Origin: Nitrospira sp. CG24A
Lineage (GTDB): Bacteria > Nitrospirota > Nitrospiria > Nitrospirales > Nitrospiraceae
Reading direction: 5' to 3'
Length of the DNA stretch: 64,000 bases
Assembly (NCBI GenBank): GCA_002869925.2
Contig: NEWT02000029.1
Coordinates: forward strand, 74,868 to 138,867
The notes below the pieces were generated by a model. It did no database searches and was not told the origin of the DNA. It was given only the letters and a program-made list of their open reading frames with translations. This document shows positions 1-64,000 of this stretch, in pieces. Every line of letters begins with the position of its first letter. The first letter of the stretch is position 1. The position numbers were made by a program, and so were the translations under genes.

Positions 1-2
1 AG

Positions 3-902
3 CATGCCCAGCCTGTGCTGTTTGCGCATCATCTGTTGGCCTATGTGGAAATGATCGAACGGGATAAGGGGCGATTTCGCGATGCATCGGTGCGAGTGAA
101 TGTGATGCCGCTAGGGGCCGGCGCGCTTGCAGGGACGAATTACCCGATTGACCGCCGATTTACCGCTGAATTATTGGGCTTTCCTTCTGTGACGCACAAC
201 AGCCTCGATACGGTATCAGATCGGGATTTCATGATTGAGGTGGCCTCGGCGCTGTCGATCACCATGATGCATCTATCACGGCTCAGTGAAGAACTCATTC
301 TCTGGTCGTCCCAGGAGTTCCGATTCATCGAGCTCCCCGATGCGTTCTGTACCGGAAGCAGTATGATGCCGCAGAAGAAGAATCCCGATGTGCCCGAACT
401 GGTGCGGGGCAAGACGGGACGGGTCTATGGCCATTTGATCAATCTGTTGACGATGCTCAAGGCTCTTCCCTTGAGTTATAACCGAGATCTTCAGGAAGAT
501 AAGCCGGCGCTGTTCGATGCGCTCGATACCGTCACGGCCTCGGTGAAAATCTTGACTGAATTGATGCGCCGACTCACCGTCAATCGTGAGGTCCTTAAAC
601 AGGCCGTTCAGGGTGGAGGGATGCTGGCGACGGAGGTGGCGGACTATCTTGTGACAAGAGGAATACCGTTTCGTGAAGCGCACGCGATTACAGGCCGACT
701 GGTGCGGGCTGCATTGGATCAAAGCCGTGAACTCACGAGCTTCTCGCTCGAGGAGCTGCGGACATTTTCCGAGCGAATTGAGAAGGGTCTATTCGCCCGA
801 TTGACGATTACTGCCGCCATCGATCGGAAGTCTCAGATAGGTGGAACGTCTCGCACAAGAGTGGAACAGCGCATCAAAGAGCTCGAGCGAATATTCTCAT
901 GA
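3..902 (+). CDS. argH: Argininosuccinate lyase, 3' part (5' end outside window)
   Basis: Last step of arginine synthesis: splits argininosuccinate into arginine and fumarate in the cytoplasm. The reading frame is open from the first bases, starting in the conserved HAQPVLFAHH stretch. The fumarase/aspartase superfamily signature GSSMMPQKKNPD is present at about residue 120 of the visible part, with the flexible-loop serine. About 299 codons are visible and full-length ArgH is usually about 460 residues, so roughly the first third lies upstream. The internal GTG at 15 is not the start. The stop codon overlaps the next gene's ATG (ATGA), so the two are probably co-transcribed and translationally coupled. 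Confidence 0.95.
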   Translation, partial: HAQPVLFAHHLLAYVEMIERDKGRFRDASVRVNVMPLGAGALAGTNYPIDRRFTAELLGFPSVTHNSLDTVSDRDFMIEVASALSITMMHLSRLSEELILWSSQEFRFIELPDAFCTGSSMMPQKKNPDVPELVRGKTGRVYGHLINLLTMLKALPLSYNRDLQEDKPALFDALDTVTASVKILTELMRRLTVNREVLKQAVQGGGMLATEVADYLVTRGIPFREAHAITGRLVRAALDQSRELTSFSLEELRTFSERIEKGLFARLTITAAIDRKSQIGGTSRTRVEQRIKELERIFS

Positions 903-1177
903 AGGTCTGTACGTCGAAGGTGACGTCTACTGTCGCGTCTGCTGTAGTATTGGTGGTGATAGCAACGTTGGCGGCCTGTGGGGCTGTGGGGGCGCCGATT
1001 CCACCTGAAAGTGTCGGTGTGACTCCGACCATTGAGCGGCAAAAGAAACTGGAGGCCCTTCAGGAGAAACAGCGTGAGGCTGCAAAGGCAGCTGATGGTA
1101 TAGAGCCACAGCCGGATCCATTGTTGCAGGGGCAGGATGTTGATCTTCCCACGTTACAACCAGTAGGGACTCGGTAA
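899..1177 (+). CDS. Small lipoprotein between argH and lysA
   Basis: A 92-residue protein with an N-terminal signal peptide ending in a lipobox (TLAAC, cysteine about residue 27). The mature start CGAVGAPIPPE resembles the short LPAM/LptM-type lipoproteins (YifL in E. coli) that sit next to lysA/dapF in many genomes. The rest is charged and helical, with KKLEALQEKQREAAKAA, then a proline-rich tail. It overlaps argH by four bases and belongs to the argH-lysA-dapA-dapB cluster. Lipidation and the LptM link are inferred from the signal and the neighbourhood only. Confidence 0.75.
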   Translation: MKVCTSKVTSTVASAVVLVVIATLAACGAVGAPIPPESVGVTPTIERQKKLEALQEKQREAAKAADGIEPQPDPLLQGQDVDLPTLQPVGTR

Positions 1178-1273
1178 TATTTGAGGCTATGGTCTGCTAG
1201 ACCTCTGTCGCTTGATAACGCTATACTGAGGCCTGTTCATTATCGCAGCGCGTCTCCCTCCGTAGCAAACGCC

Positions 1274-1453
1274 ATGCGAGCGATAACGAAAGACGGTACC
1301 GATAGAGAGCGGTATGACACGTTCGCTGCTCTGTTCGTGGATCTCTCTGGTACCCTCAATCGCCTGAATGCCTTGGAATTGATCAACCAGATCTTGGAGG
1401 GTTTCTCGTTCGCAGGGCTCAAACATCTCAATGAAGACTTGAAGAATGCATAA
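1274..1453 (+). CDS. Possible small hypothetical protein upstream of lysA
   Basis: A 59-codon frame starting at ATG (MRAITKDGTDRER...) and ending across the lysA start codon. Its TAA overlaps lysA by eight bases. The predicted protein is helical with a leucine-rich second half (LNRLNALELINQILEGF). I do not recognise a family and see no good ribosome binding site. The overlap could couple translation to lysA. A longer TTG start at 1181 is possible. The frame may be fortuitous. Confidence 0.35.
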   Translation: MRAITKDGTDRERYDTFAALFVDLSGTLNRLNALELINQILEGFSFAGLKHLNEDLKNA

Positions 1454-2708
1454 TTTTGAATATCGACATGGCGAACTCTACTGCGAACAGGTCCCGGTCA
1501 GCCGGATTGCAAAAGAGGTCGGCACACCATGCTATATCTACAGCCACGCAACCCTCGTTCGTCATTTCCGTGCGTATGATGGAGCTTTTAAGAGTGTCCC
1601 TCATGTGATCGCTTTCGCCATGAAGGCGAATTCCAATATCGCGATCCTCCGTCTCATGGCAAAGGAGGGGAGCGGGGTGGATATCGTGTCCGGCGGGGAA
1701 CTCTTTCGGGCACTCAAGGCGGGCGTTCCTCCTTCAAAGATCGTCTTCGCGGGCGTCGGTAAAAGTGCGGAAGAGATTCGCGAGGCCTTGAAGGCCGATG
1801 TCCTCATGTTTAACGTCGAATCTTCGGCCGAATTGCAGGCGCTGAACGAGGTGGCGGCTTCCGTTGGGACTAAGGCGAGAGTTGCCCTGCGCATCAATCC
1901 CGACATCGATCCGAAAACACACCCCTATATTTCGACCGGCCTCAAGAAGAGCAAGTTCGGGATTGCCGCCGATCGGGCACTCGAAGAGTTCACAGTGGCT
2001 TCTTCGCTTGCCAACATTGATGTCGTCGGGGTGCATAAGCATATCGGGTCACAATTGACGGAGGTCGCGCCATTTGTAGCGGCTGTGAAGAAGGTAGTGA
2101 CGCTGGTCGGAGCCTTGAAGGATCAGGGAATCAACATCCGGTACGTCAATATCGGAGGGGGGCTCGGCATTACCTACTCGGATGAAACGCCGCCGCTCCC
2201 ACAGGATTTGGCAGACGCTGTGTCGCCGTTGTTGAAGGATTTGAATGTCACCCTCATCATGGAGCCGGGCCGCGTCATCGTCGGCAACGCAGGCATTCTC
2301 GTCACGAAAGTACTGTATCGGAAGGACGGCGAAGCGAAGCGGTTTATTATCGTCGATGCGGCGATGAACGACCTGATCAGGCCAAGCCTCTACGGGGCCT
2401 ATCACGAGATTCGTCCCTTGTCCGAGGCGGTGTTGCAGCGGCCCAAGCATCAGGTGGATGTTGTGGGCCCGGTTTGTGAGTCCGGCGATTTTCTGGCGAA
2501 GGACCGGTCACTGCCGGAGGTCAACCCGGGTGACATGCTTGCGGTGATGAGTGCGGGGGCCTATGGATTTGTGATGGCCTCCAATTACAATTCAAGACCG
2601 CGGGTGCCGGAAGTTCTGATCAAAGATGGGGAGATCCACGTCATCAAGACCAGAGAGACGTACGACGACTTGGTGAAGGGCGAAACGATTCCGGCATTCC
2701 TCGATTGA
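1446..2708 (+). CDS. lysA: Diaminopimelate decarboxylase
   Basis: Final step of lysine synthesis: PLP-dependent decarboxylation of meso-diaminopimelate to L-lysine in the cytoplasm. The 420-residue protein has the usual length for the family. The PLP lysine is in AFAMKANSN (about residue 59), followed by the conserved GVHKHIGSQ histidine, a glycine-rich GGGLGITY phosphate-binding loop, EPGR and the substrate-site CESGDFLAKD cysteine motif. It stands directly before dapA and dapB. With dapL at 51.7-52.9 kb this gives much of a DapL-type lysine pathway in one window. Confidence 0.97.
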   Translation: MHNFEYRHGELYCEQVPVSRIAKEVGTPCYIYSHATLVRHFRAYDGAFKSVPHVIAFAMKANSNIAILRLMAKEGSGVDIVSGGELFRALKAGVPPSKIVFAGVGKSAEEIREALKADVLMFNVESSAELQALNEVAASVGTKARVALRINPDIDPKTHPYISTGLKKSKFGIAADRALEEFTVASSLANIDVVGVHKHIGSQLTEVAPFVAAVKKVVTLVGALKDQGINIRYVNIGGGLGITYSDETPPLPQDLADAVSPLLKDLNVTLIMEPGRVIVGNAGILVTKVLYRKDGEAKRFIIVDAAMNDLIRPSLYGAYHEIRPLSEAVLQRPKHQVDVVGPVCESGDFLAKDRSLPEVNPGDMLAVMSAGAYGFVMASNYNSRPRVPEVLIKDGEIHVIKTRETYDDLVKGETIPAFLD

Positions 2709-2737
2709 GGAGTGAGCGCTGCAGTGAAGGAGTGAGC

Positions 2738-3610
2738 ATGTTTACGGGTGCATTGATCGCCATTGTGACCCCGTTCCGGAACGGCAAAGTCGATGAGAAG
2801 GCCTTTGGCGACCTTATAGAATGGCAAATTACCAACGGGACGAGCGGGATTGTTCCTTGTGGTACGACCGGCGAATCCGCCACCCTCACACACCAGGAAC
2901 ATCATCGCGTAGTTGAGTTAACCGTCGAGGTGGTTAATCGGCGTATCCCCGTGATTGCCGGGGCTGGCTCTAACAGCACGGCAGAAGCCGTATCTCTCAC
3001 AAAGCACGCCAAGCAGGCGGGGGCCGATGGGGCGCTGCTCATTACCCCCTATTACAATAAGCCGACGCAAGAGGGATTGTACCGGCATTACAAAACCATC
3101 GCGGAGTCCGTGGATCTTCCACAGATTCTGTATAACATTCCCGGGCGGACTGGCGTGAACATGTTGCCATCCACTGTGGCAAGACTTTGTGGATTCCAGA
3201 ACATTGTCGGGATCAAAGAGGGTAGCGGGTCAGTCCAGCAGGCGTCAGAGATCGCGAGTACTTGTGGCGATCGGATGACAGTCCTTGCAGGTGATGATGC
3301 CCTGACATTGCCGATGATGGCAGTCGGAGGAAAGGGGGTCATCAGTGTCACGTCAAATATCGTTCCATCCGAGATGGCTCAATTGGTCAAGGCCTTTCTA
3401 GGCGGCCACATTGAAGAGGCGCGGCGGATTCATTTCGCATTGTCTCCGCTCTTTACCGCGCTTTTCTACGAGACCAATCCGATTCCGGTGAAAACCGCGT
3501 TAGGTATGATGGGGAAAATTGATCCCGAATTGCGGCTTCCGCTCTGTGCCATGGCGACGGAGGCTAAGGGCCAACTGGCACAAGCCTTAAAAGACGCAGG
3601 CCTCGTATAG
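2738..3610 (+). CDS. dapA: 4-hydroxy-tetrahydrodipicolinate synthase
   Basis: First committed step of the diaminopimelate/lysine pathway: condenses pyruvate with aspartate semialdehyde. The 290-residue class I aldolase shows GTTGESATL near residue 44, the tyrosine in YNIPGRTGVNM, and the Schiff-base lysine in GIKEGSGS. The ATG at 2738 is chosen over an upstream TTG because GAAGGAG lies just before it and the family starts with MFTGALIAIVTPF. It begins 30 bases after lysA and is followed by dapB 32 bases downstream, so one operon is likely. Confidence 0.97.
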   Translation: MFTGALIAIVTPFRNGKVDEKAFGDLIEWQITNGTSGIVPCGTTGESATLTHQEHHRVVELTVEVVNRRIPVIAGAGSNSTAEAVSLTKHAKQAGADGALLITPYYNKPTQEGLYRHYKTIAESVDLPQILYNIPGRTGVNMLPSTVARLCGFQNIVGIKEGSGSVQQASEIASTCGDRMTVLAGDDALTLPMMAVGGKGVISVTSNIVPSEMAQLVKAFLGGHIEEARRIHFALSPLFTALFYETNPIPVKTALGMMGKIDPELRLPLCAMATEAKGQLAQALKDAGLV

Positions 3611-3641
3611 GCAAGATGATCTTGGCTCGAGCATTCATTCT

Positions 3642-4445
3642 ATGATCAATGTCATTGTTGCAGGGGCGGCCGGGCGTATGGGCTGTCGGCTGGTTTCCCT
3701 TATCAAAGATTCGACGACCATGGCACTGGCCGGAGCCATAGAGGGGAAGAGCCATCAGGCTGTAGGCGACGATGCCGGAGAGATAGCGGGCTGCGGCCGT
3801 GCAGGTATTCCGATTACCGACGATCTCGGGGCACTCCTTGACCGAGGTGAAGTGGTCGTCGATTTCTCCGCCCCTGAAGCGACGCTGCATCACTTACGTA
3901 CGGTGGCGCAGCACAAACGAGCCATGGTGATCGGCACAACGGGGTTTTCCACTCCTCAGCTCGAAGAGCTGAAATCGCTGGCATGCCGAGTTCCCTGCGT
4001 GTTGTCCCCCAATATGAGCGTGGGAGTCAATCTGATCTACAAGGTCATCGGTGAGATGGCGAAAACGCTTGGAGAGGACTACGACATTGAAGTGATTGAA
4101 GCCCATCATCGTCTTAAAAAAGATGCGCCGAGCGGGACGGCCCTCAAGATTGCCGAAGTTTTGGCAAAAGCTGTGAGCCGCGAGTTAGATCAGGTCGGCG
4201 TCTATGCTAGAAAAGGTCTTATCGGGGAGCGAAAAAAAGGTGAGATTGGAATACAAACCATCCGTGCCGGCGACATTGTCGGTGACCACACGATTCTCTT
4301 TGGTGGAATGGGTGAACGCATCGAAGTAACGCATCGAGCGAGTAGCCGAGATACCTTCGCAGGCGGTGCTTTGCGTGCCGCTCGTTGGGTGGTTCAGCAA
4401 CCGCCAGGCTTGTATGACATGCTCGATGTGCTGAGCCTTCGATAG
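3642..4445 (+). CDS. dapB: 4-hydroxy-tetrahydrodipicolinate reductase
   Basis: NAD(P)H-dependent second step after DapA in lysine and peptidoglycan diaminopimelate synthesis. The 267-residue protein has the N-terminal Rossmann loop VAGAAGRMG, VVDFSAPEA, IGTTGF, and the catalytic signature EAHHRLKKDAPSGTAL with histidines and lysine in place. Length is typical. It is the last gene of the argH-lysA-dapA-dapB run. No strong terminator is visible behind it. Confidence 0.97.
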   Translation: MINVIVAGAAGRMGCRLVSLIKDSTTMALAGAIEGKSHQAVGDDAGEIAGCGRAGIPITDDLGALLDRGEVVVDFSAPEATLHHLRTVAQHKRAMVIGTTGFSTPQLEELKSLACRVPCVLSPNMSVGVNLIYKVIGEMAKTLGEDYDIEVIEAHHRLKKDAPSGTALKIAEVLAKAVSRELDQVGVYARKGLIGERKKGEIGIQTIRAGDIVGDHTILFGGMGERIEVTHRASSRDTFAGGALRAARWVVQQPPGLYDMLDVLSLR

Positions 4446-4791
4446 TTTTCTGCTCCTATCCAGTGACTACCCATGAACATTCCCATCAACTATCTGCCAC
4501 CTTGGCGGAGCTTCCGCTCAAACGAAAGCGAAACGGGAAGCGAGCAGGATAGTTTCAAGGGCCTGGCAAACTTGTAGGCGATGCAACACGTTGCAGCTAA
4601 CCGCCGACTTTATCGAGGTTGTGCGTGGTTGTAGACTTGAGGGCAGAGGTTTGTCGTTTAGGGATTAGAGGATATGACCGAGCGTAACCTTCCCCTATGG
4701 AATCCACCCATCGCCTTTGGGATGATTTCCTGATGGAGGGCTGCCGTACGCTCATCGTACGTGAACCGCTTTGGTTTGATTGCCGTGCGGG
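4446..4791. other. Gap after dapB
   Basis: No gene here can be supported. A 34-codon frame from ATG 4473 (MNIPINYLPPW...) follows dapB closely but has no recognisable family. A short inverted repeat (CGTACG twice around 4746-4761) sits near the end of the zinc-ribbon gene on the other strand and could help terminate it. Confidence 0.4.
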
Positions 4792-4944
4792 TTAATGTCT
4801 TGCGGTAATGGGGCGAGGTTCTTGGTCCGCTGATTTCCGACGACCACAGTTTAAGCAGGCAAACACTGTGATCGCAAGCCCTGCGTTCAAATCCACTGCC
4901 CGTTCCGGTAACATTGCGCCGCGGCATTTATCACAAATGGTCAT
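4792..4944 (-). CDS. Small zinc-ribbon protein (50 aa)
   Basis: A short frame starting MTICDKCRGAMLPER with two CxxC knuckles (CDKC at residues 4-7 and CLNC at 30-33), a classic four-cysteine zinc ribbon. The spacing of about 22 residues, the ACLNCGRRK turn and the lack of frame breaks argue for a real gene. The opposite-strand and alternate-frame openings here look like shadows. Two other small proteins in the window (20506-20742 and 47485-47748) have the same layout, so this may be a family. Function unknown; the fold suggests zinc binding and perhaps a regulatory or RNA/protein contact role. The ribosome binding site is weak. Confidence 0.6.
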   Translation of the reverse strand: MTICDKCRGAMLPERAVDLNAGLAITVFACLNCGRRKSADQEPRPITARH

Positions 4945-5100
4945 GCTGCTAATGTACCATGATGGAAAATGGAAGCATATCCATCTGAAGTACTGGGTCC
5001 TCTGAGGAAATAGCCTATCCGCTCACCTCCGGCTAGGCCATCTGAGTCAATTGGGCAGATGAGAATTCGTAGAGGATTAACTAGAGGAGAATAGGAGTCC

Positions 5101-5129
5101 TTGACAGCGATGATCCTGTCCCATAGGAT
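5101..5129 (+). promoter_or_regulatory. Sigma-70-like promoter for the YHS-domain gene
   Basis: A perfect TTGACA -35 at 5101-5106, a 17-bp spacer and TAGGAT at 5124-5129 as -10, ending 25 bases before the ATG at 5155. Confidence 0.5.
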
Positions 5130-5154
5130 TGTGGCATAAGGAAGCCTAGCCCCT

Positions 5155-5406
5155 ATGTATAGAGTTGTTCTCATTCTCGGGCTACTTGTTGTCCTGTACT
5201 TTATCCTTCGGCGAGCCCTTCAAGGGTTCAAAGGTCTAGGGCAGCCAGAGCGTCTTGCTCCCAGCAAGGATCAAATGGTTCAAGATCCTGTCTGTCTTGT
5301 ATTTGTTCCCAGGGGAGTGGCAGTAACAGAAGATATTGGAGGGCAGATCTACTATTTCTGCAGCCGATCATGTGCCCATAAATTTCAAGAAAAACTCGCG
5401 GGCTAG
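5155..5406 (+). CDS. Membrane-anchored YHS-domain protein
   Basis: An 83-residue protein with one N-terminal membrane helix (VVLILGLLVVLYFIL) followed by a short YHS/TRASH-like module: DPVCLVFVP..., then IYYFCSRSCAHKFQEKL. Cysteines of the DPVC and FCSRSC motifs are placed as in YHS domains, which often bind metal and are found in metal handling proteins. It probably sits in the inner membrane with the domain on one face. Its 3' end overlaps the convergent lipoprotein gene by four bases. A good promoter lies just upstream. Confidence 0.75.
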   Translation: MYRVVLILGLLVVLYFILRRALQGFKGLGQPERLAPSKDQMVQDPVCLVFVPRGVAVTEDIGGQIYYFCSRSCAHKFQEKLAG

Positions 5407-5714
5407 CAGCCTGAGTAGCTAGAGTCGGAAAGTTTTTCTTCTTTGTCGAATTTGAGCGTGATCTGGCACTCATTAGGAGAGAAGTTAAAGAGGGGTGGGC
5501 CTGATTTGCCACCCGCGATGCGATAGTAGGTCCACGTTTCACCGCCAAAAAATCTGGTGGCTTTGCCGCTCGGTGCTCCCCAGTTCTTCTCAAACCAGGC
5601 CTTGTCCTTGCCTTGAAGCTCAGCCGGTTTCAGCGACTGTTCGAGATAGGGATTGCTACCACCGCAGCTGGTCAGGGCTAGACTGAACAAGAGCATCAAA
5701 GCTGAGCGTTGCAT
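5403..5714 (-). CDS. Small outer-membrane-type lipoprotein, SmpA/OmlA (BamE)-like
   Basis: 103 residues with a signal peptide and lipobox LALTSC (Cys about residue 17). The mature part contains KAWFEKNWGAPSGKATRFFGGETWTYY, which resembles the two-helix, three-strand SmpA/OmlA (BamE-like) fold that starts with a helix and a G-x-P turn. Two C-terminal cysteines (NECQI and SYSGC) may form a disulfide. It is convergent with the YHS gene. The family assignment is by eye and not certain; a lipoprotein is well supported. Confidence 0.65.
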   Translation of the reverse strand: MQRSALMLLFSLALTSCGGSNPYLEQSLKPAELQGKDKAWFEKNWGAPSGKATRFFGGETWTYYRIAGGKSGPPLFNFSPNECQITLKFDKEEKLSDSSYSGC

Positions 5715-5835
5715 CGCGACTCTCCTCGGTCCGGTCGGTGAGCGTAACGGCTAAGTTTCTGATACATTGCTAAATTCTAACTGGCTGTCTGGGGACTGTC
5801 AAACAGGCGAATGCCAGCACATGATTGTAAGAAAG

Positions 5836-5863
5836 TTGAGTTTTTCATAGAATAACCGATAAT
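5836..5863 (+). promoter_or_regulatory. Possible sigma-70 promoter for the transaldolase gene
   Basis: TTGAGT at 5836-5841 and GATAAT at 5858-5863 with a 16-bp spacer in an A/T-rich stretch, 46 bases before the ATG at 5910. GAAAGGACACAATC supplies the ribosome binding site. Confidence 0.45.
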
Positions 5864-5909
5864 GAATTGATCGCAAGGATTTCTTACTTTGATATGAAAG
5901 GACACAATC

Positions 5910-6557
5910 ATGAAATTTTTTCTTGATACCGCCAACGTCAAGGAAATCCAGGAGGCAGCCAGTCTTGGACTTCTCGACGGAGTGACTACCAATCCGTCGC
6001 TCGTCGCGAAGGAAGGGCGCAGCTTTAAGGAAATGCTCATCGAAATTTGTAACATCGTAGATGGGCCGATCAGTGCAGAAGTCGTCAGCCTCGAGGCCGA
6101 TGCGATGGTGAAAGAAGGGAAGGGGCTTGCAAAGATTCATAAGAACATTGTCGTCAAGGTGCCCTTGATTGCAGAGGGACTGAAGGCCACTAAGAGACTG
6201 GCCGCCGAAGGCATCAAGGTGAACGTGACGTTGTGCTTTTCTCCAACCCAGGCGCTTCTCGCCGCAAAAGCCGGTGCATGGTGCGTCTCCCCCTTCATTG
6301 GCCGGCTTGATGACATCAGTTCAAACGGGATGGAACTGATCCGCCAGATTCTGACTATCTACCGCAACTACGATTATAAGACCCAAGTGCTGGTTGCCAG
6401 CGTGCGCCATCCTCAGCATGTCGTCGAGGCTGCGCTTGCAGGTGGGCATATCTGTACGATGCCCTTCTCGATTTTTCAGCAGATGGTGAAACACCCTTTG
6501 ACGGACAGTGGGCTGAAGAAGTTTCTGGCGGATTGGGAAGCTCAGACTAAGAAGTAA
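5910..6557 (+). CDS. fsa: Fructose-6-phosphate aldolase / small transaldolase
   Basis: A 215-residue member of the short TalC/FSA transaldolase family. It starts [16 protein letters not shown] with [13 protein letters not shown], the TAL signature region. The Schiff-base lysine is in IVVKVPL, followed by [19 protein letters not shown] and SPFIGRLDD. These enzymes transfer dihydroxyacetone units or cleave fructose 6-phosphate in the cytoplasm; transaldolase and aldolase activity cannot be told apart from sequence by eye. It is a single gene with its own promoter, convergent with the glycosylase gene three bases away. Confidence 0.92.
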
Positions 6558-6560
6558 GTC

Positions 6561-7268
6561 CTATTGGTTGTCTCGTGTGCCTGGCGGTTCGGCAATCCGC
6601 TGCCGTGCAGTTGCAAAGATATGATGGAACATTGGCCTGGTCAGTAGTCCAGTGAAGGTGTTTTGTTGGCTTGGATGGTATGAGCCAATCAGTATAATGC
6701 CCCACGGAAGGGCCCGGACGATTCCGTGGGAAAATTTGGGGAGCGGTGAGGGAAGTGGCTGCCCCTCATCGCGGCAGGCTTTCAAGTAATGATCGAACGC
6801 AATCTTTCCCAGCGTCACCACCACACGAATCTTCCGTAACGACCGAATTTCTTCCCGCAGATAGGGGCGGCAGGCCATGAATTCTTCAGGGGCCGGTTTG
6901 TTGTCGGGTGGCGCACAACGGACCGTAGCACCAATGTAACAATCCAATAACTTTAACCCATCATCCCTATGATGAGAGTTGGCTTGATTGGCGAAGCCAA
7001 ATCGATGTAGGGCGTCAAAGAGCCAGTCCCCGCTGCGATCCCCTGTAAATACCCGTCCGGTTCGGTTGCCGCCATGGGCTGCAGGTGCCAGTCCAAGCAC
7101 ATAGAGACGCGCATGCGGATCCCCAAATCCAGGGACCGGGCGCCCCCAATAGGTCCAGTTCTCAAACTGCTTCCGTTTCTCTGCGGCGACCGCCTCCCGA
7201 TAGGTGACAAGTCGTGAACAGGCGGTGCAGTGGGTAATACGATCGTTGAGGAGGGTCAGCGCACGCAT
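6561..7268 (-). CDS. Uracil-DNA glycosylase, family 5 (UdgB-like)
   Basis: Removes uracil and related deaminated bases from DNA to start base excision repair. The protein has N-terminal CTACSRL, the active-site motif GLAPAAHGGNRTGRVFTGD, typical of family 5 where alanine replaces the catalytic acid, and the C-terminal SYHPSQQNTFTG histidine motif. Cysteines in CTAC, about residue 85 onward in VRCAPP and CRPYL probably hold the iron-sulfur cluster found in families 4 and 5. ATG 7268 (MRALTLL) is chosen; an ATG at 7286 adds six residues. Neither has a strong ribosome binding site. Confidence 0.88.
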   Translation of the reverse strand: MRALTLLNDRITHCTACSRLVTYREAVAAEKRKQFENWTYWGRPVPGFGDPHARLYVLGLAPAAHGGNRTGRVFTGDRSGDWLFDALHRFGFANQANSHHRDDGLKLLDCYIGATVRCAPPDNKPAPEEFMACRPYLREEIRSLRKIRVVVTLGKIAFDHYLKACRDEGQPLPSPLPKFSHGIVRALPWGIILIGSYHPSQQNTFTGLLTRPMFHHIFATARQRIAEPPGTRDNQ

Positions 7269-7384
7269 GGTTGAGCAGTGTAGCATGAATCCAAAAGTCG
7301 ATCATGCTTGCCGCTCATTCATCAGACTGTTAGCATACATACTTGATCTCGGATCGTTCACCGTACGCAAGAAATGGGGTTGGC

Positions 7385-8452
7385 ATGACGTCATGGGTTC
7401 GGCGAGCATTGGTGCTCAGTGGGCTATGGATAATGGTTGTACTTCCGGTCGCAGCAGGAGCACAGCCGCAAACCGAACATCCCGAGGCGAAAGAGAGTAC
7501 GCCTCGATCGGGAGCCAATGGCGAACCAGAGCGAGAGGTTACCCTGCCCGATCCTCTTGAGGATCCCAATGAGCCAGAAGACCGTCTTGTTATACTTCCT
7601 GAAATCAAACGAGAAGGTGAGCGCTACTTCCTCAGTTCGTTCAAGCTGCCTGACAAATTGACCTTTGCCGGCCAACCGATTCCCCTCGATAACTGGCAGG
7701 TCCGTGAACGAATCGAGTATGAGTTTTATCAATTCTTAGAAGACCAGGGCGAAAGTATCATTCTTGCCAAACGGACAGGACGTTGTTTCCCTCCCGCTGA
7801 AAAACAGCTTGCCGATGCCGGGTTGCCAGACGACCTCAAGTATATGTTGCTGGTAGAGAGCAAGTGCGTGGCTGCCGCCTACTCAAAGGCGAAAGCATCG
7901 GGGCCGTGGCAGTTCATTCCCTCCACGGGACGACGCTATCGTCTTAAGAGTGACGCGGTGCGCGACGACCGCCGTAATCTGGAAATGTCAACGGAAGCCG
8001 CGGTCAAGTACTTGCGCTATCTGAAAGATTTCGAGCAGAACGATTGGTTCATGGCCATGGCTTCGTATAATGCGGGCGAAGAGCGAGTCCGTCGACTCTT
8101 GAAGGATCAGAATATTACCGACTATTGGAAGATGCACGGGCCACGGGAAACGATGCGCTATGTTCCGAGAATCATTGCAGCCAAGGAAATCTACTCGCAG
8201 CCTGAAAAGTATTTGGGGCTCAGTAAGAAAGATTTATATATGCCGGTGGAAACGGAAACGGTCACCGTCAATGTGAAAGACTCCAAGCGAGCCCTTGCCT
8301 CAATTGCTGAGGAATTTGGAACGTATTTCTTGGAACTCAAGATACTGAATCCTGAATTCAAGAAAGATGTGCTTCCACGTGGAACCTATCAGATGAAAGT
8401 TCCTCGGCAAACTTGTCCGAGCCGTTGTTTCAAGCAGGACAAGACTCCTTAG
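7385..8452 (+). CDS. Membrane-bound lytic transglycosylase, MltD-like
   Basis: Cleaves peptidoglycan glycan strands in the periplasm. From ATG 7385 (MTSWVRRALVLSG...) the protein has a signal peptide ending near AGAQ, an acidic linker, then an SLT (GEWL) domain. The catalytic glutamate is in LLVESKCVAAAYS, followed by SGPWQFIPSTGRRYRL and MASYNAGEERVRR. A C-terminal region (VTVNVKDSKRALASIAEEF) resembles a degenerate LysM/MltD tail. An upstream start at 7343 gives a poor signal sequence and is rejected. The gene is followed directly by repeat elements. Confidence 0.88.
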   Translation: MTSWVRRALVLSGLWIMVVLPVAAGAQPQTEHPEAKESTPRSGANGEPEREVTLPDPLEDPNEPEDRLVILPEIKREGERYFLSSFKLPDKLTFAGQPIPLDNWQVRERIEYEFYQFLEDQGESIILAKRTGRCFPPAEKQLADAGLPDDLKYMLLVESKCVAAAYSKAKASGPWQFIPSTGRRYRLKSDAVRDDRRNLEMSTEAAVKYLRYLKDFEQNDWFMAMASYNAGEERVRRLLKDQNITDYWKMHGPRETMRYVPRIIAAKEIYSQPEKYLGLSKKDLYMPVETETVTVNVKDSKRALASIAEEFGTYFLELKILNPEFKKDVLPRGTYQMKVPRQTCPSRCFKQDKTP

Positions 8453-8697
8453 ACGGCTGTTGAAAAGGCCCGCCAGCTCAGTTCTCGCATCGTTCAGACC
8501 CTCAACGAGTCTCGAAGTCGGAATCACTGAGGGGTTTCTCCGTTCGCCAAGACCCATTACACGGACGAACGGCCCACACGAAGTGTGGTTTGTACCTCCT
8601 CGGTCCTTCACTCGCTGCGGCCTTGCCTGCGGAACGGCGCGTCTTGGCGCGCCGGGGCTGGGCGGGTGAGACCAGCAGCATTTTGAACAGCCTTCTA
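8453..8697. repeat. Palindromic repeat element, GGCTGTTGAAAA ends (copy 1)
   Basis: Bounded by GGCTGTTGAAAA (8455-8466) and its near-perfect inverse TTTTGAACAGCC (8681-8692). Inside it shares AGCTCAGTTCTCGCATCGTT, CTCAACGAG and GGGCTGGGCGGGTGAGAC blocks with the elements at 55592-55702 and 63544-63685. No ORF of note. It follows a gene end, so it may also stop transcription. Confidence 0.75.
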
Positions 8698-8748
8698 GTT
8701 CTGGCGGGTCCGTTCGTGACTCGTCAATACCTACATTCCTCAGGGCTT

Positions 8749-8931
8749 CTAGCCCGAATTATTCATGAACCTTCTGCTGCAAGCGCGGATACGCGGCGCG
8801 ACAGGCAGTCTCGCCGCTCAACGCTTTGACATACTGTACGAGTATGCCTCAGCGCTTCACGCCTCCGAGTGCCTGTCTCGCATCGCGTCTGTGCGCTTTC
8901 GCAACGAATCTTCATGAATAATGCGGGCTAG
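8749..8931. repeat. 183-bp element with 21-bp terminal inverted repeats
   Basis: Left end CTAGCCCGAATTATTCATGA (from 8749) and right end TCATGAATAATGCGGGCTAG (to 8931) match as inverted repeats at 20 of 21 positions. The interior folds further: GCGACAGGCA against TGCCTGTCTCGC, and CATACT against AGTATG at the centre. There is no coding capacity. The size and ends fit a MITE or a large REP-like stem. The right end recurs at 48177-48194 and a weaker left end at about 54332-54350. Confidence 0.75.
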
Positions 8932-8955
8932 TAGCTTCTCAATACCCGGCTCATC

Positions 8956-9065
8956 TAGTGCTTAGTTGCATAAGTAAGCGATAAAGCGTACTGTCTTGGG
9001 CAAGGAGGCCTAGTGCTTAGTTGCATAAGTAAGCGATAAAGCGTACTGTCTTGGGCAAGGAGGCC
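8956..9065 (+). repeat. 55-bp tandem duplication of the IS left end
   Basis: Positions 8956-9010 and 9011-9065 are identical 55-bp units starting TAGTGCTTAGTTGCATAAG and ending GGCAAGGAGGCC. The second unit supplies the ribosome binding site AAGGAGG for the transposase ATG at 9070. Confidence 0.95.
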
Positions 9066-9069
9066 GACC

Positions 9070-10137
9070 ATGCCCAAGTCGCCACACACGTTGCGTTGTT
9101 CCGAGCCAGACCGGAAAACGCTGGAGGAGTGGGCGCGGAGCCGCACCCAGGAAGCGCGCCTGGTGGAGCGCGCCAAGATGATCCTGCAATGCGTGCAGGG
9201 GCACTCGGTCAGCGACATTGCGCGGAGGTTGCGCGTGCGTCCGAATACCGTGATCGATTGGCGGCGGCGGTTCGACCGCGAAGGATTGACTGGTCTGGCG
9301 GATCGTCCGCGCCCGGGCAAGCCGCGGCAGTATGGCGCGGACTTTCGCAAGAAGGTGCTGGCTGTGTTGGAAGCACCACCACCGAAGGGACAAGCCGTTT
9401 GGGACGGTCCAGCAGTGGCCCGGCATCTCAAGACATCCGTGCATGCGGTCTGGCGTGTGCTGCGCAAGGAAGGCGTCTGCCTGGGCCGGCAGCGGAGTTG
9501 GTGCGTGAGCACCGATCCGGAATTTTCTACCAAGGCCGCCGATATCGTGGGGCTATACTTGAATCCGCCGGAAAAGGCGCTGGTCATATCCGTAGACGAG
9601 AAACCCAGCATCCAAGCGTTGGAGCGGGCGACTGGGTACGTGGAGACCGACAATGGCAAAATCGTCCGCGGGTTCAAGAGCACCTACAAGCGCCATGGGA
9701 CGTTGAATCTGTTTGCCGCCCTGGAAGTCGCTACCGGAGCGATCCACACGCAAATCACCCGGCAAAAGCGCCGACTGGAGTTTCTGGACTTCATGGATCA
9801 TCTGATGGCGGAGATGCCCGAGGGCAAAGACATTCATGTGATCCTCGACAATTACTGCATTCACAAACGGAACGATCCTTGGTTGGCGGCACACCCGAAT
9901 GTCGTGTTCCATTTCACGCCGACGTCGGCCAGTTGGCTCAACCAGGTTGAAATCTGGTTTGGGATCTTTGCGCGAAAGGCACTCAAGGGTGCCAGCTTTC
10001 GAAACATCGAGGAATTGCGTCAGGCCATCGAAGCGTTTGTGGCCGCCTATGGACCCACAGCCAAACCTTTTGTGTGGCGCAAGAGAGAAGTCAAAGGCTC
10101 TCAACTCAGAAACACTATCGTGAACTTACGCAATTAA
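9070..10137 (+). CDS. IS630-family transposase
   Basis: A 355-residue DDE transposase, full length. The N-terminal half has helix-turn-helix regions (VSDIARRLRVRPNTVIDWRRRF; VARHLKTSVHAVWRVL). The catalytic core shows the first Asp in VISVDEKPSIQ, the second in HVILDNYCIHK and the Glu in WLNQVEIWFGIF. No frameshift or stop is seen, so the enzyme could be active. The ribosome binding site is in the duplicated IS end. An overlapping plus-strand frame at 9051-9950 is a GC-rich shadow. Confidence 0.95.
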   Translation: MPKSPHTLRCSEPDRKTLEEWARSRTQEARLVERAKMILQCVQGHSVSDIARRLRVRPNTVIDWRRRFDREGLTGLADRPRPGKPRQYGADFRKKVLAVLEAPPPKGQAVWDGPAVARHLKTSVHAVWRVLRKEGVCLGRQRSWCVSTDPEFSTKAADIVGLYLNPPEKALVISVDEKPSIQALERATGYVETDNGKIVRGFKSTYKRHGTLNLFAALEVATGAIHTQITRQKRRLEFLDFMDHLMAEMPEGKDIHVILDNYCIHKRNDPWLAAHPNVVFHFTPTSASWLNQVEIWFGIFARKALKGASFRNIEELRQAIEAFVAAYGPTAKPFVWRKREVKGSQLRNTIVNLRN

Positions 10138-10154
10138 GCACTAGTATAAGTGTG

Positions 10155-11486
10155 ATGCAGATTCCTTCCTCTCCTATCCGGCCACTTCTGAAGAAATTCA
10201 TCGTTCGAGGACTGGACGCAGTCGACGCCCGGAAGGCGGTCGGTCGTGTCATCTCAAGAAACGGTGAGGAGCTGGTCATCGGTCGGCGTCGGTATGACCT
10301 GCGTCGCTATGATCGCGTGGTCGTACTCGGGGCAGGGAAGGCTGCTGCCTCAATGGCTCAGGCGGTAGAACAACGATTGGGATCTCGCCTGCAAGGAGGA
10401 TTCGTCGTGGTCAAGTACGGCCATGTCGTGCCAACGCGACAGATCGTTGTGGCAGAGGCTGGTCACCCTGTTCCTGATCGGTCTGGTCGGCGTGCAGCGG
10501 ACAGGCTTTGTGATATGGCTGCTGAACTCGGTCGGCGTGATCTCTTGATCGTACTCCTGTCGGGAGGTGCATCCAGTTTACTGCCTGCTCCTGTTCCGGG
10601 GATTACCCTGGCTGACAAACAGAAGACTACCCAGGAACTCTTACGATGCGGGGCAAGTATTCGAGAAGTCAATACGGTTCGGAAGCATCTTTCGCGTATC
10701 AAGGGCGGGCGTATTGCTGAAATGACTAAGGCCACCATCGTGACGCTGATTCTGTCCGATGTGTTGGGTGACGATCTTAGCGCGATCGCCTCAGGGCCAA
10801 CAGTCCCAGACCCTACGACCTATCTAGAAGCCGTCGCGATTCTGAAACGTTATCGCATCTGGCAGGCAGTCCCTCAGCGAGTGCGCCGGCATCTTGATCG
10901 GGGATGTCAGGGACTCGCGAGTGAGACTCCCAAGCCCGGTTCTTCGTTGTTTCGTCGAGTCCATCATCATATCGTCGGGAACAACGGAGCGGCTGTCAGG
11001 ACTGTGGCCCGCGTGGCCAGAGAGGCGGGCTTTCGGACCCTTCTGTATAAGCCGGCCTTAAGCGGGGAGGCGCGAGACGAGGGGCAGCGGTTCGGCCTCC
11101 TGGCCAAGAATATTGTGCAAGCGGGCAAACCGCTGCAAAGGCCTTGCTGTGTAGTGGCTGGCGGGGAGACCACCGTGACTGTCACTGGAAGAGGAAGGGG
11201 CGGGAGGGCGCAGGAATTTGCTGCCGCAGCCGCTCTTGAAATTGCTGGTTTAGCGAAGGTGTGGGTCGTAGCGATCGGCACCGATGGCACCGACGGCCCG
11301 ACTGATGCCGCTGGGGCCGTGATCGACGGGAGTACCGTGGCGAGAGCGCAATGCCTCTCGGTGGATCTCAAGGGCGCGTTGCAGCGCCACAACACGTATC
11401 CGGCATTGAAGCGGCTTGATCAGCTCATCGTAACCGGTCCGACCGGCACGAACGTCAACGATCTTTACCTCCTCCTCATCCTATAG
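10155..11486 (+). CDS. Glycerate 2-kinase, MOFRL family
   Basis: Phosphorylates D-glycerate to 2-phosphoglycerate, feeding lower glycolysis. The 443-residue protein has the N-terminal domain with VVVLGAGKAAASMAQAVE, LLSGGASSLLPAP, and KHLSRIKGGR. The C-terminal MOFRL domain has VAGGETTVTVTGRGRGGRAQEFA and AIGTDGTDGPTDAAGA. ATG 10155 gives the normal family N-terminus. The IS630 right end is only 11 bases upstream, so the native ribosome binding site and promoter are displaced and expression may depend on IS-borne signals. The PEP-synthase-like gene starts 15 bases downstream. Confidence 0.9.
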   Translation: MQIPSSPIRPLLKKFIVRGLDAVDARKAVGRVISRNGEELVIGRRRYDLRRYDRVVVLGAGKAAASMAQAVEQRLGSRLQGGFVVVKYGHVVPTRQIVVAEAGHPVPDRSGRRAADRLCDMAAELGRRDLLIVLLSGGASSLLPAPVPGITLADKQKTTQELLRCGASIREVNTVRKHLSRIKGGRIAEMTKATIVTLILSDVLGDDLSAIASGPTVPDPTTYLEAVAILKRYRIWQAVPQRVRRHLDRGCQGLASETPKPGSSLFRRVHHHIVGNNGAAVRTVARVAREAGFRTLLYKPALSGEARDEGQRFGLLAKNIVQAGKPLQRPCCVVAGGETTVTVTGRGRGGRAQEFAAAAALEIAGLAKVWVVAIGTDGTDGPTDAAGAVIDGSTVARAQCLSVDLKGALQRHNTYPALKRLDQLIVTGPTGTNVNDLYLLLIL

Positions 11487-11501
11487 GTACTATCCATCTT
11501 C

Positions 11502-14141
11502 ATGGATCGTCCGCTCCTTCTTCCCTTGGCGTCCTGCACGCAGCCTTCTCTTGTGGGGGGGAAAGCCCTTGGCTTAGCGCGTCTGCTCACAGGAGGATTC
11601 GCTGTTCCGCCAGGATTCTGTGTGACGACGGAAGCCTACGACCGCGCGCTTCACGCGCCGGGATTTTCTTCGGTGGAACAGTGGCAGGCTGCTCTGCATT
11701 CCTCCGGGGCCGAACGTCAGAGGATACTCGCCCACTGTCGAGCCATCATTCAGAATTACGACATCGTTGAACTGACGACTCAGATTATCGAGCAGATCCG
11801 ACGGTTAGATATGCCGTTGCATGGGCCGTGGGCGGTGAGGTCGTCAGCGACAAACGAGGACGGAGCGTATGCAAGCTTCGCAGGGGTTTACCTCACACGG
11901 CTCGGTATTCCGCTGGAAGAGATCGGCGCTGCGGTGAAGGATCTATGGCTGTCGATTTGGGACGAGCGGGTTCTGAATTATTATGCAGCCTCAGGATTGA
12001 GCAAGACGGCTCCCACCATGGCCGTCGTGATTCAGCCGTTGCTAGAGGCGCAATCCGCCGGTGTGGCCTATTCTGTCCATCCTCTCACAGGCAGGGTAAC
12101 TCAGGTGATGGTCAATGCGGTTGCGGGACTTGCCGCGGCACTCGTCGATGGAAGTGCGACGCCTGATCAGTATGTGGTCGAAGTCAACGAGAACAGTCAG
12201 CCAGTTCGGATCAATGAGCGGACCCTCGTGGGGCAGACTCAGGCGTTACGGATGACCAACGAAGGTCTTCGATCTGTGCCCTTGTTGGGTGAGACTGTGG
12301 GTTGTGCCGTGTTGTCGGACGGCCAACTGTTTGCCCTGGCCCGTGCGGCCAAGCAGATTGAAAAGGCATTCGGCCATCCAGTAGATCTCGAATGGCTCTA
12401 TGATGAGCGTGGCCTGTGGTTGCTTCAAGCGCGGCCCATCTCCGGTCTGGTTGGGCCTCGGCGACTGACCAATGACGATTGCGAGTGGTCGCGCGCCAAT
12501 TTCAAAGAGACGCTGCCGGAATTGCCGAGTCCGCTCGGCCTGTCGTTTCTCGAACAGTTTATGGAGCGGTATATCGTTGCACCCTATCGGCGTCTGGGGT
12601 GTCAGATTCCAGAAGAGATTTCGTCGGTCCGCGTCTTCAAGGGACGTCCCTACATCAATATGACGCTGTTTTATTCCCTTATCGCACAGCTGCGTGGAGA
12701 TCCCTCCGTACTGACTGAACAGATGGGGGGGGAAGTCCTTGCTAGGCCGCCGGCGATCCGCCCACTTGGGTGGCTCGCGTTGGCGCGCACCGGTATCGTG
12801 ATGATGGCCGAGATGAGAAAGGCTGTTCACCATGGGCCGGCCTGGTTCGTGGAAATGAAGGCAATGGCGGCAGAGCATCGCGCCGATCGGCTTCAGACTG
12901 TTTCAGGCGAGGACATCGCCCTGCGCCTCAATGCCTTGGCGCAATGGCTTGATGAACGTGAGCTGACGTTCGGTATTGCGGGAGGGGTCGCGCAGTGTTT
13001 GCAGGCGTTAGGTCGCCTGCTGCCCCTCTGGCTAGGAGAAGACTGGAGAGCTTTGCTGAACGGGGCGCTGCAGGGTCGGGCGGCGGTGATCAGCGCGCAA
13101 CAGATTGTTCGGTTGGCGGAAATTGCGGATATGGTTCGGCACGACCCATCAGCGTTGTCGCTGTTTACTGGAGAGGGATGGGATCCAGGTGAAGTTCGTC
13201 GCAAGCTCGAAGGAACCGAGGTTCTCCATGCCTTCAACCGGTATCTCGACGATTATGGCCACCGCGGAGTGGGTGAGTCGGACGTCATGTCACCTCGGTT
13301 TTCAGACCGACCGGAGTTGTTGCTGTCGGTAATGCGAACGCAGCTTCTTGCTCCAACCAGCGCCACTCCAGCAGATATTCTTCAACGCCAAACAATAGTG
13401 CGGGAGCAGGCACTTGCAGAGATTCGCGCCAGGTTTGGATGGCGGTTTCATCGGTGGGCCATTTTTTCTTGGTGGTATCGACGGCTGTGCCGATTCTTCG
13501 CCTTGCGGGAGGCGAACCGGCATCATCTGATGTACTACTCGGCAGCGACAAGGACCCTCCTCCTGCGCTTGGGCGAGTGGCTGGTCCAACAGGGGCGACT
13601 CGCATCGCCGGAGGATATTTTCTATCTCACGATCGAAGCACGCGCCGATTTGATGGCTGGAGGATCGCGCGACTGGCAAGGGATGATTCAGGCTCGCCGG
13701 GCTGAGCGAGACCATGACGCCACGATGACTGTCCCCGATACGATTCGGGACTGGCGCGAAGTGGTCCGAGGGACGGACACATCGTCTATTGTGGGTCCGG
13801 ATGGGGTCTTCCGCGGCATTCCCATCAGTGGGGGGAAGGTTATCGGACCGGTCCGCTTCGTTCGATCGATGGAGGATTGGACCCGAGTGTGTCGTGGCGA
13901 CATTCTCGTGGTCTCGGTCATCGACCCAGGTATGGCGCCGTTGTTCGGCGTGGCAGCGGGCTTGGTCGCCGAGATGGGTGGGACACTGTCACATGGGGCC
14001 ATCATTGCCCGTGAATACGGATTACCAGCGGTGGCGAATGTGTCCGGCGTGATGGCCAGTCTGAAAGAAGGCGATCAAATCAGTCTGGATGCGGAGCGAG
14101 GAGAAATCATCATTCAGGTACGTGCTGGAGCTACCGCGTGA
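11502..14141 (+). CDS. PEP synthase / rifampicin phosphotransferase-like three-domain enzyme
   Basis: 879 residues. The N-terminal ATP-grasp domain (about 1-310) has VGGKALGLARL, WAVRSSATNEDGAYASFAG and DLEWLYDERGLWLLQARPI. A helical middle domain (about 320-770) has no TIM barrel. The C-terminal swivelling phosphohistidine domain has GGTLSHGAIIAREYGLPAV with the catalytic His. Classical PEP synthase adds a C-terminal PEP/pyruvate barrel, absent here. Order and length fit rifampicin phosphotransferases, or a related transferase with another acceptor. It follows glycerate kinase by 15 bases, suggesting a metabolic link through 2-phosphoglycerate and PEP. Which substrate is used cannot be read from the sequence. 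Confidence 0.8.
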   Translation: MDRPLLLPLASCTQPSLVGGKALGLARLLTGGFAVPPGFCVTTEAYDRALHAPGFSSVEQWQAALHSSGAERQRILAHCRAIIQNYDIVELTTQIIEQIRRLDMPLHGPWAVRSSATNEDGAYASFAGVYLTRLGIPLEEIGAAVKDLWLSIWDERVLNYYAASGLSKTAPTMAVVIQPLLEAQSAGVAYSVHPLTGRVTQVMVNAVAGLAAALVDGSATPDQYVVEVNENSQPVRINERTLVGQTQALRMTNEGLRSVPLLGETVGCAVLSDGQLFALARAAKQIEKAFGHPVDLEWLYDERGLWLLQARPISGLVGPRRLTNDDCEWSRANFKETLPELPSPLGLSFLEQFMERYIVAPYRRLGCQIPEEISSVRVFKGRPYINMTLFYSLIAQLRGDPSVLTEQMGGEVLARPPAIRPLGWLALARTGIVMMAEMRKAVHHGPAWFVEMKAMAAEHRADRLQTVSGEDIALRLNALAQWLDERELTFGIAGGVAQCLQALGRLLPLWLGEDWRALLNGALQGRAAVISAQQIVRLAEIADMVRHDPSALSLFTGEGWDPGEVRRKLEGTEVLHAFNRYLDDYGHRGVGESDVMSPRFSDRPELLLSVMRTQLLAPTSATPADILQRQTIVREQALAEIRARFGWRFHRWAIFSWWYRRLCRFFALREANRHHLMYYSAATRTLLLRLGEWLVQQGRLASPEDIFYLTIEARADLMAGGSRDWQGMIQARRAERDHDATMTVPDTIRDWREVVRGTDTSSIVGPDGVFRGIPISGGKVIGPVRFVRSMEDWTRVCRGDILVVSVIDPGMAPLFGVAAGLVAEMGGTLSHGAIIAREYGLPAVANVSGVMASLKEGDQISLDAERGEIIIQVRAGATA

Positions 14142-14196
14142 TGTCACACATCATGATGCAATCCTGTCCTGTGCCCCGACGATGGTACTCGTGGCC

Positions 14197-14627
14197 TCAG
14201 CGAGCTGTACGTGCAAGGAGATGAGGATCACTGTCATGCGCCTTGCCCTGACATAAAGCGCCGTGTCTCAGCCAGGCTTGGCAGCGCGATGCGAGGCTAT
14301 CTAGGCCGTATGCAGATGCTGGGCCGACGGCGCGGACGATACGCGATCTGATCTTTTCCTGCGGGGTTGTATTCCCGGTTGTCCGAGCCGTTTTCTTGGT
14401 GGCGGCCGATCGAGCCCAAGTTGCTCCATGCAATGCAGACAATAGGTATGCGTCAACTGGTAGGTGCCTCGTGCGACGTGGTAGAGGCGCAGAAAGGATC
14501 TCAACGACATCCATGTATCGACACCATTTCGAGTGGGACAATCATGGTTCCGTCGATCGTCCCTGACCTGATGGCAGACGCAACAAATCGGGATCCATGT
14601 TGTCTGATTCGTTCTCGTTATATTCAT
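14197..14627 (-). pseudogene. Frameshifted paralogue of the 21045 zinc-finger protein
   Basis: Starting at 14627 (MNITRTNQTTW) the frame reads IPICCVCHQVRDD and SLRSFLRLYHVARGTYQLTH followed by YCLHCMEQLG, closely matching the intact gene at 21045-21515. Near 14385-14420 the similarity moves to another minus-strand frame (TPQEKIRSRIV, LDSLASRC), matching the LQEEIRQRII and LDTLVSRC part of the paralogue. A further shift seems to occur before the C-terminus (around 14250). At least one frameshift breaks the gene. The four-cysteine half would still be made. Confidence 0.65.
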
Positions 14628-14967
14628 GCCACTTTCCGTTAGCGATCCGGTCAGATCGCCGTCCGAGGCCAAAGATGAGGAACACTGCTATGACGGTAAT
14701 GAGCAAGGCAGATGCCCAATTTTCGAGCGAGGGGGAACTACCAAGTTCAGGATGGAAAGTCTATAAAGACTCCGCGTTTTCAATAGCCTATGGAAACATT
14801 CTTGCAATGGCAAAGAAGGGAAGCCATGGGAATGTGGTGCAGCGTTGTAGGCGAGAGCCTACACAGTCGCTGCAACTTTTGTCGTGAGGCTGGCTTCGAA
14901 CTAGTGCGTAGCCTGTGCCTGGGCTTGCCATCCCCACAACGATTACCGGCGCTTCACGCCCAAGAGT
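14628..14967. other. Gap with a hairpin
   Basis: No supported gene. A plus-strand frame (ATG near 14672, MRNTAMTVMSK...) lacks a known family. At 14839-14873 GCAGCG-N-TTGTAGGC pairs with GCCTACA-N-CGCTGC around a GAGA loop, followed by TTTT (14877-14880), which could be a rho-independent terminator on the plus strand. Confidence 0.35.
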
Positions 14968-15997
14968 TCACAACTCCTTCGACCATAAAATAAACGCCCC
15001 ATGTCCACCCCTAGTTGGCGGCGCTCCGCCCGGGTCACGAAAGATGCCGAAGTTGTAGCTATAGTTGAGCTCGATCTGGGACTTCCAGGGGGCTCCCGTG
15101 ACGAGGCCTCCGCCAAGGGCCGGTAAAGAATCCGTGGTATTTCTAATGCCTTCGGTTGTGAACCGAGGCCGCTCGACGAAGCCATAGGTTGCCGTCACGT
15201 AGGGATAGAGGAAAAACAGCGCCTCGTATCTATAGGTGACGCTCGCAATGGCATAACGCCGGGGGAATAATTCGTTGAACTGCACGCCGGGCATGGTGGG
15301 CAACGATAAGGCTTCCCACTCGAATCCAGTCGGCCGGCCCGGAAGGCGGGACGCGCTGAAGCGATCGAGGTCCTTCCCGATGCCGCCATGAACCGTGGTA
15401 ATCAACCGATGCTTATCGCTCTCAATGGCGGGAATCCCGCTCGCAAATACGGCATAGGCGGACGCCGAGATGTAGGTTTGTTCTTTCTTGAAATCCGGCG
15501 TGTCAAACGGCGCGCCACCCCACTCCGAACCCTCCAAACACATAGTTCCATTCAATCTCAGATTCGCTGATACGTTGTCCTTCCACGTACTCTGATTGCC
15601 CAAGAGGCACAATAAAGTTATCGAGTGTAAAGATCAGCGACCAGTTGGGGAGCGTACGGAGTCCAATCGTGTAATCAATACGGTTGACCGCGCCGGAAAA
15701 GACTCCACGGAACCGCCGGTTGTCCTTGTCCCAATTCCGCCACACATACAAGGTGCCGAACGGCAGAATTTCCCTCTCACTCGGACCATTGGGAATCCAG
15801 TGAAGGCCAAAGTTCGCCGCAGTCACACTCTGGCGATCGCGCGAGGGAACGTAGATCTTCTCTCCAAACAGCGTCGTGTGAAACTCCTTGCCGGCTTCGG
15901 GGGTTTGTTCTGTCTCGGCAAATGCACCCAAGGGGAAGAGGCCGATCACGAAAGATAGCAGGATGACGAGAGGCCGGTCTTTCTCCCGCATGGTCAT
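14968..15997 (-). pseudogene. Outer-membrane beta-barrel protein broken by one frameshift
   Basis: The 5' part (15997 to about 15520) has a signal peptide (LVILLSFVIGLFPLGAFAE) and alternating aromatic strands such as NRIDYTIGLRTLPNWSLIFT. It runs into VFGGFGVGWRAV and stops. The continuation lies in another minus-strand frame from about 15545 down to 14968 (EWGGAPFDTPDFKKEQTYIS... to GHGAFILWSKEL), again strand-like and ending in an aromatic-rich terminus. Together they make a barrel of about 340 residues. The shift is near 15510-15545, by a G-rich run. It could be real decay or a sequencing error. No family name is assigned. Confidence 0.65.
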
Positions 15998-16107
15998 GCT
16001 ATCTGCATGATGCGCGTATACATGCCCATGCTTCCTGTTCTGGTTAAGACAACAGATGAGACATTCGAGGGCTGCAATAGTCTTATGGTTTGGAACCTAG
16101 CTCAATG

Positions 16108-16125
16108 ACCAGGGGTTTCCCTAGT
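16108..16125 (+). promoter_or_regulatory. ACTAGG-N6-CCTAGT palindrome, site 1
   Basis: ACCAGG-GGTTTC-CCTAGT, about 200 bases before the response-regulator start at 16324. One of twelve sites of the same pattern in 16-48 kb. The surrounding 15998-16323 gap holds no gene that I can support. Confidence 0.6.
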
Positions 16126-16323
16126 GCGCTGAGCTAGAATATCTTGCGAGCAACCCTTCCTTATAGGACCGATCCCTATCCCCAGCTGTTGTTTTGGTGG
16201 TGACGCTGGTATTATGATTCCCTCATAGTTAGACAGGCCTTGCTTAGTGCCACGTGAGCAGGTTCCTTGCCACCACCGATAGTGCGTCCGGTCACCATAA
16301 ATTCCATGAAGGGATTGGTTGCC

Positions 16324-17013
16324 ATGAAGCCGAAAGTCATCGTGGCCGATGATCATCGCCTTGTTGCCGAAGGCATCGTCAAGATCTTGGAGAAGGAATA
16401 TAGTGTGGTGGCGACGCCCGCAGATGGACGCAGCTTTATCGAGGCGGTTGAGAAGTTTCATCCTGATCTGACCTTGGTTGATATTTCTCTTCCTCTGTTG
16501 AATGGACTGGATGCCTGCCGCCATGTGAAGAAATCCTGTCCGGAAGTCAAGATAATCATCCTGACAATGCATGCGGAGCAGCACTTTGTGAACGAAGCAT
16601 TTCGTGTCGGAGTCGGAGGGTATGTCTTGAAAACCTCGCTTGCGGATGAGTTGTTATTTGCGGTAAACGAAGTCCTGCAGGGACGCACGTACATTTCGCC
16701 GGTCGTGACACAGGGTATGGTTGACCAGGCGTTGGAATCGACCACTCAGGCACCGAAAAGGCCGACAATCACCCCGATCGTAATGTTAAGTCTACGACAG
16801 AGGGAGGTTTTGCAACTGGTAGCGGAAGGCAAATCCAATAAGGAAATTGCGTCCGCGATTAACGTCACGGTAAAAACCATTGAGTTTCACAAGGCCAGAA
16901 TCTCGAAGGAACTTGGGGTCCGGACCACGGCCGAGTTGACGAAGCAAGCTATCTCCCTTGGGCTCATTGACATGCCCGAAGTCTCTCCGACACCTAACGT
17001 CCACCCCAACTAA
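16324..17013 (+). CDS. NarL/FixJ-type response regulator
   Basis: A 229-residue two-domain transcription factor. The receiver domain has acidic VADDH, phospho-acceptor Asp in LTLVDISLPLLNG and the switch lysine in GYVLKTS. The C-terminal LuxR-type helix-turn-helix reads LSLRQREVLQLVAEGKSNKEIAS and VKTIEFHKARI. ATG 16324 is chosen with AAGGG ten bases upstream; upstream starts at 16306 and 16267 remain possible. No kinase is adjacent; the HisKA_3-type hybrids at 23-33 kb are of the class that usually serves NarL-type regulators. Convergent with a second regulator of the same family. Confidence 0.92.
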   Translation: MKPKVIVADDHRLVAEGIVKILEKEYSVVATPADGRSFIEAVEKFHPDLTLVDISLPLLNGLDACRHVKKSCPEVKIIILTMHAEQHFVNEAFRVGVGGYVLKTSLADELLFAVNEVLQGRTYISPVVTQGMVDQALESTTQAPKRPTITPIVMLSLRQREVLQLVAEGKSNKEIASAINVTVKTIEFHKARISKELGVRTTAELTKQAISLGLIDMPEVSPTPNVHPN

Positions 17014-17063
17014 TCGAGACCTCTTCACGGAAGCCCTTACCGGCAGAGTCGGATGAATGAGCG

Positions 17064-17705
17064 TCAGAGCTCGGTCATTCCCTGAACCAATGCAAACCTC
17101 GTCAACTCGGCAATGGTCTTGATGCCGAGCTTATTCATGATTGCCGCCTTATGAAACTCCACCGTTTTCACGGAGAGGCCCAACGCTGTGGCAATTGCAG
17201 TAGTAGGAACACCATTGGCAAGCATGCCCAAGACCTCATGTTGCCGCGGTGTCAATTGGACATGGTATCCATCGGGACGGCTCCACGGGTGCTCGATCGA
17301 TTCCCGAACATCTGCCGCAACTTCAGGAGACACATAACGGCGGTTGCTCATCACCGTGCGGATAGCGGTCAGCAACTCGGTCGAAGCAGATTGTTTGAGG
17401 ACATAGCCGTTCGCGCCCTTTCGAAAACCTTCGCTGACATAAAACGGCTCGCTGAGCATCGTCACGAGAATGATTTTTACTTGAGGTAGTTTCTCCTTGA
17501 GCAACGGGATGAGATCAAACCCGCTCATATCAGGCATTGAAATATCCAGCAAGATAATGTCCGGGGCCGACCCCTGGGCCTGCTCCAGAAGTTCCGCCCC
17601 ACTATGAGCCGTACCGACAATACGCGTGTCATCGGTAAGTAATTGCCGGAACCCTTCCAACACCAGGAGGTGATCGTCGGCAATGAAGACCCGTGGTTGG
17701 TACAT
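17064..17705 (-). CDS. NarL/FixJ-type response regulator
   Basis: 213 residues. The receiver domain has FIADDH, Asp in IILLDISMPDMSG and Lys in GYVLKQS. The LuxR-type DNA-binding domain reads LTPRQHEVLGMLANGVPTTAIA and VKTVEFHKAAI. ATG 17705 is preceded by GGAGAG at good spacing; the longer frame to 17801 has an unlikely leader. It resembles the convergent regulator at 16324 in both domains and may come from an old duplication. An ACTAGG-type site lies 96 bases upstream. Confidence 0.92.
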   Translation of the reverse strand: MYQPRVFIADDHLLVLEGFRQLLTDDTRIVGTAHSGAELLEQAQGSAPDIILLDISMPDMSGFDLIPLLKEKLPQVKIILVTMLSEPFYVSEGFRKGANGYVLKQSASTELLTAIRTVMSNRRYVSPEVAADVRESIEHPWSRPDGYHVQLTPRQHEVLGMLANGVPTTAIATALGLSVKTVEFHKAAIMNKLGIKTIAELTRFALVQGMTEL

Positions 17706-17800
17706 ATCTCTCCGAAACGCTGTGCTCAACCGAGACACAACGGCCATCGGCTGAACTATGGCTAATAGTAGAGATGATATCACATCGCCATGCAACACCA

Positions 17801-17818
17801 ACTGTGGTTTACCCTAGT
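17801..17818 (-). promoter_or_regulatory. ACTAGG-N6-CCTAGT palindrome, site 2
   Basis: In gene direction ACTAGG-GTAAAC-CACAGT, 96 bases before the start of the minus-strand response regulator at 17705. Confidence 0.6.
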
Positions 17819-17937
17819 TCGGGAATCTCATTTCCTGTCGGCGAGGAAGATTTCATCTCGCGGACGAGATGTGGTGCCCAACTGAAGGACCCTCCCTGTC
17901 CAGATGTTAAGCGGGGCACAACACTCCTTCAAATGAA

Positions 17938-18067
17938 GCTCCCCGCAGCAAGCTGCGGGGTATCTTGCGAAATTCTCCGAAGCCATTACCCCCCTTCGCC
18001 AAGGCTACGGAGGGTTCTCCTCGCCTTCATCCCCGTAGCAAGCTACGGGGTATTCGGCGAAGGAGAA
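17938..18067. repeat. Palindromic repeat cluster with two 20-bp hairpins
   Basis: CCCCGCAGCAAGCTGCGGGG (17941-17960) and CCCCGTAGCAAGCTACGGGG (18031-18050) are perfect palindromic hairpins. The intervening CTTCGCCAAGGCTACGGAGG also occurs, inverted, in the repeat at 33477-33643. The 18012-18067 part (TTCTCCTCGCCTTCAT, hairpin, TATTCGGCGAAGGAGAATAA) returns in reverse complement at 48249-48300. Confidence 0.85.
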
Positions 18068-18071
18068 TAAA

Positions 18072-18089
18072 CCTAGGGATTCATCCAGT
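18072..18089 (+). promoter_or_regulatory. ACTAGG-N6-CCTAGT palindrome, site 3
   Basis: CCTAGG-GATTCA-TCCAGT, 102 bases before the start of the CBS fusion gene. A weaker match than most. Confidence 0.45.
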
Positions 18090-18190
18090 GTTACGGAGCT
18101 GTCCAGCACAGTAGTCTAGAACATATGGAGTTCTCGAAGTGATTGACCGTGTGTTTCGGCAAAGAACAATGAAGAATTAGGAACTGAGCG

Positions 18191-19012
18191 ATGGACAAGG
18201 ACGAGAATATGCGACTATCAAGGACTGTCACGCCGTCAAAACCCTCCAGCAATGATCGCCTACCCATGAGAACCGGAGGACGGAGGCGGTCGGGTATCTA
18301 TCTCGAATCCACCGAAGACGAACAATGGGGAGTCCTCCCACACGAATGCACCCGCGTCAAAGACGCCATGACCAGGTCCGTGTCTGTCGTCACTCCGTTG
18401 ACCGAGATCGCGGAAGCGGTGCAACTGATGAAGTCGTTGGACATCGGCGCTCTCGTGGTCTGTAACGGGAGTACCTTTGTCGGCACGCTCTGCGACCGAG
18501 AGATTGCTCTAGCGAACGTGCCCCCATCAGCAGCTGTTCACGAGGTGATGACCTATAATCAAGCCTATTGCGTAGAGACCGACTTGCTTATCGATGCTCA
18601 GGAGATGATACGCGCTCGCGGGTTAATCGCCCTCCCCGTTCGAGATTCCAGCGGCCTTCTTTCAGGAATAGTGATGAAGGCGATGGGAACAACGGTGATT
18701 GTCCTCTTCTTGGCCCCCTTGATAATCGCCTTTGGGCTTTCCGTGGCCTGGTCAGCAGATGTCACTCCTGAGCCTCCTCGGCCGCTAGAATCACGCCCCG
18801 ATAATCCTCAAGGACCGACTGTGCCGCCTCCTTCACGCATAGATCCAGGTATTGAACGACGCCCTCAGACGATTCCTGATCCTCGTTCGTCAGTGACTCC
18901 CCCCATTGTCGATCCCAAGATGGCGATCGATCCTGAAACGGCTCCTCCTGCCATGGAGAAACTGAAGCCTGGCGGCTCACAGGAACCACCTCGCAACCCT
19001 TCGCCACGCTGA
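18191..19012 (+). CDS. CBS-domain protein fused to a secreted proline-rich protein
   Basis: 273 residues that read as two genes joined in frame. Residues about 55-160 form a CBS pair (VKDAMTRSVSVVTPLTEIAEAVQ, IGALVVCNG, GTLCDREIALA, and a second repeat ending LLSGIV). At residue 162 (ATG 18674) a new N-terminus seems to begin: MKAMGTTVIVLFLAPLIIAF is a signal peptide, followed by a DP- and PP-rich tail (RIDPGIERRPQTIPDPRS). A cytosolic CBS module before an internal signal peptide makes little sense, so a deletion probably joined two genes and the second may start independently at 18674. Confidence 0.7.
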   Translation: MDKDENMRLSRTVTPSKPSSNDRLPMRTGGRRRSGIYLESTEDEQWGVLPHECTRVKDAMTRSVSVVTPLTEIAEAVQLMKSLDIGALVVCNGSTFVGTLCDREIALANVPPSAAVHEVMTYNQAYCVETDLLIDAQEMIRARGLIALPVRDSSGLLSGIVMKAMGTTVIVLFLAPLIIAFGLSVAWSADVTPEPPRPLESRPDNPQGPTVPPPSRIDPGIERRPQTIPDPRSSVTPPIVDPKMAIDPETAPPAMEKLKPGGSQEPPRNPSPR

Positions 19013-19702
19013 GTGGTGCTCATTTCATTTGTCCTATACAAGGTGAATTTGCTGATTGCCAGGGAAGTCCTTCGAGCGTCCCGAGAGGTCACGACAGGAC
19101 CCCTTTCATATCATCAGGGTAGCGTGGTTCCTCAACCGCTCGTCTCGTTTCTAGCCTAGGAGACTCGTCGCCAAAATACGTGGTATCGAGCAGAAGATCC
19201 TGTGGGTTTTCTCATGGCCCTCCGGGGGCCATTCTGATCCTCATAATCCGCAGGAAAGTAGCGGGGCCTTCCAGGGCCTGATCAGACGAAGAAGAGAGGT
19301 GGGCGTCCTTATCGGTCTCAGTGGAACCTGAGGCTGCTTAAAGTTTCGCGAGCCAAAACCTGGGCCGCACTGCAGGAAGGTGTCATGAGCCGCGTTCATT
19401 GTGGAAGGGAGCCATCAGCTTTTGATTGGTCAACAATTGCCGGTCGATGTACGGTCGGATCATTTTATAAAGGACAATGTGGAGGTACGGTTGAATCGGC
19501 TGCAGCAAGATCCGTGGCGAGAGTATATTTCGGTCAAGCAGAAACTCACGCGGAAGATGCGCGCTTCGCTTGGCATATCATCGTGAACATTGAACGATGC
19601 CAATTTTTACCCGTCGTTCACTTTGGCTAAGAGTTACTCCTGGGGCTGTCCACGGTTCCCTTGTTGCCATGGTCGCAGCACGAACGAGAATCCTAGCCGG
19701 CA
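19013..19702. other. Gap without a supported gene
   Basis: Two overlapping plus-strand frames (from 19385 and from 19401) have no recognisable family; the second (…DPWREYISVKQKLTRKMRA…) looks slightly more protein-like and may be a remnant. ATGGCCC-TCCG-GGGGCCAT at 19214-19232 is a strong small hairpin without a T-run. Nothing else seen. Confidence 0.4.
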
Positions 19703-20419
19703 CTACGAAGCAAGGACGACGTTGAAGAGGGATCTATGCACACGCAATCCGTCGGTGTACTCAATGAATCCGAGCTTTTTGAACCTATTCAGAAAGAAAC
19801 TGACTCGTGATCGGGTAGTACCGATCATTTCGGCCAGTGTTTCCTGACTGATCTTGGGAATGACCGGCTCTGGGTTATCTTCTCTCCCAAAGTGGGCTAA
19901 CAACAGCAGCGTCCGCGCCAGCCGTTTTTCCGCAGGGTTAAAAAGTTGATCGATCAAGTCCTCTTGTATGCGTACGTTACGATTCACGAGATGAGACATG
20001 AACAGCTCGGAGAAGGCCGGCTCGTGCTGGAGCACGCGGCTCATGGTGGCTCTGTCGATTCGCACAATCGTGGAGGCATCTAAGGAGGTGGCGGTCGCCG
20101 AGCATACCCGCTGCCCGGCGAGACAGGCTTCGCCGAAAAAATCCCCGCCTTCCAACATCGCGACGACAGCTTCTTTGCCTTGCTGTGACACGACGGTGAG
20201 CTTGACCCAACCGTTTACGATATAGAACACGGCATTGGCCGTATCCCCTTGCGTAAAGAGAATCTGCTGTTTCCGACACTGCAGAGTCGCGCTTCCGTCT
20301 CCGGCTCCTGAGAGAATGGCCGTGGAGTTGAATGGCATGGCTCGGTTGCGCGCCAGCGGCATCCCGTTACGTGCTTTCAACGTTGAGGTAAGAGGTCTTG
20401 CTGAAATGTCGAGGTTCAT
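19703..20419 (-). CDS. Crp/Fnr-family transcription regulator
   Basis: 238 residues. The cyclic-nucleotide-binding-like domain reads ILFTQGDTANAVFYIVNGWVKL and GGDFFGEACLAGQ. A dimer helix leads to a winged helix: ISQETLAEMIGTTRSRVSFFLNRF. There is no FNR-type N-terminal cysteine cluster. The recognition helix TTRSRVSFF differs from the E-xx-SR pattern of classic CRP/FNR, so it should read a different DNA half-site. ATG 20419 is preceded by AAAGGAG. It lies inside the region rich in ACTAGG-N6-CCTAGT sites, whose CTAGG-N6-CCTAG core has the same 5-6-5 geometry as CRP sites, making it one candidate regulator. This link is inference. Confidence 0.93.
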   Translation of the reverse strand: MNLDISARPLTSTLKARNGMPLARNRAMPFNSTAILSGAGDGSATLQCRKQQILFTQGDTANAVFYIVNGWVKLTVVSQQGKEAVVAMLEGGDFFGEACLAGQRVCSATATSLDASTIVRIDRATMSRVLQHEPAFSELFMSHLVNRNVRIQEDLIDQLFNPAEKRLARTLLLLAHFGREDNPEPVIPKISQETLAEMIGTTRSRVSFFLNRFKKLGFIEYTDGLRVHRSLFNVVLAS

Positions 20420-20505
20420 GACGGGAACTCCTTTCGAAAGTAGGAACTGGTGACACAATCACATCGGATTTTTCATGCGATCCGCAAGGATCGGTCGTGT
20501 ACCTA

Positions 20506-20742
20506 TCATGCCGCGGCAGCACTCATCGATTCAGGGATAGACAGGGAGCGGTTTCGCAGAATCACCTCGTCAACCATGTCGCCACATTGAATACAGCGGT
20601 GAGCCCAAAAGGTGCTATACCCGCTGTCGCTATCAAGATCGATACACATTTCAATGCTCACGTATCCGCCGCATCGCCTGCAGCTTTGTCGAGCGCACTC
20701 CTTTGTCGTCAACCCCGCTGTCCGGGAAAGGATTGTATTCAT
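20506..20742 (-). CDS. Small zinc-ribbon protein (78 aa)
   Basis: From ATG 20742, with a very good GGAGG site, the protein carries CRRCGG (about residue 21) and HRCIQCGDMVDEVILRNRSL (about residue 49), two CxxC knuckles forming a zinc ribbon. It is clearly paralogous to 47485-47748 (CGRCGG, RCIQCGEWLDEIILQNRLL). Function unknown; both copies have an ACTAGG-type site upstream, which suggests joint regulation. The longer frame to 20865 is rejected on the ribosome binding site. Confidence 0.8.
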   Translation of the reverse strand: MNTILSRTAGLTTKECARQSCRRCGGYVSIEMCIDLDSDSGYSTFWAHRCIQCGDMVDEVILRNRSLSIPESMSAAAA

Positions 20743-20835
20743 GTGAACCTCCTCTCTATGGATTCGTATGGTGTCGATGAGATGGTCCGCGCGTCTCGTA
20801 CGTGCGTAACCTACCAGCGCCAGACTCGATACTTC

Positions 20836-20853
20836 CCTAGCGTCTACCCTAGT
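20836..20853 (-). promoter_or_regulatory. ACTAGG-N6-CCTAGT palindrome, site 4
   Basis: In gene direction ACTAGG-GTAGAC-GCTAGG, 94 bases before the zinc-ribbon start at 20742. A further single half-site (CCCTAG) lies about 15 bases away at 20868-20875. Confidence 0.6.
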
Positions 20854-20918
20854 TTGAACGAGCAAGTACCCTAGCCCGCATTACGTCCTGCACGAGTACC
20901 GGAATCAGACCCGATAGG

Positions 20919-20936
20919 ACTAGGGGATTTCCTAGT
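20919..20936 (+). promoter_or_regulatory. ACTAGG-N6-CCTAGT palindrome, site 5 (perfect)
   Basis: ACTAGG-GGATTT-CCTAGT, a perfect 6-6-6 palindrome 109 bases before the ATG at 21045. A -10-like GATAAT follows nine bases downstream. Confidence 0.75.
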
Positions 20937-21044
20937 GGGCCTGATAATGGAATGGTGATGGAATGCTGAAAATTAGTGGGCAGGTGCGAGCCTGAGAGAG
21001 GGGGATTTCAATCGATTGCCGAGAGGGAGAAAAGGAGGTCGGAC

Positions 21045-21515
21045 ATGAACATTGTCGATAAGGTCGTGTTTATCCCGATTTGTTGCGCGTGCGATCGAGT
21101 GAGGGACGATCAGCAGACCAGTAAGCGTCCCACCGGCAACGGCTTCGAGCAATGGATATCGTTGAGATCCTTCCTGCGTCTCTACCGCATTGCACAAGAT
21201 GCGTACAGGCTGACCCACACGTATTGCCCGCGATGCATGGAGCGTCTGGGGTTTAATCAAAAGCAATCCGAACAGAGGGAGCCTCTGCAGGAGGAAATTA
21301 GGCAGCGGATCATCAGTGTAATCGAGTCTGCCATTGAGTGCGACCTGGATACCCTCGTGTCGCGCTGTGGAGATTTTTCTTGGGGTCAGATATTTTTTGA
21401 GATGGATAATATGAGCCGGATCGGGATCATCCGTTTAACCCGATCTGCCGATGGGAGATACTGGCTGGGGCTGCCAAGGTTGGCGCGATCCCACGAAGCG
21501 CAAGTTCGTGGATGA
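21045..21515 (+). CDS. Four-cysteine zinc-finger protein of the PAS-associated CxxC-VRDD type
   Basis: 156 residues from ATG 21045 with AAAGGAGG upstream. The first half has IPICCACDRVRDD, SLRSFLRLYRIAQDAYRLTH and YCPRCMERLG: a CxxC...CxxC module like the short zinc-binding extension often found after PAS domains (ICxxCKKIRDD...GICPDC). Here it stands alone with a C-terminal domain (LQEEIRQRIISVIESAIE, IGIIRLTRSADGRYWLG). A frameshifted paralogue lies at 14197-14627. It sits between regulators under a perfect ACTAGG palindrome. A signalling or metal-sensing role is possible; function unknown. Confidence 0.75.
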   Translation: MNIVDKVVFIPICCACDRVRDDQQTSKRPTGNGFEQWISLRSFLRLYRIAQDAYRLTHTYCPRCMERLGFNQKQSEQREPLQEEIRQRIISVIESAIECDLDTLVSRCGDFSWGQIFFEMDNMSRIGIIRLTRSADGRYWLGLPRLARSHEAQVRG

Positions 21516-21555
21516 CTTGTACACGTTTTCCACCGACCCTGGATCTCAAGATTCT

Positions 21556-22662
21556 TCAGTTCGTGACCGCCATCGGGCGCCGGTCGGTCTGGACTGCCTG
21601 GGCGATTGACGCGCTGAACCGTCGATGCGACGCGGCGGCGATCAGGCGCTCATACAGATGAACATACTGGTCCGCCATCCGCTCCACGCTGAATCGTTTC
21701 TCAAAGACATTTCGGCACGCCTTTCGATCGAGGTCTTTGACCAATGGCAGCACGTGGAACATCTCATCGAGACTGTCACAGGCGAATCCTGTGACGTGAT
21801 CGTAGATCATTTCTCTCGCCTGTCCACCATGAAAGGCCACGACCGGTGTGCCACAGGCCAAGGCTTCCGCGACGCAGAGTCCTGAGGCATCCGGCCAGCC
21901 CTGAGTGCAGACAAGGGCCGAGGCTCCTCCCAAGAAACTGATTTTCGCCGGCTCAGTGAGTTCTCCCAGCCATTCGACACCATTGCCGGCGACCAGCAAC
22001 TCGCTTGGTATCGTCGAGAGAGGCAGCTCGTCGATGCTGTCTTTCCGGGAGGCGACGCGAAGCGGGAGGTGAGCCCGCCTTGCGATTTCAATCGCCGCAC
22101 CTAACCCCTCTTCCATGGATAGGCTGCCGATAAAGGCCAGATATTTTCCGGGTCGCGGATTGAAGCGATAGAGCTCAGACGGCACTCCAGGGTAGATGGT
22201 CCGCTGCCAAGATGCCCAGGCCAGAGGTGCCCGCTGTGCATCAGAGGTTGAAACAAGCGGGAGGTCTCGAAATTGCTCGAACACCGGAACATACTCCGGT
22301 AAATCGAGCCGCTCCTGAAGCGTCGTCAGCGTCGGGGTCGGACAGCGCTGGGCCATTGGAAAGCCATCGATCCCAAAGTGCGAGTGAATGAGGTCGAATT
22401 CATCCGCGCGCGGCCCGAAGACCTGTTTGACGGCCAAGATCGCCGCACCAGCCTGACTCCAATTTTCCGGCGCTCGACAGAATGGAGTTGAGCACAGGGC
22501 TTCAAGTTTGGCGCTGGTGCGTGATTCGGCGGTCGCAAACAGCGTGACCTCGTGGCCCCGGCGGACGAGTTCATCGGTGAGATAGAACAGCGCACGCTCG
22601 GCGTCCGAAGTTCCACGGGAGAGACCATTTATCCACAGGGGCGCAACCTGAGCAATTTTCAT
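21556..22662 (-). CDS. Glycosyltransferase family 4
   Basis: 368 residues with a GT-B fold. The N-terminal half has MKIAQVAPLW, LTDELVRRGHEVTLFAT and DLIHSHFG. The C-terminal donor-binding half has YLAFIGSLSMEEGLGAAIEIAR, LVCTQGWPDASGLCVAEALACGTPVVAF and EMIYDHVTGF. The E-x7-E-like motif (SGLCVAEALACG) fits family GT4. Close relatives are called UDP-glycosyltransferases or mannosyltransferases for soluble or envelope glycans; acceptor unknown. ATG 22662 has AGAGAGAAG upstream. Divergent from the CheB/CheR hybrid, with one ACTAGG-type site serving each direction. Confidence 0.88.
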   Translation of the reverse strand: MKIAQVAPLWINGLSRGTSDAERALFYLTDELVRRGHEVTLFATAESRTSAKLEALCSTPFCRAPENWSQAGAAILAVKQVFGPRADEFDLIHSHFGIDGFPMAQRCPTPTLTTLQERLDLPEYVPVFEQFRDLPLVSTSDAQRAPLAWASWQRTIYPGVPSELYRFNPRPGKYLAFIGSLSMEEGLGAAIEIARRAHLPLRVASRKDSIDELPLSTIPSELLVAGNGVEWLGELTEPAKISFLGGASALVCTQGWPDASGLCVAEALACGTPVVAFHGGQAREMIYDHVTGFACDSLDEMFHVLPLVKDLDRKACRNVFEKRFSVERMADQYVHLYERLIAAASHRRFSASIAQAVQTDRRPMAVTN

Positions 22663-22769
22663 ACTGGGCTTCTCTCTTTGTCGAAATTGCTCCCCTGCCA
22701 TCGGGCCTTTCGTCCAGGTCGGCAATGTGGTCACAGCCTCCTGTGTATTGCATCTGGTCTGTGGCGAAA

Positions 22770-22787
22770 ACTCTGGGATTCCCTAGT
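22770..22787 (-). promoter_or_regulatory. ACTAGG-N6-CCTAGT palindrome, site 6
   Basis: In gene direction ACTAGG-GAATCC-CAGAGT, 108 bases before the glycosyltransferase start at 22662. Confidence 0.6.
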
Positions 22788-22807
22788 TTGTATTCCAATC
22801 GTGAAAA

Positions 22808-22825
22808 ACTAGGGGTTTTCCTAGG
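22808..22825 (+). promoter_or_regulatory. ACTAGG-N6-CCTAGT palindrome, site 7
   Basis: ACTAGG-GGTTTT-CCTAGG, upstream of the CheB/CheR hybrid gene; CATAAT follows four bases later (22830-22835) and could be its -10. Confidence 0.7.
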
Positions 22826-22984
22826 AGGGCATAATCTGCCACTGTTGTATGGTAGTGGCCCGCTGAAACACTGGGGGCAGGCTGTTACTTTCGGAGGAAG
22901 CAGCCTGAACAAGAGGTGGTGAGAAGTGATTGTCTTCCCCTCGCGACAGAGATAGAATCACCCTTCATTTCCCCATCATCAATC

Positions 22985-25900
22985 ATGCCATCGCGCCGCA
23001 CACCAGCCGCACCTCGCCCGAAGAAGCGACGTCAGTCCGCTACGGTCCTTCCTGCGTCCCTGCCGGTCGAGCAGGAGAAAGAGGACCGATCTGACGATCG
23101 CAGCAATCGCGTGCTGATTGTGGGGGTCGGAGCGTCCGCCGGAGGGCTTGAGGCCTTTACGCAGTTGCTCAAGCATCTACCGCTGGATACCGGCATGGCG
23201 TTCGTGCTGGTGCAACATCTCGATCCGGACCATGAGAGCGCGCTCACGCAGATCCTTTCGCGTGCCACACCGCTGCCGGTGGGCGAAGTCACGCACAATC
23301 AGCCGCTCCAGGCTAATCACGTCTACGTCATTCCGCGCGACACGAACCTGAGCATCGTGGAGGGCCTGTTGAAGCTCGAGCCGCGTGAGCGGACGCGCAC
23401 GCCGCATCGGCCGATCGATACGTTTTTTGAATCGCTCGCGCAAGACCAGCGCGAGCGGGCCATCGGCGTCGTGCTGTCCGGCACTGCCAGCGACGGCACG
23501 CTGGGGCTGGAGGCGATCAAGGCCGAGGGCGGGATTACCTTCGCGCAGGACAACTCGGCCAAGTACGACTCGATGCCCCGCAGCGCAGTGGCCGCCGGCT
23601 GTGTCGACCTGGTTCTTTCGCCCGGGGACATCGCCAAAGAGCTGGTGCGCATCGCCCAGCATCCGTTCGTCGCCGGGCGTCCGCTGGAACTGCCGACGCG
23701 CGCGGAGAAGGATCACGAGAACGCGATCGCGCATCAGGAAGACGACCAGCCGCTGTCCTCGGAAGGACGCGGAACCCCGCTTACGGGCGGAAGGCAGGCG
23801 CGCGACGAGGCCGAGCAGGGGAATAAGGATCCGGCGAACGGCGCGGAGGACGGCTACAAAAAAATCATGTTGCTTCTACGCAATCATAGCGGCGTCGACT
23901 TTTCGCTCTACAGATCCAGCACCATCCAGCGGCGCATCACCCGGCGCATCGTTCTCACCAGGCAGGACACGCTGAAGGGCTACGCGCGCTTTCTCCAAGG
24001 CAATACCGAGGAACTCGACTCGCTCTTCTCCGACGTGCTCATTAGCGTCACGAGTTTCTTCCGCAACCCCGAGGCGTTCGATGTGCTCCAGCGCGACATC
24101 CTGCCTAAGCTCCTGGTGCAGCGCGGTGACGATCCGGTCCGTTGCTGGGTGCTCGGCTGCTCCACCGGCCAAGAGGCCTATTCCCTCGCCATGTCGTTCG
24201 TGGAAGCGACGCGGAAAGCGCCGCACGCGCGAAAATTCCAGATCTTCGCCACCGATCTCAACGAGAAGCTCCTCGAGAAGGCTCGGCATGGCTTGTATGC
24301 GAAGACGCTCGCGCAGGACATCTCGCCCGAGCGCCTGCGGCAGTTTTTCGTCGAGGAGGACGGCGGCTACCGCATCAGCAAAGCGCTGCGAGAAATGGTC
24401 GTGTTCGCGCGGCAGAACCTCATCGCCGATCCGCCCTTCTCACGTATGGACCTCATCAGTTGCCGAAATCTCCTCATCTATCTGGATCCGAGCTTGCAGC
24501 AGAAGGCGCTACCCACGTTCCATTACGCGCTCAAACCCCACGGATACTTGCTATTGGGCGCCTCGGAATCCGTCGGCGGGTTCACGAGCCTCTTCGAGCC
24601 GGTGGACCGGAAGCATAAGATCTTCTCGAAGAAGCCCGCGCCGACCCCGGGGTTTCATATGCCGGTCAGGAAAGAACAGGCCAAGCGAGCCGCACGGGGA
24701 TCGCTGCGGCCTCTTCCGATCGGGAAGATGGGCCTGCCGGATGGAGTGGAACCGCCGGACAATTTCCGCGGCGAACTCAACGCGCAGCGCGAGGCCGACC
24801 GGATCGCCGTCAGCCAGTTCGCTCCTCCGGGGGTGTTGATCAATGACGGGCTGCAAGTGTTGCAGTTCCGCGGGCCGACGGGGGCCTACCTGGAACCGCC
24901 GGCGGGCAAGGCGAGCTTCGACGTGCTGAAGATGGCGCGCGAAGGGCTGATGCTGCCGCTACGTGCCGCCATCAACAAAGCCAAGCAGGGGAATAAGACC
25001 GTGCGCGCGGAGAACGTGCGGGTCAAACGCGACGGCGTGACCCAGACAATCCACGTGGCAGTGATTCCGCTGAAGAACTTGCAGGAGCGCTGTTTTTTGG
25101 TCGTGTTCGAAGAAGCGGGCGAGACCGGCCGCGCGGCCGGTCTCGCCCGGGCGCGTCGGCAGCCGGCCGCGACGCCATTGAGCGCACAACTGAAATTGCG
25201 CCGGATCGCCGAACTCGAAACCGATCTTTTCGAAACCCGCGAGTATCTCCAGGCCATACAGGAGCAGCACGAAGCGGCCAATGAAGAACTCCAGGCGGCC
25301 AACGAGGAAGTACAGTCTGCCAACGAAGAATTGCAGAGCATCAACGAGGAACTCGAGACATCCAAGGAAGAGCTGGAGTCGGCCAACGAAGAGCTGACCA
25401 CCGTCAACGAGGAGATGTTGAATCGGAACGTCGATCTCCACCGCCTCAACAACGACCTGGTCAACCTCCAAGCCTCGACTAAGCTCGCCATCGTGCTACT
25501 GGGGCGCGACCTGACCGTTCGGCGGTTTAGTCCGCAGGCGGAAAAGCAGTTTGATTTGCTGGCAGCCGACGTCGGGAGGCCGATCAGCCACATCCGGCAT
25601 GCGCTCGTCTTGATCGACGGCGCGGAATCGCCGCTCGACCTGGAGGCTCTCAGCGCCGACGTCATTACCAACGTGCGCGAGCAGGAACGTGAGGTGCGGG
25701 ATAAAGGCGGGCGCTGGCATTCCCTTCGCGTACGCCCATACTTGACGCTCGATAACAAGGTGGACGGCGCGGTGCTGGTGCTGCTGGACATCGATGCGCT
25801 CAAACGCAGCGAGCAGGCCGCTGCTGTGGCGCGGGAGTTCGCCGAGAACACGGTCGAGACGGTGCGCGAGCCGCTGCTCGTGCTCGATCATCAGTTGCAC

Positions 25901-28165
25901 GTCGAACGCGCCAATCGCGCCTTCTACCGTCACTTCCGCAGCGCGCCGGCCGAGACCGTCGGTCAGTTCATCTACGAAGTACACAACCACCAGTGGGACA
26001 TCCCGTCCCTGCGCGAGCTGCTAGATAAAATCCCGTCGCAGCGCACCACCATCGAAGGTTTCCTTGTCGAGCATGACTTCGACCATCTGGGCCGCCGCAC
26101 CATGCTGCTGAATGCCCGGCTCATCGAAGACCCCCTGCACAAGACAGAACGTATTCTCTTGGCCATCGAGGACATCACCGAACGAAAACAGGCGGAGGCA
26201 TTGTCGACCAGACTCGCCGCGATCGTGGAATCGTCGGATGACGCCATCGTCAGCAAAGACCTTCTCGGCATCATGACTAGTTGGAACCAGGGGGCGCAGC
26301 GGCTGTTCGGTTATACCGCTCAGGAAGCGATCGGCCAGCCGACTGCGATCCTGATCCCACTGGACCGTAAGGACGAGGAACCGCGCATCCTTGAGCGGAT
26401 CAGGCGCGGCGAAAGCACGAATCGTTACCACACCGTTCGCCGGCGCAAGGATGGGAGCCGGGTCAACGTGTCGTTGACCGTCTCACCCATCAAGGACGCC
26501 CAGGGCCAGATCATCGGCGCGTCGAAGATTGCGCATGATATCACCGAGCGCGAGTTGCTGGACGCGGCGATACGCCAGAACGAGGCGTTGTTTTCCACCA
26601 TCCTCGAGCAGGCGCCCGTCGGCATGTATATCGTCGACGCCCAATTTCGTGTACAGCAGGTCAACTCCCGGGCGCTACCGGTGTTCAACGAGGTGAAGCC
26701 GCTGATCGGCCGCGATTTTTCAGAAGTCATCACAATCCTATGGGGTGCGGAGGTCGGCGGGCAAGTCACGAATATCTTCCGGCACACCCTGGAGACAGGT
26801 GAGCCGTACATCTCGCCCGGGTTTTCCAAGCGACGCTACGATCTCGGCGTGGAGCAATCCTACCATTGGGAAACGCGGCGGGTGACCTTGCCCGACGGTC
26901 AGTGGGGCGTGGTCTGCTATTTCACCGACATCACTGAACGCAAGCGGGCCGAAGGAGAACTCGAACAGCGTGTGGTGGACCGCACACAGGAACTCCTGCA
27001 GTTGCACGCACAGTTGAGGGCGTTGACGACAGAACTGAACCTCACCGAGCAGCGTGAGCGCCGGCGTCTGGCCACCGAGCTGCACGATCATCTGGCGCAA
27101 CTGTTGGTGCTCGGGAAGATGAAACTGGGCCAAAGCAAGCGCCTGACTCAGCCGCCGGAGAAACGCGACGAGCTGATCGAAGAAACGGACGCGGTGTTGT
27201 CCGAGGCTCTCGCGTATACGCGGACATTGGTGATCGATCTCAGCCCGCCGATCCTGCGCGAGTTCGGTTTGCCGGCGGCGCTTCGATGGCTGGGCGAGCG
27301 GATGCAGCGGCATGAATTGGCGGTGACGGTACAGATCGAGGTCGAAGACCTGCCGTTACCGGAGGATCAAGCCGTGCTCCTGTTCCAATCGGTCCGCGAG
27401 CTGTTGATGAACACGATCAAACATGCGCACTCCCACACCGCCACGGTACTGATGGCGCAGGTGTCAGGCGCCCTGCGCATTGAGGTGCGAGACGAAGGCG
27501 TCGGCTTCGATATTGCTGCTGATACTCCTACCGTCGCATCTTCGAAGTTCGGGCTCTTTAGCATTCGCGAGCGCATGCGAGCGCTGGGCGGGCACTTCGA
27601 TGTGCAATCCACGCCGGGCGAAGGGGCGACGGCCACGCTGATCGTCCCTTTGACAGGGAGTCCTGAGACGAAGGCGCTGAGTCCGTTGAAAGACAGTTCT
27701 CAGTCCTTGCTGAGCGCTGAATTGGATTCTACTCAGCACTCAAACCGCAGCACACAGCACTCGAATCGGATTCGTGTCTTGCTGGTGGACGATCACGCCA
27801 TGGTGCGGCAGGGCTTGCGCACGGTGCTGGATGCCTATCCTGACCTGGAGGTAGTGGGTGAAGCCTGGAATGGTAAAGAGGCGGTGGCGTCTGCCGAACG
27901 GCTGCAGCCGTCCATCGTCGTGATGGACATCAATATGCCGATGATGAATGGGATCGACGCGACGGCCGAGATCGTCGCCCGTTATCCGGACATCGTCGTC
28001 ATTGGCTTGTCGGTGCAAGCCGGTGGTGCCAACGAGGAGGCCATGAAGAAAGCGGGCGCTGCGATATTGCTCACGAAAGAAGCAGCGGTGGATGAGCTCT
28101 ACCAGGCGATTCTGGAAGCGCTAAAAGAAAAAGCCCTCGGCGAGAAAGACAGTCTTAAGTACTGA
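22985..28165 (+). CDS. Giant CheB-CheR-PAS-histidine kinase-receiver hybrid
   Basis: About 1,726 residues. Order: CheB methylesterase (GVGASAGGLEAF Ser, VQHLDPDH His, LSGTASDGT Asp, all three catalytic residues present), CheR methyltransferase (VLGCSTGQEAYSLAM SAM loop), a coiled coil of ANEELQ-type heptads, several PAS domains (DDAIVSKDLLGIMTSWNQGAQRLFGY is the clearest), a HisKA_3 kinase (RRRLATELHDHLAQLL) with HATPase, and a C-terminal receiver (VVMDINMPMMNG) with no output domain. It probably senses a cytosolic signal, with self-methylation, and passes phosphate to NarL-type regulators. ATG 22985 is chosen; GTG 22916 is in frame. Neither has a clear ribosome binding site. Confidence 0.93.
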   Translation: MPSRRTPAAPRPKKRRQSATVLPASLPVEQEKEDRSDDRSNRVLIVGVGASAGGLEAFTQLLKHLPLDTGMAFVLVQHLDPDHESALTQILSRATPLPVGEVTHNQPLQANHVYVIPRDTNLSIVEGLLKLEPRERTRTPHRPIDTFFESLAQDQRERAIGVVLSGTASDGTLGLEAIKAEGGITFAQDNSAKYDSMPRSAVAAGCVDLVLSPGDIAKELVRIAQHPFVAGRPLELPTRAEKDHENAIAHQEDDQPLSSEGRGTPLTGGRQARDEAEQGNKDPANGAEDGYKKIMLLLRNHSGVDFSLYRSSTIQRRITRRIVLTRQDTLKGYARFLQGNTEELDSLFSDVLISVTSFFRNPEAFDVLQRDILPKLLVQRGDDPVRCWVLGCSTGQEAYSLAMSFVEATRKAPHARKFQIFATDLNEKLLEKARHGLYAKTLAQDISPERLRQFFVEEDGGYRISKALREMVVFARQNLIADPPFSRMDLISCRNLLIYLDPSLQQKALPTFHYALKPHGYLLLGASESVGGFTSLFEPVDRKHKIFSKKPAPTPGFHMPVRKEQAKRAARGSLRPLPIGKMGLPDGVEPPDNFRGELNAQREADRIAVSQFAPPGVLINDGLQVLQFRGPTGAYLEPPAGKASFDVLKMAREGLMLPLRAAINKAKQGNKTVRAENVRVKRDGVTQTIHVAVIPLKNLQERCFLVVFEEAGETGRAAGLARARRQPAATPLSAQLKLRRIAELETDLFETREYLQAIQEQHEAANEELQAANEEVQSANEELQSINEELETSKEELESANEELTTVNEEMLNRNVDLHRLNNDLVNLQASTKLAIVLLGRDLTVRRFSPQAEKQFDLLAADVGRPISHIRHALVLIDGAESPLDLEALSADVITNVREQEREVRDKGGRWHSLRVRPYLTLDNKVDGAVLVLLDIDALKRSEQAAAVAREFAENTVETVREPLLVLDHQLHVERANRAFYRHFRSAPAETVGQFIYEVHNHQWDIPSLRELLDKIPSQRTTIEGFLVEHDFDHLGRRTMLLNARLIEDPLHKTERILLAIEDITERKQAEALSTRLAAIVESSDDAIVSKDLLGIMTSWNQGAQRLFGYTAQEAIGQPTAILIPLDRKDEEPRILERIRRGESTNRYHTVRRRKDGSRVNVSLTVSPIKDAQGQIIGASKIAHDITERELLDAAIRQNEALFSTILEQAPVGMYIVDAQFRVQQVNSRALPVFNEVKPLIGRDFSEVITILWGAEVGGQVTNIFRHTLETGEPYISPGFSKRRYDLGVEQSYHWETRRVTLPDGQWGVVCYFTDITERKRAEGELEQRVVDRTQELLQLHAQLRALTTELNLTEQRERRRLATELHDHLAQLLVLGKMKLGQSKRLTQPPEKRDELIEETDAVLSEALAYTRTLVIDLSPPILREFGLPAALRWLGERMQRHELAVTVQIEVEDLPLPEDQAVLLFQSVRELLMNTIKHAHSHTATVLMAQVSGALRIEVRDEGVGFDIAADTPTVASSKFGLFSIRERMRALGGHFDVQSTPGEGATATLIVPLTGSPETKALSPLKDSSQSLLSAELDSTQHSNRSTQHSNRIRVLLVDDHAMVRQGLRTVLDAYPDLEVVGEAWNGKEAVASAERLQPSIVVMDINMPMMNGIDATAEIVARYPDIVVIGLSVQAGGANEEAMKKAGAAILLTKEAAVDELYQAILEALKEKALGEKDSLKY

Positions 28166-28527
28166 GCTGCATCCCGCTCGTCATCCTTCAGTCGAGTCAC
28201 GAGGCCACGAGATAACGAGTCCAGCCCCAAGCTTGATCCGGAGCGACATATCAACGAGAGACATGTGGGGTTCATCATTCGGCTCCTTTTCAACGAGTAT
28301 TTCGAACGTATAATTTCACCGCTCCTCCTTTGGCGGACTTTTTCAGCATCCTGCTAGGGGTTTTCCTAGTTTAGTATCAGAGCCCCTTGCCTCTATAATC
28401 AGCCCTGCTGAATCGGCGCAGAAATGTCGATGCGGCATACACGTACGGCCTTCATTCAATCACGTCACGCGGTCCAATCGTTTGTTCTCATGAGAAAGTT
28501 GATGGCGAAACTTTCGTGCTCAACAAT
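28166..28527. other. Gap holding a repeat end and an operator
   Basis: No gene. GGACTTTTTCAGCATCCTGC at 28335-28354 matches the repeat end at 57433-57452. An ACTAGG-type site follows at 28353-28370. Confidence 0.5.
28353..28370 (+). promoter_or_regulatory. ACTAGG-N6-CCTAGT palindrome, site 8
   Basis: GCTAGG-GGTTTT-CCTAGT, 158 bases before the PAS kinase operon start at 28528. The core GGTTTTCCTAG is identical to site 7 in front of the other large kinase. Confidence 0.7.
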
Positions 28528-31161
28528 ATGGAACAAAGAGAAATGACCATGGGGCAGTCCGGCCTTCGATGGAAACTCGAGGCCACCGTGACGATCGCAT
28601 TGGCCGCCTTGGGCGTCCTGGGTGTGTTCGCTTTGGACCTCTTGACCCCGCTTGGCTATGCGGTGTGGGTCGGATATGGCCTGCCTCTGTGGGCCCTGTC
28701 CCGGTTTCCCACGAAGACGACGTTCCTGGTTCTTGCCACAACGCTCGCCTGCACCGGATTGATCGCCGCCGGGTACGTCCTGTCGCCACCTGGAATGCCC
28801 CCGGTCATGGCGCTGGTGAATCGGACGATAGGCGTCTGTTTTCTATGGGTCATGACTGGCGTCCTTCTCAGGACGAGAGCCAATGACGAGCGGTTCAGAG
28901 CCACCCAAGAACACCTTCAGCAGAGCGAGGCACGCTATCGGGAACTCGTACAGGCTCTTCCTGCAGCCGTCTATACCTGCGATGAGCGTGGACGGATCAC
29001 GCTCTACAACCAAGCCGCGGTCGCCTTGTGGGGGCGCGAACCGGAAGTCGGCAAGGATCTGTGGTGCGGATCGTGGAAGATCTACCGGCCTGACGGCGCT
29101 CCGCTTCCATTGGACGAATGTCCGATGGCGGTCACCTTGCGCGAGGGCCAGGCGACTCACGACGAAGAGATCGTCATCGAAAGGCCCGACGGCACGAGAC
29201 GCCATGTGCTGCCGCACCCCGAGCCCATGCGGAACGCAACGGGAACGGTCGTCGGTGCAGTGAACATGCTGGTGGACATTACCGACCGCAAACAGGCCGA
29301 GCATGCTGCGGCGCACCTGGCGGCGATTGTGACATCCTCCGCCGATGCCATAATCAGCAAGGACCTGCAGGGGATGGTGCGCAGCTGGAACCGGGCAGCG
29401 GAACGTCTGTTCGGATATACGGCGGAGGAAATGATCGGGCAGCCGGTGAGCCTGCTCATCCCTCCCGATCGGAAGGATGAAGAACCCGCTATTCTCAAAC
29501 AAATCGAGCGAGGCGAAACGATCGAGCAGTATGAAACGATCCGGCGTCGGAAAGACGGGACCGATCTGCAGATCTCTCTGACGGTGTCTCCGCTCATCGA
29601 TTCTCACGGGAGAGTCATCGGAGCCTCGAAGATCGCGCGGAATATCACGGAACAGAAACGCATTGAGGCGGCGCTCCGCCGCAGTGAACGGGATCTGTCG
29701 GATTTTTTCGACAATGCCAGTGTCGGCCTGCATTGGGTCGGGCCTGACGGTATTATCACGAGGGTGAACCAGACCGAGCTGGACCTGCTTGGATACAGCC
29801 GCGAGGAATATGTGGGCCGTCACATCGGTGAATTTCATGCCGATCAGCCTGTTATTCAGGATATCCTTAGCCGGCTTGCCGGTGGTGAGACCCTGCGCGA
29901 ATATCCCGCGAGAATCCGATGCAAAGACGGTTCGATCCTCGACGGGCTCATTAATTCAAATACCTTGTTCGAGGAGGGCAAGTTTATCCATACCCGCTGT
30001 TTTACCCGTGACGTGACCAACCGCAAGCGTGCGGATGAGGCGCTGCGGGAAAGCGAGGAGCGGTTCCATACGTTGGCCGATAATATGTCGCAGTTCGCGT
30101 GGACGGCGGACCCCACGGGCTGGGTCTTTTGGTATAACCAGCGTTGGTATGCGTATACCGGCACGACGTTCGAAGAGATGCAGGGCTGGGGATGGGAGAA
30201 GGTTCATCATCCAGACCATCTCAATCGTGTCGTCACAAAATGGCGGCACGCGCATATCACCGGCGAGCCGTGGGAAGACACCTTTCCGCTCCGCGGCCTT
30301 GACGGAACCTACCGCTGGTTTCTCTCGCGAGCATTGCCCATTCGGGATGCAGAAGGTCGAATCATTCGGTGGTTCGGCACCAACACGGACATCACCGAGC
30401 TGCGCGAGGCGCAAGCTTCTCTGCTCATAAGCCAGGAACGGATAAAGAAGCAGGCGGCCGCATTGGCCGAAGCAAACAAGGAGCTGGTATCCTTTTCCTA
30501 TTCGGTCTCGCACGACTTGCGCGCCCCGCTGCGGACGATCGACGCCTTCAGCCGCATCGTGGAAGAAGATCATGGCGCTCATTTGAATGCCGAAGCGAGT
30601 CGCTGCTTGACCATCGTCCGAAAGGCTGTCGGTTACGCAGGCGAATTGATCGACGATCTCCTGGAGTTTTCCAGACTGGGTCGGCAGGACATGACTTTCA
30701 GTGCGGTCACGATGGAGCAATTGGCGCGTGAGACGGCGGACGATCTGATGACCATGCAGGGAGACCGGCAGATTCATCTCACCGTGGGGAATTTGCCCCC
30801 GTGTCAGGGAGACCCGCGGTTCCTGAAACTCGTCTGGACCAATTTGCTCACCAATGCCTTCAAGTACACCAAGGATCGGAACGAGTGCAGCATCGAAGTC
30901 GGCTGGATGCCGGACGATGCGATCGCGGAGGCGGTGACGTACTATGTCAAGGACGACGGTGTGGGGTTCGACATGAAATACGTACACAAGCTGTTCAACG
31001 TGTTTCAACGGTTGCATCGGAAAGAGGATTTCGAGGGCACCGGCGTCGGACTGGCTATCGTTCATCGCATCGTCTCCCGTCACGGAGGGCGGGTCTGGGC
31101 CGAGGGCAAGGTGGACGGCGGCGCCACGTTCTTTTTTTCTCTGCGAAAGGCCACGGCATGA
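28528..31161 (+). CDS. Membrane PAS sensor histidine kinase
   Basis: About 877 residues. Four hydrophobic helices (about 10-110) anchor the protein. Four PAS domains follow ([44 protein letters not shown]; a third starting [19 protein letters not shown]; a fourth [18 protein letters not shown]). The kinase core has the phospho-accepting His in [15 protein letters not shown] and an ATPase domain with [18 protein letters not shown] and GTGVGLAIV. The architecture is like cyanobacterial phytochrome-style kinases that use Rcp1-type receivers. ATG 28528 is preferred; 28543 is also possible. Its stop overlaps the ATG of the receiver gene. Confidence 0.93.
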
Positions 31162-31619
31162 TCAACGGGACGGAGATTTTATTGATCGAAGACAACCCCG
31201 ACGATGTGGAAATCACGTTGCGGGCGTTTCAAAAATATCATTTGGCGAATAAGATTCATGTGGTGCGTGACGGGGAGGAAGCATTGGAACGTCTCTTTGG
31301 CACAGGGCGATACGTCGATCGGCCCCTTTGCTCGCATATCCGGTTGATTCTTCTCGACATCAAGCTCCCGAAGGTCGACGGCCTTGAGGTCCTCCAGCGG
31401 TGTAAATCGGACCCACGCACCAAGAACATTCCTGTGGTGGTTCTCACGTCCTCCAGAGAAGATCACGATTTGGTTGAGAGTTATAACCTGGGCGTAAACA
31501 GCTATGTCGTCAAGCCGGTCGACTTTTCCCAATTCACCGAAGCGGTTCGGCAATTGGGCTTGTATTGGATGGTGTTGAACGAGCGTCCGTCAGAGCAGTC
31601 CTCCGAGGGGAAGGACTAA
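31158..31619 (+). CDS. Stand-alone receiver domain, Rcp1-like
   Basis: 153 residues, one receiver domain only: [19 protein letters not shown], phospho-acceptor Asp in [17 protein letters not shown], and [12 protein letters not shown] with the switch Lys in [12 protein letters not shown]. Rcp1-like receivers are usual partners of PAS/phytochrome-type kinases such as the one directly upstream, with which it shares an ATGA overlap. No DNA-binding domain, so it acts as a phospho-relay or protein-binding switch. The next hybrid begins four bases downstream. The much longer frame starting at 30801 is a shadow of the kinase. Confidence 0.93.
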
Positions 31620-31623
31620 GCGC

Positions 31624-33375
31624 ATGGACGATTTGCACATCTTGTTCGTCGAAGACAATCCGGTGGATACCGAATTGGCTGTCCGGGAACTGCAGAAAAG
31701 CGGCTTCGACATGAAGTGGCAGCGAGTCGATACACAGCCGGACTTCATGAACCGCCTGGCCCAAGATCCTCCGGACATCATTATTTCAGACGATGCCATG
31801 CCGCAATTCTGTGCGAGTGAGGCGTTACAGTGTTTGCGAGAAAGCAGGCTGACGATCCCCTTCATCGTCCTGTCGCACGCCATTGGGGAAGATGAAGCCG
31901 TGCAGCTGATGCGCAACGGCGCGGCCGACTATCTCCGCAAGGACCGGACGGGCCGTTTGGGCGAGGCGGTGCGCCATGCATTGGAGGAACAGCGGTTGCG
32001 TTCGCAATACGCCGGAGCGCAGGAAGAACTGCGGCTCTTGAACCGAGAATTGGAGAAGCGGGTCGTGGAGAGAACTGCTGAACTCGAGGCGGCCACTCGC
32101 GCGAAGGCTCATGAACTTTCCGAACGTCAACAGGCCGAAGTGCAGCTGCGCCGGCTGGCCGACACGCTGGAAGAGCGGGTCCAGGAGCGAACACTACAGC
32201 TCGCGACCTCTTACGACCGGCTCCGGGCCCTCGCCACAGACTTAACAGTCGCTGAACAGTCGGCGCGGCGGAAGCTGGCGACAGAGTTGCACGACTATTT
32301 GGCTCAACTGCTGGTCGTGACTCGCATGAAAGTGGGCCAGTTGTTGAGGCAGGATCACGATGTAGAAGTGCGGATGATCGTAGAGGATGTCGATAAGTTG
32401 CTGCATCAATCACTCGACTATACCCGTTCGCTGGTATCGGAACTTACCCCGGTGGCTCTGTACGAGCGGGGCCTGGGCGCCGCCCTCCAGTGGCTGGGCG
32501 ATCAGATGCGTCGACAGGAGATATTGAACGTCGAGGTGTCTCTCGACGTAGCCGACCTGCAACTTCCAGAGGCAGATGCCGTGTTGCTGTTCCAGTCAGT
32601 TCGGGAATTATTGTTCAACGTGCTCAAACACGGACAAACCGATCGGGCGGCCGTTTCGATGACCTACGCCCAGAATGTATTATCCCTCACGGTGTCGGAT
32701 CAGGGATGCGGCTTCAATATCGAAAAATTGCGCAACGATCGTTCCGATCGGTTCGGGCTGCTCAGCATTCGCGAGCGGATGATGGACCTGGGTGGGGGAT
32801 TCGACCTGCAATCGGAACCGGGGAAGGGAACTGTTGCGTCGCTCCATCTGCCCTGTACGCCGCTCGACGCGGGTATCGAGGAACCAGCGGCCGAAGGGAA
32901 GCAGTCGGCTGCCTCAGAAGGCACAGTATGTGGGGGGCAGTGCCACCCTAGTGTGTCCGTCGATAATCTTTCCGACGGGAATAAATCGACCGCGGTCCGG
33001 ATACTGATTGTCGACGATCACCAATTGGTGAGAGAAGGTCTTCACTGTCTTTTGAAGGAATACGATGACATGACTGTGGTCGGAGAAGCCTCTACTGGGC
33101 AGCAGGCGCTTCAATTGGTCGGTACGCTCATGCCGGACGTCGTGATTATGGATATGCAGATGCCCGGTTGGAATGGGGCTGAAGCTACCAGAAGGATCTT
33201 GAAACAATACCCCTTGATCACAGTCATCGGACTCTCCGTTCAAACTGATCCACACGTTAGCCGATCCATGCTTGAGGCCGGGGCCGCGGTATTTTTACCG
33301 AAGGAAGCGATTAACACCGACCTCTATGCCGCAATTCGTGACGCCGTTAGTCGCCCGCCCGCTCCTAAGCCATAA
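31624..33375 (+). CDS. Receiver-HisKA_3 kinase-receiver hybrid
   Basis: 583 residues. An N-terminal receiver (ILFVEDNPVDTELAVRELQ, Asp in IIISDDAMPQ), a long coiled linker (about 125-205), HisKA_3 phospho-acceptor RRKLATELHDYLAQLLVV, HATPase (VRELLFNVLKHG, SDQGCGFNIE, FGLLSIRERM) and a C-terminal receiver (RILIVDDHQLVREGL, VVIMDMQMPGWNG). The kinase-receiver half is clearly homologous to the end of the giant CheB/CheR hybrid. Three genes here form a likely phosphorelay: PAS kinase, single receiver, then this hybrid. Its last receiver lacks an output domain, so the orphan NarL-type regulators at 16-17.7 kb are candidate end points. Confidence 0.93.
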   Translation: MDDLHILFVEDNPVDTELAVRELQKSGFDMKWQRVDTQPDFMNRLAQDPPDIIISDDAMPQFCASEALQCLRESRLTIPFIVLSHAIGEDEAVQLMRNGAADYLRKDRTGRLGEAVRHALEEQRLRSQYAGAQEELRLLNRELEKRVVERTAELEAATRAKAHELSERQQAEVQLRRLADTLEERVQERTLQLATSYDRLRALATDLTVAEQSARRKLATELHDYLAQLLVVTRMKVGQLLRQDHDVEVRMIVEDVDKLLHQSLDYTRSLVSELTPVALYERGLGAALQWLGDQMRRQEILNVEVSLDVADLQLPEADAVLLFQSVRELLFNVLKHGQTDRAAVSMTYAQNVLSLTVSDQGCGFNIEKLRNDRSDRFGLLSIRERMMDLGGGFDLQSEPGKGTVASLHLPCTPLDAGIEEPAAEGKQSAASEGTVCGGQCHPSVSVDNLSDGNKSTAVRILIVDDHQLVREGLHCLLKEYDDMTVVGEASTGQQALQLVGTLMPDVVIMDMQMPGWNGAEATRRILKQYPLITVIGLSVQTDPHVSRSMLEAGAAVFLPKEAINTDLYAAIRDAVSRPPAPKP

Positions 33376-33476
33376 TCACGGTCCCCTCGAACAGTCGGCG
33401 TAGCTAGAAGTGGATTCGTCCATTGCCGAAATTCCCAGAATTTCTCAAGGTGTGGATAGGTCCATAATCCCAGCCT

Positions 33477-33643
33477 TCACCCGCCTACGCAGGAAGCCAC
33501 AGCTGCCCGTCCTCCGCAGTAGACTGCTACGGAGGATGGATAAAGCTGTGGAGGAATGCGCAGCGGGTGTCCTCCGAAGCCTTGGCGAAGGAGGACACGC
33601 TTCGGCGGGTTCCGCCGAAGACACAAAGGGACCACCGCTGTAA
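33477..33643. repeat. Multi-hairpin palindromic repeat
   Basis: Three hairpins in a row: CCTCCGCAGTAGACTGCTACGG region (33511-33535), GTGTCCTCC/GGAGGACAC (about 33567-33601) and CTTCGGCGG/CCGCCGAAG (33600-33620), with outer arms CCACAGCT/AGCTGTGG. It shares the CTTGGCGAAGGAGG block with the repeats at 17938-18067. It follows the hybrid kinase gene and probably forms a stable branched RNA. Confidence 0.75.
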
Positions 33644-33659
33644 AGCCGTGGGGCTCCAC

Positions 33660-33824
33660 TTAGGCAGGGGGCCTCCTTCCCATAATGAAGCTGACAAGGG
33701 CGCTGATGAGAAAGACGACAAACAGCACATAGGCGATCTGAGTCGCCGCCCCTGCGACTCCAGAGACCCCCAGAAGCCCCGCGACCAGCCCAATGATAAG
33801 AAATGTAATGGACCAACTCAGCAT
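33660..33824 (-). CDS. DUF1328 small membrane protein
   Basis: A 54-residue, two-helix membrane protein: [49 protein letters not shown] tail. This is the YtjA/DUF1328 pattern, found widely in stress-linked clusters. ATG 33824 has GGAAGGAGG upstream; the longer frame to 33872 lacks support. It stands with csbD, catalase and other stress genes on the same strand. Confidence 0.88.
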
Positions 33825-33892
33825 AATGGAACCTCCTTCCGATGAAAACTGGCGGCACTTACTACAGGCCAAGAGATCTCGCTAATGGGCAC

Positions 33893-33922
33893 CGATTCCG
33901 CCGCCGGCAGGCGGCGGAATCG
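33893..33922 (-). terminator. Strong 13-bp hairpin
   Basis: CGATTCCGCCGCC and GGCGGCGGAATCG pair perfectly around a GGCA loop between the end of the barrel gene and the DUF1328 start. No T-run, so it may be an mRNA-stabilising or attenuating stem and not a classical terminator. Confidence 0.5.
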
Positions 33923-33980
33923 ATGCGGTTGTCTCAGCCGCCTCTTTGGTCCTTGCCCATCGCCCGTCCCGACCAACCAA

Positions 33981-34574
33981 CTAGAAATGGAAGTTGAGGC
34001 CTGCCGTGATCATATGGCCGTTGTCGTTGAAGCTTTTATCTCTGATGTTTTGGTCTCTCGATTCAATGTTTTCCAGCCAAATGTAACGATACGTGCTGTC
34101 GATCGAGATGTGGTCGCTGATGAAGAATTGGAGCCCTCCCCCCGCATGGACACCGAATCGATTTTGCGTGTCGTCGAAATTCCCCGGTCCTTTGACCGTG
34201 GTGTAGTACCACCCTCCCCCGCCGAGCAGAAAGGGGGCCAAGCGAGTGTGGCCCAAAGGATAGATCAATGCAGAGACTTGCACGGGGTAGGTGTGCGTCT
34301 TGGTGCCTTCTGTATCTTGTTGCCGATAGTCAGCGGACCCTTCGAACGACAAATATCTAAACGGATTGACCCGGACCTGTGCGCCACCGAACCACCGCGA
34401 TTGTCCTTCCTGCGGATCGTAATAGGTGGCTCGACCACCGACCGAGAAAAAGCCGATATCCATTTGTTTAAACAGATCGTTATCTGCGGCTTCGGACTGC
34501 GGGATTGTCATCGGGACCAAAGCCCCCGCAATAGCGAGTGCGAAGCCGGTCACAATCATTTTTACTTTCCACAT
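33981..34574 (-). CDS. Outer-membrane beta-barrel protein (OmpA/OmpW-like size)
   Basis: 197 residues with a signal peptide (…VTGFALAIAGALVPM… cleaved near SEA-AD) and about eight amphipathic strands: FFSVGGRATYYD, RYLSFEGSADYR, APFLLGGGGWYYT, NRFGVHAGGGLQFFIS, ISIDSTYRYIWLE, ending HMITAGLNFHF, a C-terminal aromatic as in barrel proteins. The ribosome binding site GGGAGG is clear. It is probably an outer-membrane protein of the 8-strand type; function unknown. Confidence 0.85.
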   Translation of the reverse strand: MWKVKMIVTGFALAIAGALVPMTIPQSEAADNDLFKQMDIGFFSVGGRATYYDPQEGQSRWFGGAQVRVNPFRYLSFEGSADYRQQDTEGTKTHTYPVQVSALIYPLGHTRLAPFLLGGGGWYYTTVKGPGNFDDTQNRFGVHAGGGLQFFISDHISIDSTYRYIWLENIESRDQNIRDKSFNDNGHMITAGLNFHF

Positions 34575-34957
34575 CCTGGAACCTCCCTGTAAAGCTGTTG
34601 AAATTTCATCGTTTTAGACCCTTCACTTCTTCATCCCGTCTTCTACCGTGGGCATTTTAAGGTGCGGTAGGTGAGTCAGACCCACCGCACCCTTGGTCGT
34701 ACATTCTCCACCGACATAGATGGACATTCGCCGACTCACGTCATCGAAACGCGGTGGAAATAGCGTCATATATCTCCAGCCGTTCTCCGATGCCCCATGT
34801 CAGCCTGCGATCATCGCATCTCTTAGCATCGCCAGATCGAACAGCCCGTCTCACGGACGGCCCGCCCTCGCAACCGGTGCCGAAATCCGGTGGAAGCGCT
34901 CGATAGCTTCGCTTTCTCGCTTCTTCCGAAGGAGAAGGAAGGGGCGGATCTGTTGAG
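34575..34957. other. Gap between csbD and the barrel gene
   Basis: No gene supported. GGTGCGGTAGGT and ACCCACCGCACC (34661-34692) form a 12-bp hairpin with one mismatch; on the minus strand it is followed by TTAAAAT, so it may terminate csbD transcription. Confidence 0.45.
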
Positions 34958-35203
34958 CTACTTGCGCCCCGAACGTGCGACCGTCTCCGATTCTTTCGTG
35001 TTGGTTTGGGCGGTTCGGTACCATTCATCCGCCCATTTGCTGACCTCGTCTTTGCGGTCAGCATACCGTTCCTGCATCAGCCCCTTGAACTTGTCATAGT
35101 TCCCTTCCACTGTCGTAAGATCGTCGTCCGTAATCTCTCCCCACTGTTTCTTGAGCTCGCCCTTGAATTGATTCCACTTACCCTTGAAATGATCGGCGTT
35201 CAT
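34958..35203 (-). CDS. csbD: CsbD-family stress protein
   Basis: 81 residues: MNADHFKGKWNQFKGELKKQ, WGEITDDDLTTVEGNYDKFKG, a textbook CsbD domain, followed by a charged tail (ERYADRKDEVSKWADEW). CsbD proteins are small, hydrophilic and induced by general stress. ATG 35203 has AAAGGAGGAGC directly upstream; the longer frame to 35332 is rejected. An ACTAGG-type site lies 195 bases upstream with TATATGTAC-like sequence between. Confidence 0.93.
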   Translation of the reverse strand: MNADHFKGKWNQFKGELKKQWGEITDDDLTTVEGNYDKFKGLMQERYADRKDEVSKWADEWYRTAQTNTKESETVARSGRK

Positions 35204-35397
35204 GTTGCTCCTCCTTTGGTTATGAGATGAAGGGGTTCCGGCGTACGCGACGTCGAGGGAGGTCATTTTGAGAAGAAACGCGGCGCGGCTCACTTCCAGG
35301 CCTGACTGATATTTGATTGTGGGAAATTTCATGGTCCTTCCTCGACTCGCTTGCCCTACTAATACTGTACATATACCGCGGCCATGGAAGAGCGAGG

Positions 35398-35415
35398 ACT
35401 GGGTTGTTCCCTAGT
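35398..35415 (-). promoter_or_regulatory. ACTAGG-N6-CCTAGT palindrome, site 9
   Basis: In gene direction ACTAGG-GAACAA-CCCAGT upstream of csbD. It is almost identical to site 10 before the hemerythrin gene (ACTAGG-GTACAA-CCCAGT). The rest of the 35204-35696 gap has only a small GAGCAGC/GCTGCTC hairpin near 35481-35500. Confidence 0.65.
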
Positions 35416-35696
35416 TTTTGGGGAAGGCAACCCATCCGGTATAGGAAGCTGTTGTGAAGCCTTGAGATCGCGATGCAGATCGAGCAGCCGTCGTGCTGCT
35501 CAATCCTAGAGCGGCATAAAGTAATTAGTAGTAGCAGTCAGTGCCGAGAGCTCCTCAGTATGTTTTTTATCCTCGGCCTGAATCTCTTCAGGCAATCGAT
35601 GTGCGGGAGGTTTCGGACTTAGGGACCGTGCAACTGTTTACCGAAGAATACGCCTCACGCTCAGGGAAGAGGTGGTTACCCGCAAGATGTGGCTCA

Positions 35697-35840
35697 TTAG
35701 GAAGTTTTCTCCTTGCAGCCTGCGTGATTGCAGGGACAGCGTCCCGACAGACTCGTATTCCTGCATGGATCGGAACAGAATTCTTTCCCTTTTTCCGCAG
35801 CGCAGCCGCAAGATGGATGCGCACATTTTTTCTCTGCCAT
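35697..35840 (-). CDS. Bacterial metallothionein (47 aa)
   Basis: A short gene with a perfect AGGAGG site eight bases before ATG 35840. The protein has eight cysteines and two histidines in metallothionein spacing: KKCAHPSCGCA, EFCSDPCR, and GRCPCNHAGC. This is the bacterial SmtA/BmtA-like pattern (CxxxxCxC ... FCSxxC ... CxCxHxxC), which binds zinc, cadmium or copper in a Cys/His cluster in the cytoplasm. It is surrounded by stress genes on the same strand (csbD, DUF2934, catalase). It is short enough to be missed by gene callers with length limits. Confidence 0.88.
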   Translation of the reverse strand: MAEKKCAHPSCGCAAEKGKEFCSDPCRNTSLSGRCPCNHAGCKEKTS

Positions 35841-35928
35841 GATGTTCCTCCTGGATGATCAGTGAAGTAGTGATGAGACTATCGTTCGAGCCAGAACGCG
35901 ATAACGGGTATTCCCATCGAAGAGAGGC

Positions 35929-36225
35929 TTACCAGACCTCGTCAAAACTTCTGCCTGAACGTCCTTGTTCCTTAATTCGCTGCTCCGCGTTGAACCAATC
36001 CTCCAGATCATGCCCATCCTTCCGCCCACGTTGCTCATACAGTGCATAGGCCAATTCTGCGACTGGTGTGTGATCCTCGCCAGATAGCGCGTGAGATGGA
36101 GCCGTAGACGCAGACACTTTCTCGTCTTGTTGTTTCTCTTTTCCCATTTGCAAAGAGAGGGTTGGGGGGGTATGTCTGGTATCGAATTGTTGTTTTTTCT
36201 CTAGATGTTTCTGTTGTCTTTCCAT
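35929..36225 (-). CDS. DUF2934-domain protein
   Basis: 98 residues from ATG 36225 with GAGGAGG upstream. The N-terminal half is charged and Gln/Lys-rich (ERQQKHLEKKQQF). The C-terminal half has the DUF2934 signature AELAYALYEQRGRKDGHDLEDWFNAEQ. This domain of about 35 residues is common in stress clusters of environmental bacteria; its function is unknown. Confidence 0.85.
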   Translation of the reverse strand: MERQQKHLEKKQQFDTRHTPPTLSLQMGKEKQQDEKVSASTAPSHALSGEDHTPVAELAYALYEQRGRKDGHDLEDWFNAEQRIKEQGRSGRSFDEVW

Positions 36226-36447
36226 CACATGTTCCTCCTCATGATGTGGTGATAGGACGCACTCCGTTCTCCTCGTCAACGACGCGCAGCAGAAGACGTC
36301 GCACGTTCGATCCGCAGCCCAAGGGATCAGGGACGATCGGCTCGTGCCCTGCGTCTCATAGAACCCGCGCACAAAGTGGCCCTGTCTCAGACTCGATGAG
36401 GGTGCGTTCAGATCATCCTTCCTCGCCCGCATCTCCCTGAATTGTGC

Positions 36448-36531
36448 TTATCGAAGGACACCGAAAAACCAGAGGATGACAAGCAATGTCACCGGAACTC
36501 CCAACAGCCAGAGAATGAAAGCTTTTCCCAT
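36448..36531 (-). CDS. 27-residue single-helix membrane peptide
   Basis: A short frame: MGKAFILWLLGVPVTLLVI then LWFFGVLR and stop. One membrane helix with positive ends, preceded by AAAGG at suitable spacing. Peptides of the form MGKAF-x-LW-LLGVP are repeatedly seen in stress clusters of environmental bacteria. A related stretch, LWLLGVPVIV, occurs at the C-terminus of the hemerythrin at 42138-42698. Role unknown. Confidence 0.65.
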   Translation of the reverse strand: MGKAFILWLLGVPVTLLVILWFFGVLR

Positions 36532-36748
36532 GGTATGAGCCTTTTCTTTTTATGAGGTCCGCCACCTCGATCATCTGCATTTGCCTGAAACCCTATGTCT
36601 TTCAGTGAGCTCGCAGCATTCTTTTGGTCGAACGACGGTTCGCTCTCGAATTTCCGCAAGCTCCCCTTCGTGCTGATTTGACGCCCTCATTGTTTCTCCT
36701 CGACCCGTGGTGCCTCACATGAGAGCTCCGGGTTGGGTCATTCATGCT
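36532..36748. other. Possible broken small gene upstream of the membrane peptide
   Basis: A minus-strand ATG at 36690 has a good GAGGAG site (MRASNQHEGELAEIRE, 39 codons), while an overlapping frame reads SEPSFDQKNAASSLKDIGFQ, which looks more natural. A frameshifted small gene is possible; not firm enough to call. Confidence 0.25.
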
Positions 36749-38932
36749 TCAGGCCGGCTGAGACTTCAATTCTCGCGCCCAATGGCGATGGTGGGCCATT
36801 GCGTTGATGAACTTGGAGGCCACGCCGCGGGTATCATTCTCCTTACCGATGATGAGACCCTCATCCCCGGTGTTCTGAACACCTTCGTGCCCGGACCCGC
36901 CTGCGAGATCTCGCCCGAGACATGCCATGCGCACAAACCGGCCCCCCGCGCCGGTGGCTGCGATGGTCTTGCAATGTTTGTAGGCCTCCTTCACAAATTC
37001 TACGGCGTCGTCCTCTTGTTGGAGAGCCTGGATGCTCTTGTCCCCACCTGGGATATAAATGGCATCGAAGAGGACTGAACTGGAGGTGAGAAAACTGAAA
37101 TCGATGTGAATGTCGGCTCCCTTGGCACTGGTCAACATCCCAAGACGAGGGGCCACGATCTTTGCCTGAGCGCCGGCTGCGATCAACGCTTTCTTCACCC
37201 CGTTGAGGTCTGCGTCATCGACTCCATCGCCGGCGAGGATCGCGACCTTGCGCGTCTTGATCCCGCCTTTCACGGAATTGGCCATCGACAACGCGGGTGA
37301 GCGGTTCGCTGAGCTCTTGTTGGGTTTAGGCTGATACTTTAAGGGGTTCCCGTCTGCCGGCACGCTCTCGTTCAACTGCGTAGGGGACTTTGTGGGAACG
37401 TTCAGTCCCAGTCCTTGTGCCACGCGTTTGGCCAGAGAGGGATCGACCTGCGCGAGCATGCCGATCATGCGCTCCCGGATGGCGGGGACTTCCAACTTGC
37501 CGAGCTCAAATCGAAAGGCTTTCACAATATGGGCTTGTTCCGGTTCGGATTGGCTGTGCCAGAACAGCGAGGCTTGGCTGAAATGATCGAAGAAACTCCG
37601 ACTTCGCTGTCTTACTTTTGTCCCTGACATCTTTTCCGCGTAGCTGACAAAACCGCCCAGGTTGGCCTTTGCCTGCATGGGGCAGCCTCCGCCAAGTGAG
37701 TTCGGCTGGTAGCTGGTTCGCCCGTCGTTGATGGTCTGCCGCATATGTCCGTCGCGGTGGTTGTTGTGAACAGGCGCGACCGGACGGTTGATTGGAATCT
37801 CATGGAAGTTTGGACCACCTAATCGGATCAGTTGTGTATCCGTGTACGAGAAGAGACGCCCCTGTAGGAGTGGATCGTTGGAGAAATCAATCCCGGACAC
37901 GAGATGGCCCGGGTGAAACGCGACTTGCTCTGTTTCCGAGAAAAAGTTGTCCGGGTTCCGGTTGAGAATCATTTTGCCGATGCGCTGCACAGGGACCAAT
38001 TCTTCAGGGATAAGTTTTGTGGGGTCCAGCAGATCGAAGCCGAATTTCTGTTCGTCCTTTTCCTCGACGACTTGTATCCCAAATTCCCATTCGGGATAGG
38101 CGCCATGTTCGATCGCGTCCCACAGGTCGCGCCGGTGAAAGTCCGGATCTTTCCCCGATATCTTCTGCGCCTCATCCCAGACGACCGAATGGAGACCGAG
38201 CAGTGGCTTCCAATGAAACTTCACGAAGCGGGCCTGCCCCTTGTCGTTGATCAACCGGAAGGTGTGAACGCCGAAGCCTTCCATCATGCGGTAACTCCTC
38301 GGGAGCGCGCGATCCGACATCACCCACATGATCATATGCATGGATTCTGGCATCAAGGAGATGAAGTCCCAGAAGGTATCGTGGGCAGCAGCCGCCTGCG
38401 GCATCTCATGATGTGGCTCGGGCTTCACCGCGTGCACGAGATCAGGAAATTTGAGCGCATCTTGGATAAAGAACACAGGTACATTGTTGCCGACCAGATC
38501 GTAATTTCCTGCTTGTGTATAGAACTTCACCGCGAAACCTCGGGCGTCGCGGGCAAGATCGGATGAGCCCCGCGAGCCGACGACCGTCGAAAACCTCACA
38601 AAGACGGGCGTCTTGATCGACGGATCCTGGAGAAATACGGCCTTGGTCAGTGGAGCCAACGATTTGTACACTTGGAAATACCCATGGGCGGCTGAACCGC
38701 GCGCATGCACGACACGCTCAGGAATCCGTTCATGGTCGAAGTGAGTCATCTTCTCGCGAAGATGAAAATCTTCCAGAAGCGATGGTCCACGCTCGCCAGC
38801 TTTCAGCGAGTTCTGATCGTCGTTGATCCGTAGACCCTGATTCGTCGTGAGGTACTGCCCATCGCCGGTCTTACGAAATGCGCTCAGGTCAGTGTTTTTC
38901 GTACTCTGTGCTTCTTGTTGCTTCTTCGCCAT
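36749..38932 (-). CDS. katE: Large-subunit heme catalase (HPII type)
   Basis: 727 residues; breaks down hydrogen peroxide in the cytoplasm. The core has the distal His in ERVVHARGSAAHG, Asn in NNVPVFFIQDALKFPD, and the proximal heme-ligand Tyr in LFSYTDTQLIRLG. The extra C-terminal flavodoxin-like/DJ-1-type domain (KVAILAGDGVDDADLNGVKKAL, IYIPGGDKSIQAL) marks the large clade-2 catalases. Start ATG 38932. A truncated oxidoreductase remnant lies just upstream. Confidence 0.96.
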   Translation of the reverse strand: MAKKQQEAQSTKNTDLSAFRKTGDGQYLTTNQGLRINDDQNSLKAGERGPSLLEDFHLREKMTHFDHERIPERVVHARGSAAHGYFQVYKSLAPLTKAVFLQDPSIKTPVFVRFSTVVGSRGSSDLARDARGFAVKFYTQAGNYDLVGNNVPVFFIQDALKFPDLVHAVKPEPHHEMPQAAAAHDTFWDFISLMPESMHMIMWVMSDRALPRSYRMMEGFGVHTFRLINDKGQARFVKFHWKPLLGLHSVVWDEAQKISGKDPDFHRRDLWDAIEHGAYPEWEFGIQVVEEKDEQKFGFDLLDPTKLIPEELVPVQRIGKMILNRNPDNFFSETEQVAFHPGHLVSGIDFSNDPLLQGRLFSYTDTQLIRLGGPNFHEIPINRPVAPVHNNHRDGHMRQTINDGRTSYQPNSLGGGCPMQAKANLGGFVSYAEKMSGTKVRQRSRSFFDHFSQASLFWHSQSEPEQAHIVKAFRFELGKLEVPAIRERMIGMLAQVDPSLAKRVAQGLGLNVPTKSPTQLNESVPADGNPLKYQPKPNKSSANRSPALSMANSVKGGIKTRKVAILAGDGVDDADLNGVKKALIAAGAQAKIVAPRLGMLTSAKGADIHIDFSFLTSSSVLFDAIYIPGGDKSIQALQQEDDAVEFVKEAYKHCKTIAATGAGGRFVRMACLGRDLAGGSGHEGVQNTGDEGLIIGKENDTRGVASKFINAMAHHRHWARELKSQPA

Positions 38933-39022
38933 ACATCAAATCCTTTCCGGGAAATCCGTTTCCCCTCCGGTCGGAGGAGTATGCCATGCACTCCACTGAC
39001 AATTGGCCGTGTCCTGAGTGGG

Positions 39023-39118
39023 TCAGGATCGTGTTCCCCTGCTCCGACCTGGATACAGGGCCGCAGACAACCCAGCCAAACCTCCGCCGATGATGAGGAC
39101 TTCTAGTAATCCTGTCAT
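39023..39118 (-). pseudogene. N-terminal remnant of a FAD/NAD(P)-dependent oxidoreductase
   Basis: ATG 39118 starts MTGLLEVLIIGGGLAGLSAA, the dinucleotide-binding GxGxxG/A fold of thioredoxin-reductase-like or amine-oxidase-like flavoproteins. After LYPGRSRG it hits a stop at residue 32 and no continuation is seen in any frame towards the catalase. This is a deleted gene, cut off after the first beta-alpha-beta unit. Confidence 0.6.
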
Positions 39119-39135
39119 GCGAACGATCCGATCTT

Positions 39136-40038
39136 TCAATTCGTGGCGCCGGCCAATTTGACCTCGGGCTTCGTTTGTATGTGCGGCGATGACGCCACCC
39201 GGGAACCACGAGACTCTGCATACACAGCCGTGAACTCGGCTCCGAACAGAAATATCTGCGACGCATAGTAGAACCACATCAACATGACCACGAGGGACCC
39301 AGCCGCCCCGTAGGCGATGCCGACATCGCTCTTGCTCAGATAAAAGCCGATTAAGAACTTGCCGATCGTGAAGAGCAGCGACGTGATGATCGCGCCGATC
39401 CACACATCGCTCCACTGAATGGATGCGTCAGGGAGCAATTTGTAGATCATGGCAAATAAGAGTGTGACGATGGCAAATGACACGAAGAAATTGATGAGTT
39501 GCAGGAGCAATCCTGGGACCGGAAGAAACTGTTCCAGGGTCGTGCCCATTGCCGATAACACAGCGCTGATGACCAAGGAGATCAACAGCAGAAATCCGGT
39601 TCCGAGAACCGCCAGGAGTGAAATGAATCGGTTTTTGAGAGCTTGCCACATGCCCGCCCCCGGCTTTTCCTCGACCCCCCAAATCGTGTTCAGCGCTTCC
39701 TGAAGTTGAGCAAATACACCGGTTGCACCGAGCAGCAGCAGAACAAGTGCGAGGGCCGTGGCGATGATGCCGGCGGCGGGCTTACGGGCTTCTTCGATCA
39801 TGGTTTGAATCGCTTTCGCGCTCTCCTCGCCGACGAGGCCTTGAATCTCCCCGATAATCTGGCCTTCCGCCGCATCCTGTCCGAACACTGACCCGGCAAT
39901 AGCAATGACGATAAGGAGCAACGGCGCCAGAGAAAAGATCGCATAAAATGCCAAGGCGGCTCCGAGTCCTTGGGCATGATCTGCAGTCCATTTCGTGTAG
40001 GTAGCGCTCAGCAGTTTCCAGATGACGTTCAGGCCCAT
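39136..40038 (-). CDS. YihY/BrkB-family membrane protein
   Basis: 300 residues with about six membrane helices: LGAALAFYAIFSLAPLLLIVIAIAG, AAGIIATALALVLLLLGATG, FISLLAVLGTGFLLLISLVI, LLQLINFFVSFAIVTLLFAM, and a last helix in AAGSLVVMLMWFYYASQIFLFGAEF. The FYxIFSLAPLL and YYASQIFLFGAEFT motifs are those of the YihY/virulence factor BrkB (formerly 'RNase BN') family. ATG 40038 has GGAGGAGG-like spacing and is preferred over 40059. Role unknown. Confidence 0.93.
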   Translation of the reverse strand: MGLNVIWKLLSATYTKWTADHAQGLGAALAFYAIFSLAPLLLIVIAIAGSVFGQDAAEGQIIGEIQGLVGEESAKAIQTMIEEARKPAAGIIATALALVLLLLGATGVFAQLQEALNTIWGVEEKPGAGMWQALKNRFISLLAVLGTGFLLLISLVISAVLSAMGTTLEQFLPVPGLLLQLINFFVSFAIVTLLFAMIYKLLPDASIQWSDVWIGAIITSLLFTIGKFLIGFYLSKSDVGIAYGAAGSLVVMLMWFYYASQIFLFGAEFTAVYAESRGSRVASSPHIQTKPEVKLAGATN

Positions 40039-40125
40039 GCCTCCTCCAGACTCCGACAACCTAGAGATGCCCAGCGCATGCTTGATCTCTCGGCATCCCC
40101 GTTACACATAGACCGACAATGTGCC

Positions 40126-40605
40126 TTACTTCTTCTTGGAGGTCTTCTTTGCCGTTAACTGCTCCTTCCGCTTCACGACTTGGGAACTGAGTGCCTCCCA
40201 ATCGATCTCGCAGTCTTCGGTCTTCGAAAACATTTCCGTCTCTTCTTCCTTGATGTGATGTCGAACGTTCTCGGCCAGCACGGTAAACTTGGCATCGTAG
40301 CGTTCGTCGCTGGGCTTCATCTTCTTGAGTTCCCCGAGCAGCCCGTGCACGACATGATGCTCCTCAAGCGCCTCATCCATCAGGTCATCGTCATCGATTT
40401 CCGCGCGAATGGCCGGATAGATGAGTTCTTCTTCCAACTTGCTATGCACCTCCAGTTCCATCAACGCCGTCTCGACGATCTGCTATTTTGCTTTGGTATC
40501 TTTGGCCTGCTCGAATTCTTCGAAGAGACTCTTCACTTTCTTGTGGTCCTCCCGAAGCATATCCGTCACCGATGACGCGCCGGCTTCCTGAGATTTGGTG
40601 AACAT
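40126..40605 (-). pseudogene. Hemerythrin HHE protein with an in-frame TAG stop
   Basis: From ATG 40605 (GGGAGGAGC upstream) the frame reads MFTKSQEAG, VTDMLREDHKKVKSLFEEFEQ, reaches DTKAK and a TAG at 40483-40485, then continues in the same frame with QIVETALMELEVHSKLEEEL, HHVVHGLLGELKK and VRHHIKEEETEMF. The intact paralogue at 42138-42698 aligns straight through the stop (KKREIVREALAVLEVH). A single base change from CAG or AAG would explain it. The histidines for a di-iron site are split between both halves. Either a recent pseudogene or a sequencing error. Confidence 0.8.
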
Positions 40606-41001
40606 GAGCGCTCCTCCCATTGATGAATACATGAAATCGGGCACTCGACGATTACGAATGGAAACGATTGCAACGCCCATCCCGTATGACGCGCCGCCAC
40701 ATCTTTCCAATAGCGTCTTCGTCGCTATTGATTCTCTCACCGTTCTGATTATGCCGTGGCCGAGGAAGGTATAAGACTGGGTTGTACCCTAGTCCGCAGT
40801 ACTCATAACGGTTCGTAGAGAAATCGCTGAGCGTGTCGCGAGACCGACTGGGGGGCCGTGAGAAATCGAACTCGTGGATGAAGAGTCCTAGGGCGAGCAC
40901 CAGCGGAGGGCTCGTCGTGGCAGCGGCTAGGCGATTGCTGCGGTGATGACGCTGCCGGGCAGACGTCGAATTCAGCAAGCGCCACGGTAGAGAGCCGAAA
41001 T
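40606..41001. other. Gap with one operator
   Basis: No gene supported; minus-strand frames here lack recognisable content. Holds the ACTAGG-type site at 40776-40793. Confidence 0.4.
40776..40793 (-). promoter_or_regulatory. ACTAGG-N6-CCTAGT palindrome, site 10
   Basis: In gene direction ACTAGG-GTACAA-CCCAGT followed closely by TTATACC, a possible -10, 171 bases before the interrupted hemerythrin gene. Confidence 0.65.
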
Positions 41002-41652
41002 TTATCGGCGCGTTGAGTCGTGCTCGGGCCGAGGGGTCTGTTCTCGGCGGTTGCCTGCGATTATCTGCACGAGGGCCGGTACGGCTTGACGGAGCATCTC
41101 GTGGAGGAGACCACGTCCGAATCGGACGAAGCCGCTCCGTACGACACCGAGTTCGTCTTGGAGGACTCGTTCCAGCTCAGCCCACAATGTGAGTCGATCG
41201 GACCGGCCCTGTTCCTCACTCGCATGGTCCGATTCGCGAGGAGGGTGGAAGGGATATACTCCGGACTCTTGCCGTTTGGACGAGGGTGAGCCGCTCGTAG
41301 GCATCACTGCCGCACCCTTTGCGCCGCGGGGATAATGGGGATCCACTCCATCGATCCTCCAGCCACGACGGTAGAGGGCGCCGATCGCATAGCCGAGGAC
41401 CAAGGTCCCGCCTACGAACACCCATGGGTGGCGTGCGACATGGACGCGTGGATCAAAGGCTTCCTTGGTCGCCTTCAACGTTTCATGCACAGATGAGGTC
41501 GTTTTGTCCGCAACTTGAGTCATTGTAGTCCTCGCATGTTGCATCGTGGATCCCACATGTTGCTCAATGGCTCCCAGTTTTTCGGCAATTGCGATTCTGG
41601 TCTGGACGATATCTTTGATGTCTTGGGCAATGCGATCCGCGCCTTTGTCCAT
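41002..41652 (-). CDS. Membrane-anchored stress protein, DUF3618/ElaB-like
   Basis: 216 residues. A helical N-terminal third (IAQDIKDIVQTRIAIAEKLGAIEQHV) leads to HPWVFVGGTLVLGYAIGALYRRG, one glycine-rich membrane helix of the ElaB/YqjD/DUF3618 type, then a basic disordered region and an amphipathic C-terminus (ELERVLQDELGVVRSGFVRFG). The AAAGGG site before ATG 41652 is good. Neighbours 41749-42093 and 44181-44597 are related membrane stress proteins. Family by eye only. Confidence 0.65.
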   Translation of the reverse strand: MDKGADRIAQDIKDIVQTRIAIAEKLGAIEQHVGSTMQHARTTMTQVADKTTSSVHETLKATKEAFDPRVHVARHPWVFVGGTLVLGYAIGALYRRGWRIDGVDPHYPRGAKGAAVMPTSGSPSSKRQESGVYPFHPPRESDHASEEQGRSDRLTLWAELERVLQDELGVVRSGFVRFGRGLLHEMLRQAVPALVQIIAGNRREQTPRPEHDSTRR

Positions 41653-41748
41653 GATTTCCCTTTCTATCTTAGTCCCAAAACTTTAAGTCAATGAGGGGGT
41701 CATCCTTTCGCCGCCAGATCCCACAGTATATTTCGGGAGAACTTGGCG

Positions 41749-42093
41749 TCACCGCTGCCGAGATCGTGAGAGCAGGTACCCCACTGAGACCCCGAGCACC
41801 ATAACTTGAAGTGGATGGCGACGGATAAGCGTCGCCACGTCCTCGACCACACCCACCATTCCACGGTTACTGAGATAGGCGGTTGAGGTGTCGAGGCCGT
41901 CCGCAACCAGTCCTATCGCAGCACAAGCGCTATTCTGGGTTCGTCGCAGGGTATCCTGTATCGTGTGCGCCGCCGAGTCCACGGTCGGACTGATCGACCC
42001 GGCCAATTCTTCGGCCTGTTCGGTTACCCTCTCCCCCGCTTGTCGTACAGAGGCTCCACTTGATTTCATTTCGAATTCTTTTATGGGCGCCAT
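41749..42093 (-). CDS. ElaB/YqjD-like (DUF883-type) membrane-anchored protein
   Basis: 114 residues from ATG 42093 with AAAAGGAGG upstream. An amphipathic helix region (VRQAGERVTEQAEELAGSI, SAAHTIQDTLRR) ends in a C-terminal anchor RRHPLQVMVLGVSVGYLLSR. E. coli ElaB/YqjD relatives are stress-induced tail-anchored proteins that can bind ribosomes; whether this one does is unknown. The frame up to 42372 is an overlap with the hemerythrin gene and rejected. Confidence 0.75.
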   Translation of the reverse strand: MAPIKEFEMKSSGASVRQAGERVTEQAEELAGSISPTVDSAAHTIQDTLRRTQNSACAAIGLVADGLDTSTAYLSNRGMVGVVEDVATLIRRHPLQVMVLGVSVGYLLSRSRQR

Positions 42094-42137
42094 CTGGCCT
42101 CCTTTTCCCAACCACGGTGCGAACTCTGTCTCTCGCG

Positions 42138-42698
42138 TCAGCCTCCTGATCGGCCTGAAAGAACCGCACGCGTAGCACAAACTGTCTCGCGCGCGTTGAC
42201 AATCACGGGCACCCCAAGCAGCCATAACGGTTTTTGCTCCAAGCTTTGACGTCGCTGTGCCACGTGTGTCGCCAGTCGCTCCCAATCCAGGTCGGTCCGT
42301 TCTGCGAGGAGCAACATCTTCCCCTCCTCCTCGTTGATATGGTGTGTGACCTGCTCCTTTAGGGCCGTACACATGGGCTCGTATCGCGTATCTTCGGGAT
42401 CCATGTTCTTGAGCGTGTTGATCAGCGCGTGAACGACATGGAGTGTCTCGCGAGCCTCGTCCATCAGATCCAGGCCCTGCTCGTGAACATGTTCCCGCCA
42501 GGTAGGGTATATGAGTTCCTCCTTGAGCCTGGTATGGACTTCCAGGACTGCGAGAGCTTCCCTCACGATTTCCCGTTTCTTTGTCATCGTCGTGTTGTCA
42601 AACTGTTCAAACAGCTGTCTAAGATTACGATGGTCTTCACGGAGCATCAACGTGATAAAGGTCGCTCTGGCCTCGATCGGCTGTGTGTGATTAGCCAT
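42138..42698 (-). CDS. Hemerythrin HHE-domain protein
   Basis: 186 residues from ATG 42698 with TAAGGAGG upstream. A four-helix HHE domain: FITLMLREDHRNLRQLFEQF, LEVHTRLKEELIYPTWREHV, TLHVVHALINTLKN, VTHHINEEEGKML; histidines and glutamates fit a di-iron site that can bind O2 or NO. The last 35 residues (KPLWLLGVPVIVNARETVC...) are unusual for the family and resemble the 27-residue membrane peptide at 36448, so a small neighbouring gene may have been fused to its end. Paralogue of the stop-interrupted gene at 40126. Confidence 0.9.
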   Translation of the reverse strand: MANHTQPIEARATFITLMLREDHRNLRQLFEQFDNTTMTKKREIVREALAVLEVHTRLKEELIYPTWREHVHEQGLDLMDEARETLHVVHALINTLKNMDPEDTRYEPMCTALKEQVTHHINEEEGKMLLLAERTDLDWERLATHVAQRRQSLEQKPLWLLGVPVIVNARETVCATRAVLSGRSGG

Positions 42699-42854
42699 AG
42701 TTCCTCCTTAAGTTTGGTTCGTAGTTCACAGGCCTCGCCTCACGTCCAACAGCGCGCGGAGCTCCTTTCCGATTGTTTCCGTCCGACGGTCTCCAATGCG
42801 TAGCCGCGTCCGCATCATTACCACGGATGATCACATGGGGACGACCGATCCGGC

Positions 42855-42872
42855 ACTCGGAGTTCCCCTAGT
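42855..42872 (-). promoter_or_regulatory. ACTAGG-N6-CCTAGT palindrome, site 11
   Basis: In gene direction ACTAGG-GGAACT-CCGAGT, 157 bases before the hemerythrin start at 42698. Confidence 0.65.
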
Positions 42873-42968
42873 TCTCGGGACCGTACTCGTAAGTAAGAAA
42901 CCTGTCCGGCATAGATCGTTCTACTGCGGCGATCTGGGGGGGACAGGCCCCTAGATGATCACACCGCA

Positions 42969-44099
42969 TCACACTGTCTTGTCAGCCAAATTATGAGCGG
43001 GGCGCAGATCTTCGCGAGGATCGCTCGTGACGCCAATGATCATGCCGCTGCCTTCTTGCTGGTATTCTTCCTGGTAGATCACAAACGTGACGAGGACGAC
43101 GGCGAGGAGAACGGGACCGAGAAATAGACCGAGAAATCCGAAGTAGGCGAGCCCCCCCAACGAGGCTAAGAAAAGGGGAAGCATCGGGAGTCGTGCTTCC
43201 CCGCCGACGAGAAGGGGCTGCAGGCCCACCAGGCCGACGCCGACCCCGATGAGAAGGACACCTTTGGCTACCGCCCCGCTGAACAATAAGTATAATGCGA
43301 CCGGTGCCCACACTATGGCTGAACCGCCGACGGGAAGCAGCGTAAGCAGTCCAGACAACGCACCGAGAAACACTGAAAAGGGCACGCCCAATAGATAGTA
43401 TGTCACCCCGGTCGTCGCACCCTGGGCGACGGCACTCAACAACGTGCCCCTCACGACAGCCTTCATGGTCGTATTGAGACGTTCAAAGATCTTTGCCTTG
43501 TGCTCCTCTTCGAGGGGAATCGCCCGTAAGATTGTGTCACACATATGAGGTCCGTCGCGGTACACGAAGAACAAGGTGAAGAGCATAATGAGAAAGTCTG
43601 TCGCGAGGAGTAACGCATTTCTGGCAAAATCCACCCCTTGCGAAAGCAGAAAGGCACTGACGGATTTCCCGCCTTCGAGGAGGGAGTTCTCGACCTGCCC
43701 GCTGCCGCTCACAATGAGACGGCCTACCAACTCCTGGCTCAGCCCTCCCACCCCGGGTACCTTGGCAATCACAACGCCAATGTCTTTCAGATGTCCTTCC
43801 TTCAGCCACTCTGCAGCTTGAGCATACGCTTCCGCTCCTTGCTGGCCGGCGAGAATCATACCGTACAACGCAGGAACCACCGCTGTGATGAGCACTCCCC
43901 CAGTCATGATTCCGGCGGCAACATTTCCGCGATGTCCCACGAGTGCCAATAACCGTATGTACAGAGGGTATGTCGTGGTCGCAAGGATCACAGCCCAGAG
44001 AATTGGCGAGAAGAACGGACGGAGAATCAGTCCCAGTTCCCACAGGAGCAGAAGAAACACCAGCAGAAAGGCTACTGTAAATAGTTGTCGTTTAGACAT
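42969..44099 (-). CDS. AI-2E/PerM-family membrane transporter-like protein
   Basis: 376 residues with about eight membrane helices. The N-terminus has FLLLLWELGLILRPFFSPILWA; the conserved family region is GVPFSVFLGALSGLLTLLPVGGSAIVWAP and the C-terminus has ASLGGLAYFGFLGLFLGPVLLAV. This matches the UPF0118/AI-2E transporter (PerM) family. The AI-2 name is historic; some members export ions such as Na+ or are of unknown substrate. It lies between envelope stress genes on the same strand. Confidence 0.93.
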   Translation of the reverse strand: MSKRQLFTVAFLLVFLLLLWELGLILRPFFSPILWAVILATTTYPLYIRLLALVGHRGNVAAGIMTGGVLITAVVPALYGMILAGQQGAEAYAQAAEWLKEGHLKDIGVVIAKVPGVGGLSQELVGRLIVSGSGQVENSLLEGGKSVSAFLLSQGVDFARNALLLATDFLIMLFTLFFVYRDGPHMCDTILRAIPLEEEHKAKIFERLNTTMKAVVRGTLLSAVAQGATTGVTYYLLGVPFSVFLGALSGLLTLLPVGGSAIVWAPVALYLLFSGAVAKGVLLIGVGVGLVGLQPLLVGGEARLPMLPLFLASLGGLAYFGFLGLFLGPVLLAVVLVTFVIYQEEYQQEGSGMIIGVTSDPREDLRPAHNLADKTV

Positions 44100-44180
44100 C
44101 GGCTCAAAACCGGTAAGACGGTCGCAAGGAGACTATCTGTTTACTCAGATCCGGTAGGGCGGCAGACCCGAGCGCGGTAT

Positions 44181-44597
44181 CTACGTAAACCGCGTGCGAA
44201 CCCACTCCGTCATCCACTTGGCGTCGTCCATCAGGGTTCGGACGGTTCGTAGTGGGATGACATGAACGGACTTTGCCACTCCCCATCCCGCTATCGCGAG
44301 CCCCCAAGCCCCACCCAGGAGAACGGCACTCACTATTGCGGCGCAGGCCCAGGCAGGCAACCCTGTATACTCAAAGAGGATCAGCACACAGACTGCGGCA
44401 CCCACGAACAATCCGATCAGTGCCAGTACCGCAGCGATCCCACACCACAGGACCGACTTGAGGAGCTTGCCGATTTCGTACTCAACCTCATGTTGGGCCA
44501 AGGCCATTTCCTGGCGCACGAGCGCGCGAATATCACTCAAGAGTCCGCCCACCACTGTCTCAATTCCTGATCGTTCTGTGTCGTGTGCTTGTGACAT
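44181..44597 (-). CDS. YqjE/phage-holin-like (DUF1469) membrane protein
   Basis: 138 residues: a helical start (VVGGLLSDIRALVRQEMALAQHEV) followed by two long membrane helices (LWCGIAAVLALIGLFVGAAVCVLI and AWACAAIVSAVLLGGAWGLAI). This is the Actinobacterial holin-X / YqjE (PF07332-type) layout, often adjacent to DUF883 and DUF3618 genes as here. Not a true lysis holin in this context. A CCTAGT half-site lies 34 bases upstream without a matching partner. Confidence 0.85.
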   Translation of the reverse strand: MSQAHDTERSGIETVVGGLLSDIRALVRQEMALAQHEVEYEIGKLLKSVLWCGIAAVLALIGLFVGAAVCVLILFEYTGLPAWACAAIVSAVLLGGAWGLAIAGWGVAKSVHVIPLRTVRTLMDDAKWMTEWVRTRFT

Positions 44598-44664
44598 CGT
44601 AACCTCACTGTAATTCGAGGGAGAACATATCCTAGTGCGACTCCGATGAGCACCGCATCAAACT

Positions 44665-45780
44665 TCACCGTGTCGGTGACGGAGCGTGAACCTGGGGTGG
44701 TACCTTGGGTCGCGGAATTCGCATCATCAGTGCGAGGGAGGGACGAGTTCGTTTCGACGCCATCTGTATACTCACCGGCTGTCCAGTCCGTGCCGACCGT
44801 CGCAACGCTTCTATGATTGTCACGTCGATGAGCCCTTCTTGGCCGGACGGCTCGGGTTCCCGGTTCCGAAGAATGCAATCCGAAAAATAGCGAAGCTGTG
44901 GCGCAAATTGGTCATGAACCGGATAGCGTCGCGTCTCCGTGCGTTCACCGATACGGATGACTTGCTTCATTCCAACCGAATATTCATAGGCGGATTCAAG
45001 TCGCACACTCCCCTTCGTTCCGACGACATCGATGTCCGCACGGTCGGAAGCTCCAAAACTGCAGACAAACGATGCCAGACGGTCCCCTGGGAATCGCAGA
45101 AGCGCTCCGTCCATCTCTTCTACACGACGAAATCGAGGATCCTTGCCTTTGAATCGCATGGCGAGCACCTCGTGCGGTTCAGCTTGGAACAGGTAGCGGG
45201 CCGCATTGATGCAATAGATCCCGATATCGGGCAAGGGTCCTCCACCGACCCTCGGGTCTAATCGCGTATCTCCCTTACGGACCTGCTGGGTAAATAGCGA
45301 ATGCACGATGCGCAGATCTCCAAGACGGCCCGATTGTCCCAGGCTGATAAGATTCAGATTCGCCTCATCAAAGTGGAGGCGATACGCGACCATAAGCTTC
45401 GTTCCGCCTTCCTCCGCTGCGCGAATAATCGTGTTGCAGTCCGAGACCGTCAGGCTCAATGGCTTTTCGCAAAGGACATGAATACCTTTTCGCAATGCCG
45501 CGCTGGCGTAACGTTTATGGAGATGGTTGGGGAGGGCCAGGTAGACCGCGTCCACTGCGCCGCTTTCCAAACACTCATCGTAGCGATCGTAATCATAGGT
45601 ATGCTCCACCTTGTACGTGGTGGACAGCTTGGATAATGTAACTCGACTTCCCGATACGAGGGCGCTCAGCTGAGAGTTGGTGCGTGCGTGACGGAACGCC
45701 GGCAGCACTGCCGCCTGCGCAATGTGACCCAACCCCACCACCGCATACCGAACTTTTTTTCTGGCATCTGTGTGTTCCAT
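44665..45780 (-). CDS. Gfo/Idh/MocA-family oxidoreductase
   Basis: 371 residues. The N-terminal Rossmann domain has YAVVGLGHIAQAAVLPAFRHA, AVDAVYLALPNHLH and the catalytic-site CEKPLSLTVSDC. The C-terminal domain has GGGPLPDIGIYCINAARYLF, with the Asp and the usual G-x-D-x-G-x-Y-x-x-N pattern. Resembles glucose-fructose oxidoreductase and related NAD(P)-dependent sugar dehydrogenases. No signal peptide, so cytosolic. The last 30 residues are basic and proline-rich. Substrate unknown. Confidence 0.92.
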   Translation of the reverse strand: MEHTDARKKVRYAVVGLGHIAQAAVLPAFRHARTNSQLSALVSGSRVTLSKLSTTYKVEHTYDYDRYDECLESGAVDAVYLALPNHLHKRYASAALRKGIHVLCEKPLSLTVSDCNTIIRAAEEGGTKLMVAYRLHFDEANLNLISLGQSGRLGDLRIVHSLFTQQVRKGDTRLDPRVGGGPLPDIGIYCINAARYLFQAEPHEVLAMRFKGKDPRFRRVEEMDGALLRFPGDRLASFVCSFGASDRADIDVVGTKGSVRLESAYEYSVGMKQVIRIGERTETRRYPVHDQFAPQLRYFSDCILRNREPEPSGQEGLIDVTIIEALRRSARTGQPVSIQMASKRTRPSLALMMRIPRPKVPPQVHAPSPTR

Positions 45781-45914
45781 ATTTACGGATCGCCGCAGAA
45801 GGAATCCATCTTCTCAGTTTCCTCAATCACGAAACCCTGTCCATCGAACAGTCAACCGTTTCAGCGTGTGGAAGATCGCCGCCATCGTCAAAGATGTCGA
45901 TATGGTGCATTCAT

Positions 45915-46502
45915 TTACTGAGGAGGCTTTGTTGGAACACGTATTTCCTCAGTGGTCGTCGTAGTACTGGTGGTGGTCGACGTTGTCTTTCTTGGACTAC
46001 CGGTTTGATCACCAGCTTGATCATTGTTTTGATCACTGCTTTGCCCGCTTATACGACCCCTGTCTTGATCACTGGTTTGCTGACCAGCGGCCCGGCCTCC
46101 ATGCCCTCCAACCTTGACTACTCCCGAAGCGTTGAGCTCGCCGGTCGTCCGGGCCGATTCCATCCTGACGGTATAACGGTAATAGCCGGGATCTCGGAAA
46201 CAGACGCTGGCAGTTTCGTTCGTGGCCAATTTCGCTGTGTCGCCGGGTGTCATCAACCCACCGAAATTATTTTTGCATGACAACTGCTTGTCCGACACAG
46301 GGTCGAGAAAGACGATCCGCACAGGGGCGGTTCTCTTATTGACCCACCGAACCTCATCACCTGCACTGACAGCGACTTCTCCTGACGTAAGGTTATCTCC
46401 AACGATGATGTCTTTGACGTCCCCACTCCTCGTTACTGTGGGCGTGCCCTGACAGCCCGCCAGGAGAAGTAACGCCACGCCTAAATATTGGATTGGTTTC
46501 AT
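45915..46502 (-). CDS. Cupredoxin-like lipoprotein with a low-complexity tail
   Basis: 195 residues from ATG 46502 with AAGGAGGGG upstream. Signal peptide and lipobox LLLLAGC. The folded part (about residues 40-125) has VAVSAGDEVRWVNKRTAPVRIVF and a later ASVCFRDPGYYRYTV, which resembles a plastocyanin-like fold, though no full copper site (His, Cys, His, Met) is evident. The tail is low complexity: repeated QxSDQ/GDQ units encoded by GATCA-rich repeats (45995-46085), then a run of Thr. Such tails suggest a surface or periplasmic spacer. Confidence 0.7.
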   Translation of the reverse strand: MKPIQYLGVALLLLAGCQGTPTVTRSGDVKDIIVGDNLTSGEVAVSAGDEVRWVNKRTAPVRIVFLDPVSDKQLSCKNNFGGLMTPGDTAKLATNETASVCFRDPGYYRYTVRMESARTTGELNASGVVKVGGHGGRAAGQQTSDQDRGRISGQSSDQNNDQAGDQTGSPRKTTSTTTSTTTTTEEIRVPTKPPQ

Positions 46503-46627
46503 GAAAGCCCCTCCTTGTTGAAGGATGGAGTCCTCGCCCATTTCAAGATCTGAGACCTCTATCTCTTCCTCACAGACTGGGCCGGGACCGACACCTTGTG
46601 ACGCAATCGATGCCCCTCACCCAGAAA

Positions 46628-46948
46628 TCAATTACTCGATGACATGGATTGTATTTGCAGATTGTTGTTCACTTTCGACACTCCCTCCACCATACGCGCG
46701 AGGGATTCTGCTCGGGACTTCTCCTCTACGGTCTGCACCACACCGTTCAGCGTGACAACACCCCGCTCAGTATCCACATTGATACGCGTAAAATTCGACG
46801 CCTTGTCACTCGTCAACTTCCCTTGAACCGATGCGGTCGTCGTGGCGTCGTCTATGGTCCGACCTGCAGTTTTTCCGGTCATAGACTCACAGGCCGTAAG
46901 AGTCATGACACTCATTCCGAGAATACCGACCATTAACAAACGATATAT
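46628..46948 (-). CDS. BON-domain lipoprotein with a likely ATA start
   Basis: A signal peptide with lipobox MTLTAC and a BON domain: ASVQGKLTSDKASNFTRINV, RGVVTLNGVVQTVEEKSRAESLARM, VSKVNNNLQI, as in OsmY-type osmotic-stress proteins. GAGGAGG is followed six bases later by ATA (46946-46948), giving (M)YRLLMVGILG, an ideal signal peptide start. TTG 46939 and ATG 46933 in the same frame lie 15 or more bases from the Shine-Dalgarno, and starting there would lose the arginine. So ATA start, or a recent ATG-to-ATA change. Confidence 0.75.
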   Translation of the reverse strand: MYRLLMVGILGMSVMTLTACESMTGKTAGRTIDDATTTASVQGKLTSDKASNFTRINVDTERGVVTLNGVVQTVEEKSRAESLARMVEGVSKVNNNLQIQSMSSSN

Positions 46949-46995
46949 AGTAATCCTCCTCTGGGTAAAATGAGTTCTCCTGTTGGTATAAGCGC

Positions 46996-47331
46996 CTAAC
47001 GGAGATTTGATGCCAGGTCATTCTTTGTTTCATTGACCGCTTGTTTTCCCGCCTCGGCAAACTCTTTAGCCTGGCGGCCGGCCTCTCGCAACGAATCCTT
47101 CCCCTTCTCGACAAGTTCATGGCCGCGCTCCATTGTGCTGTCCAACGCGTCGGCACTCTGGTCGACGACATCATCGAGCTCATCTTTGGCGCGTGCCGCA
47201 TAGTCGCGAAGAAGCCCGCGCATCTGCTCGCCCGACTGTGGCGCGAAGAGGAGTGCGACACCCGCGCCGATCAACGCTCCTGTGATAAAAACCGACAGAT
47301 TCCCTGATTCGTGGCTATTCGATGGTTGCAT
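46996..47331 (-). CDS. YtxH-like membrane-anchored stress protein
   Basis: 111 residues: LSVFITGALIGAGVALLFAPQSGEQMR is the YtxH signature (membrane helix followed by LFAPxSGxExR), then a long amphipathic helix (LDDVVDQSADALDSTMERGHELVEKGKDSL) of the apolipoprotein/LEA-like kind. Associated with general stress in many bacteria. GGGGGAAAG precedes ATG 47331. Confidence 0.88.
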   Translation of the reverse strand: MQPSNSHESGNLSVFITGALIGAGVALLFAPQSGEQMRGLLRDYAARAKDELDDVVDQSADALDSTMERGHELVEKGKDSLREAGRQAKEFAEAGKQAVNETKNDLASNLR

Positions 47332-47484
47332 GTTCTCTTTCCCCCTATGATGAGTTATTGGTTATACTGTCGCGTCCATCCCCCACTGATTGCACATGCA
47401 ATGATCCTTGGTCGAAGAAACCACTGGACATCGCATGCTTCCTCTCCCGTTAACCCGTGAGCGTTCATAAAATAAAGAGAGGGA

Positions 47485-47748
47485 TCACATCCGGACGGTC
47501 TGTTGCCGGTTCGGTGTCTCCCGTCTTCTGGACAGCAAGCGGTTCTGCAGGATGATTTCATCGAGCCACTCGCCACACTGGATGCAGCGCAACGACGGCA
47601 TCTTTCTTTCAATGGACAGGCTAAACTCCTCATCTCTGGTCAAGAGCCCACCGCATCGCCCGCAAGCACTCATCCCAAGAAGCACGCCATTCCACCGATG
47701 ATCGTCCGGTTTTTCTCTGTTAGAGTTTCGTAGTCTTCTGTCTGTCAT
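47485..47748 (-). CDS. Small zinc-ribbon protein (87 aa)
   Basis: From ATG 47748 with GAGGTGG upstream. Two CxxC knuckles, SACGRCGGLL and LRCIQCGEWLDEIILQN, as in the 20506-20742 paralogue with which it shares RCIQCG-x2-x-DE-x-IL-x-NR. Its C-terminus is basic (SRRRETPNRQQT). No known function. A GCTAGG/CCTAGT site lies upstream. Confidence 0.8.
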   Translation of the reverse strand: MTDRRLRNSNREKPDDHRWNGVLLGMSACGRCGGLLTRDEEFSLSIERKMPSLRCIQCGEWLDEIILQNRLLSRRRETPNRQQTVRM

Positions 47749-47973
47749 AGCCACCTCACAATGAATTGCCATCTCGTTGTGTATTGCTTGTACCAAGCTC
47801 CGCGATATCAATGACCTGGCAAATACCCCAGCGCGTCGACAATTTACCCCTGGTTCCAGCGTTGTCCTATCTCCCTCTCACACAGTCTGTCTTGTTCCGC
47901 ATATGAACCATGTCGGTGAACTGGTATGACAACCGCTCATCATCAATCATATCGTCGAGATCGCGTAAGGGGA

Positions 47974-47991
47974 GCTAGGACGTTCCCTAGT
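47974..47991 (-). promoter_or_regulatory. ACTAGG-N6-CCTAGT palindrome, site 12
   Basis: In gene direction ACTAGG-GAACGT-CCTAGC, 226 bases before the zinc-ribbon start at 47748. Confidence 0.6.
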
Positions 47992-48176
47992 CGCATGACT
48001 CATGGAATCTTATGCTGCAGACATGGAATCACTGCGCTTGCGTGAAGCGGTCTCCGATGCGTGAAACGGCGTAGGTGAAGCGTATTTCGTTCCAGAGTCG
48101 GACGTTCATATTTCGCGCCTGTTTCAAGCGCTTCACGCTTCACGAGGAAGGCGCTTTGGGGGATCGCAATGAACTG

Positions 48177-48300
48177 TCATGAATAATGCGGGCTCGTAGG
48201 CTTGTGGTCCTTGATCTTTCACGGACCTTTACGTATTCTTCAAAATTATTCTCCTTCGCCGAATACCCCGTAGCTTGCTACGGGGATGAAGGCGAGGAGA
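48177..48300. repeat. Repeat ends shared with 8911-8931 and 18012-18067
   Basis: TCATGAATAATGCGGGCT (48177-48194) equals the right end of the 183-bp element at 8749-8931. Then 48249-48300 (ATTCTCCTTCGCCGAATA, hairpin CCCCGTAGCTTGCTACGGGG at 48266-48285, ATGAAGGCGAGGAGA) is the reverse complement of 18012-18067. The rest of 47749-48406 has GCGTGAAGCG/CGCTTCACGC inverted repeats at 48041-48150 and no gene. Confidence 0.85.
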
Positions 48301-48406
48301 GACCTTTCGCGGGTGGTTACGTAATCTTCAACCGCGTGCTTGTCTCATTGCAACACCCAACAACTCTGCCGAATCTTAGCTGGCGGCACGATCTGGACGG
48401 TCACCC

Positions 48407-49798
48407 ATGATTGATGGCACGGTCTTTGGTGCGGGGGTTCTAATTGGAATTCTCCTCGGCGCACTGATCGTCGGATTTTTGGTTGCGGCCCGCGTACGTG
48501 CGAACATGCAGGCAGAACTGCTGACAATCCGCGAACGGGCACAGCGGGCAGAATCGTTGACAGAGGAATTGCGCCGACAGGCTGAGGGGGATCGCCTCGA
48601 CCTTGATCGAGTCAGGCAGGATCTTTCGGAAGCCTCTCAGGCCCGTGCGGTGGCGGAGACCAAGGCCATGGAGGCCGCACTCCATTTCAATGAACAGAAG
48701 ATGCTGTTGGGCCAGGCCCGACAGGAATTAGCTGAGACGTTTCAAGCGCTTTCCGGCGAAGCCCTCAAACAGAACAACGAAGCCTTTCTGAGCCTGGCAC
48801 GCAGCTCATTCGAAACGCTCCAGGCCGAGGCCAAGGGCGATCTCGCTCAGCGGCAACAGGCGATCGATAGTTTGGTCAAGCCCCTCCAAGACTCGCTGCA
48901 TCGATACGATGATCAGCTTCGGCAGCTCGAGCAATCGAGGCAATCGGCGTATGGAGGCCTCGATCAGCATCTCAAGCTTCTGGCTGAGTCACAGCAGCGC
49001 TTGCAGTCTGAGACCGGCAACCTGGTGAAGGCGCTCCGCGCGCCTGCCATTCGTGGCCAGTGGGGTGAGATCACGCTCAAGCGCGTGGCCGAGTTGTCCG
49101 GCATGGTCGCGCATTGCGATTTTTTCGAGCAGGAGTCCATTACAGTCGATGGAGGCCGGCTCCGTCCCGACATGGTCGTCCAGTTGCCGGGTGGGCGGCA
49201 GATCATCGTGGATGCGAAGACCGTACTGGCAGGGTATCTGGATGCGCATGAATCGGCGACTGAAGAGCAACGGCTTGAAGGCATGCGGCGTCATGCCGCT
49301 CAAGTGCGGTCTCGGATGGATGAATTGAGCGTGAAAGCCTACTGGAATCAATTCGAGCAGGCGCCGGAATTTGTGGTGCTGTTCCTGCCGGGTGAACAGT
49401 TTCTTGGCGCGGCGCTGGAGCATGACCCACGACTCATTGAAGATGGATTCCTTCGCAGTGTGGTTCTTGCGACACCCACGACGCTCATGGCACTCCTACG
49501 AGCGGTCGCCTACGGGTGGCGGCAGGAGCGATTGACCGAGCATGCCGAGGAAGCCGGGCGATTGGGAAAGGATCTCTACGAACGGATGGCGGTACTGACA
49601 GAGCATTTGAATGACGTTGGGCAGGCGTTGGGGAAAAGTGTCTCGGCCTATAATAAAGCGATCGGATCGCTCGAGACGAGAATCTTGCCTGCCGCTCGTC
49701 GGTTCAAGGAACTCGGTGTCTCGTCGGAGAAAGAGATCCCCATGTTGAATCCGGTGGAATTGGTCTCGCGCAAAGCCTTGCCCTATGACAGTGAATAA
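48407..49798 (+). CDS. rmuC: DNA recombination protein RmuC
   Basis: 463 residues: an N-terminal membrane helix (FGAGVLIGILLGALIVGFLV), a long coiled coil (about 30-210) and the RmuC nuclease-like domain (ALRAPAIRGQWGEITLKRVAELSGM, LPGGRQIIVDAKTVLAGYLDA, FVVLFLPGEQFLGAALEHDP, ATPTTLMALLRAVAYGWRQE). RmuC limits DNA inversion at short inverted repeats and is proposed to cut or process DNA structures. Interesting in a region full of inverted repeats. The MazG-like gene follows closely. Confidence 0.96.
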   Translation: MIDGTVFGAGVLIGILLGALIVGFLVAARVRANMQAELLTIRERAQRAESLTEELRRQAEGDRLDLDRVRQDLSEASQARAVAETKAMEAALHFNEQKMLLGQARQELAETFQALSGEALKQNNEAFLSLARSSFETLQAEAKGDLAQRQQAIDSLVKPLQDSLHRYDDQLRQLEQSRQSAYGGLDQHLKLLAESQQRLQSETGNLVKALRAPAIRGQWGEITLKRVAELSGMVAHCDFFEQESITVDGGRLRPDMVVQLPGGRQIIVDAKTVLAGYLDAHESATEEQRLEGMRRHAAQVRSRMDELSVKAYWNQFEQAPEFVVLFLPGEQFLGAALEHDPRLIEDGFLRSVVLATPTTLMALLRAVAYGWRQERLTEHAEEAGRLGKDLYERMAVLTEHLNDVGQALGKSVSAYNKAIGSLETRILPAARRFKELGVSSEKEIPMLNPVELVSRKALPYDSE

Positions 49799-49808
49799 GG
49801 AGTCTCTG

Positions 49809-50186
49809 ATGGTTGATGAGCAGGCGATGGTTGAAGCGTTTCATCGGACCTTTGACATTGTCGTCAATTCAGTTCCGACGGTCGTCGACAAGCAGACGCG
49901 CGAACTGCGCGTCAAACTCATTCAAGAGGAATTCGATGAGTTGAAAGAAGCCTTCGAGGCCGAAGACCTTTCGTCTATTGCGAAGGAAATGGCTGACCTC
50001 CTCTATGTCGTCTATGGCGCAGCGGTATCCTATGGCATCGATATGGATCCGGTCTTTCGAGAAGTGCATCGGTCCAACATGAGCAAGGTTGGCGGCTACA
50101 AGCGTGCAGATGGGAAATGGGTGAAGCCGGCTACCTACTCGCCGGCGCGCATCGAACCGATTGTGGCTGAGCAGGGGGCGGAATAG
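49809..50186 (+). CDS. MazG-like / phosphoribosyl-ATP pyrophosphohydrolase-like protein
   Basis: 125 residues with the all-alpha NTP pyrophosphohydrolase motif RELRVKLIQEEFDELKEAFE, KEMADLLYVVYGAAVSYGID (E-x-x-E ... E-x-x-D metal site), and EVHRSNMSKVGGYKRADGKW. Probably hydrolyses a nucleotide triphosphate, as a housecleaning enzyme. ATG 49809 has AAGGAG upstream, placed just after rmuC's stop; ATG 49785 inside rmuC is less likely. Its 3' end overlaps the convergent panC by 56 bases. Confidence 0.88.
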   Translation: MVDEQAMVEAFHRTFDIVVNSVPTVVDKQTRELRVKLIQEEFDELKEAFEAEDLSSIAKEMADLLYVVYGAAVSYGIDMDPVFREVHRSNMSKVGGYKRADGKWVKPATYSPARIEPIVAEQGAE

Positions 50187-51048
50187 CACGACGCTTTCTA
50201 CCAGGGATTTTCGCCGGCAGATTATCGATCAAGCGGATTGATCCGATCCGGACTGCGCCCAAGAGCACGGCGTGAGTTGCCACAACGGACAGAGGCTCTA
50301 GACTGTCCGGGTCGCAGACGGCTAGGTACTCGACATGAATGATGGGCTCCCGTTTGAGGGCCTGCCGCATGGCCCGTTCGATCGCCGCCACGTCACGTAT
50401 CCCATCCGCAATCATCCGTGTACCGATTTGGAGTGCCTGAGAAAGTAAGGGCGCAATCCGACGTTCGTTGGCGCTGAGATACACGTTGCGTGAACTCATG
50501 GCCAGCCCGTCCTGCTCTCGGACTGTCGGACGTATCTGAATCGCCACACCGAGATTTAAGTCCTTCACCAACTGCTTCACGGCAGCTGCTTGCTGGTAGT
50601 CTTTCTGGCCAAACAGAGCCACGTGTGGCCTGACCATTCCAAATAGTTTCGTGACAACGACGGCGACGCCGCCAAAGTGGTGGGGGCGCGATGCACCCTC
50701 CCACAGTTTGGTAATGGCCGGTACAGTGACGACCGTTTGAAATCCTTCTGGGTACATAGCTTGTGCGGTCGGTTCAAAACAGACATCCACACCTTCTGCG
50801 CGGCAGAGAGAACGATCCTTCGCGATGGGTCTTGGATACTTGGCCAGATCCTCGGTCGGACTGAACTGTGTCGGGTTCACGAAGATGCTCACGACGAGAG
50901 CATCGCATTGTAATCGTGCGGCTCGGATAAGGGAGCGATGGCCGTCATGTAGCGCGCCCATAGTGGGCACGAATCCTATGGTCACACCTTCCCGGCGTAG
51001 TCGTTCGCTCCACGCAGTCATAGAGGGTAGCGTGCGTATAATCTTCAT
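50131..51048 (-). CDS. panC: Pantothenate synthetase
   Basis: Joins pantoate and beta-alanine with ATP to make pantothenate, a CoA precursor. Signatures: GFVPTMGALHDGHRSLI, VVSIFVNPTQFSPTEDL, HHFGGVAVVVTKLF, ALFGQKDYQQ, SSRNVYLS. The ATG at 51048 overlaps the folK stop (ATGA). The C-terminus carries about 30 extra basic residues that extend over the end of the convergent MazG-like gene. Confidence 0.97.
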   Translation of the reverse strand: MKIIRTLPSMTAWSERLRREGVTIGFVPTMGALHDGHRSLIRAARLQCDALVVSIFVNPTQFSPTEDLAKYPRPIAKDRSLCRAEGVDVCFEPTAQAMYPEGFQTVVTVPAITKLWEGASRPHHFGGVAVVVTKLFGMVRPHVALFGQKDYQQAAAVKQLVKDLNLGVAIQIRPTVREQDGLAMSSRNVYLSANERRIAPLLSQALQIGTRMIADGIRDVAAIERAMRQALKREPIIHVEYLAVCDPDSLEPLSVVATHAVLLGAVRIGSIRLIDNLPAKIPGRKRRAIPPPAQPQSVRCAPASR

Positions 51049-51602
51049 AAGTCTGGCTGCGGGCCGCAAGCAGGGCGAGATCCATAGCGGGTCGAGGGCT
51101 GGGGAAATAGCAGGCGAACTTCCGGCTGCTTTCCGGCCTCGGCGAGCAAGTGGCTGATGGTGCGTTGGAGTACCGGATGCACGAAGAGCGGATCGAGTTC
51201 ACTTAACGGCATGAGGACAAACCGGCGATGGTGCATGCGGGGATGTGGCACCACGAGATCCGGTTCGTTGATGATCTGTTGGCCGTAGAGCAAGATATCC
51301 AGATCGATGGTTCTGGGGCCCGATCGATTCTCCTCATCCCGGCCGAGCGCACGTTCAATTTCACGGAGTATAGCCAAGAGGCTGTTCGGCGTGACATCTG
51401 TCTCAAGCTGCACGACCCCATTCAGGAACCAGCCGTCACCCGGTCTGGCATGATCGTTCACGGGCTCGGTCTCATACAGCAACGATACCCCTGTGACGTG
51501 CGAGTGTGGCAACAAGCTCAGCAACGTCACCGCCCGATCGCAGAAATCGAGCCGATTGCCGACATTCGAACCAAATCCGATGAACACCGTTTCCCGTGCC
51601 AT
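51045..51602 (-). CDS. folK: 2-amino-4-hydroxy-6-hydroxymethyldihydropteridine pyrophosphokinase
   Basis: Folate pathway enzyme (HPPK) that transfers pyrophosphate from ATP to hydroxymethyl-dihydropterin. 185 residues: VFIGFGSNVGNRLDF, FLNGVVQLETD, EIERALGRDEENRSGPRTIDLDILLY (ATP-binding signature) and HPRMHHRRFVLMPLSEL. Translationally coupled to panC, so folate and CoA precursor genes form one unit. Confidence 0.97.
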   Translation of the reverse strand: MARETVFIGFGSNVGNRLDFCDRAVTLLSLLPHSHVTGVSLLYETEPVNDHARPGDGWFLNGVVQLETDVTPNSLLAILREIERALGRDEENRSGPRTIDLDILLYGQQIINEPDLVVPHPRMHHRRFVLMPLSELDPLFVHPVLQRTISHLLAEAGKQPEVRLLFPQPSTRYGSRPACGPQPDL

Positions 51603-51645
51603 CTTTTCCCCTCACTCCCCCAAGGATGGCGGTGGGGCGTCCCAA

Positions 51646-51742
51646 GCCGAGGTGTCGAGGTGAGGGGCGACTGCGCGCGTCGAACGAGCACAGTTTCATC
51701 GTGCGCGTTCCGCGAGCAAGCAACTCGCCTCGACACCTCGGC
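51646..51742. repeat. 97-bp long inverted repeat
   Basis: GCCGAGGTGTCGAGG (51646-51660) pairs perfectly with CCTCGACACCTCGGC (51728-51742); the interior continues with GCGCG blocks. It fills the space between folK and dapL on the same strand and may end transcription or be a REP-type element. Confidence 0.8.
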
Positions 51743-51748
51743 TCCAGT

Positions 51749-52924
51749 CTAAAACCCCGTCTTCCTCATCCGCTCCACCGCTTCTGCCAACCGCTCTTTC
51801 GACGTACAGACGGTCATCCTGATATATCCTTCCCCCCGCGCCCCGAATCCGTTGCCTGGGGTCGTCACGATTCCGGCCTTTTCAAGCAAGTGCGCTGTGA
51901 ATGAAGCAGAGGTGTATCCCTTTGGCACGGTGACCCAGATATAAAACGCAGCCGGTGGGGGATCGACTTCGAGGCCCAGGCTCTTCAGTCCAGGCACCAG
52001 GGTGTCGCGCCGTTCCTGATAGATTTTGCGTAGGCCGTCTGTGACAGAATCATCCAATCCCAGTGCCGTGATCCCTGCGGCCTGCACTGCTTCGAATACG
52101 CCGGAGTCCAGCTGGCTCTTCACCTTGCCCAGCGCGGCCAACACATCCTTGTTGCCGACGACGAAGCCGATGCGCCAGCCCGTCATGTTGTAGGTCTTGG
52201 AGAGTGAATGGAACTCCACACCGACGTCCTTGGCTTCAGCAATTTCCATGAAGCTGACGGGAGGTGCGCCGTCGTAATAAATTTCCGAGTAGGCTGCATC
52301 GTGGCAGACGATCACGTGGTTCTCCTGCGCAAACTCCACCACGCGCTTGAAGTAGTCTTTGGTCATGACGACCGACGTGGGATTATTCGGCGAGTTCAGC
52401 CACATCAGCTTGGCTTTTTTCGCCACATCCTTGGGGATCGCGTTCAAGTCAGGCAAGAAACCGTTTGCCTTTGTCAGCGGCATGAGGTGCGAGACGCCGC
52501 CGCAGAAGCTGGTGCCGACGGGGTAGACTGGATAGCCGGGGCTCGGGACCAGGACGATATCGCCCGGATCGACAAGCGCCAAGTGAATGTGCCCGATTCC
52601 TTCCTTCGAGCCGATCAGGGTCAGCACTTCATCGGCAGGGTTCAGCGTCACTTTGAAACGTCGTGTGTACCAGTTGGCCACCGCGGTTCGGAACGACAGC
52701 ATTCCTTCGTAGGAGGGATATTGGTGGTGCTTGGGGTTCTTGGCCGCCAGAGCCAAGCTTTCGATAATCGGAGCCGGCGTCGGCAAATCCGGATCGCCGA
52801 TGCCGAGGTTGATGATATCGACGCCCTTGGCAATCGCCGCCTGCTTCATCTTGTCGATGGCGGCAAACAGATAGGGCGGAAGTGTTTTAATTCTGGTTGC
52901 GACTTCAATTGGAAAACCGGCCAT
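51749..52924 (-). CDS. dapL: LL-diaminopimelate aminotransferase
   Basis: 391-residue class I/II PLP aminotransferase. It converts tetrahydrodipicolinate directly to LL-diaminopimelate, bypassing the DapD/C/E steps. PLP lysine in SLSKTYNMTGWRIGFVVGN, with LGIGDPDLPTP, WLNSPNNPTSVV and CHDAAYSEIYYDG. DapL is typical of Nitrospirota, cyanobacteria, chlamydiae and some others. It fits with dapA, dapB and lysA at the start of the window. Some relatives act on other amino acids, so the exact role is highly likely but not certain. Confidence 0.92.
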   Translation of the reverse strand: MAGFPIEVATRIKTLPPYLFAAIDKMKQAAIAKGVDIINLGIGDPDLPTPAPIIESLALAAKNPKHHQYPSYEGMLSFRTAVANWYTRRFKVTLNPADEVLTLIGSKEGIGHIHLALVDPGDIVLVPSPGYPVYPVGTSFCGGVSHLMPLTKANGFLPDLNAIPKDVAKKAKLMWLNSPNNPTSVVMTKDYFKRVVEFAQENHVIVCHDAAYSEIYYDGAPPVSFMEIAEAKDVGVEFHSLSKTYNMTGWRIGFVVGNKDVLAALGKVKSQLDSGVFEAVQAAGITALGLDDSVTDGLRKIYQERRDTLVPGLKSLGLEVDPPPAAFYIWVTVPKGYTSASFTAHLLEKAGIVTTPGNGFGARGEGYIRMTVCTSKERLAEAVERMRKTGF

Positions 52925-53006
52925 GGTGCAGAATGCTCCTTTTCTAGAATGAAGCCCGTTGAGGGCGCGACGGAGCCCCTAGGCTACTTCAGGAACGAGG
53001 CGGTAA

Positions 53007-53690
53007 TCAACGTGTGGAATCAAGCAAATGGCCGATGAGTCGATCGGCGATGTGATGGAGTTGCGGGAGGTGGGGAACGGCCGTGGCTTTCACGTTCTGA
53101 GCGGTCAGGCGCGCGCTCGTCAGATCCGGTGCACATTCGCGGCACAATGAGTCGATGCCGTTCTCTTCCATTTCCACATGAAACAGAAGCCCATATGCCC
53201 GAGGGCCATAGCGGAAGGCTTGCAGGGGGGCGATGTCGGAACCGACCAAGGGCACACAGTCTTTGGGGAGATCGAATACTTCGCCATGCCACTCGAAGAC
53301 GTCGAATGACTCCGGCAGCGCCCTGAACACAGGGTCCTGTTTTGCCTCAGCCGTGAGCGTGACCGGCGTCATGCCGATTTCTAGCGCCTTGCCCGAACGT
53401 ATGGTCGCACCCAACGATTTCGCCATGAACTGGCTGCCAAGACACACGCCAATGACGGGTTTGCCGACCAGGATCGCGGATCGAATGAATTCCGTCTCTT
53501 CGGCAATCCATGGATCGGAATCATTCACCGACATCGGCCCGCCCATCACGATCAAGAGATCTCCCGTATCTTTCGGGAGACCTTCTTGTGGAACGAGATA
53601 CCGTTCCAGGCTCACACCTCGCGCGGTCAGGGCCGTTGTGAAGGCTCCGGGCCCTTCAAAGGGAACATGTTTCAGACAGACGGCACGCAT
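53007..53690 (-). CDS. Class I glutamine amidotransferase-like protein
   Basis: 227 residues. Catalytic Cys in GKPVIGVCLGSQFMAKSLGA, oxyanion-loop MGGPMSVND, and the His in LLFHVEMEENG, with the Glu following. This matches GMP synthase-like amidotransferase domains that stand alone (YfeJ/PuuD-like). ATG 53690 (MRAVCLKH) is preferred over 53705. Upstream of it, 53691-54131 holds only the divergent promoter region described next. Confidence 0.88.
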   Translation of the reverse strand: MRAVCLKHVPFEGPGAFTTALTARGVSLERYLVPQEGLPKDTGDLLIVMGGPMSVNDSDPWIAEETEFIRSAILVGKPVIGVCLGSQFMAKSLGATIRSGKALEIGMTPVTLTAEAKQDPVFRALPESFDVFEWHGEVFDLPKDCVPLVGSDIAPLQAFRYGPRAYGLLFHVEMEENGIDSLCRECAPDLTSARLTAQNVKATAVPHLPQLHHIADRLIGHLLDSTR

Positions 53691-54064
53691 ACTATTACCT
53701 GTCACATGAAAGAGGACAACGTCAAGTCTCTCAGGTGAGAATCGGGAACTTCATGTCTAACTGGAAGACACTTGCCCGTACCTTCATGGTATAGGACCGT
53801 TCATTCGAGAATGCGATGCGTATGCGTACAGTATGGTGAGGATCCGAGGGGTGAGCCCGCTGGCTCGTCGTGGCGCAGATCGGCGATTGCAGCAGAAGTG
53901 TTCTTGAATCACGGGCCGGGTGAGGTGAATGTGCCGGTTCCTGAATGAAGACCATATTTGATATTTGTCAAGTCAAAAGTTTGTCAGTCATCGAAAAAAT
54001 GATAAAAAAAGTTTCCAACTTCAAAATATTTTTGTCTCTTTGAGAGATTTTTCGCAAGTTGATA

Positions 54065-54093
54065 TGGACATCCGTCCGTTCTGGACTTATACT
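54065..54093 (+). promoter_or_regulatory. Promoter with A/T-rich upstream tract
   Basis: TGGACA (54065-54070), 17-bp spacer and TATACT (54088-54093), 39 bases before ATG 54132. Just upstream is a very A/T-rich stretch (53985-54058, with several A and T runs) that stands out from the GC-rich surroundings and may act as an UP element or a bent-DNA site. Confidence 0.6.
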
Positions 54094-54131
54094 GCGCCAG
54101 AAATTTTCTTTGTAAGGAATTTGGAAGACAC

Positions 54132-54335
54132 ATGTCAGTCATGACCGAGGAACGGCAACAGATTCAGCTAGAGCTGGACGGGTTAAAGCGAACGCTGGAG
54201 TGGACAGAGATTCAGCGAGAGCAGCTGTTGGATCGTTTGGATATGCTTCGGCTCGATAACGCCCGCCTGCAAGATCGCGTCGAGGAGTTAGAGCGTCAGG
54301 TGGTAGGGCTTAAACAGCAACAGCCGATGTTCTAG
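54132..54335 (+). CDS. Small coiled-coil protein
   Basis: 67 residues, almost fully alpha-helical and charged: ERQQIQLELDGLKRTLEWTE, REQLLDRLDMLRLDNARLQD, RVEELERQVVGLKQQQ. Heptads of leucine suggest a parallel coiled coil. A shorter start at 54141 is also in frame (MTEER). No family recognised. It has a strong, A/T-rich promoter, which suggests substantial expression. Confidence 0.7.
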   Translation: MSVMTEERQQIQLELDGLKRTLEWTEIQREQLLDRLDMLRLDNARLQDRVEELERQVVGLKQQQPMF

Positions 54336-54724
54336 GCTCATTATTCATGGCGGTTCACCGCCACATCGCATAGAATCCAATCGAGAGGCGCGAGCGGATA
54401 CATCTTTTCGTCCCTCTGCCAGCTCGTATAATTCATGAGTGCTTCTGATTGTATTCCGCAGTTTTTTCTTGTGACGAGCCTTCCGCCAATGGGTTCACCT
54501 CTCTGACCCTTATCACCCTATACGAGTAGGCATCGAGCCTTCATGGCCTTGTGCGTCGATTTTGCGACGCGGCTCAGCGATTCCTTATGCACCTCCATAA
54601 ACAATGCGGGAGAGTTTCCCTCTCGCGTTTCTTGCCTGAACATTGGCAAACACGACAGAAGCGCTGATACTGATGTGGACTCGCTATCTATCATGATCCG
54701 TCTGGGCCATCGAGCGTTCACCCG
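54336..54724. other. Gap with a partial repeat end
   Basis: CTAGGCTCATTATTCATGG at about 54332-54350 partly matches the left end of the 183-bp element at 8749. No gene is supported; a 61-codon plus-strand frame and its shadow lack known content. Confidence 0.4.
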
Positions 54725-55564
54725 ATGACATACCATGTTGTCAATATTGAAGACTTACGCTGGCTGCTGGGTCATACCGGCGGGTTTCGGGGCGGGTATG
54801 TCACGGACGTGCAGGTGTCCAAGCGACGGCTGCTGGACGAAGCATCGGGGCGAGAAGTGCCGGCAGGGACCACGGTCACCGTGGTGATTCGCTATCGTAT
54901 TCACCAGATGACTCGGGTTGCGAAACTGACGATGACCGGTGTCACGGATTTTTCGATGTTTGAACAGGAAGGGGCTGATTGTTCGACATTGGGGGTGATC
55001 CAAGCGGAGCTCAACGAAGGCAAGCTCCGTTTCTGGTTCGATCCGCAGGGCGAACTCTATGTGGTGTGCGATGAAGCGCAGCTGGAGGAAGTGGCGGCGC
55101 CGAGCCTCGAACCCTTGTCGTTGGAGCATGTGGCTCAATGGACGTTTCAAAGCGGGATGCCGGATTGGCCGACGGTCACATGGATGTTGGCCGAGCTGGA
55201 TGTGGCGGGTGTTCCCTGTGCCTGGCGGGCCACGACTTCGTCACCCGGGCGTCACCCAGCTATTCAGTGGGAAGGAGATCTGATTCCGACATCGATGCAG
55301 GGGACAGCGAATATCGCAGGGGTTCACGGTATGCTGTACGGACCGCTCGATGGGTCAGGGTTTGGCATGGTGTTGCGGGTTCGTGGGGTCCAGGATCGTC
55401 GCACCGGTCAGGTGTTCTCGCTCTTGGCTGACCTGATCGCCCGGCGATTTTCCGGTCAGTGCTTGGTGGGTAATACAATTATTCCCGGCGAAGACTGGCA
55501 GAATTGGAAGTCATTTGAGCAGCAACGCAGGGCTGACAAGGCTGCAGGGAGTGAGATCGGCTGA
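54725..55564 (+). CDS. Conserved-looking protein of unknown function
   Basis: 279 residues, soluble, no signal peptide or membrane helix. Start MTYHVVNIEDLRWLLGHTGG. The first half is strand-rich (TTVTVVIRYRIHQMTRVAKLTM), with a short acidic linker (EEVAAPSLEPL), then a second part (WPTVTWMLAELDVAG, GVHGMLYGPLDGSG). The ATG at 54725 lacks a strong ribosome binding site. The base composition is like that of neighbours. I do not recognise a family. Confidence 0.75.
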   Translation: MTYHVVNIEDLRWLLGHTGGFRGGYVTDVQVSKRRLLDEASGREVPAGTTVTVVIRYRIHQMTRVAKLTMTGVTDFSMFEQEGADCSTLGVIQAELNEGKLRFWFDPQGELYVVCDEAQLEEVAAPSLEPLSLEHVAQWTFQSGMPDWPTVTWMLAELDVAGVPCAWRATTSSPGRHPAIQWEGDLIPTSMQGTANIAGVHGMLYGPLDGSGFGMVLRVRGVQDRRTGQVFSLLADLIARRFSGQCLVGNTIIPGEDWQNWKSFEQQRRADKAAGSEIG

Positions 55565-55591
55565 AGTCGCGGCAGAAGTTGGCGATGTAAA

Positions 55592-55702
55592 CCGGCTGTT
55601 CAAAAAGGCCGCAGCGAGTGAAGAGCCGAGGCGTACCCTCTGGGGTACGTTGAGGGTCTGAACGATACGAGAACGAAGCTGGCGGGCTTTTTCAACAGCC
55701 GG
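55592..55702. repeat. Palindromic repeat element, GGCTGTTCAAAAA ends (copy 2)
   Basis: CCGGCTGTTCAAAAAGGCC (55592-55610) and TTTTTCAACAGCCGG (55688-55702) form the ends; the middle has ACCCTCTGGGGTACG and TGAGGGTCTGAACGAT. It lies between two convergent gene ends, with T runs on both strands, so it may work as a bidirectional terminator. Confidence 0.85.
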
Positions 55703-56434
55703 TCAGCCCAGCGCTTGTCCGCTGGCCTGTTCAGAAAGACGGGTGCCATTGATATGTGCGTAGCCTACGGCGCCGTTGCCGTTTTTCACGCCGTTGATGT
55801 GCGTCTTGCCGTTCACATTCTTTTCGTTGACACATTCCACCAAAGCCCAGAGGCGCAACGGATTCACATGCTGCTTCCGGGTGACGTGCAACGGTGTGCC
55901 GTCCAGCACGGTCTGCAGCGCCAGGTCCGTCCGCCATCCTAGGTGCTTCGTGAGAGGGGATAGCACTTTTTCTATGGCGGCGATGGCCTTATTGTCGTTG
56001 CTGAAGTGATTCAACATGATGATCCGTCCGCCGGGTCGGCAGACGCGGATCATTTCGCTGACGACCTTGCGATAGTCAGGGACAGCGGTGACGACGTAGG
56101 CTGCGACAACGGTGTCGAAACTATCGTCTTTGAATTCCATTTCGCCGGCATCCATCCGGTGCAATTCTACGTGATCCATCCGGTGTTCCGCCGCTTTCTG
56201 CTTTGCTTGATCCAACATGCCCTCGGAAAAATCGATACCAACGATCTGGCAATGGCGGGGGTACATCGGCAGGGCTAAGCCGGTTCCGACTCCCACTTCA
56301 AGGATTTTTTCATGAGGTTGGGCGTTCAAATTCTGAATGATTGACTGGCGTCCTTCGTGAAAGACTTTCCCGAAAACCCGATCGTAGATCTTGGCGTACG
56401 ACGTATAGACGCGCTCGATCTTCGCTAAATCCAT
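55703..56434 (-). CDS. Class I SAM methyltransferase, phospholipid N-methyltransferase-like
   Basis: 243 residues from ATG 56434 with GGAGGTGAT upstream. YAKIYDRVFGKVFHEGRQ, ILEVGVGTGLALPMYP (SAM loop), IVGIDFSEGMLDQAK, FDTVVAAYVVTAVPDYRKVV. The YDRVFG start resembles the Rhodobacter-type PmtA (phosphatidylethanolamine N-methyltransferase), so lipid methylation is possible. The C-terminus has an unusual repeat of NG-containing units (NVNGKTHINGVKNGNGAVGYAHING), probably a disordered tail, created by repeat-like DNA close to the palindromic element. Confidence 0.85.
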   Translation of the reverse strand: MDLAKIERVYTSYAKIYDRVFGKVFHEGRQSIIQNLNAQPHEKILEVGVGTGLALPMYPRHCQIVGIDFSEGMLDQAKQKAAEHRMDHVELHRMDAGEMEFKDDSFDTVVAAYVVTAVPDYRKVVSEMIRVCRPGGRIIMLNHFSNDNKAIAAIEKVLSPLTKHLGWRTDLALQTVLDGTPLHVTRKQHVNPLRLWALVECVNEKNVNGKTHINGVKNGNGAVGYAHINGTRLSEQASGQALG

Positions 56435-56669
56435 ATCACCTCCGACTCCACATGATAATTGACAACTTGCGCTCCTCGACACGCGAGGAATGAGCCCACT
56501 GCCGCAACGACAGAATGGAAAAATTTGTGCGGCGGAGCACCTGAGTGGAGCGAAGGGACCCGCCTAACCCGCACGTGGGCTACTCTAGCCAACTCGCCGC
56601 AACGAGTCAACAGATTATCTCGGTTCCGTCCCTTGATTCACCTACGGCCCCTATGGGATAGGTACAACC

Positions 56670-57290
56670 ATGATCTTCGCTGGCTTCTTTGCCGGTGCAT
56701 TGTGTCTTGGTCTCATTCTTGGAGACTGGTTCTACTTTATGCGTCTCACGCCGGATGCGAGTCGATATGGATGCAGCATTGCCCGCACGCACGATCGATT
56801 CACCCATACGACGATGACACAACTGGCCCACCGGTTTGATGCTGCAGGCATCTTACTGTTGCCGCATGGCACGGCTCGATTGCATCAGGATGTGAACCAA
56901 ATCGTGATTCGCCAGAGATACCGGCTCTTCGCGCTCAGCTTTCGGACCCTCTGGCCATTGAAGGGGTTGATTGCTCTGTCTCCGGAAGGCGATGCACTCT
57001 CGGTGCTTTGTCGAAAGCTCACTCCCTGGTCCTCGGTCCTGCTCACCGGTCTTTGGTTTGTCGTCGTTGTCGTTGGAACGGCGGGAGCGCTGATCTCCTT
57101 ATTTCTCGAGGGACAACTGGCGGCATCCAGTGGAATCGTGTTGGCGTTAGGGATTGTAGCGTTGGGGATTATTTTTCTATTATCCGGAGCTATTACGGTG
57201 GTGTTTGCCTATCGGCTGGAGAACTCACGGCTGATGATCGTGTATCAAGAACTGCGGGAAGTTCTGGAAGGGGCGAGATTGCCGTCCTGA
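56670..57290 (+). CDS. Membrane protein of unknown function
   Basis: 206 residues with an N-terminal helix (IFAGFFAGALCLGLILGDW), a soluble middle (about 40-110, PHGTARLHQDVNQIVIRQRYRLF) and two C-terminal helices (SVLLTGLWFVVVVVGTAGALISLFL and IVLALGIVALGIIFLLSGAIT). No family recognised. The gene starts at ATG 56670 and is followed by a repeat. Confidence 0.7.
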   Translation: MIFAGFFAGALCLGLILGDWFYFMRLTPDASRYGCSIARTHDRFTHTTMTQLAHRFDAAGILLLPHGTARLHQDVNQIVIRQRYRLFALSFRTLWPLKGLIALSPEGDALSVLCRKLTPWSSVLLTGLWFVVVVVGTAGALISLFLEGQLAASSGIVLALGIVALGIIFLLSGAITVVFAYRLENSRLMIVYQELREVLEGARLPS

Positions 57291-57327
57291 ATGAGCGAGT
57301 GACGAAAAACTGTGTGGGCATGCCGGT

Positions 57328-57453
57328 CGTTGGTGAAAGGTGAAACGTAAAACGTGAAATGTTCCGGAGGGAGAGTATTCGGCAATCCTACATTTCACAT
57401 TTCACATCTCACATTTCACGGTTCCTGGGAGCGACTTTTTCAGCATCCTATTA
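57328..57453. repeat. Heptamer-type inverted repeat with TTTTTCAGCATCCT end
   Basis: Left arm GTGAAAGGTGAAACGTAAAA and right arm of four ACATTTC/TCACATT-like units (57389-57419) are complementary and internally repetitive. The element ends with GACTTTTTCAGCATCCTATT, also seen at 28336-28352. The same GTGAAACGT words fill the element at 58352-58480. Confidence 0.75.
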
Positions 57454-57792
57454 GAGATACAGATTGAGGAATTGATCATATTCAACAGGGAGGTTCAGGC
57501 TGGACCTGTTACGGGCGAGACCCGCAATGATGCCACGATGTTTCTTGCTGAGCCCGGACGATTCAAACGCCTGACGAAAGTGTTGCCATCGCGCGGTTGT
57601 GTCGGTGGCCAGGCGTGCGCGCTCCAACGGCGACAATGAGTGAATCGAGGTCGTGAGGGAACGAATGGCCTTCTCGACACTCTCATAGGGCGGTGCGAGT
57701 TTGAGTTGGGCGTAGAAGGTTTCTAAGTGATGGCGGAACTCCTCCCGGAGCTGCAGGGCATGATCGGTTGTGGGGGAAGCCGGTTTAGACAT
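57451..57792 (-). CDS. Small helical protein of unknown function
   Basis: 113 residues, mostly helical and charged: HALQLREEFRHHLETFYAQL, VEKAIRSLTTSIHSLSPLER, TARWQHFRQAFESSGLSKKH. Two neighbouring genes diverge from it. Stop at 57451 lies inside the repeat end. I do not recognise a family. Confidence 0.65.
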   Translation of the reverse strand: MSKPASPTTDHALQLREEFRHHLETFYAQLKLAPPYESVEKAIRSLTTSIHSLSPLERARLATDTTARWQHFRQAFESSGLSKKHRGIIAGLARNRSSLNLPVEYDQFLNLYL

Positions 57793-57869
57793 GGTGACAA
57801 GACGGATGATACGGGAAGTACTAGCGTTGCGACAACAGGTTGCCGATGTTTATTTACAAGGAGGTTCTT

Positions 57870-58352
57870 ATGAAGCGCTTTCAGGGATATGTGCTCGGGC
57901 TCGTCGTCATCCTCGCGTTGGCCGGCTGTTCATCCCATCGTCATCATGGCATGGGCAGCGAAGGAAAGAGCGATGCCTATTGGCAAAAGGGGCAACAGGA
58001 TATGGCTGCCTTGATCGATCGAACGGTCAAGGATCAGGAGAAGGCCGGGCAAGTCAAATCGATCGTCGGTGAGATTGTGACGGAGTTGAAGGCGAGCCGC
58101 GAGCAGGATCGAGCGGGGCATCGTCGGCTCTACGAGTTGAACGCCAACTACGCGGCAACTCCAGAGGAATTCACCAAGTCTCTCGATGAGGCAAACAATC
58201 GGCGCATGCAGTCGGCTTCGAAGATTCTCTTACTCCGTTTCAGAATGAAAGATCTCATGACGGCTGAGGAGTGGAAGGCCGTATCGGACCAGATGCTGGC
58301 TTACAGCAGCCGCTACAAGCATAGCGAGTCGGCGCCAAAGGCCGGCTACTAG
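57870..58352 (+). CDS. Periplasmic lipoprotein, CpxP/Spy-like
   Basis: 160 residues from ATG 57870 with CAAGGAGG upstream. Lipobox LALAGC, then a His-rich start (SSHRHHGMGS), and a helical region (QDMAALIDRTVKDQEKAGQVKSIVGEI, RRMQSASKILLLRFRMKDLM, AEEWKAVSDQML). The all-helical shape, the ending of each helix and the T-AEEW-K motif resemble CpxP/Spy-like or heavy-metal resistance periplasmic proteins. Assignment is tentative; lipoprotein is firm. Confidence 0.75.
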   Translation: MKRFQGYVLGLVVILALAGCSSHRHHGMGSEGKSDAYWQKGQQDMAALIDRTVKDQEKAGQVKSIVGEIVTELKASREQDRAGHRRLYELNANYAATPEEFTKSLDEANNRRMQSASKILLLRFRMKDLMTAEEWKAVSDQMLAYSSRYKHSESAPKAGY

Positions 58353-58480
58353 CAGGCTGCTGAACCGTGAAACGTTAGACGTGAAAGGTGAAACGTAGGA
58401 TTGCAAGTTCTCTCCCTGCGAAACTTTTCACGTTTTACGTTTCACCTTTCACGAACAACACCGCGGCCTTTTGAGCAGCC
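58352..58480. repeat. Inverted repeat with GGCTGCTGAA ends
   Basis: GGCTGCTGAA (58355-58364) against TTTTGAGCAGCC (58469-58480). The interior carries GTGAAACG/CGTTTCAC words in inverted order (58366-58399 against 58428-58452). Related to the elements at 8453 and 57328. Confidence 0.8.
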
Positions 58481-58487
58481 CTTGGAA

Positions 58488-59525
58488 CTATTGCGATGAA
58501 CTGTGAGCCGGTGCGGCTTTGAGAGGGATCGGAGCCCAACTCGCACCGGCGTCGGTCGAGCGGTAGAGGCCGCTGCCGTTCGTGCCGACAAACAGCATGC
58601 GTGAATCGCGCGGGCTCATGGCGAGCGTGCGAATATTCAGCGAGCCCAGTCCTGTATTGATCGCGCTCCAAGTTTGTCCGCTGTCGGGGCTTTTCCAGAC
58701 TCCCCCCGGCCCACCGATATAGAGGGTTTTCGGCTGGGACGGGTCGAGGAGAATACTACTGATGAACAGATCGGGAAGCGATTGCCCGATCCGCTCCCAT
58801 TGCTCCCCGCGCGTGGCGGTTCGGAAAAGACCCTTCGTGGTTCCGGCATAGACGATATCAGGGTTGACCACGTCGAACACGATGACGTTCACCCCCAACG
58901 CCATCCCCCCCATCAATTCCTTTTCGGGAATCAGTCCATTATTGATTTTCTTCCAGTCCATCCCGGCGCTGTCGGACCGATAGATTCCTCCCGTGGTTCC
59001 CGCATAGAGGATTCGCGGATCACGTGGATGTATGGCAACGGAGACCACGATGTGAACTTCCTTCATCCCGGCCATGCGTTCTTCCCATTCACGCCCACCG
59101 TCTTTGGTATAAAAGGCGCCCACGGTTGTCGCCGCGTAGAGTTGATCGTGGTCTGTCGGGTGAAAGACGAATTGATTGATAAAGGAGACGTGTTCTTTGA
59201 GTCCCACGTTATGGGGGAGCCAATGTTGTCCGCCATCGGGGCTTTTGTACACGGCGTCGGCCATCGTTCCGGCATAGATCGTGGCTGGATATTGAGGATC
59301 GATCGCAAGTGTCGTCACCCGTCTGGCGCTGAAACTCGGGAACCGCTCCCACAACTGTCCTTCATCGCGCGACTTATAGACCGCGTCGTTCGTCGCCACA
59401 TAGAGGATGTTCGCATTTGTCGGATGCAACGCGATCGAGACGATCGCCTCGCTCTCTTTTTGGCAGCCGGCACTAAACAGGAGCAGGGCAAACAATGCGA
59501 ATCGCGTGACGGTTCGAGTGAGCAT
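58488..59525 (-). CDS. Secreted beta-propeller (sortilin/BNR-like) lipoprotein
   Basis: 345 residues from ATG 59525 with lipobox LLLFSAGC. The mature part has at least six repeats of the type ILYAGTTGGIYRSDSAGMDWKK, TIYAGTMADAVYKSPDGGQHW, TLYIGGPGGVWKSPDSGQTW, MLFVGTNGSGLYRSTDAGASW: Asp-box (SxDxGxxW) beta-propeller blades. These occur in glycosidases, sortilin-like sensors and YCF48-type photosystem factors. No catalytic motif seen. Likely a periplasmic or surface binding protein. Confidence 0.9.
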   Translation of the reverse strand: MLTRTVTRFALFALLLFSAGCQKESEAIVSIALHPTNANILYVATNDAVYKSRDEGQLWERFPSFSARRVTTLAIDPQYPATIYAGTMADAVYKSPDGGQHWLPHNVGLKEHVSFINQFVFHPTDHDQLYAATTVGAFYTKDGGREWEERMAGMKEVHIVVSVAIHPRDPRILYAGTTGGIYRSDSAGMDWKKINNGLIPEKELMGGMALGVNVIVFDVVNPDIVYAGTTKGLFRTATRGEQWERIGQSLPDLFISSILLDPSQPKTLYIGGPGGVWKSPDSGQTWSAINTGLGSLNIRTLAMSPRDSRMLFVGTNGSGLYRSTDAGASWAPIPLKAAPAHSSSQ

Positions 59526-59753
59526 AGGTGGGGGCAGACCTAAACACAGGGATCGGAGATGAGTCAAGCATGGAGGACTGAAGACGAATGTTCTGCTCCA
59601 CTCCTGGGCTGTCAAATCCGAGATCCATCAGCCTTGTGCTTCTTGCTTTGGTTGATAATCGGTAGGGTTTTCAGTAGACTCGCCCTCAGGATCACTGGGT
59701 CAGGTTGTTCAGCACCGTATCCAGATGGTTTACCCATCCAGGAAGCATCCGCC

Positions 59754-59978
59754 ATGGCCGAACTTGTCGAACGTATCACCGTCAACCCTGCACAGTGCGG
59801 AGGGCAGCCCTGTGTCCGCGGGATGCGCATTCGAGTCGTCGATGTACTCGATTTGCTGGCCGCTGGTCTCTCACAACAACAAGTCCTTGAAGAATTACCT
59901 GACCTGGAAACGGAAGATATTTCTGCCTGCCTGAAATTCGCCAGCAGCCGACTCAATCATCCCATTCTTGCAGCGTGA
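59754..59978 (+). CDS. DUF433 antitoxin-like protein
   Basis: 74 residues: ERITVNPAQCGGQPCVRGMRIRVVDVLDLLAAGLSQQQVLEELPDLETEDISACLKFAS, a complete DUF433 domain with its winged-helix core. DUF433 genes are usually paired with DUF5615 PIN-like genes, as here. ATG 59754 has AGGAA upstream. A longer frame from 59559 is rejected. It overlaps the next gene by four bases. Confidence 0.92.
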   Translation: MAELVERITVNPAQCGGQPCVRGMRIRVVDVLDLLAAGLSQQQVLEELPDLETEDISACLKFASSRLNHPILAA

Positions 59979-60319
59979 AGATCTGGGTCGATGCGCAGCT
60001 CTCTCCTGTTATCGCGCAGTGGCTCAGTTCGACCTATGGCATGGAAGCCGTGGCGGTGAGAGATCTGCGATTGCGCGATGCGCGCGATCGAGACATCTTT
60101 CTCTCCGCGCGAGAGGCGAAGGCGATTATCCTCACCAAGGACCGAGACATGGTTGATCTTGCCCTCCAACTTGGCCCACCACCTCAGATCTTGTGGATCA
60201 CTTGTGGTAACACGTCCAACATCAAGCTGAAGATCATTCTCGCAAAAGCATGGCCGGTAGCTGAGAATCTCCTCAAAGCGGGAGAAAAGATCGTTGAAAT
60301 CAGTGACACAACGGGCTAG
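59975..60319 (+). CDS. DUF5615 PIN-like toxin
   Basis: 114 residues starting at GTG 59975 (GTGA overlap with the antitoxin): MKIWVDAQLSPVIAQWL, EAVAVRDLRLRDARDRDIF, KAIILTKDRDMVDLA, PPQILWITCGNTSN. The acidic residues at D6, D40-ish and D67-ish fit the PIN-like nuclease fold of DUF5615. Together with DUF433 this forms a toxin-antitoxin module, probably an RNase and its neutraliser. Confidence 0.9.
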   Translation: MKIWVDAQLSPVIAQWLSSTYGMEAVAVRDLRLRDARDRDIFLSAREAKAIILTKDRDMVDLALQLGPPPQILWITCGNTSNIKLKIILAKAWPVAENLLKAGEKIVEISDTTG

Positions 60320-60355
60320 ATAAAAGGCAGCTGCCAGAGTTATTTGACTCACTTC

Positions 60356-60463
60356 ATGGCTAAAAAGCCGATAGGTAAGGCACTCGCCAACTTCGAGGCT
60401 AAACGCGGTGTCTGGCAAGAAGTCCTGGATGGTGTACGCGGAAAGAAGCGCCGCGCCGCTTAA
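60356..60463 (+). CDS. Possible short remnant gene
   Basis: 35 codons: MAKKPIGKALANFEAKRGVW followed by QEVLDGVRGKKRRAA. Resembles the start of small DNA-binding antitoxins but is too short to place. Its stop codon overlaps the GCTTAAC half of an attC-like end. Confidence 0.3.
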   Translation: MAKKPIGKALANFEAKRGVWQEVLDGVRGKKRRAA

Positions 60464-60476
60464 CGCAGCGTTGGGC
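60458..60476 (+). repeat. attC-like 3' core (candidate)
   Basis: GCTTAAC (60458-60464) and GTTGGGC (60470-60476) fit the inverse core RYYYAAC and core GTTRRRY of an integron attC's right-hand simple site, with AACGC-A-GCGTT pairing. The left half of the site is not clear. Confidence 0.4.
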
Positions 60477-60498
60477 CACGAACCCCAAAGGGAACCGT

Positions 60499-61023
60499 AT
60501 GTCGATCATGGGGAGTCTTGAACGCACACGGTTCTTCGTCGGTCGCCTATTGACGACAGACGACTTGGATCGGGAGCAGGCCTACTTTCTCGCGAGATCG
60601 CGTCGCCACAACCGGTTCCTGCACGGCTGGGGTGTGGTGGCGGGCCTGGAGGTCAGTGTTTCCAAGGCGAACGAAGTTGTCGTTGCGCCTGGGCTTGCGA
60701 TCGACTGCGCCGGCAACGAGATCGCCGTAGAAGAAAGCGTTCGCATCCCGATCGGCCCGACTGAAGCTGCGCTTCACGTGGCCATTCGGTATCGAGAGAC
60801 CGAAGTTGAACCGGTCCCGGTCGCTGATGGAACGGAGTTCTCACGCATCCGCGAAGGCGCTGAGGTGGTGCTCCTTGAAGTCAATCCTTCCGCCAAACAC
60901 CGAGGCATTGGACCGGGAACGCCAGGCTGTGGCCAAGCCCACGCGTTGTGCCTCGCAAAGCTCAAATGGCATCAATCGAAATGGAAGCTCATGCAACGAC
61001 TTGGGATCCGGCATGCGTTTTGA
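60499..61023 (+). CDS. Protein of the ERTRFFxGxLLTxDD type, C-terminus replaced
   Basis: 174 residues from ATG 60499 with AAAGGGA upstream. [47 protein letters not shown] is a recognisable N-terminus of proteins seen near contractile injection or secretion gene sets and in stand-alone form. Strand-rich middle ([18 protein letters not shown]). The last 15 residues (RLGIRHAF) overlap the recombinase remnant and may be foreign. It starts 22 bases behind an attC-like core, as cassette genes do. Confidence 0.6.
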
Positions 61024-61183
61024 CATACAGAAAGCCGTCAGGGATGCCGTGACGATGGCCAGTCTCACGAAACGAGCCACGTGCCATACGTTCAGCCATT
61101 CGTTTGCCACGCACCTAATCGAAAGCGGCTCTGACATTCGAACCGTCCAGGAGTTGTTAGCCGATCTGCATAAGAACCAGTGA
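61013..61183 (+). pseudogene. C-terminal fragment of an IntI-like tyrosine recombinase
   Basis: Frame reads [45 protein letters not shown] and then leaves the family pattern (ADLHKNQ, stop). Integron integrases have HTFRHSFATHLLESG[12 protein letters not shown] here. The box II arginine of HxxR is replaced by serine (HTFSHSF), and the final GH...Y part is missing, so it cannot be active. No N-terminal half is present. Confidence 0.75.
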
Positions 61184-61300
61184 TCAATGACCCCATCGTC
61201 GCAGTCCATTGAAACGGCAATGGTCATGGCGTATGGTTCACGAATCGCAGTGGTGTGTTCTACGGACAGAAATTGGTGGATCCGGCTCATATGCGGATCG

Positions 61301-61318
61301 GCCTAAACATTGTTAGCC
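61301..61318 (+). repeat. attC-like 3' end before the HEPN gene (candidate)
   Basis: GCCTAAAC (61301-61308) and GTTAGCC (61312-61318), preceded by a GATCCG/CGGATC stem. Resembles the end of an attC site; GTTAGCC deviates at one position from GTTRRRY. The cassette gene starts 16 bases downstream. Confidence 0.45.
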
Positions 61319-61333
61319 ATCGAAACTATCGAC

Positions 61334-62026
61334 ATGGAAAGTACCTGGGCCTCCGGTGCAATTGAGTTGCTGAAGCATGCCGACTCTCACGTTTCGTTGA
61401 GTTCAGCCTTCGATCGCCGAATTGCGTTCATAAGTGTCGACAATGCCGTCGAAACGATGATTCGAGTGTTTCTCTCCCTCCCGAAAGGCAAGTCAGGAGT
61501 CAGCGTGCCGCGCAAGGACTTTGACGAGGCCGAGAATAGTTTCCCCAAGTTGTTGGCGCTGCTATGGACTCACGGCAGTTCGCGCCTCACAGGGCTGGAT
61601 GATTCTGACATCGAGCACTATCACAGAATCCGCAACAAGCTCTATCACGATGGTACGGGCCTAAGCGTGGATGAGCAGTATCTGCTGGCCTACCGTCAAA
61701 TCGCATCGCTCCTCTTGCAGAGGCTCTTTGCCGTTGCGTCGCCCTCGCCAAGACCAGCGGCAACGCTCGAACACCTTATCGTCCTATGGAATCGCATTGA
61801 GGAGGTGCTCAAAAGGAAGCTGGATTCAGCAGGTATCGATCGCGGACACACCTACTACTGGGAGGAAGCCAAGATGAGGGGAATCCTGTCGATGGAGGAC
61901 ATTTCGTCTCTCACTGAACTGCGCATGATTCGGAACAAGCAAGTTCACTCAACGTCCATTGATGCGAAGCAAGTCGAGTACGCCATCGATGTGGCGACCC
62001 GGCTTCTGCATCGCATCGATGGCTAA
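61334..62026 (+). CDS. Tandem HEPN-domain protein in a cassette-like setting
   Basis: 230 residues. Two HEPN-type R-N-K-x-x-H motifs, each in a helical domain: YHRIRNKLYHDGTGLSVDE (about residue 100) and LRMIRNKQVHSTSIDAKQVE (about residue 205), the RNxxxH signature of HEPN nucleases and toxins. It begins right after an attC-like core and its TAA lies in GGCTAAC, the first core of an attC-like site, as in integron gene cassettes. ATG 61334 is used; TTG 61310 inside the core is in frame. A toxin or defence role is suggested by the HEPN motifs, not proven. Confidence 0.75.
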   Translation: MESTWASGAIELLKHADSHVSLSSAFDRRIAFISVDNAVETMIRVFLSLPKGKSGVSVPRKDFDEAENSFPKLLALLWTHGSSRLTGLDDSDIEHYHRIRNKLYHDGTGLSVDEQYLLAYRQIASLLLQRLFAVASPSPRPAATLEHLIVLWNRIEEVLKRKLDSAGIDRGHTYYWEEAKMRGILSMEDISSLTELRMIRNKQVHSTSIDAKQVEYAIDVATRLLHRIDG

Positions 62027-62082
62027 CCCTTCGTTTGAGCCGACAGACACCGGCAAGCCGGTGTCTGCGGATGAACTCAAAC
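62021..62082 (+). repeat. attC-like recombination site
   Basis: GGCTAAC (62021-62027), then GTTTGAG (62033-62039) pairing with CTCAAAC (62076-62082), and a central perfect stem CAGACACCGG/CCGGTGTCTG (62044-62053 and 62058-62067). This is the standard attC hairpin layout. The right-hand GTTRRRY core is missing: sequence turns directly into the DUF1579 gene at 62083. Confidence 0.75.
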
Positions 62083-62442
62083 ATATTTCTTGGTCATGTT
62101 GTCGTAGGCGTCGATGCCGACGCCGGAGAAGGGCTGTCCCATCATCTGGGCATTGTATTCTTGATAGAGAAAGCGCCCGTCGAGCAGCATCTTCATCTCT
62201 GCGGTCCCCGTTGATTCTGTTGGTGGCTTACCCGGTTCCATCCATTCTTTAGTCGTGGTCGTCCAGCTACCGGCCAGGCCGGCAAATAGCTTATGCGGCT
62301 CGCCGGGAGTGGCCATCTTCTTCCAAACCTCCATCATGGCTTTCTCATCCATGGGCTGTTGGTGTTTCTTTTCTTTTGCCAAGGCCGGCGAAACCAGCAA
62401 CGTGACACACAATGTGGTAACAGTCAGTGATAGGAAACGCAT
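62077..62442 (-). CDS. DUF1579 protein, C-terminus cut off by the attC-like site
   Basis: 121 residues with signal peptide (LTVTTLCVTLLVSPALA). MMEVWKKMATPGEPHKLFAG, LAGSWTTTTKEW, STGTAEMKMLLDGRFLYQEY, GVGIDAYDNMTKKYV and stop. DUF1579 proteins usually run on for about 70 more residues after TKKYV. The stop codon TGA lies in the CTCAAAC arm of the attC-like site, so the gene was truncated there. Probably periplasmic; function of the family unknown. Confidence 0.85.
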   Translation of the reverse strand: MRFLSLTVTTLCVTLLVSPALAKEKKHQQPMDEKAMMEVWKKMATPGEPHKLFAGLAGSWTTTTKEWMEPGKPPTESTGTAEMKMLLDGRFLYQEYNAQMMGQPFSGVGIDAYDNMTKKYV

Positions 62443-62489
62443 AGGGACCTCCTTGTGGGTTTATGGTAGCGCCATTGCAGTGTACCGAG

Positions 62490-62936
62490 TTAGTCGGGGA
62501 TTTCAATTTCGACAAGTTTGCCAAGCAGGATCAGTGATTCTTGCCAGCCGAGGTAGCATGCCTCGGTTGGAATAACAGCAGGGACGTTCTCTTGCACGAT
62601 GTTCACGTCCGTTCCGCAAGACACTTCTGTCAGCGTAACCGTGACCTGCATGTCGCCCGGGAGGTTTGGGTCATCAAACGCGTCGGTGTAGCGGAGTCGT
62701 TGATGCGGCACGAGTTCAAGGTAGTTGCCGCCGAACGAGTGGCTCTTACCGGTTGTGAAATTGGTGAACGACATCTTGAATGTGCCTCCGACCTTCGCAT
62801 CCATGTGATGCACCTTACACGTAAAGCCATTGGGAGGAAGCCATTTTGCCATCGCATCCGCATCGAGGAATGCGCGATAGATCCGTTCGGGTGTGGCACG
62901 AAACACGCGGTGTAAGCGGATAGTATTGGTGTCCAT
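62490..62936 (-). CDS. AHSA1/START-like SRPBCC protein
   Basis: 148 residues from ATG 62936 with GGGAGAGAG upstream. IRLHRVFRATPERIYRAFLDADAMAKWLPP is a typical start of the AHSA1/activator-of-Hsp90-like SRPBCC family; it continues with HHMDAKVGGTFKMSF, LELVPHQRLRYT, VTVTLTEVSCGTDV and GWQESLILLGKLVE. A cytosolic hydrophobic-pocket protein, ligand unknown. Paired on the strand with the VOC gene, 31 bases away. Confidence 0.93.
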   Translation of the reverse strand: MDTNTIRLHRVFRATPERIYRAFLDADAMAKWLPPNGFTCKVHHMDAKVGGTFKMSFTNFTTGKSHSFGGNYLELVPHQRLRYTDAFDDPNLPGDMQVTVTLTEVSCGTDVNIVQENVPAVIPTEACYLGWQESLILLGKLVEIEIPD

Positions 62937-62967
62937 GGTTCTCTCTCCCTGTTTTGGTATGAGGGGC

Positions 62968-63453
62968 CTATTGCCCGGCGTAAGCTCGGTTGATTTGCTC
63001 AATGTCTGGTTTGGTCATCTGGAGAATGGCCGCCATGAGTCGTTCGGACTTCCGCGGATCCTGATCGCGCAACATCTCATCCCAGGCCGGCACGACGATT
63101 TGCCAGGACAAGCCATATTTGTCTTTCAGCCAGCCGCAGGGGCCTTCTTCTCCGCCTTCGGAGAGCTTGCTCCACATCTCATCGATTTCTGCTTGAGAAT
63201 TGCACTTCACCATGAACGAGATAGCCTCACTGAACTTGAAAAGCGGCCCGCCGTTCAAGGCCACGAATTCCTGCCCCTCAATCTCAAACGTGACGGTCAT
63301 GACGGAACCCTTCGGCCTTTCCGAGACCTTCGAGCCGGCTTCTCCGTAACGAGTGGTATGCCCGAGTTTAGAATTCTTGAAAATCGACACATAAAACTTT
63401 GCCGCTTCTTCGGCCTTGTCGTCAAACCACAAACAGGGAGTGATCTTCTGCAT
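62968..63453 (-). CDS. VOC-family protein, PhnB-like
   Basis: 161 residues from ATG 63453 with GGAGGAAC upstream. [65 protein letters not shown] and [16 protein letters not shown]. This is the PhnB/'3-demethylubiquinone methyltransferase-like' branch of the vicinal-oxygen-chelate superfamily. Often found with AHSA1-type genes as here. Substrate unknown. Confidence 0.93.
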
Positions 63454-63543
63454 GGTCTGTTCCTCCGAAATCAAATCAACCAGGTTCTATTTCTTAGTCG
63501 AACGGGGTCACCTGAAATCGACATCGCAAACGACCTCACACCA

Positions 63544-63685
63544 TAGGCTGTTCAAAATGGCCGTCCAACAAGGTCGCAGCGAGCGCGGCGACTGAGACGT
63601 ACGACCCGAGAACGCCGCTTAGGTCAAGGCGCGTCTCGGCGCGCCAGGGCTGGGCGGGTGAGACGAGCAATTTTTCAACAGCCTA
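63544..63685. repeat. Palindromic repeat element, GGCTGTTCAAAA ends (copy 3)
   Basis: GGCTGTTCAAAATGGCC (63546-63562) and TTTTTCAACAGCCTA (63671-63685). Interior shares GGCGCGTCTCGGCGCGCC- and GGGCTGGGCGGGTGAGAC-like blocks with copy 1 at 8453-8697. Confidence 0.85.
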
Positions 63686-63982
63686 CTAGCCGCCCGCCAT
63701 GGCCCCCACAATTAGAAGCGGCTCGGTACCCATTGCAACCGCATCGGGCAGCGGAGTGTCGGGTGATTCGTGCGACAGGTCCTGCTCGCAGGCGAAGAAC
63801 CGTACGAACGGTCGGCGTGTGAGCGTGACATGGTCGCGGATTGTCCCTCGCAGCATCGGATACCGGGCCTCAAGCGCATCGAGCACCGAACGCTGTGTGA
63901 CCGGGCTTTCGACGTCCAGTTTCACCTCTCCGTCCACCCGCGCTAACGTCCGCAAATGTGCCGGAAGCACAATTCTTATCAT
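63686..63982 (-). CDS. MoaD/ThiS-like small sulfur carrier
   Basis: 98 residues: [41 protein letters not shown], and a C-terminal AMAGG. The ubiquitin-like fold with a terminal diglycine is the mark of MoaD/ThiS sulfur carriers, which are thiocarboxylated for molybdopterin or thiazole synthesis or cysteine synthesis (CysO-type). GGAAAGGAAGGGC precedes the ATG. Which pathway it serves is not shown here. Confidence 0.85.
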
Positions 63983-64000
63983 GCCCTTCCTTTCCTGGAG

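Follow-up and report, generated by a model that had tools for sequence, protein, structure and literature searches.

An eight-cysteine, 47-residue protein of Nitrospira sp. CG24A with remote homology to bacterial metallothioneins

A 47-codon open reading frame on the minus strand of a Nitrospira sp. CG24A contig (NEWT02000029.1; the analysed stretch of 64,000 nucleotides is called the window) probably codes for a small cytosolic protein of the bacterial metallothionein type that binds metal through thiolates and belongs to an eight-cysteine branch of Nitrospirota and Acidobacteriota. It is a real, conserved gene with invariant ligand residues; the bound metal, its stoichiometry, the assignment of sites and the physiological role are proposed here from the sequence. 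An earlier note on this DNA had placed an unlisted metallothionein at 35697-35840 without stating the strand. The coordinates and the length of 47 residues are correct, and the strand is minus: from 35840 to 35697 run 47 codons and a TAA stop, whereas the plus strand of this interval gives a reading unrelated to the protein. The minus-strand translation, MAEKKCAHPSCGCAAEKGKEFCSDPCRNTSLSGRCPCNHAGCKEKTS, contains the eight cysteines and two histidines that the note had described, and the perfect AGGAGG site is present with a 6-nt spacer (CCAGGAGGAACATC-ATG). In a six-frame translation of the 64-kb window the eight-Cys/His pattern occurred once, at this reading frame. Whether the frame is too short for usual cut-offs, as had been suggested, depends on the pipeline; 144 nt is an accepted length for common gene finders. 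The features discussed below are as follows.

35697..35840, minus strand: metallothionein-like coding sequence of 47 residues with eight Cys (ATG 35840-35838, TAA 35699-35697), from translation, family conservation and purifying selection
35847..35852, minus strand: AGGAGG ribosome-binding site 6 nt upstream of the ATG, read from the sequence, with SD-like sequences before most relatives
35802..35825, minus strand: predicted N-terminal metal-ligand half, C6-x4-C11-x-C13 (CAHPSCGC), from invariant alignment columns
35763..35780, minus strand: zinc-knuckle-like F21-C22-S-x2-C26 with a helix at residues 24-28 in the model, from the alignment and from models of mean pLDDT 79 and 83
35715..35738, minus strand: predicted C-terminal site, C35-x-C37-x-H39-x2-C42, with H39 in 72 of 73 relatives and C35, C37 and C42 in all 73
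35929..36219, minus strand: DUF2934 protein, the upstream neighbour on the same strand, separated by a gap of 88 nt

A tblastn search with the protein found relatives in 17 of the 61 related genomes, representing 8 of 16 genera. A profile of 19 relatives matched 29 of the 295 genomes searched from the phylum; these fall in one order and hold one to six copies each. A scan of 84,980 species, one genome per species, yielded 67 loci, 38 in Nitrospirota (including N. moscoviensis and N. defluvii) and 29 in Acidobacteriota; the query was a five-row alignment with two short peptide patterns, so that occurrence elsewhere could be missed. The nearest public locus was found in Nitrospira sp. RSF6 (SWDP01000037.1, L031), where the protein sequence is the same (100% identity), two codons differ synonymously and the surrounding stretch is 94% identical over 5.4 kb. 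Among related copies dN was about 0.03-0.2 and dS about 0.2-2.0, and for most pairs that could be resolved dN amounted to roughly one tenth to one quarter of dS, these being rough values from short sequences; with dN well below dS, the gene is under purifying selection. A tree of 73 sequences separated Nitrospirota from Acidobacteriota almost cleanly, with weak deep support from few columns. Four genomes (G291, G169, G232 and G309) carry four to six relatives each, on the same replicon or on scattered contigs and in part near contig ends, which is a lineage-specific expansion of the small eight-Cys family. Plasmid-borne cargo was also considered and rejected: 72,556 plasmids contained no relative (tblastn with a single sequence, E<=0.1). 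A metallothionein in this type of organism had been called noteworthy beforehand. It is not exceptional, since Nitrospira, Nitrospirales and Acidobacteriota repeatedly contain relatives, up to six per genome.

C6, C11, C13, C22, C26, C35, C37 and C42 were kept in all 19 relatives collected first, and H39 in more than 90% of them. Exactly eight cysteines were present in 73 of 73 distinct full-length relatives and H39 in 72; the extraction rule for this set required the first five cysteines and a serine after C22 and left C35, C37, H39 and C42 free. Of the loci that escaped the rule, L069, L072 and L089 keep the eight cysteines with another residue after C22, L048 has no ordinary start where one is expected, and L063 and L064 run off the contig end. 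Position 8 is His in 52 relatives, Asn in 17 and Val in 4, and because of this variation H8 is not a required ligand. Beyond the ligands, K4, A7, P9 and S23 are conserved within the motif KCAHPxCSC...GKEFCSxxC.

In Pfam the protein matched PF02069 (Metallothio_Pro) best; the alignment spanned nearly the whole model, with an E-value of 0.0024 and a score of 18.5 bits, below the gathering cut-off of 33. Of 28 diverse relatives, 26 matched this family at E<=1 (best 1.7e-4). The model exceeded its cut-off in none of the 61 related genomes and NCBIfam returned no family match; the eight-Cys branch is missed by the standard models of both collections. When the profile of the 19 relatives (A1) was run against 177,635 PDB sequences, the top four matches were 6gv7, 6gv6, 6grv and 1jjd, i.e. 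the Pseudomonas fluorescens metallothioneins (E 3.4e-4, 7.8e-4 and 3.3e-3) and SmtA (E 0.077). With a broader profile that included Acidobacteria (A4), metallothioneins appeared at E 0.2 only and a CISD3 chain ranked third. Profile-profile alignment with the SmtA/PflQ2 set (hhalign) gave a probability of 93.7% and an E-value of 1.9e-7 and aligned C6, C11, C13, C22, C26, C37, H39 and C42 with columns that hold metal ligands in known metallothioneins. When three solved metallothioneins were each shuffled 2000 times at constant composition, no shuffle reached the real score against the family profile (the closest was a 6gv6 shuffle, 12.4 against 12.8), and the match therefore reflects the order of residues and not the cysteine content. 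Taken together, the Pfam, PDB-profile, hhalign and shuffle results support a homology to bacterial metallothioneins that is remote. The earlier note had been prepared to give up its reading if similarity to metallothioneins and conservation in relatives were lacking; PF02069, the PDB profile and hhalign revealed the similarity, and the 17 of 61 genomes and the 67 loci the conservation.

The "SmtA/BmtA-like order" proposed in the note is largely correct. Like SmtA of Synechococcus elongatus (PDB 1JJD, PF02069), the protein is small and follows the scheme C-x4-C-x-C ... [YF]C-S-x2-C ... C-x-H-x2-C, and seven of its cysteines as well as H39 fall on SmtA ligands. SmtA, however, has nine cysteines instead of eight, and three of its ligands have no ligand counterpart in the eight-Cys branch: Cys11 (His8 here and His, Asn or Val in relatives), Cys54 and His40. 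Conversely, C35 is an extra invariant cysteine without an SmtA equivalent, and the loop between C13 and C22 spans 8 residues compared to 15 in SmtA, i.e. 7 fewer. The full SmtA ligand set of nine Cys and two His (Zn4Cys9His2) was found in none of the 73 relatives. The Pseudomonas metallothioneins (PflQ2MT, PDB 6GRV/6GV6/6GV7; PmtA), which the family profile ranked highest in the PDB, differ from the 47-residue protein by a disordered His-rich tail, a longer loop, one additional cysteine and a C-terminal ligand order other than CxCxHxxC. The interpretation given in the note is thus supported in part: the protein is metallothionein-like by homology and design, with a score below the Pfam cut-off and a ligand set that is not that of SmtA.

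Eight cysteines and a long conserved motif would also suit a structural zinc finger. Under this alternative the protein would not store metal but would act by itself as a treble-clef or GATA-like unit (an "SmtA-like zinc finger"), with one or two zinc ions in a structural role and contacts to proteins or nucleic acids. We regard this as unlikely. It draws on the zinc finger fold within SmtA itself (PMC10612145), on weak matches to DUF2116, a "probable treble clef" family (PF09889), in 3 of the 19 and 4 of the 28 relatives, and on the conservation of A7, P9, K4 and S23 in KCAHPxCSC...GKEFCSxxC, which exceeds the needs of pure metal storage. The DUF2116 match, however, stays below the cut-off and covers only the central finger (residues 9-28), metallothioneins score above treble-clef families in both the Pfam and the PDB searches, eight Cys plus a His within 47 residues are too many for one finger, and an invariant basic patch for nucleic-acid binding is absent. 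The two structure models obtained (mean pLDDT 79 and 83) contain one short helix after C22; Foldseek found a similar fold for neither, a result of little weight given 47 residues and modest confidence.

Considerably less probable still is a minimal iron-sulphur protein, in which C11-x-C13-x8-C22-x3-C26 would represent the spacing of a CDGSH-type [2Fe-2S] site with Cys replacing His. The CISD3 chain 6avj was matched weakly by both profiles in the register CxC-x8-C-x3-C (A1, E 0.28; A4, E 0.55), and hemerythrins and a catalase are encoded nearby. The match is inflated because the 6avj chain carries Cys at the position of the CDGSH-motif His, and the loop of the family varies from 6 to 8 residues. 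Moreover, C6, C35, C37, H39 and C42 are all invariant additional ligands that would have no role in such a protein. A relaxed form of the CDGSH consensus (C-x-C-x2-[ST]-x3-P-x-C-D-G-x-H) occurred in none of the 73 relatives, and this identity was rejected. A chance ORF, or one that only mirrors a gene on the opposite strand, has next to no probability: the frame is short and overlapped by a plus-strand ORF of 105 codons, and a promoter and terminator scan returned no promoter-like or terminator-like match near it, but the invariant cysteine pattern in two phyla, the SD sites before most copies and a dN well below dS refute this explanation.

The metallothionein-like gene is flanked by genes for the DUF2934 protein and a CsbD protein, and its same-strand surroundings further encode a long catalase, a YihY/BrkB-type membrane protein, two hemerythrins, a DUF1328 protein and an outer membrane barrel protein; in view of these neighbours, "stress island" is a fair label for the region. 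The catalase (window 36752-38932, minus strand) is of the long type with 727 residues and a C-terminal DJ-1/PfpI-like domain, and the hemerythrin-domain proteins (window 40129-40464 and 42141-42698, minus strand) are encoded close to the catalase and CsbD genes. Co-transcription with the DUF2934 gene is possible. DUF2934, like DUF1328, accounted for 2 of 88 neighbour genes around relatives and is therefore not a conserved partner; diverse families flank the relatives, and a conserved operon partner was rejected. In several Nitrospira (L032, L035, L038, L039, L044 and L045) the relative follows a gene for a protein of about 358-379 residues (193 in L038) and is succeeded by one in the opposed orientation for about 940-1225 residues, a conserved arrangement that is absent from the window. 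Unlike SmtA with its adjacent SmtB-type repressor, the gene has no divergent ArsR/SmtB repressor next to it, and neither a metal transporter nor an ArsR/SmtB gene was present among the ten neighbours scanned. The only ArsR-type match (PF01022) in the genome, just above the cut-off, lies on another contig far from the gene (G000:C33:85856-85996, L098), and among the 25 families (of 78) listed for genes next to relatives, no ArsR recurred. Pseudomonas metallothioneins are likewise unlinked to a metal-responsive regulator (PMC7387436).

In the metallothionein-like protein, C6, C11, C22 and C26 could hold one ion in a zinc-finger-like Cys4 site with the short helix after C22; they align with Cys9, Cys14, Cys32 and Cys36 of SmtA, whose site A was reportedly assigned by Blindauer in 2001. 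C13, C35, C37, H39 and C42, with bridging thiolates, might bind another one or two ions that are exchangeable. In bacterial metallothioneins of solved structure, 3-4 Zn are bound within a GATA-type zinc finger fold (PMC10612145). Since nine Cys accommodate 4 Zn in SmtA and 3 Zn in PflQ2MT (PMC10612145, PMC7387436), a load of 2-3 Zn(II) or Cd(II), or of more Cu(I), would be expected here. The protein may buffer or sequester Zn, Cd or Cu, or supply zinc under stress. The Pseudomonas metallothionein is induced in stationary phase and aids long-term survival of starvation instead of metal resistance (PMC7387436), and a comparable stress role would suit the neighbourhood described above.

A search of the open-access literature found no paper on this Nitrospira metallothionein-like family, which is not proof of absence. 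The chances seem evenly balanced that the family constitutes an unmodelled, phylum-spanning class of eight-Cys metallothioneins (Nitrospirota and Acidobacteriota, expanded in Nitrospira to a maximum of six copies in a genome) with a metal cluster of its own, built on the CxCxHxxC C-terminus, and a function in metal buffering in metal-rich nitrifiers. To our knowledge, only a handful of bacterial metallothioneins have a known biology. A conserved eight-Cys branch in ecologically pivotal nitrite oxidisers, comammox relatives and soil Acidobacteria would widen the metallothionein family and would offer a natural scaffold of minimal size on which to test which ligands determine metal selectivity, as well as a candidate for the handling of Zn, Cu and Cd by Nitrospira in wastewater and soil.
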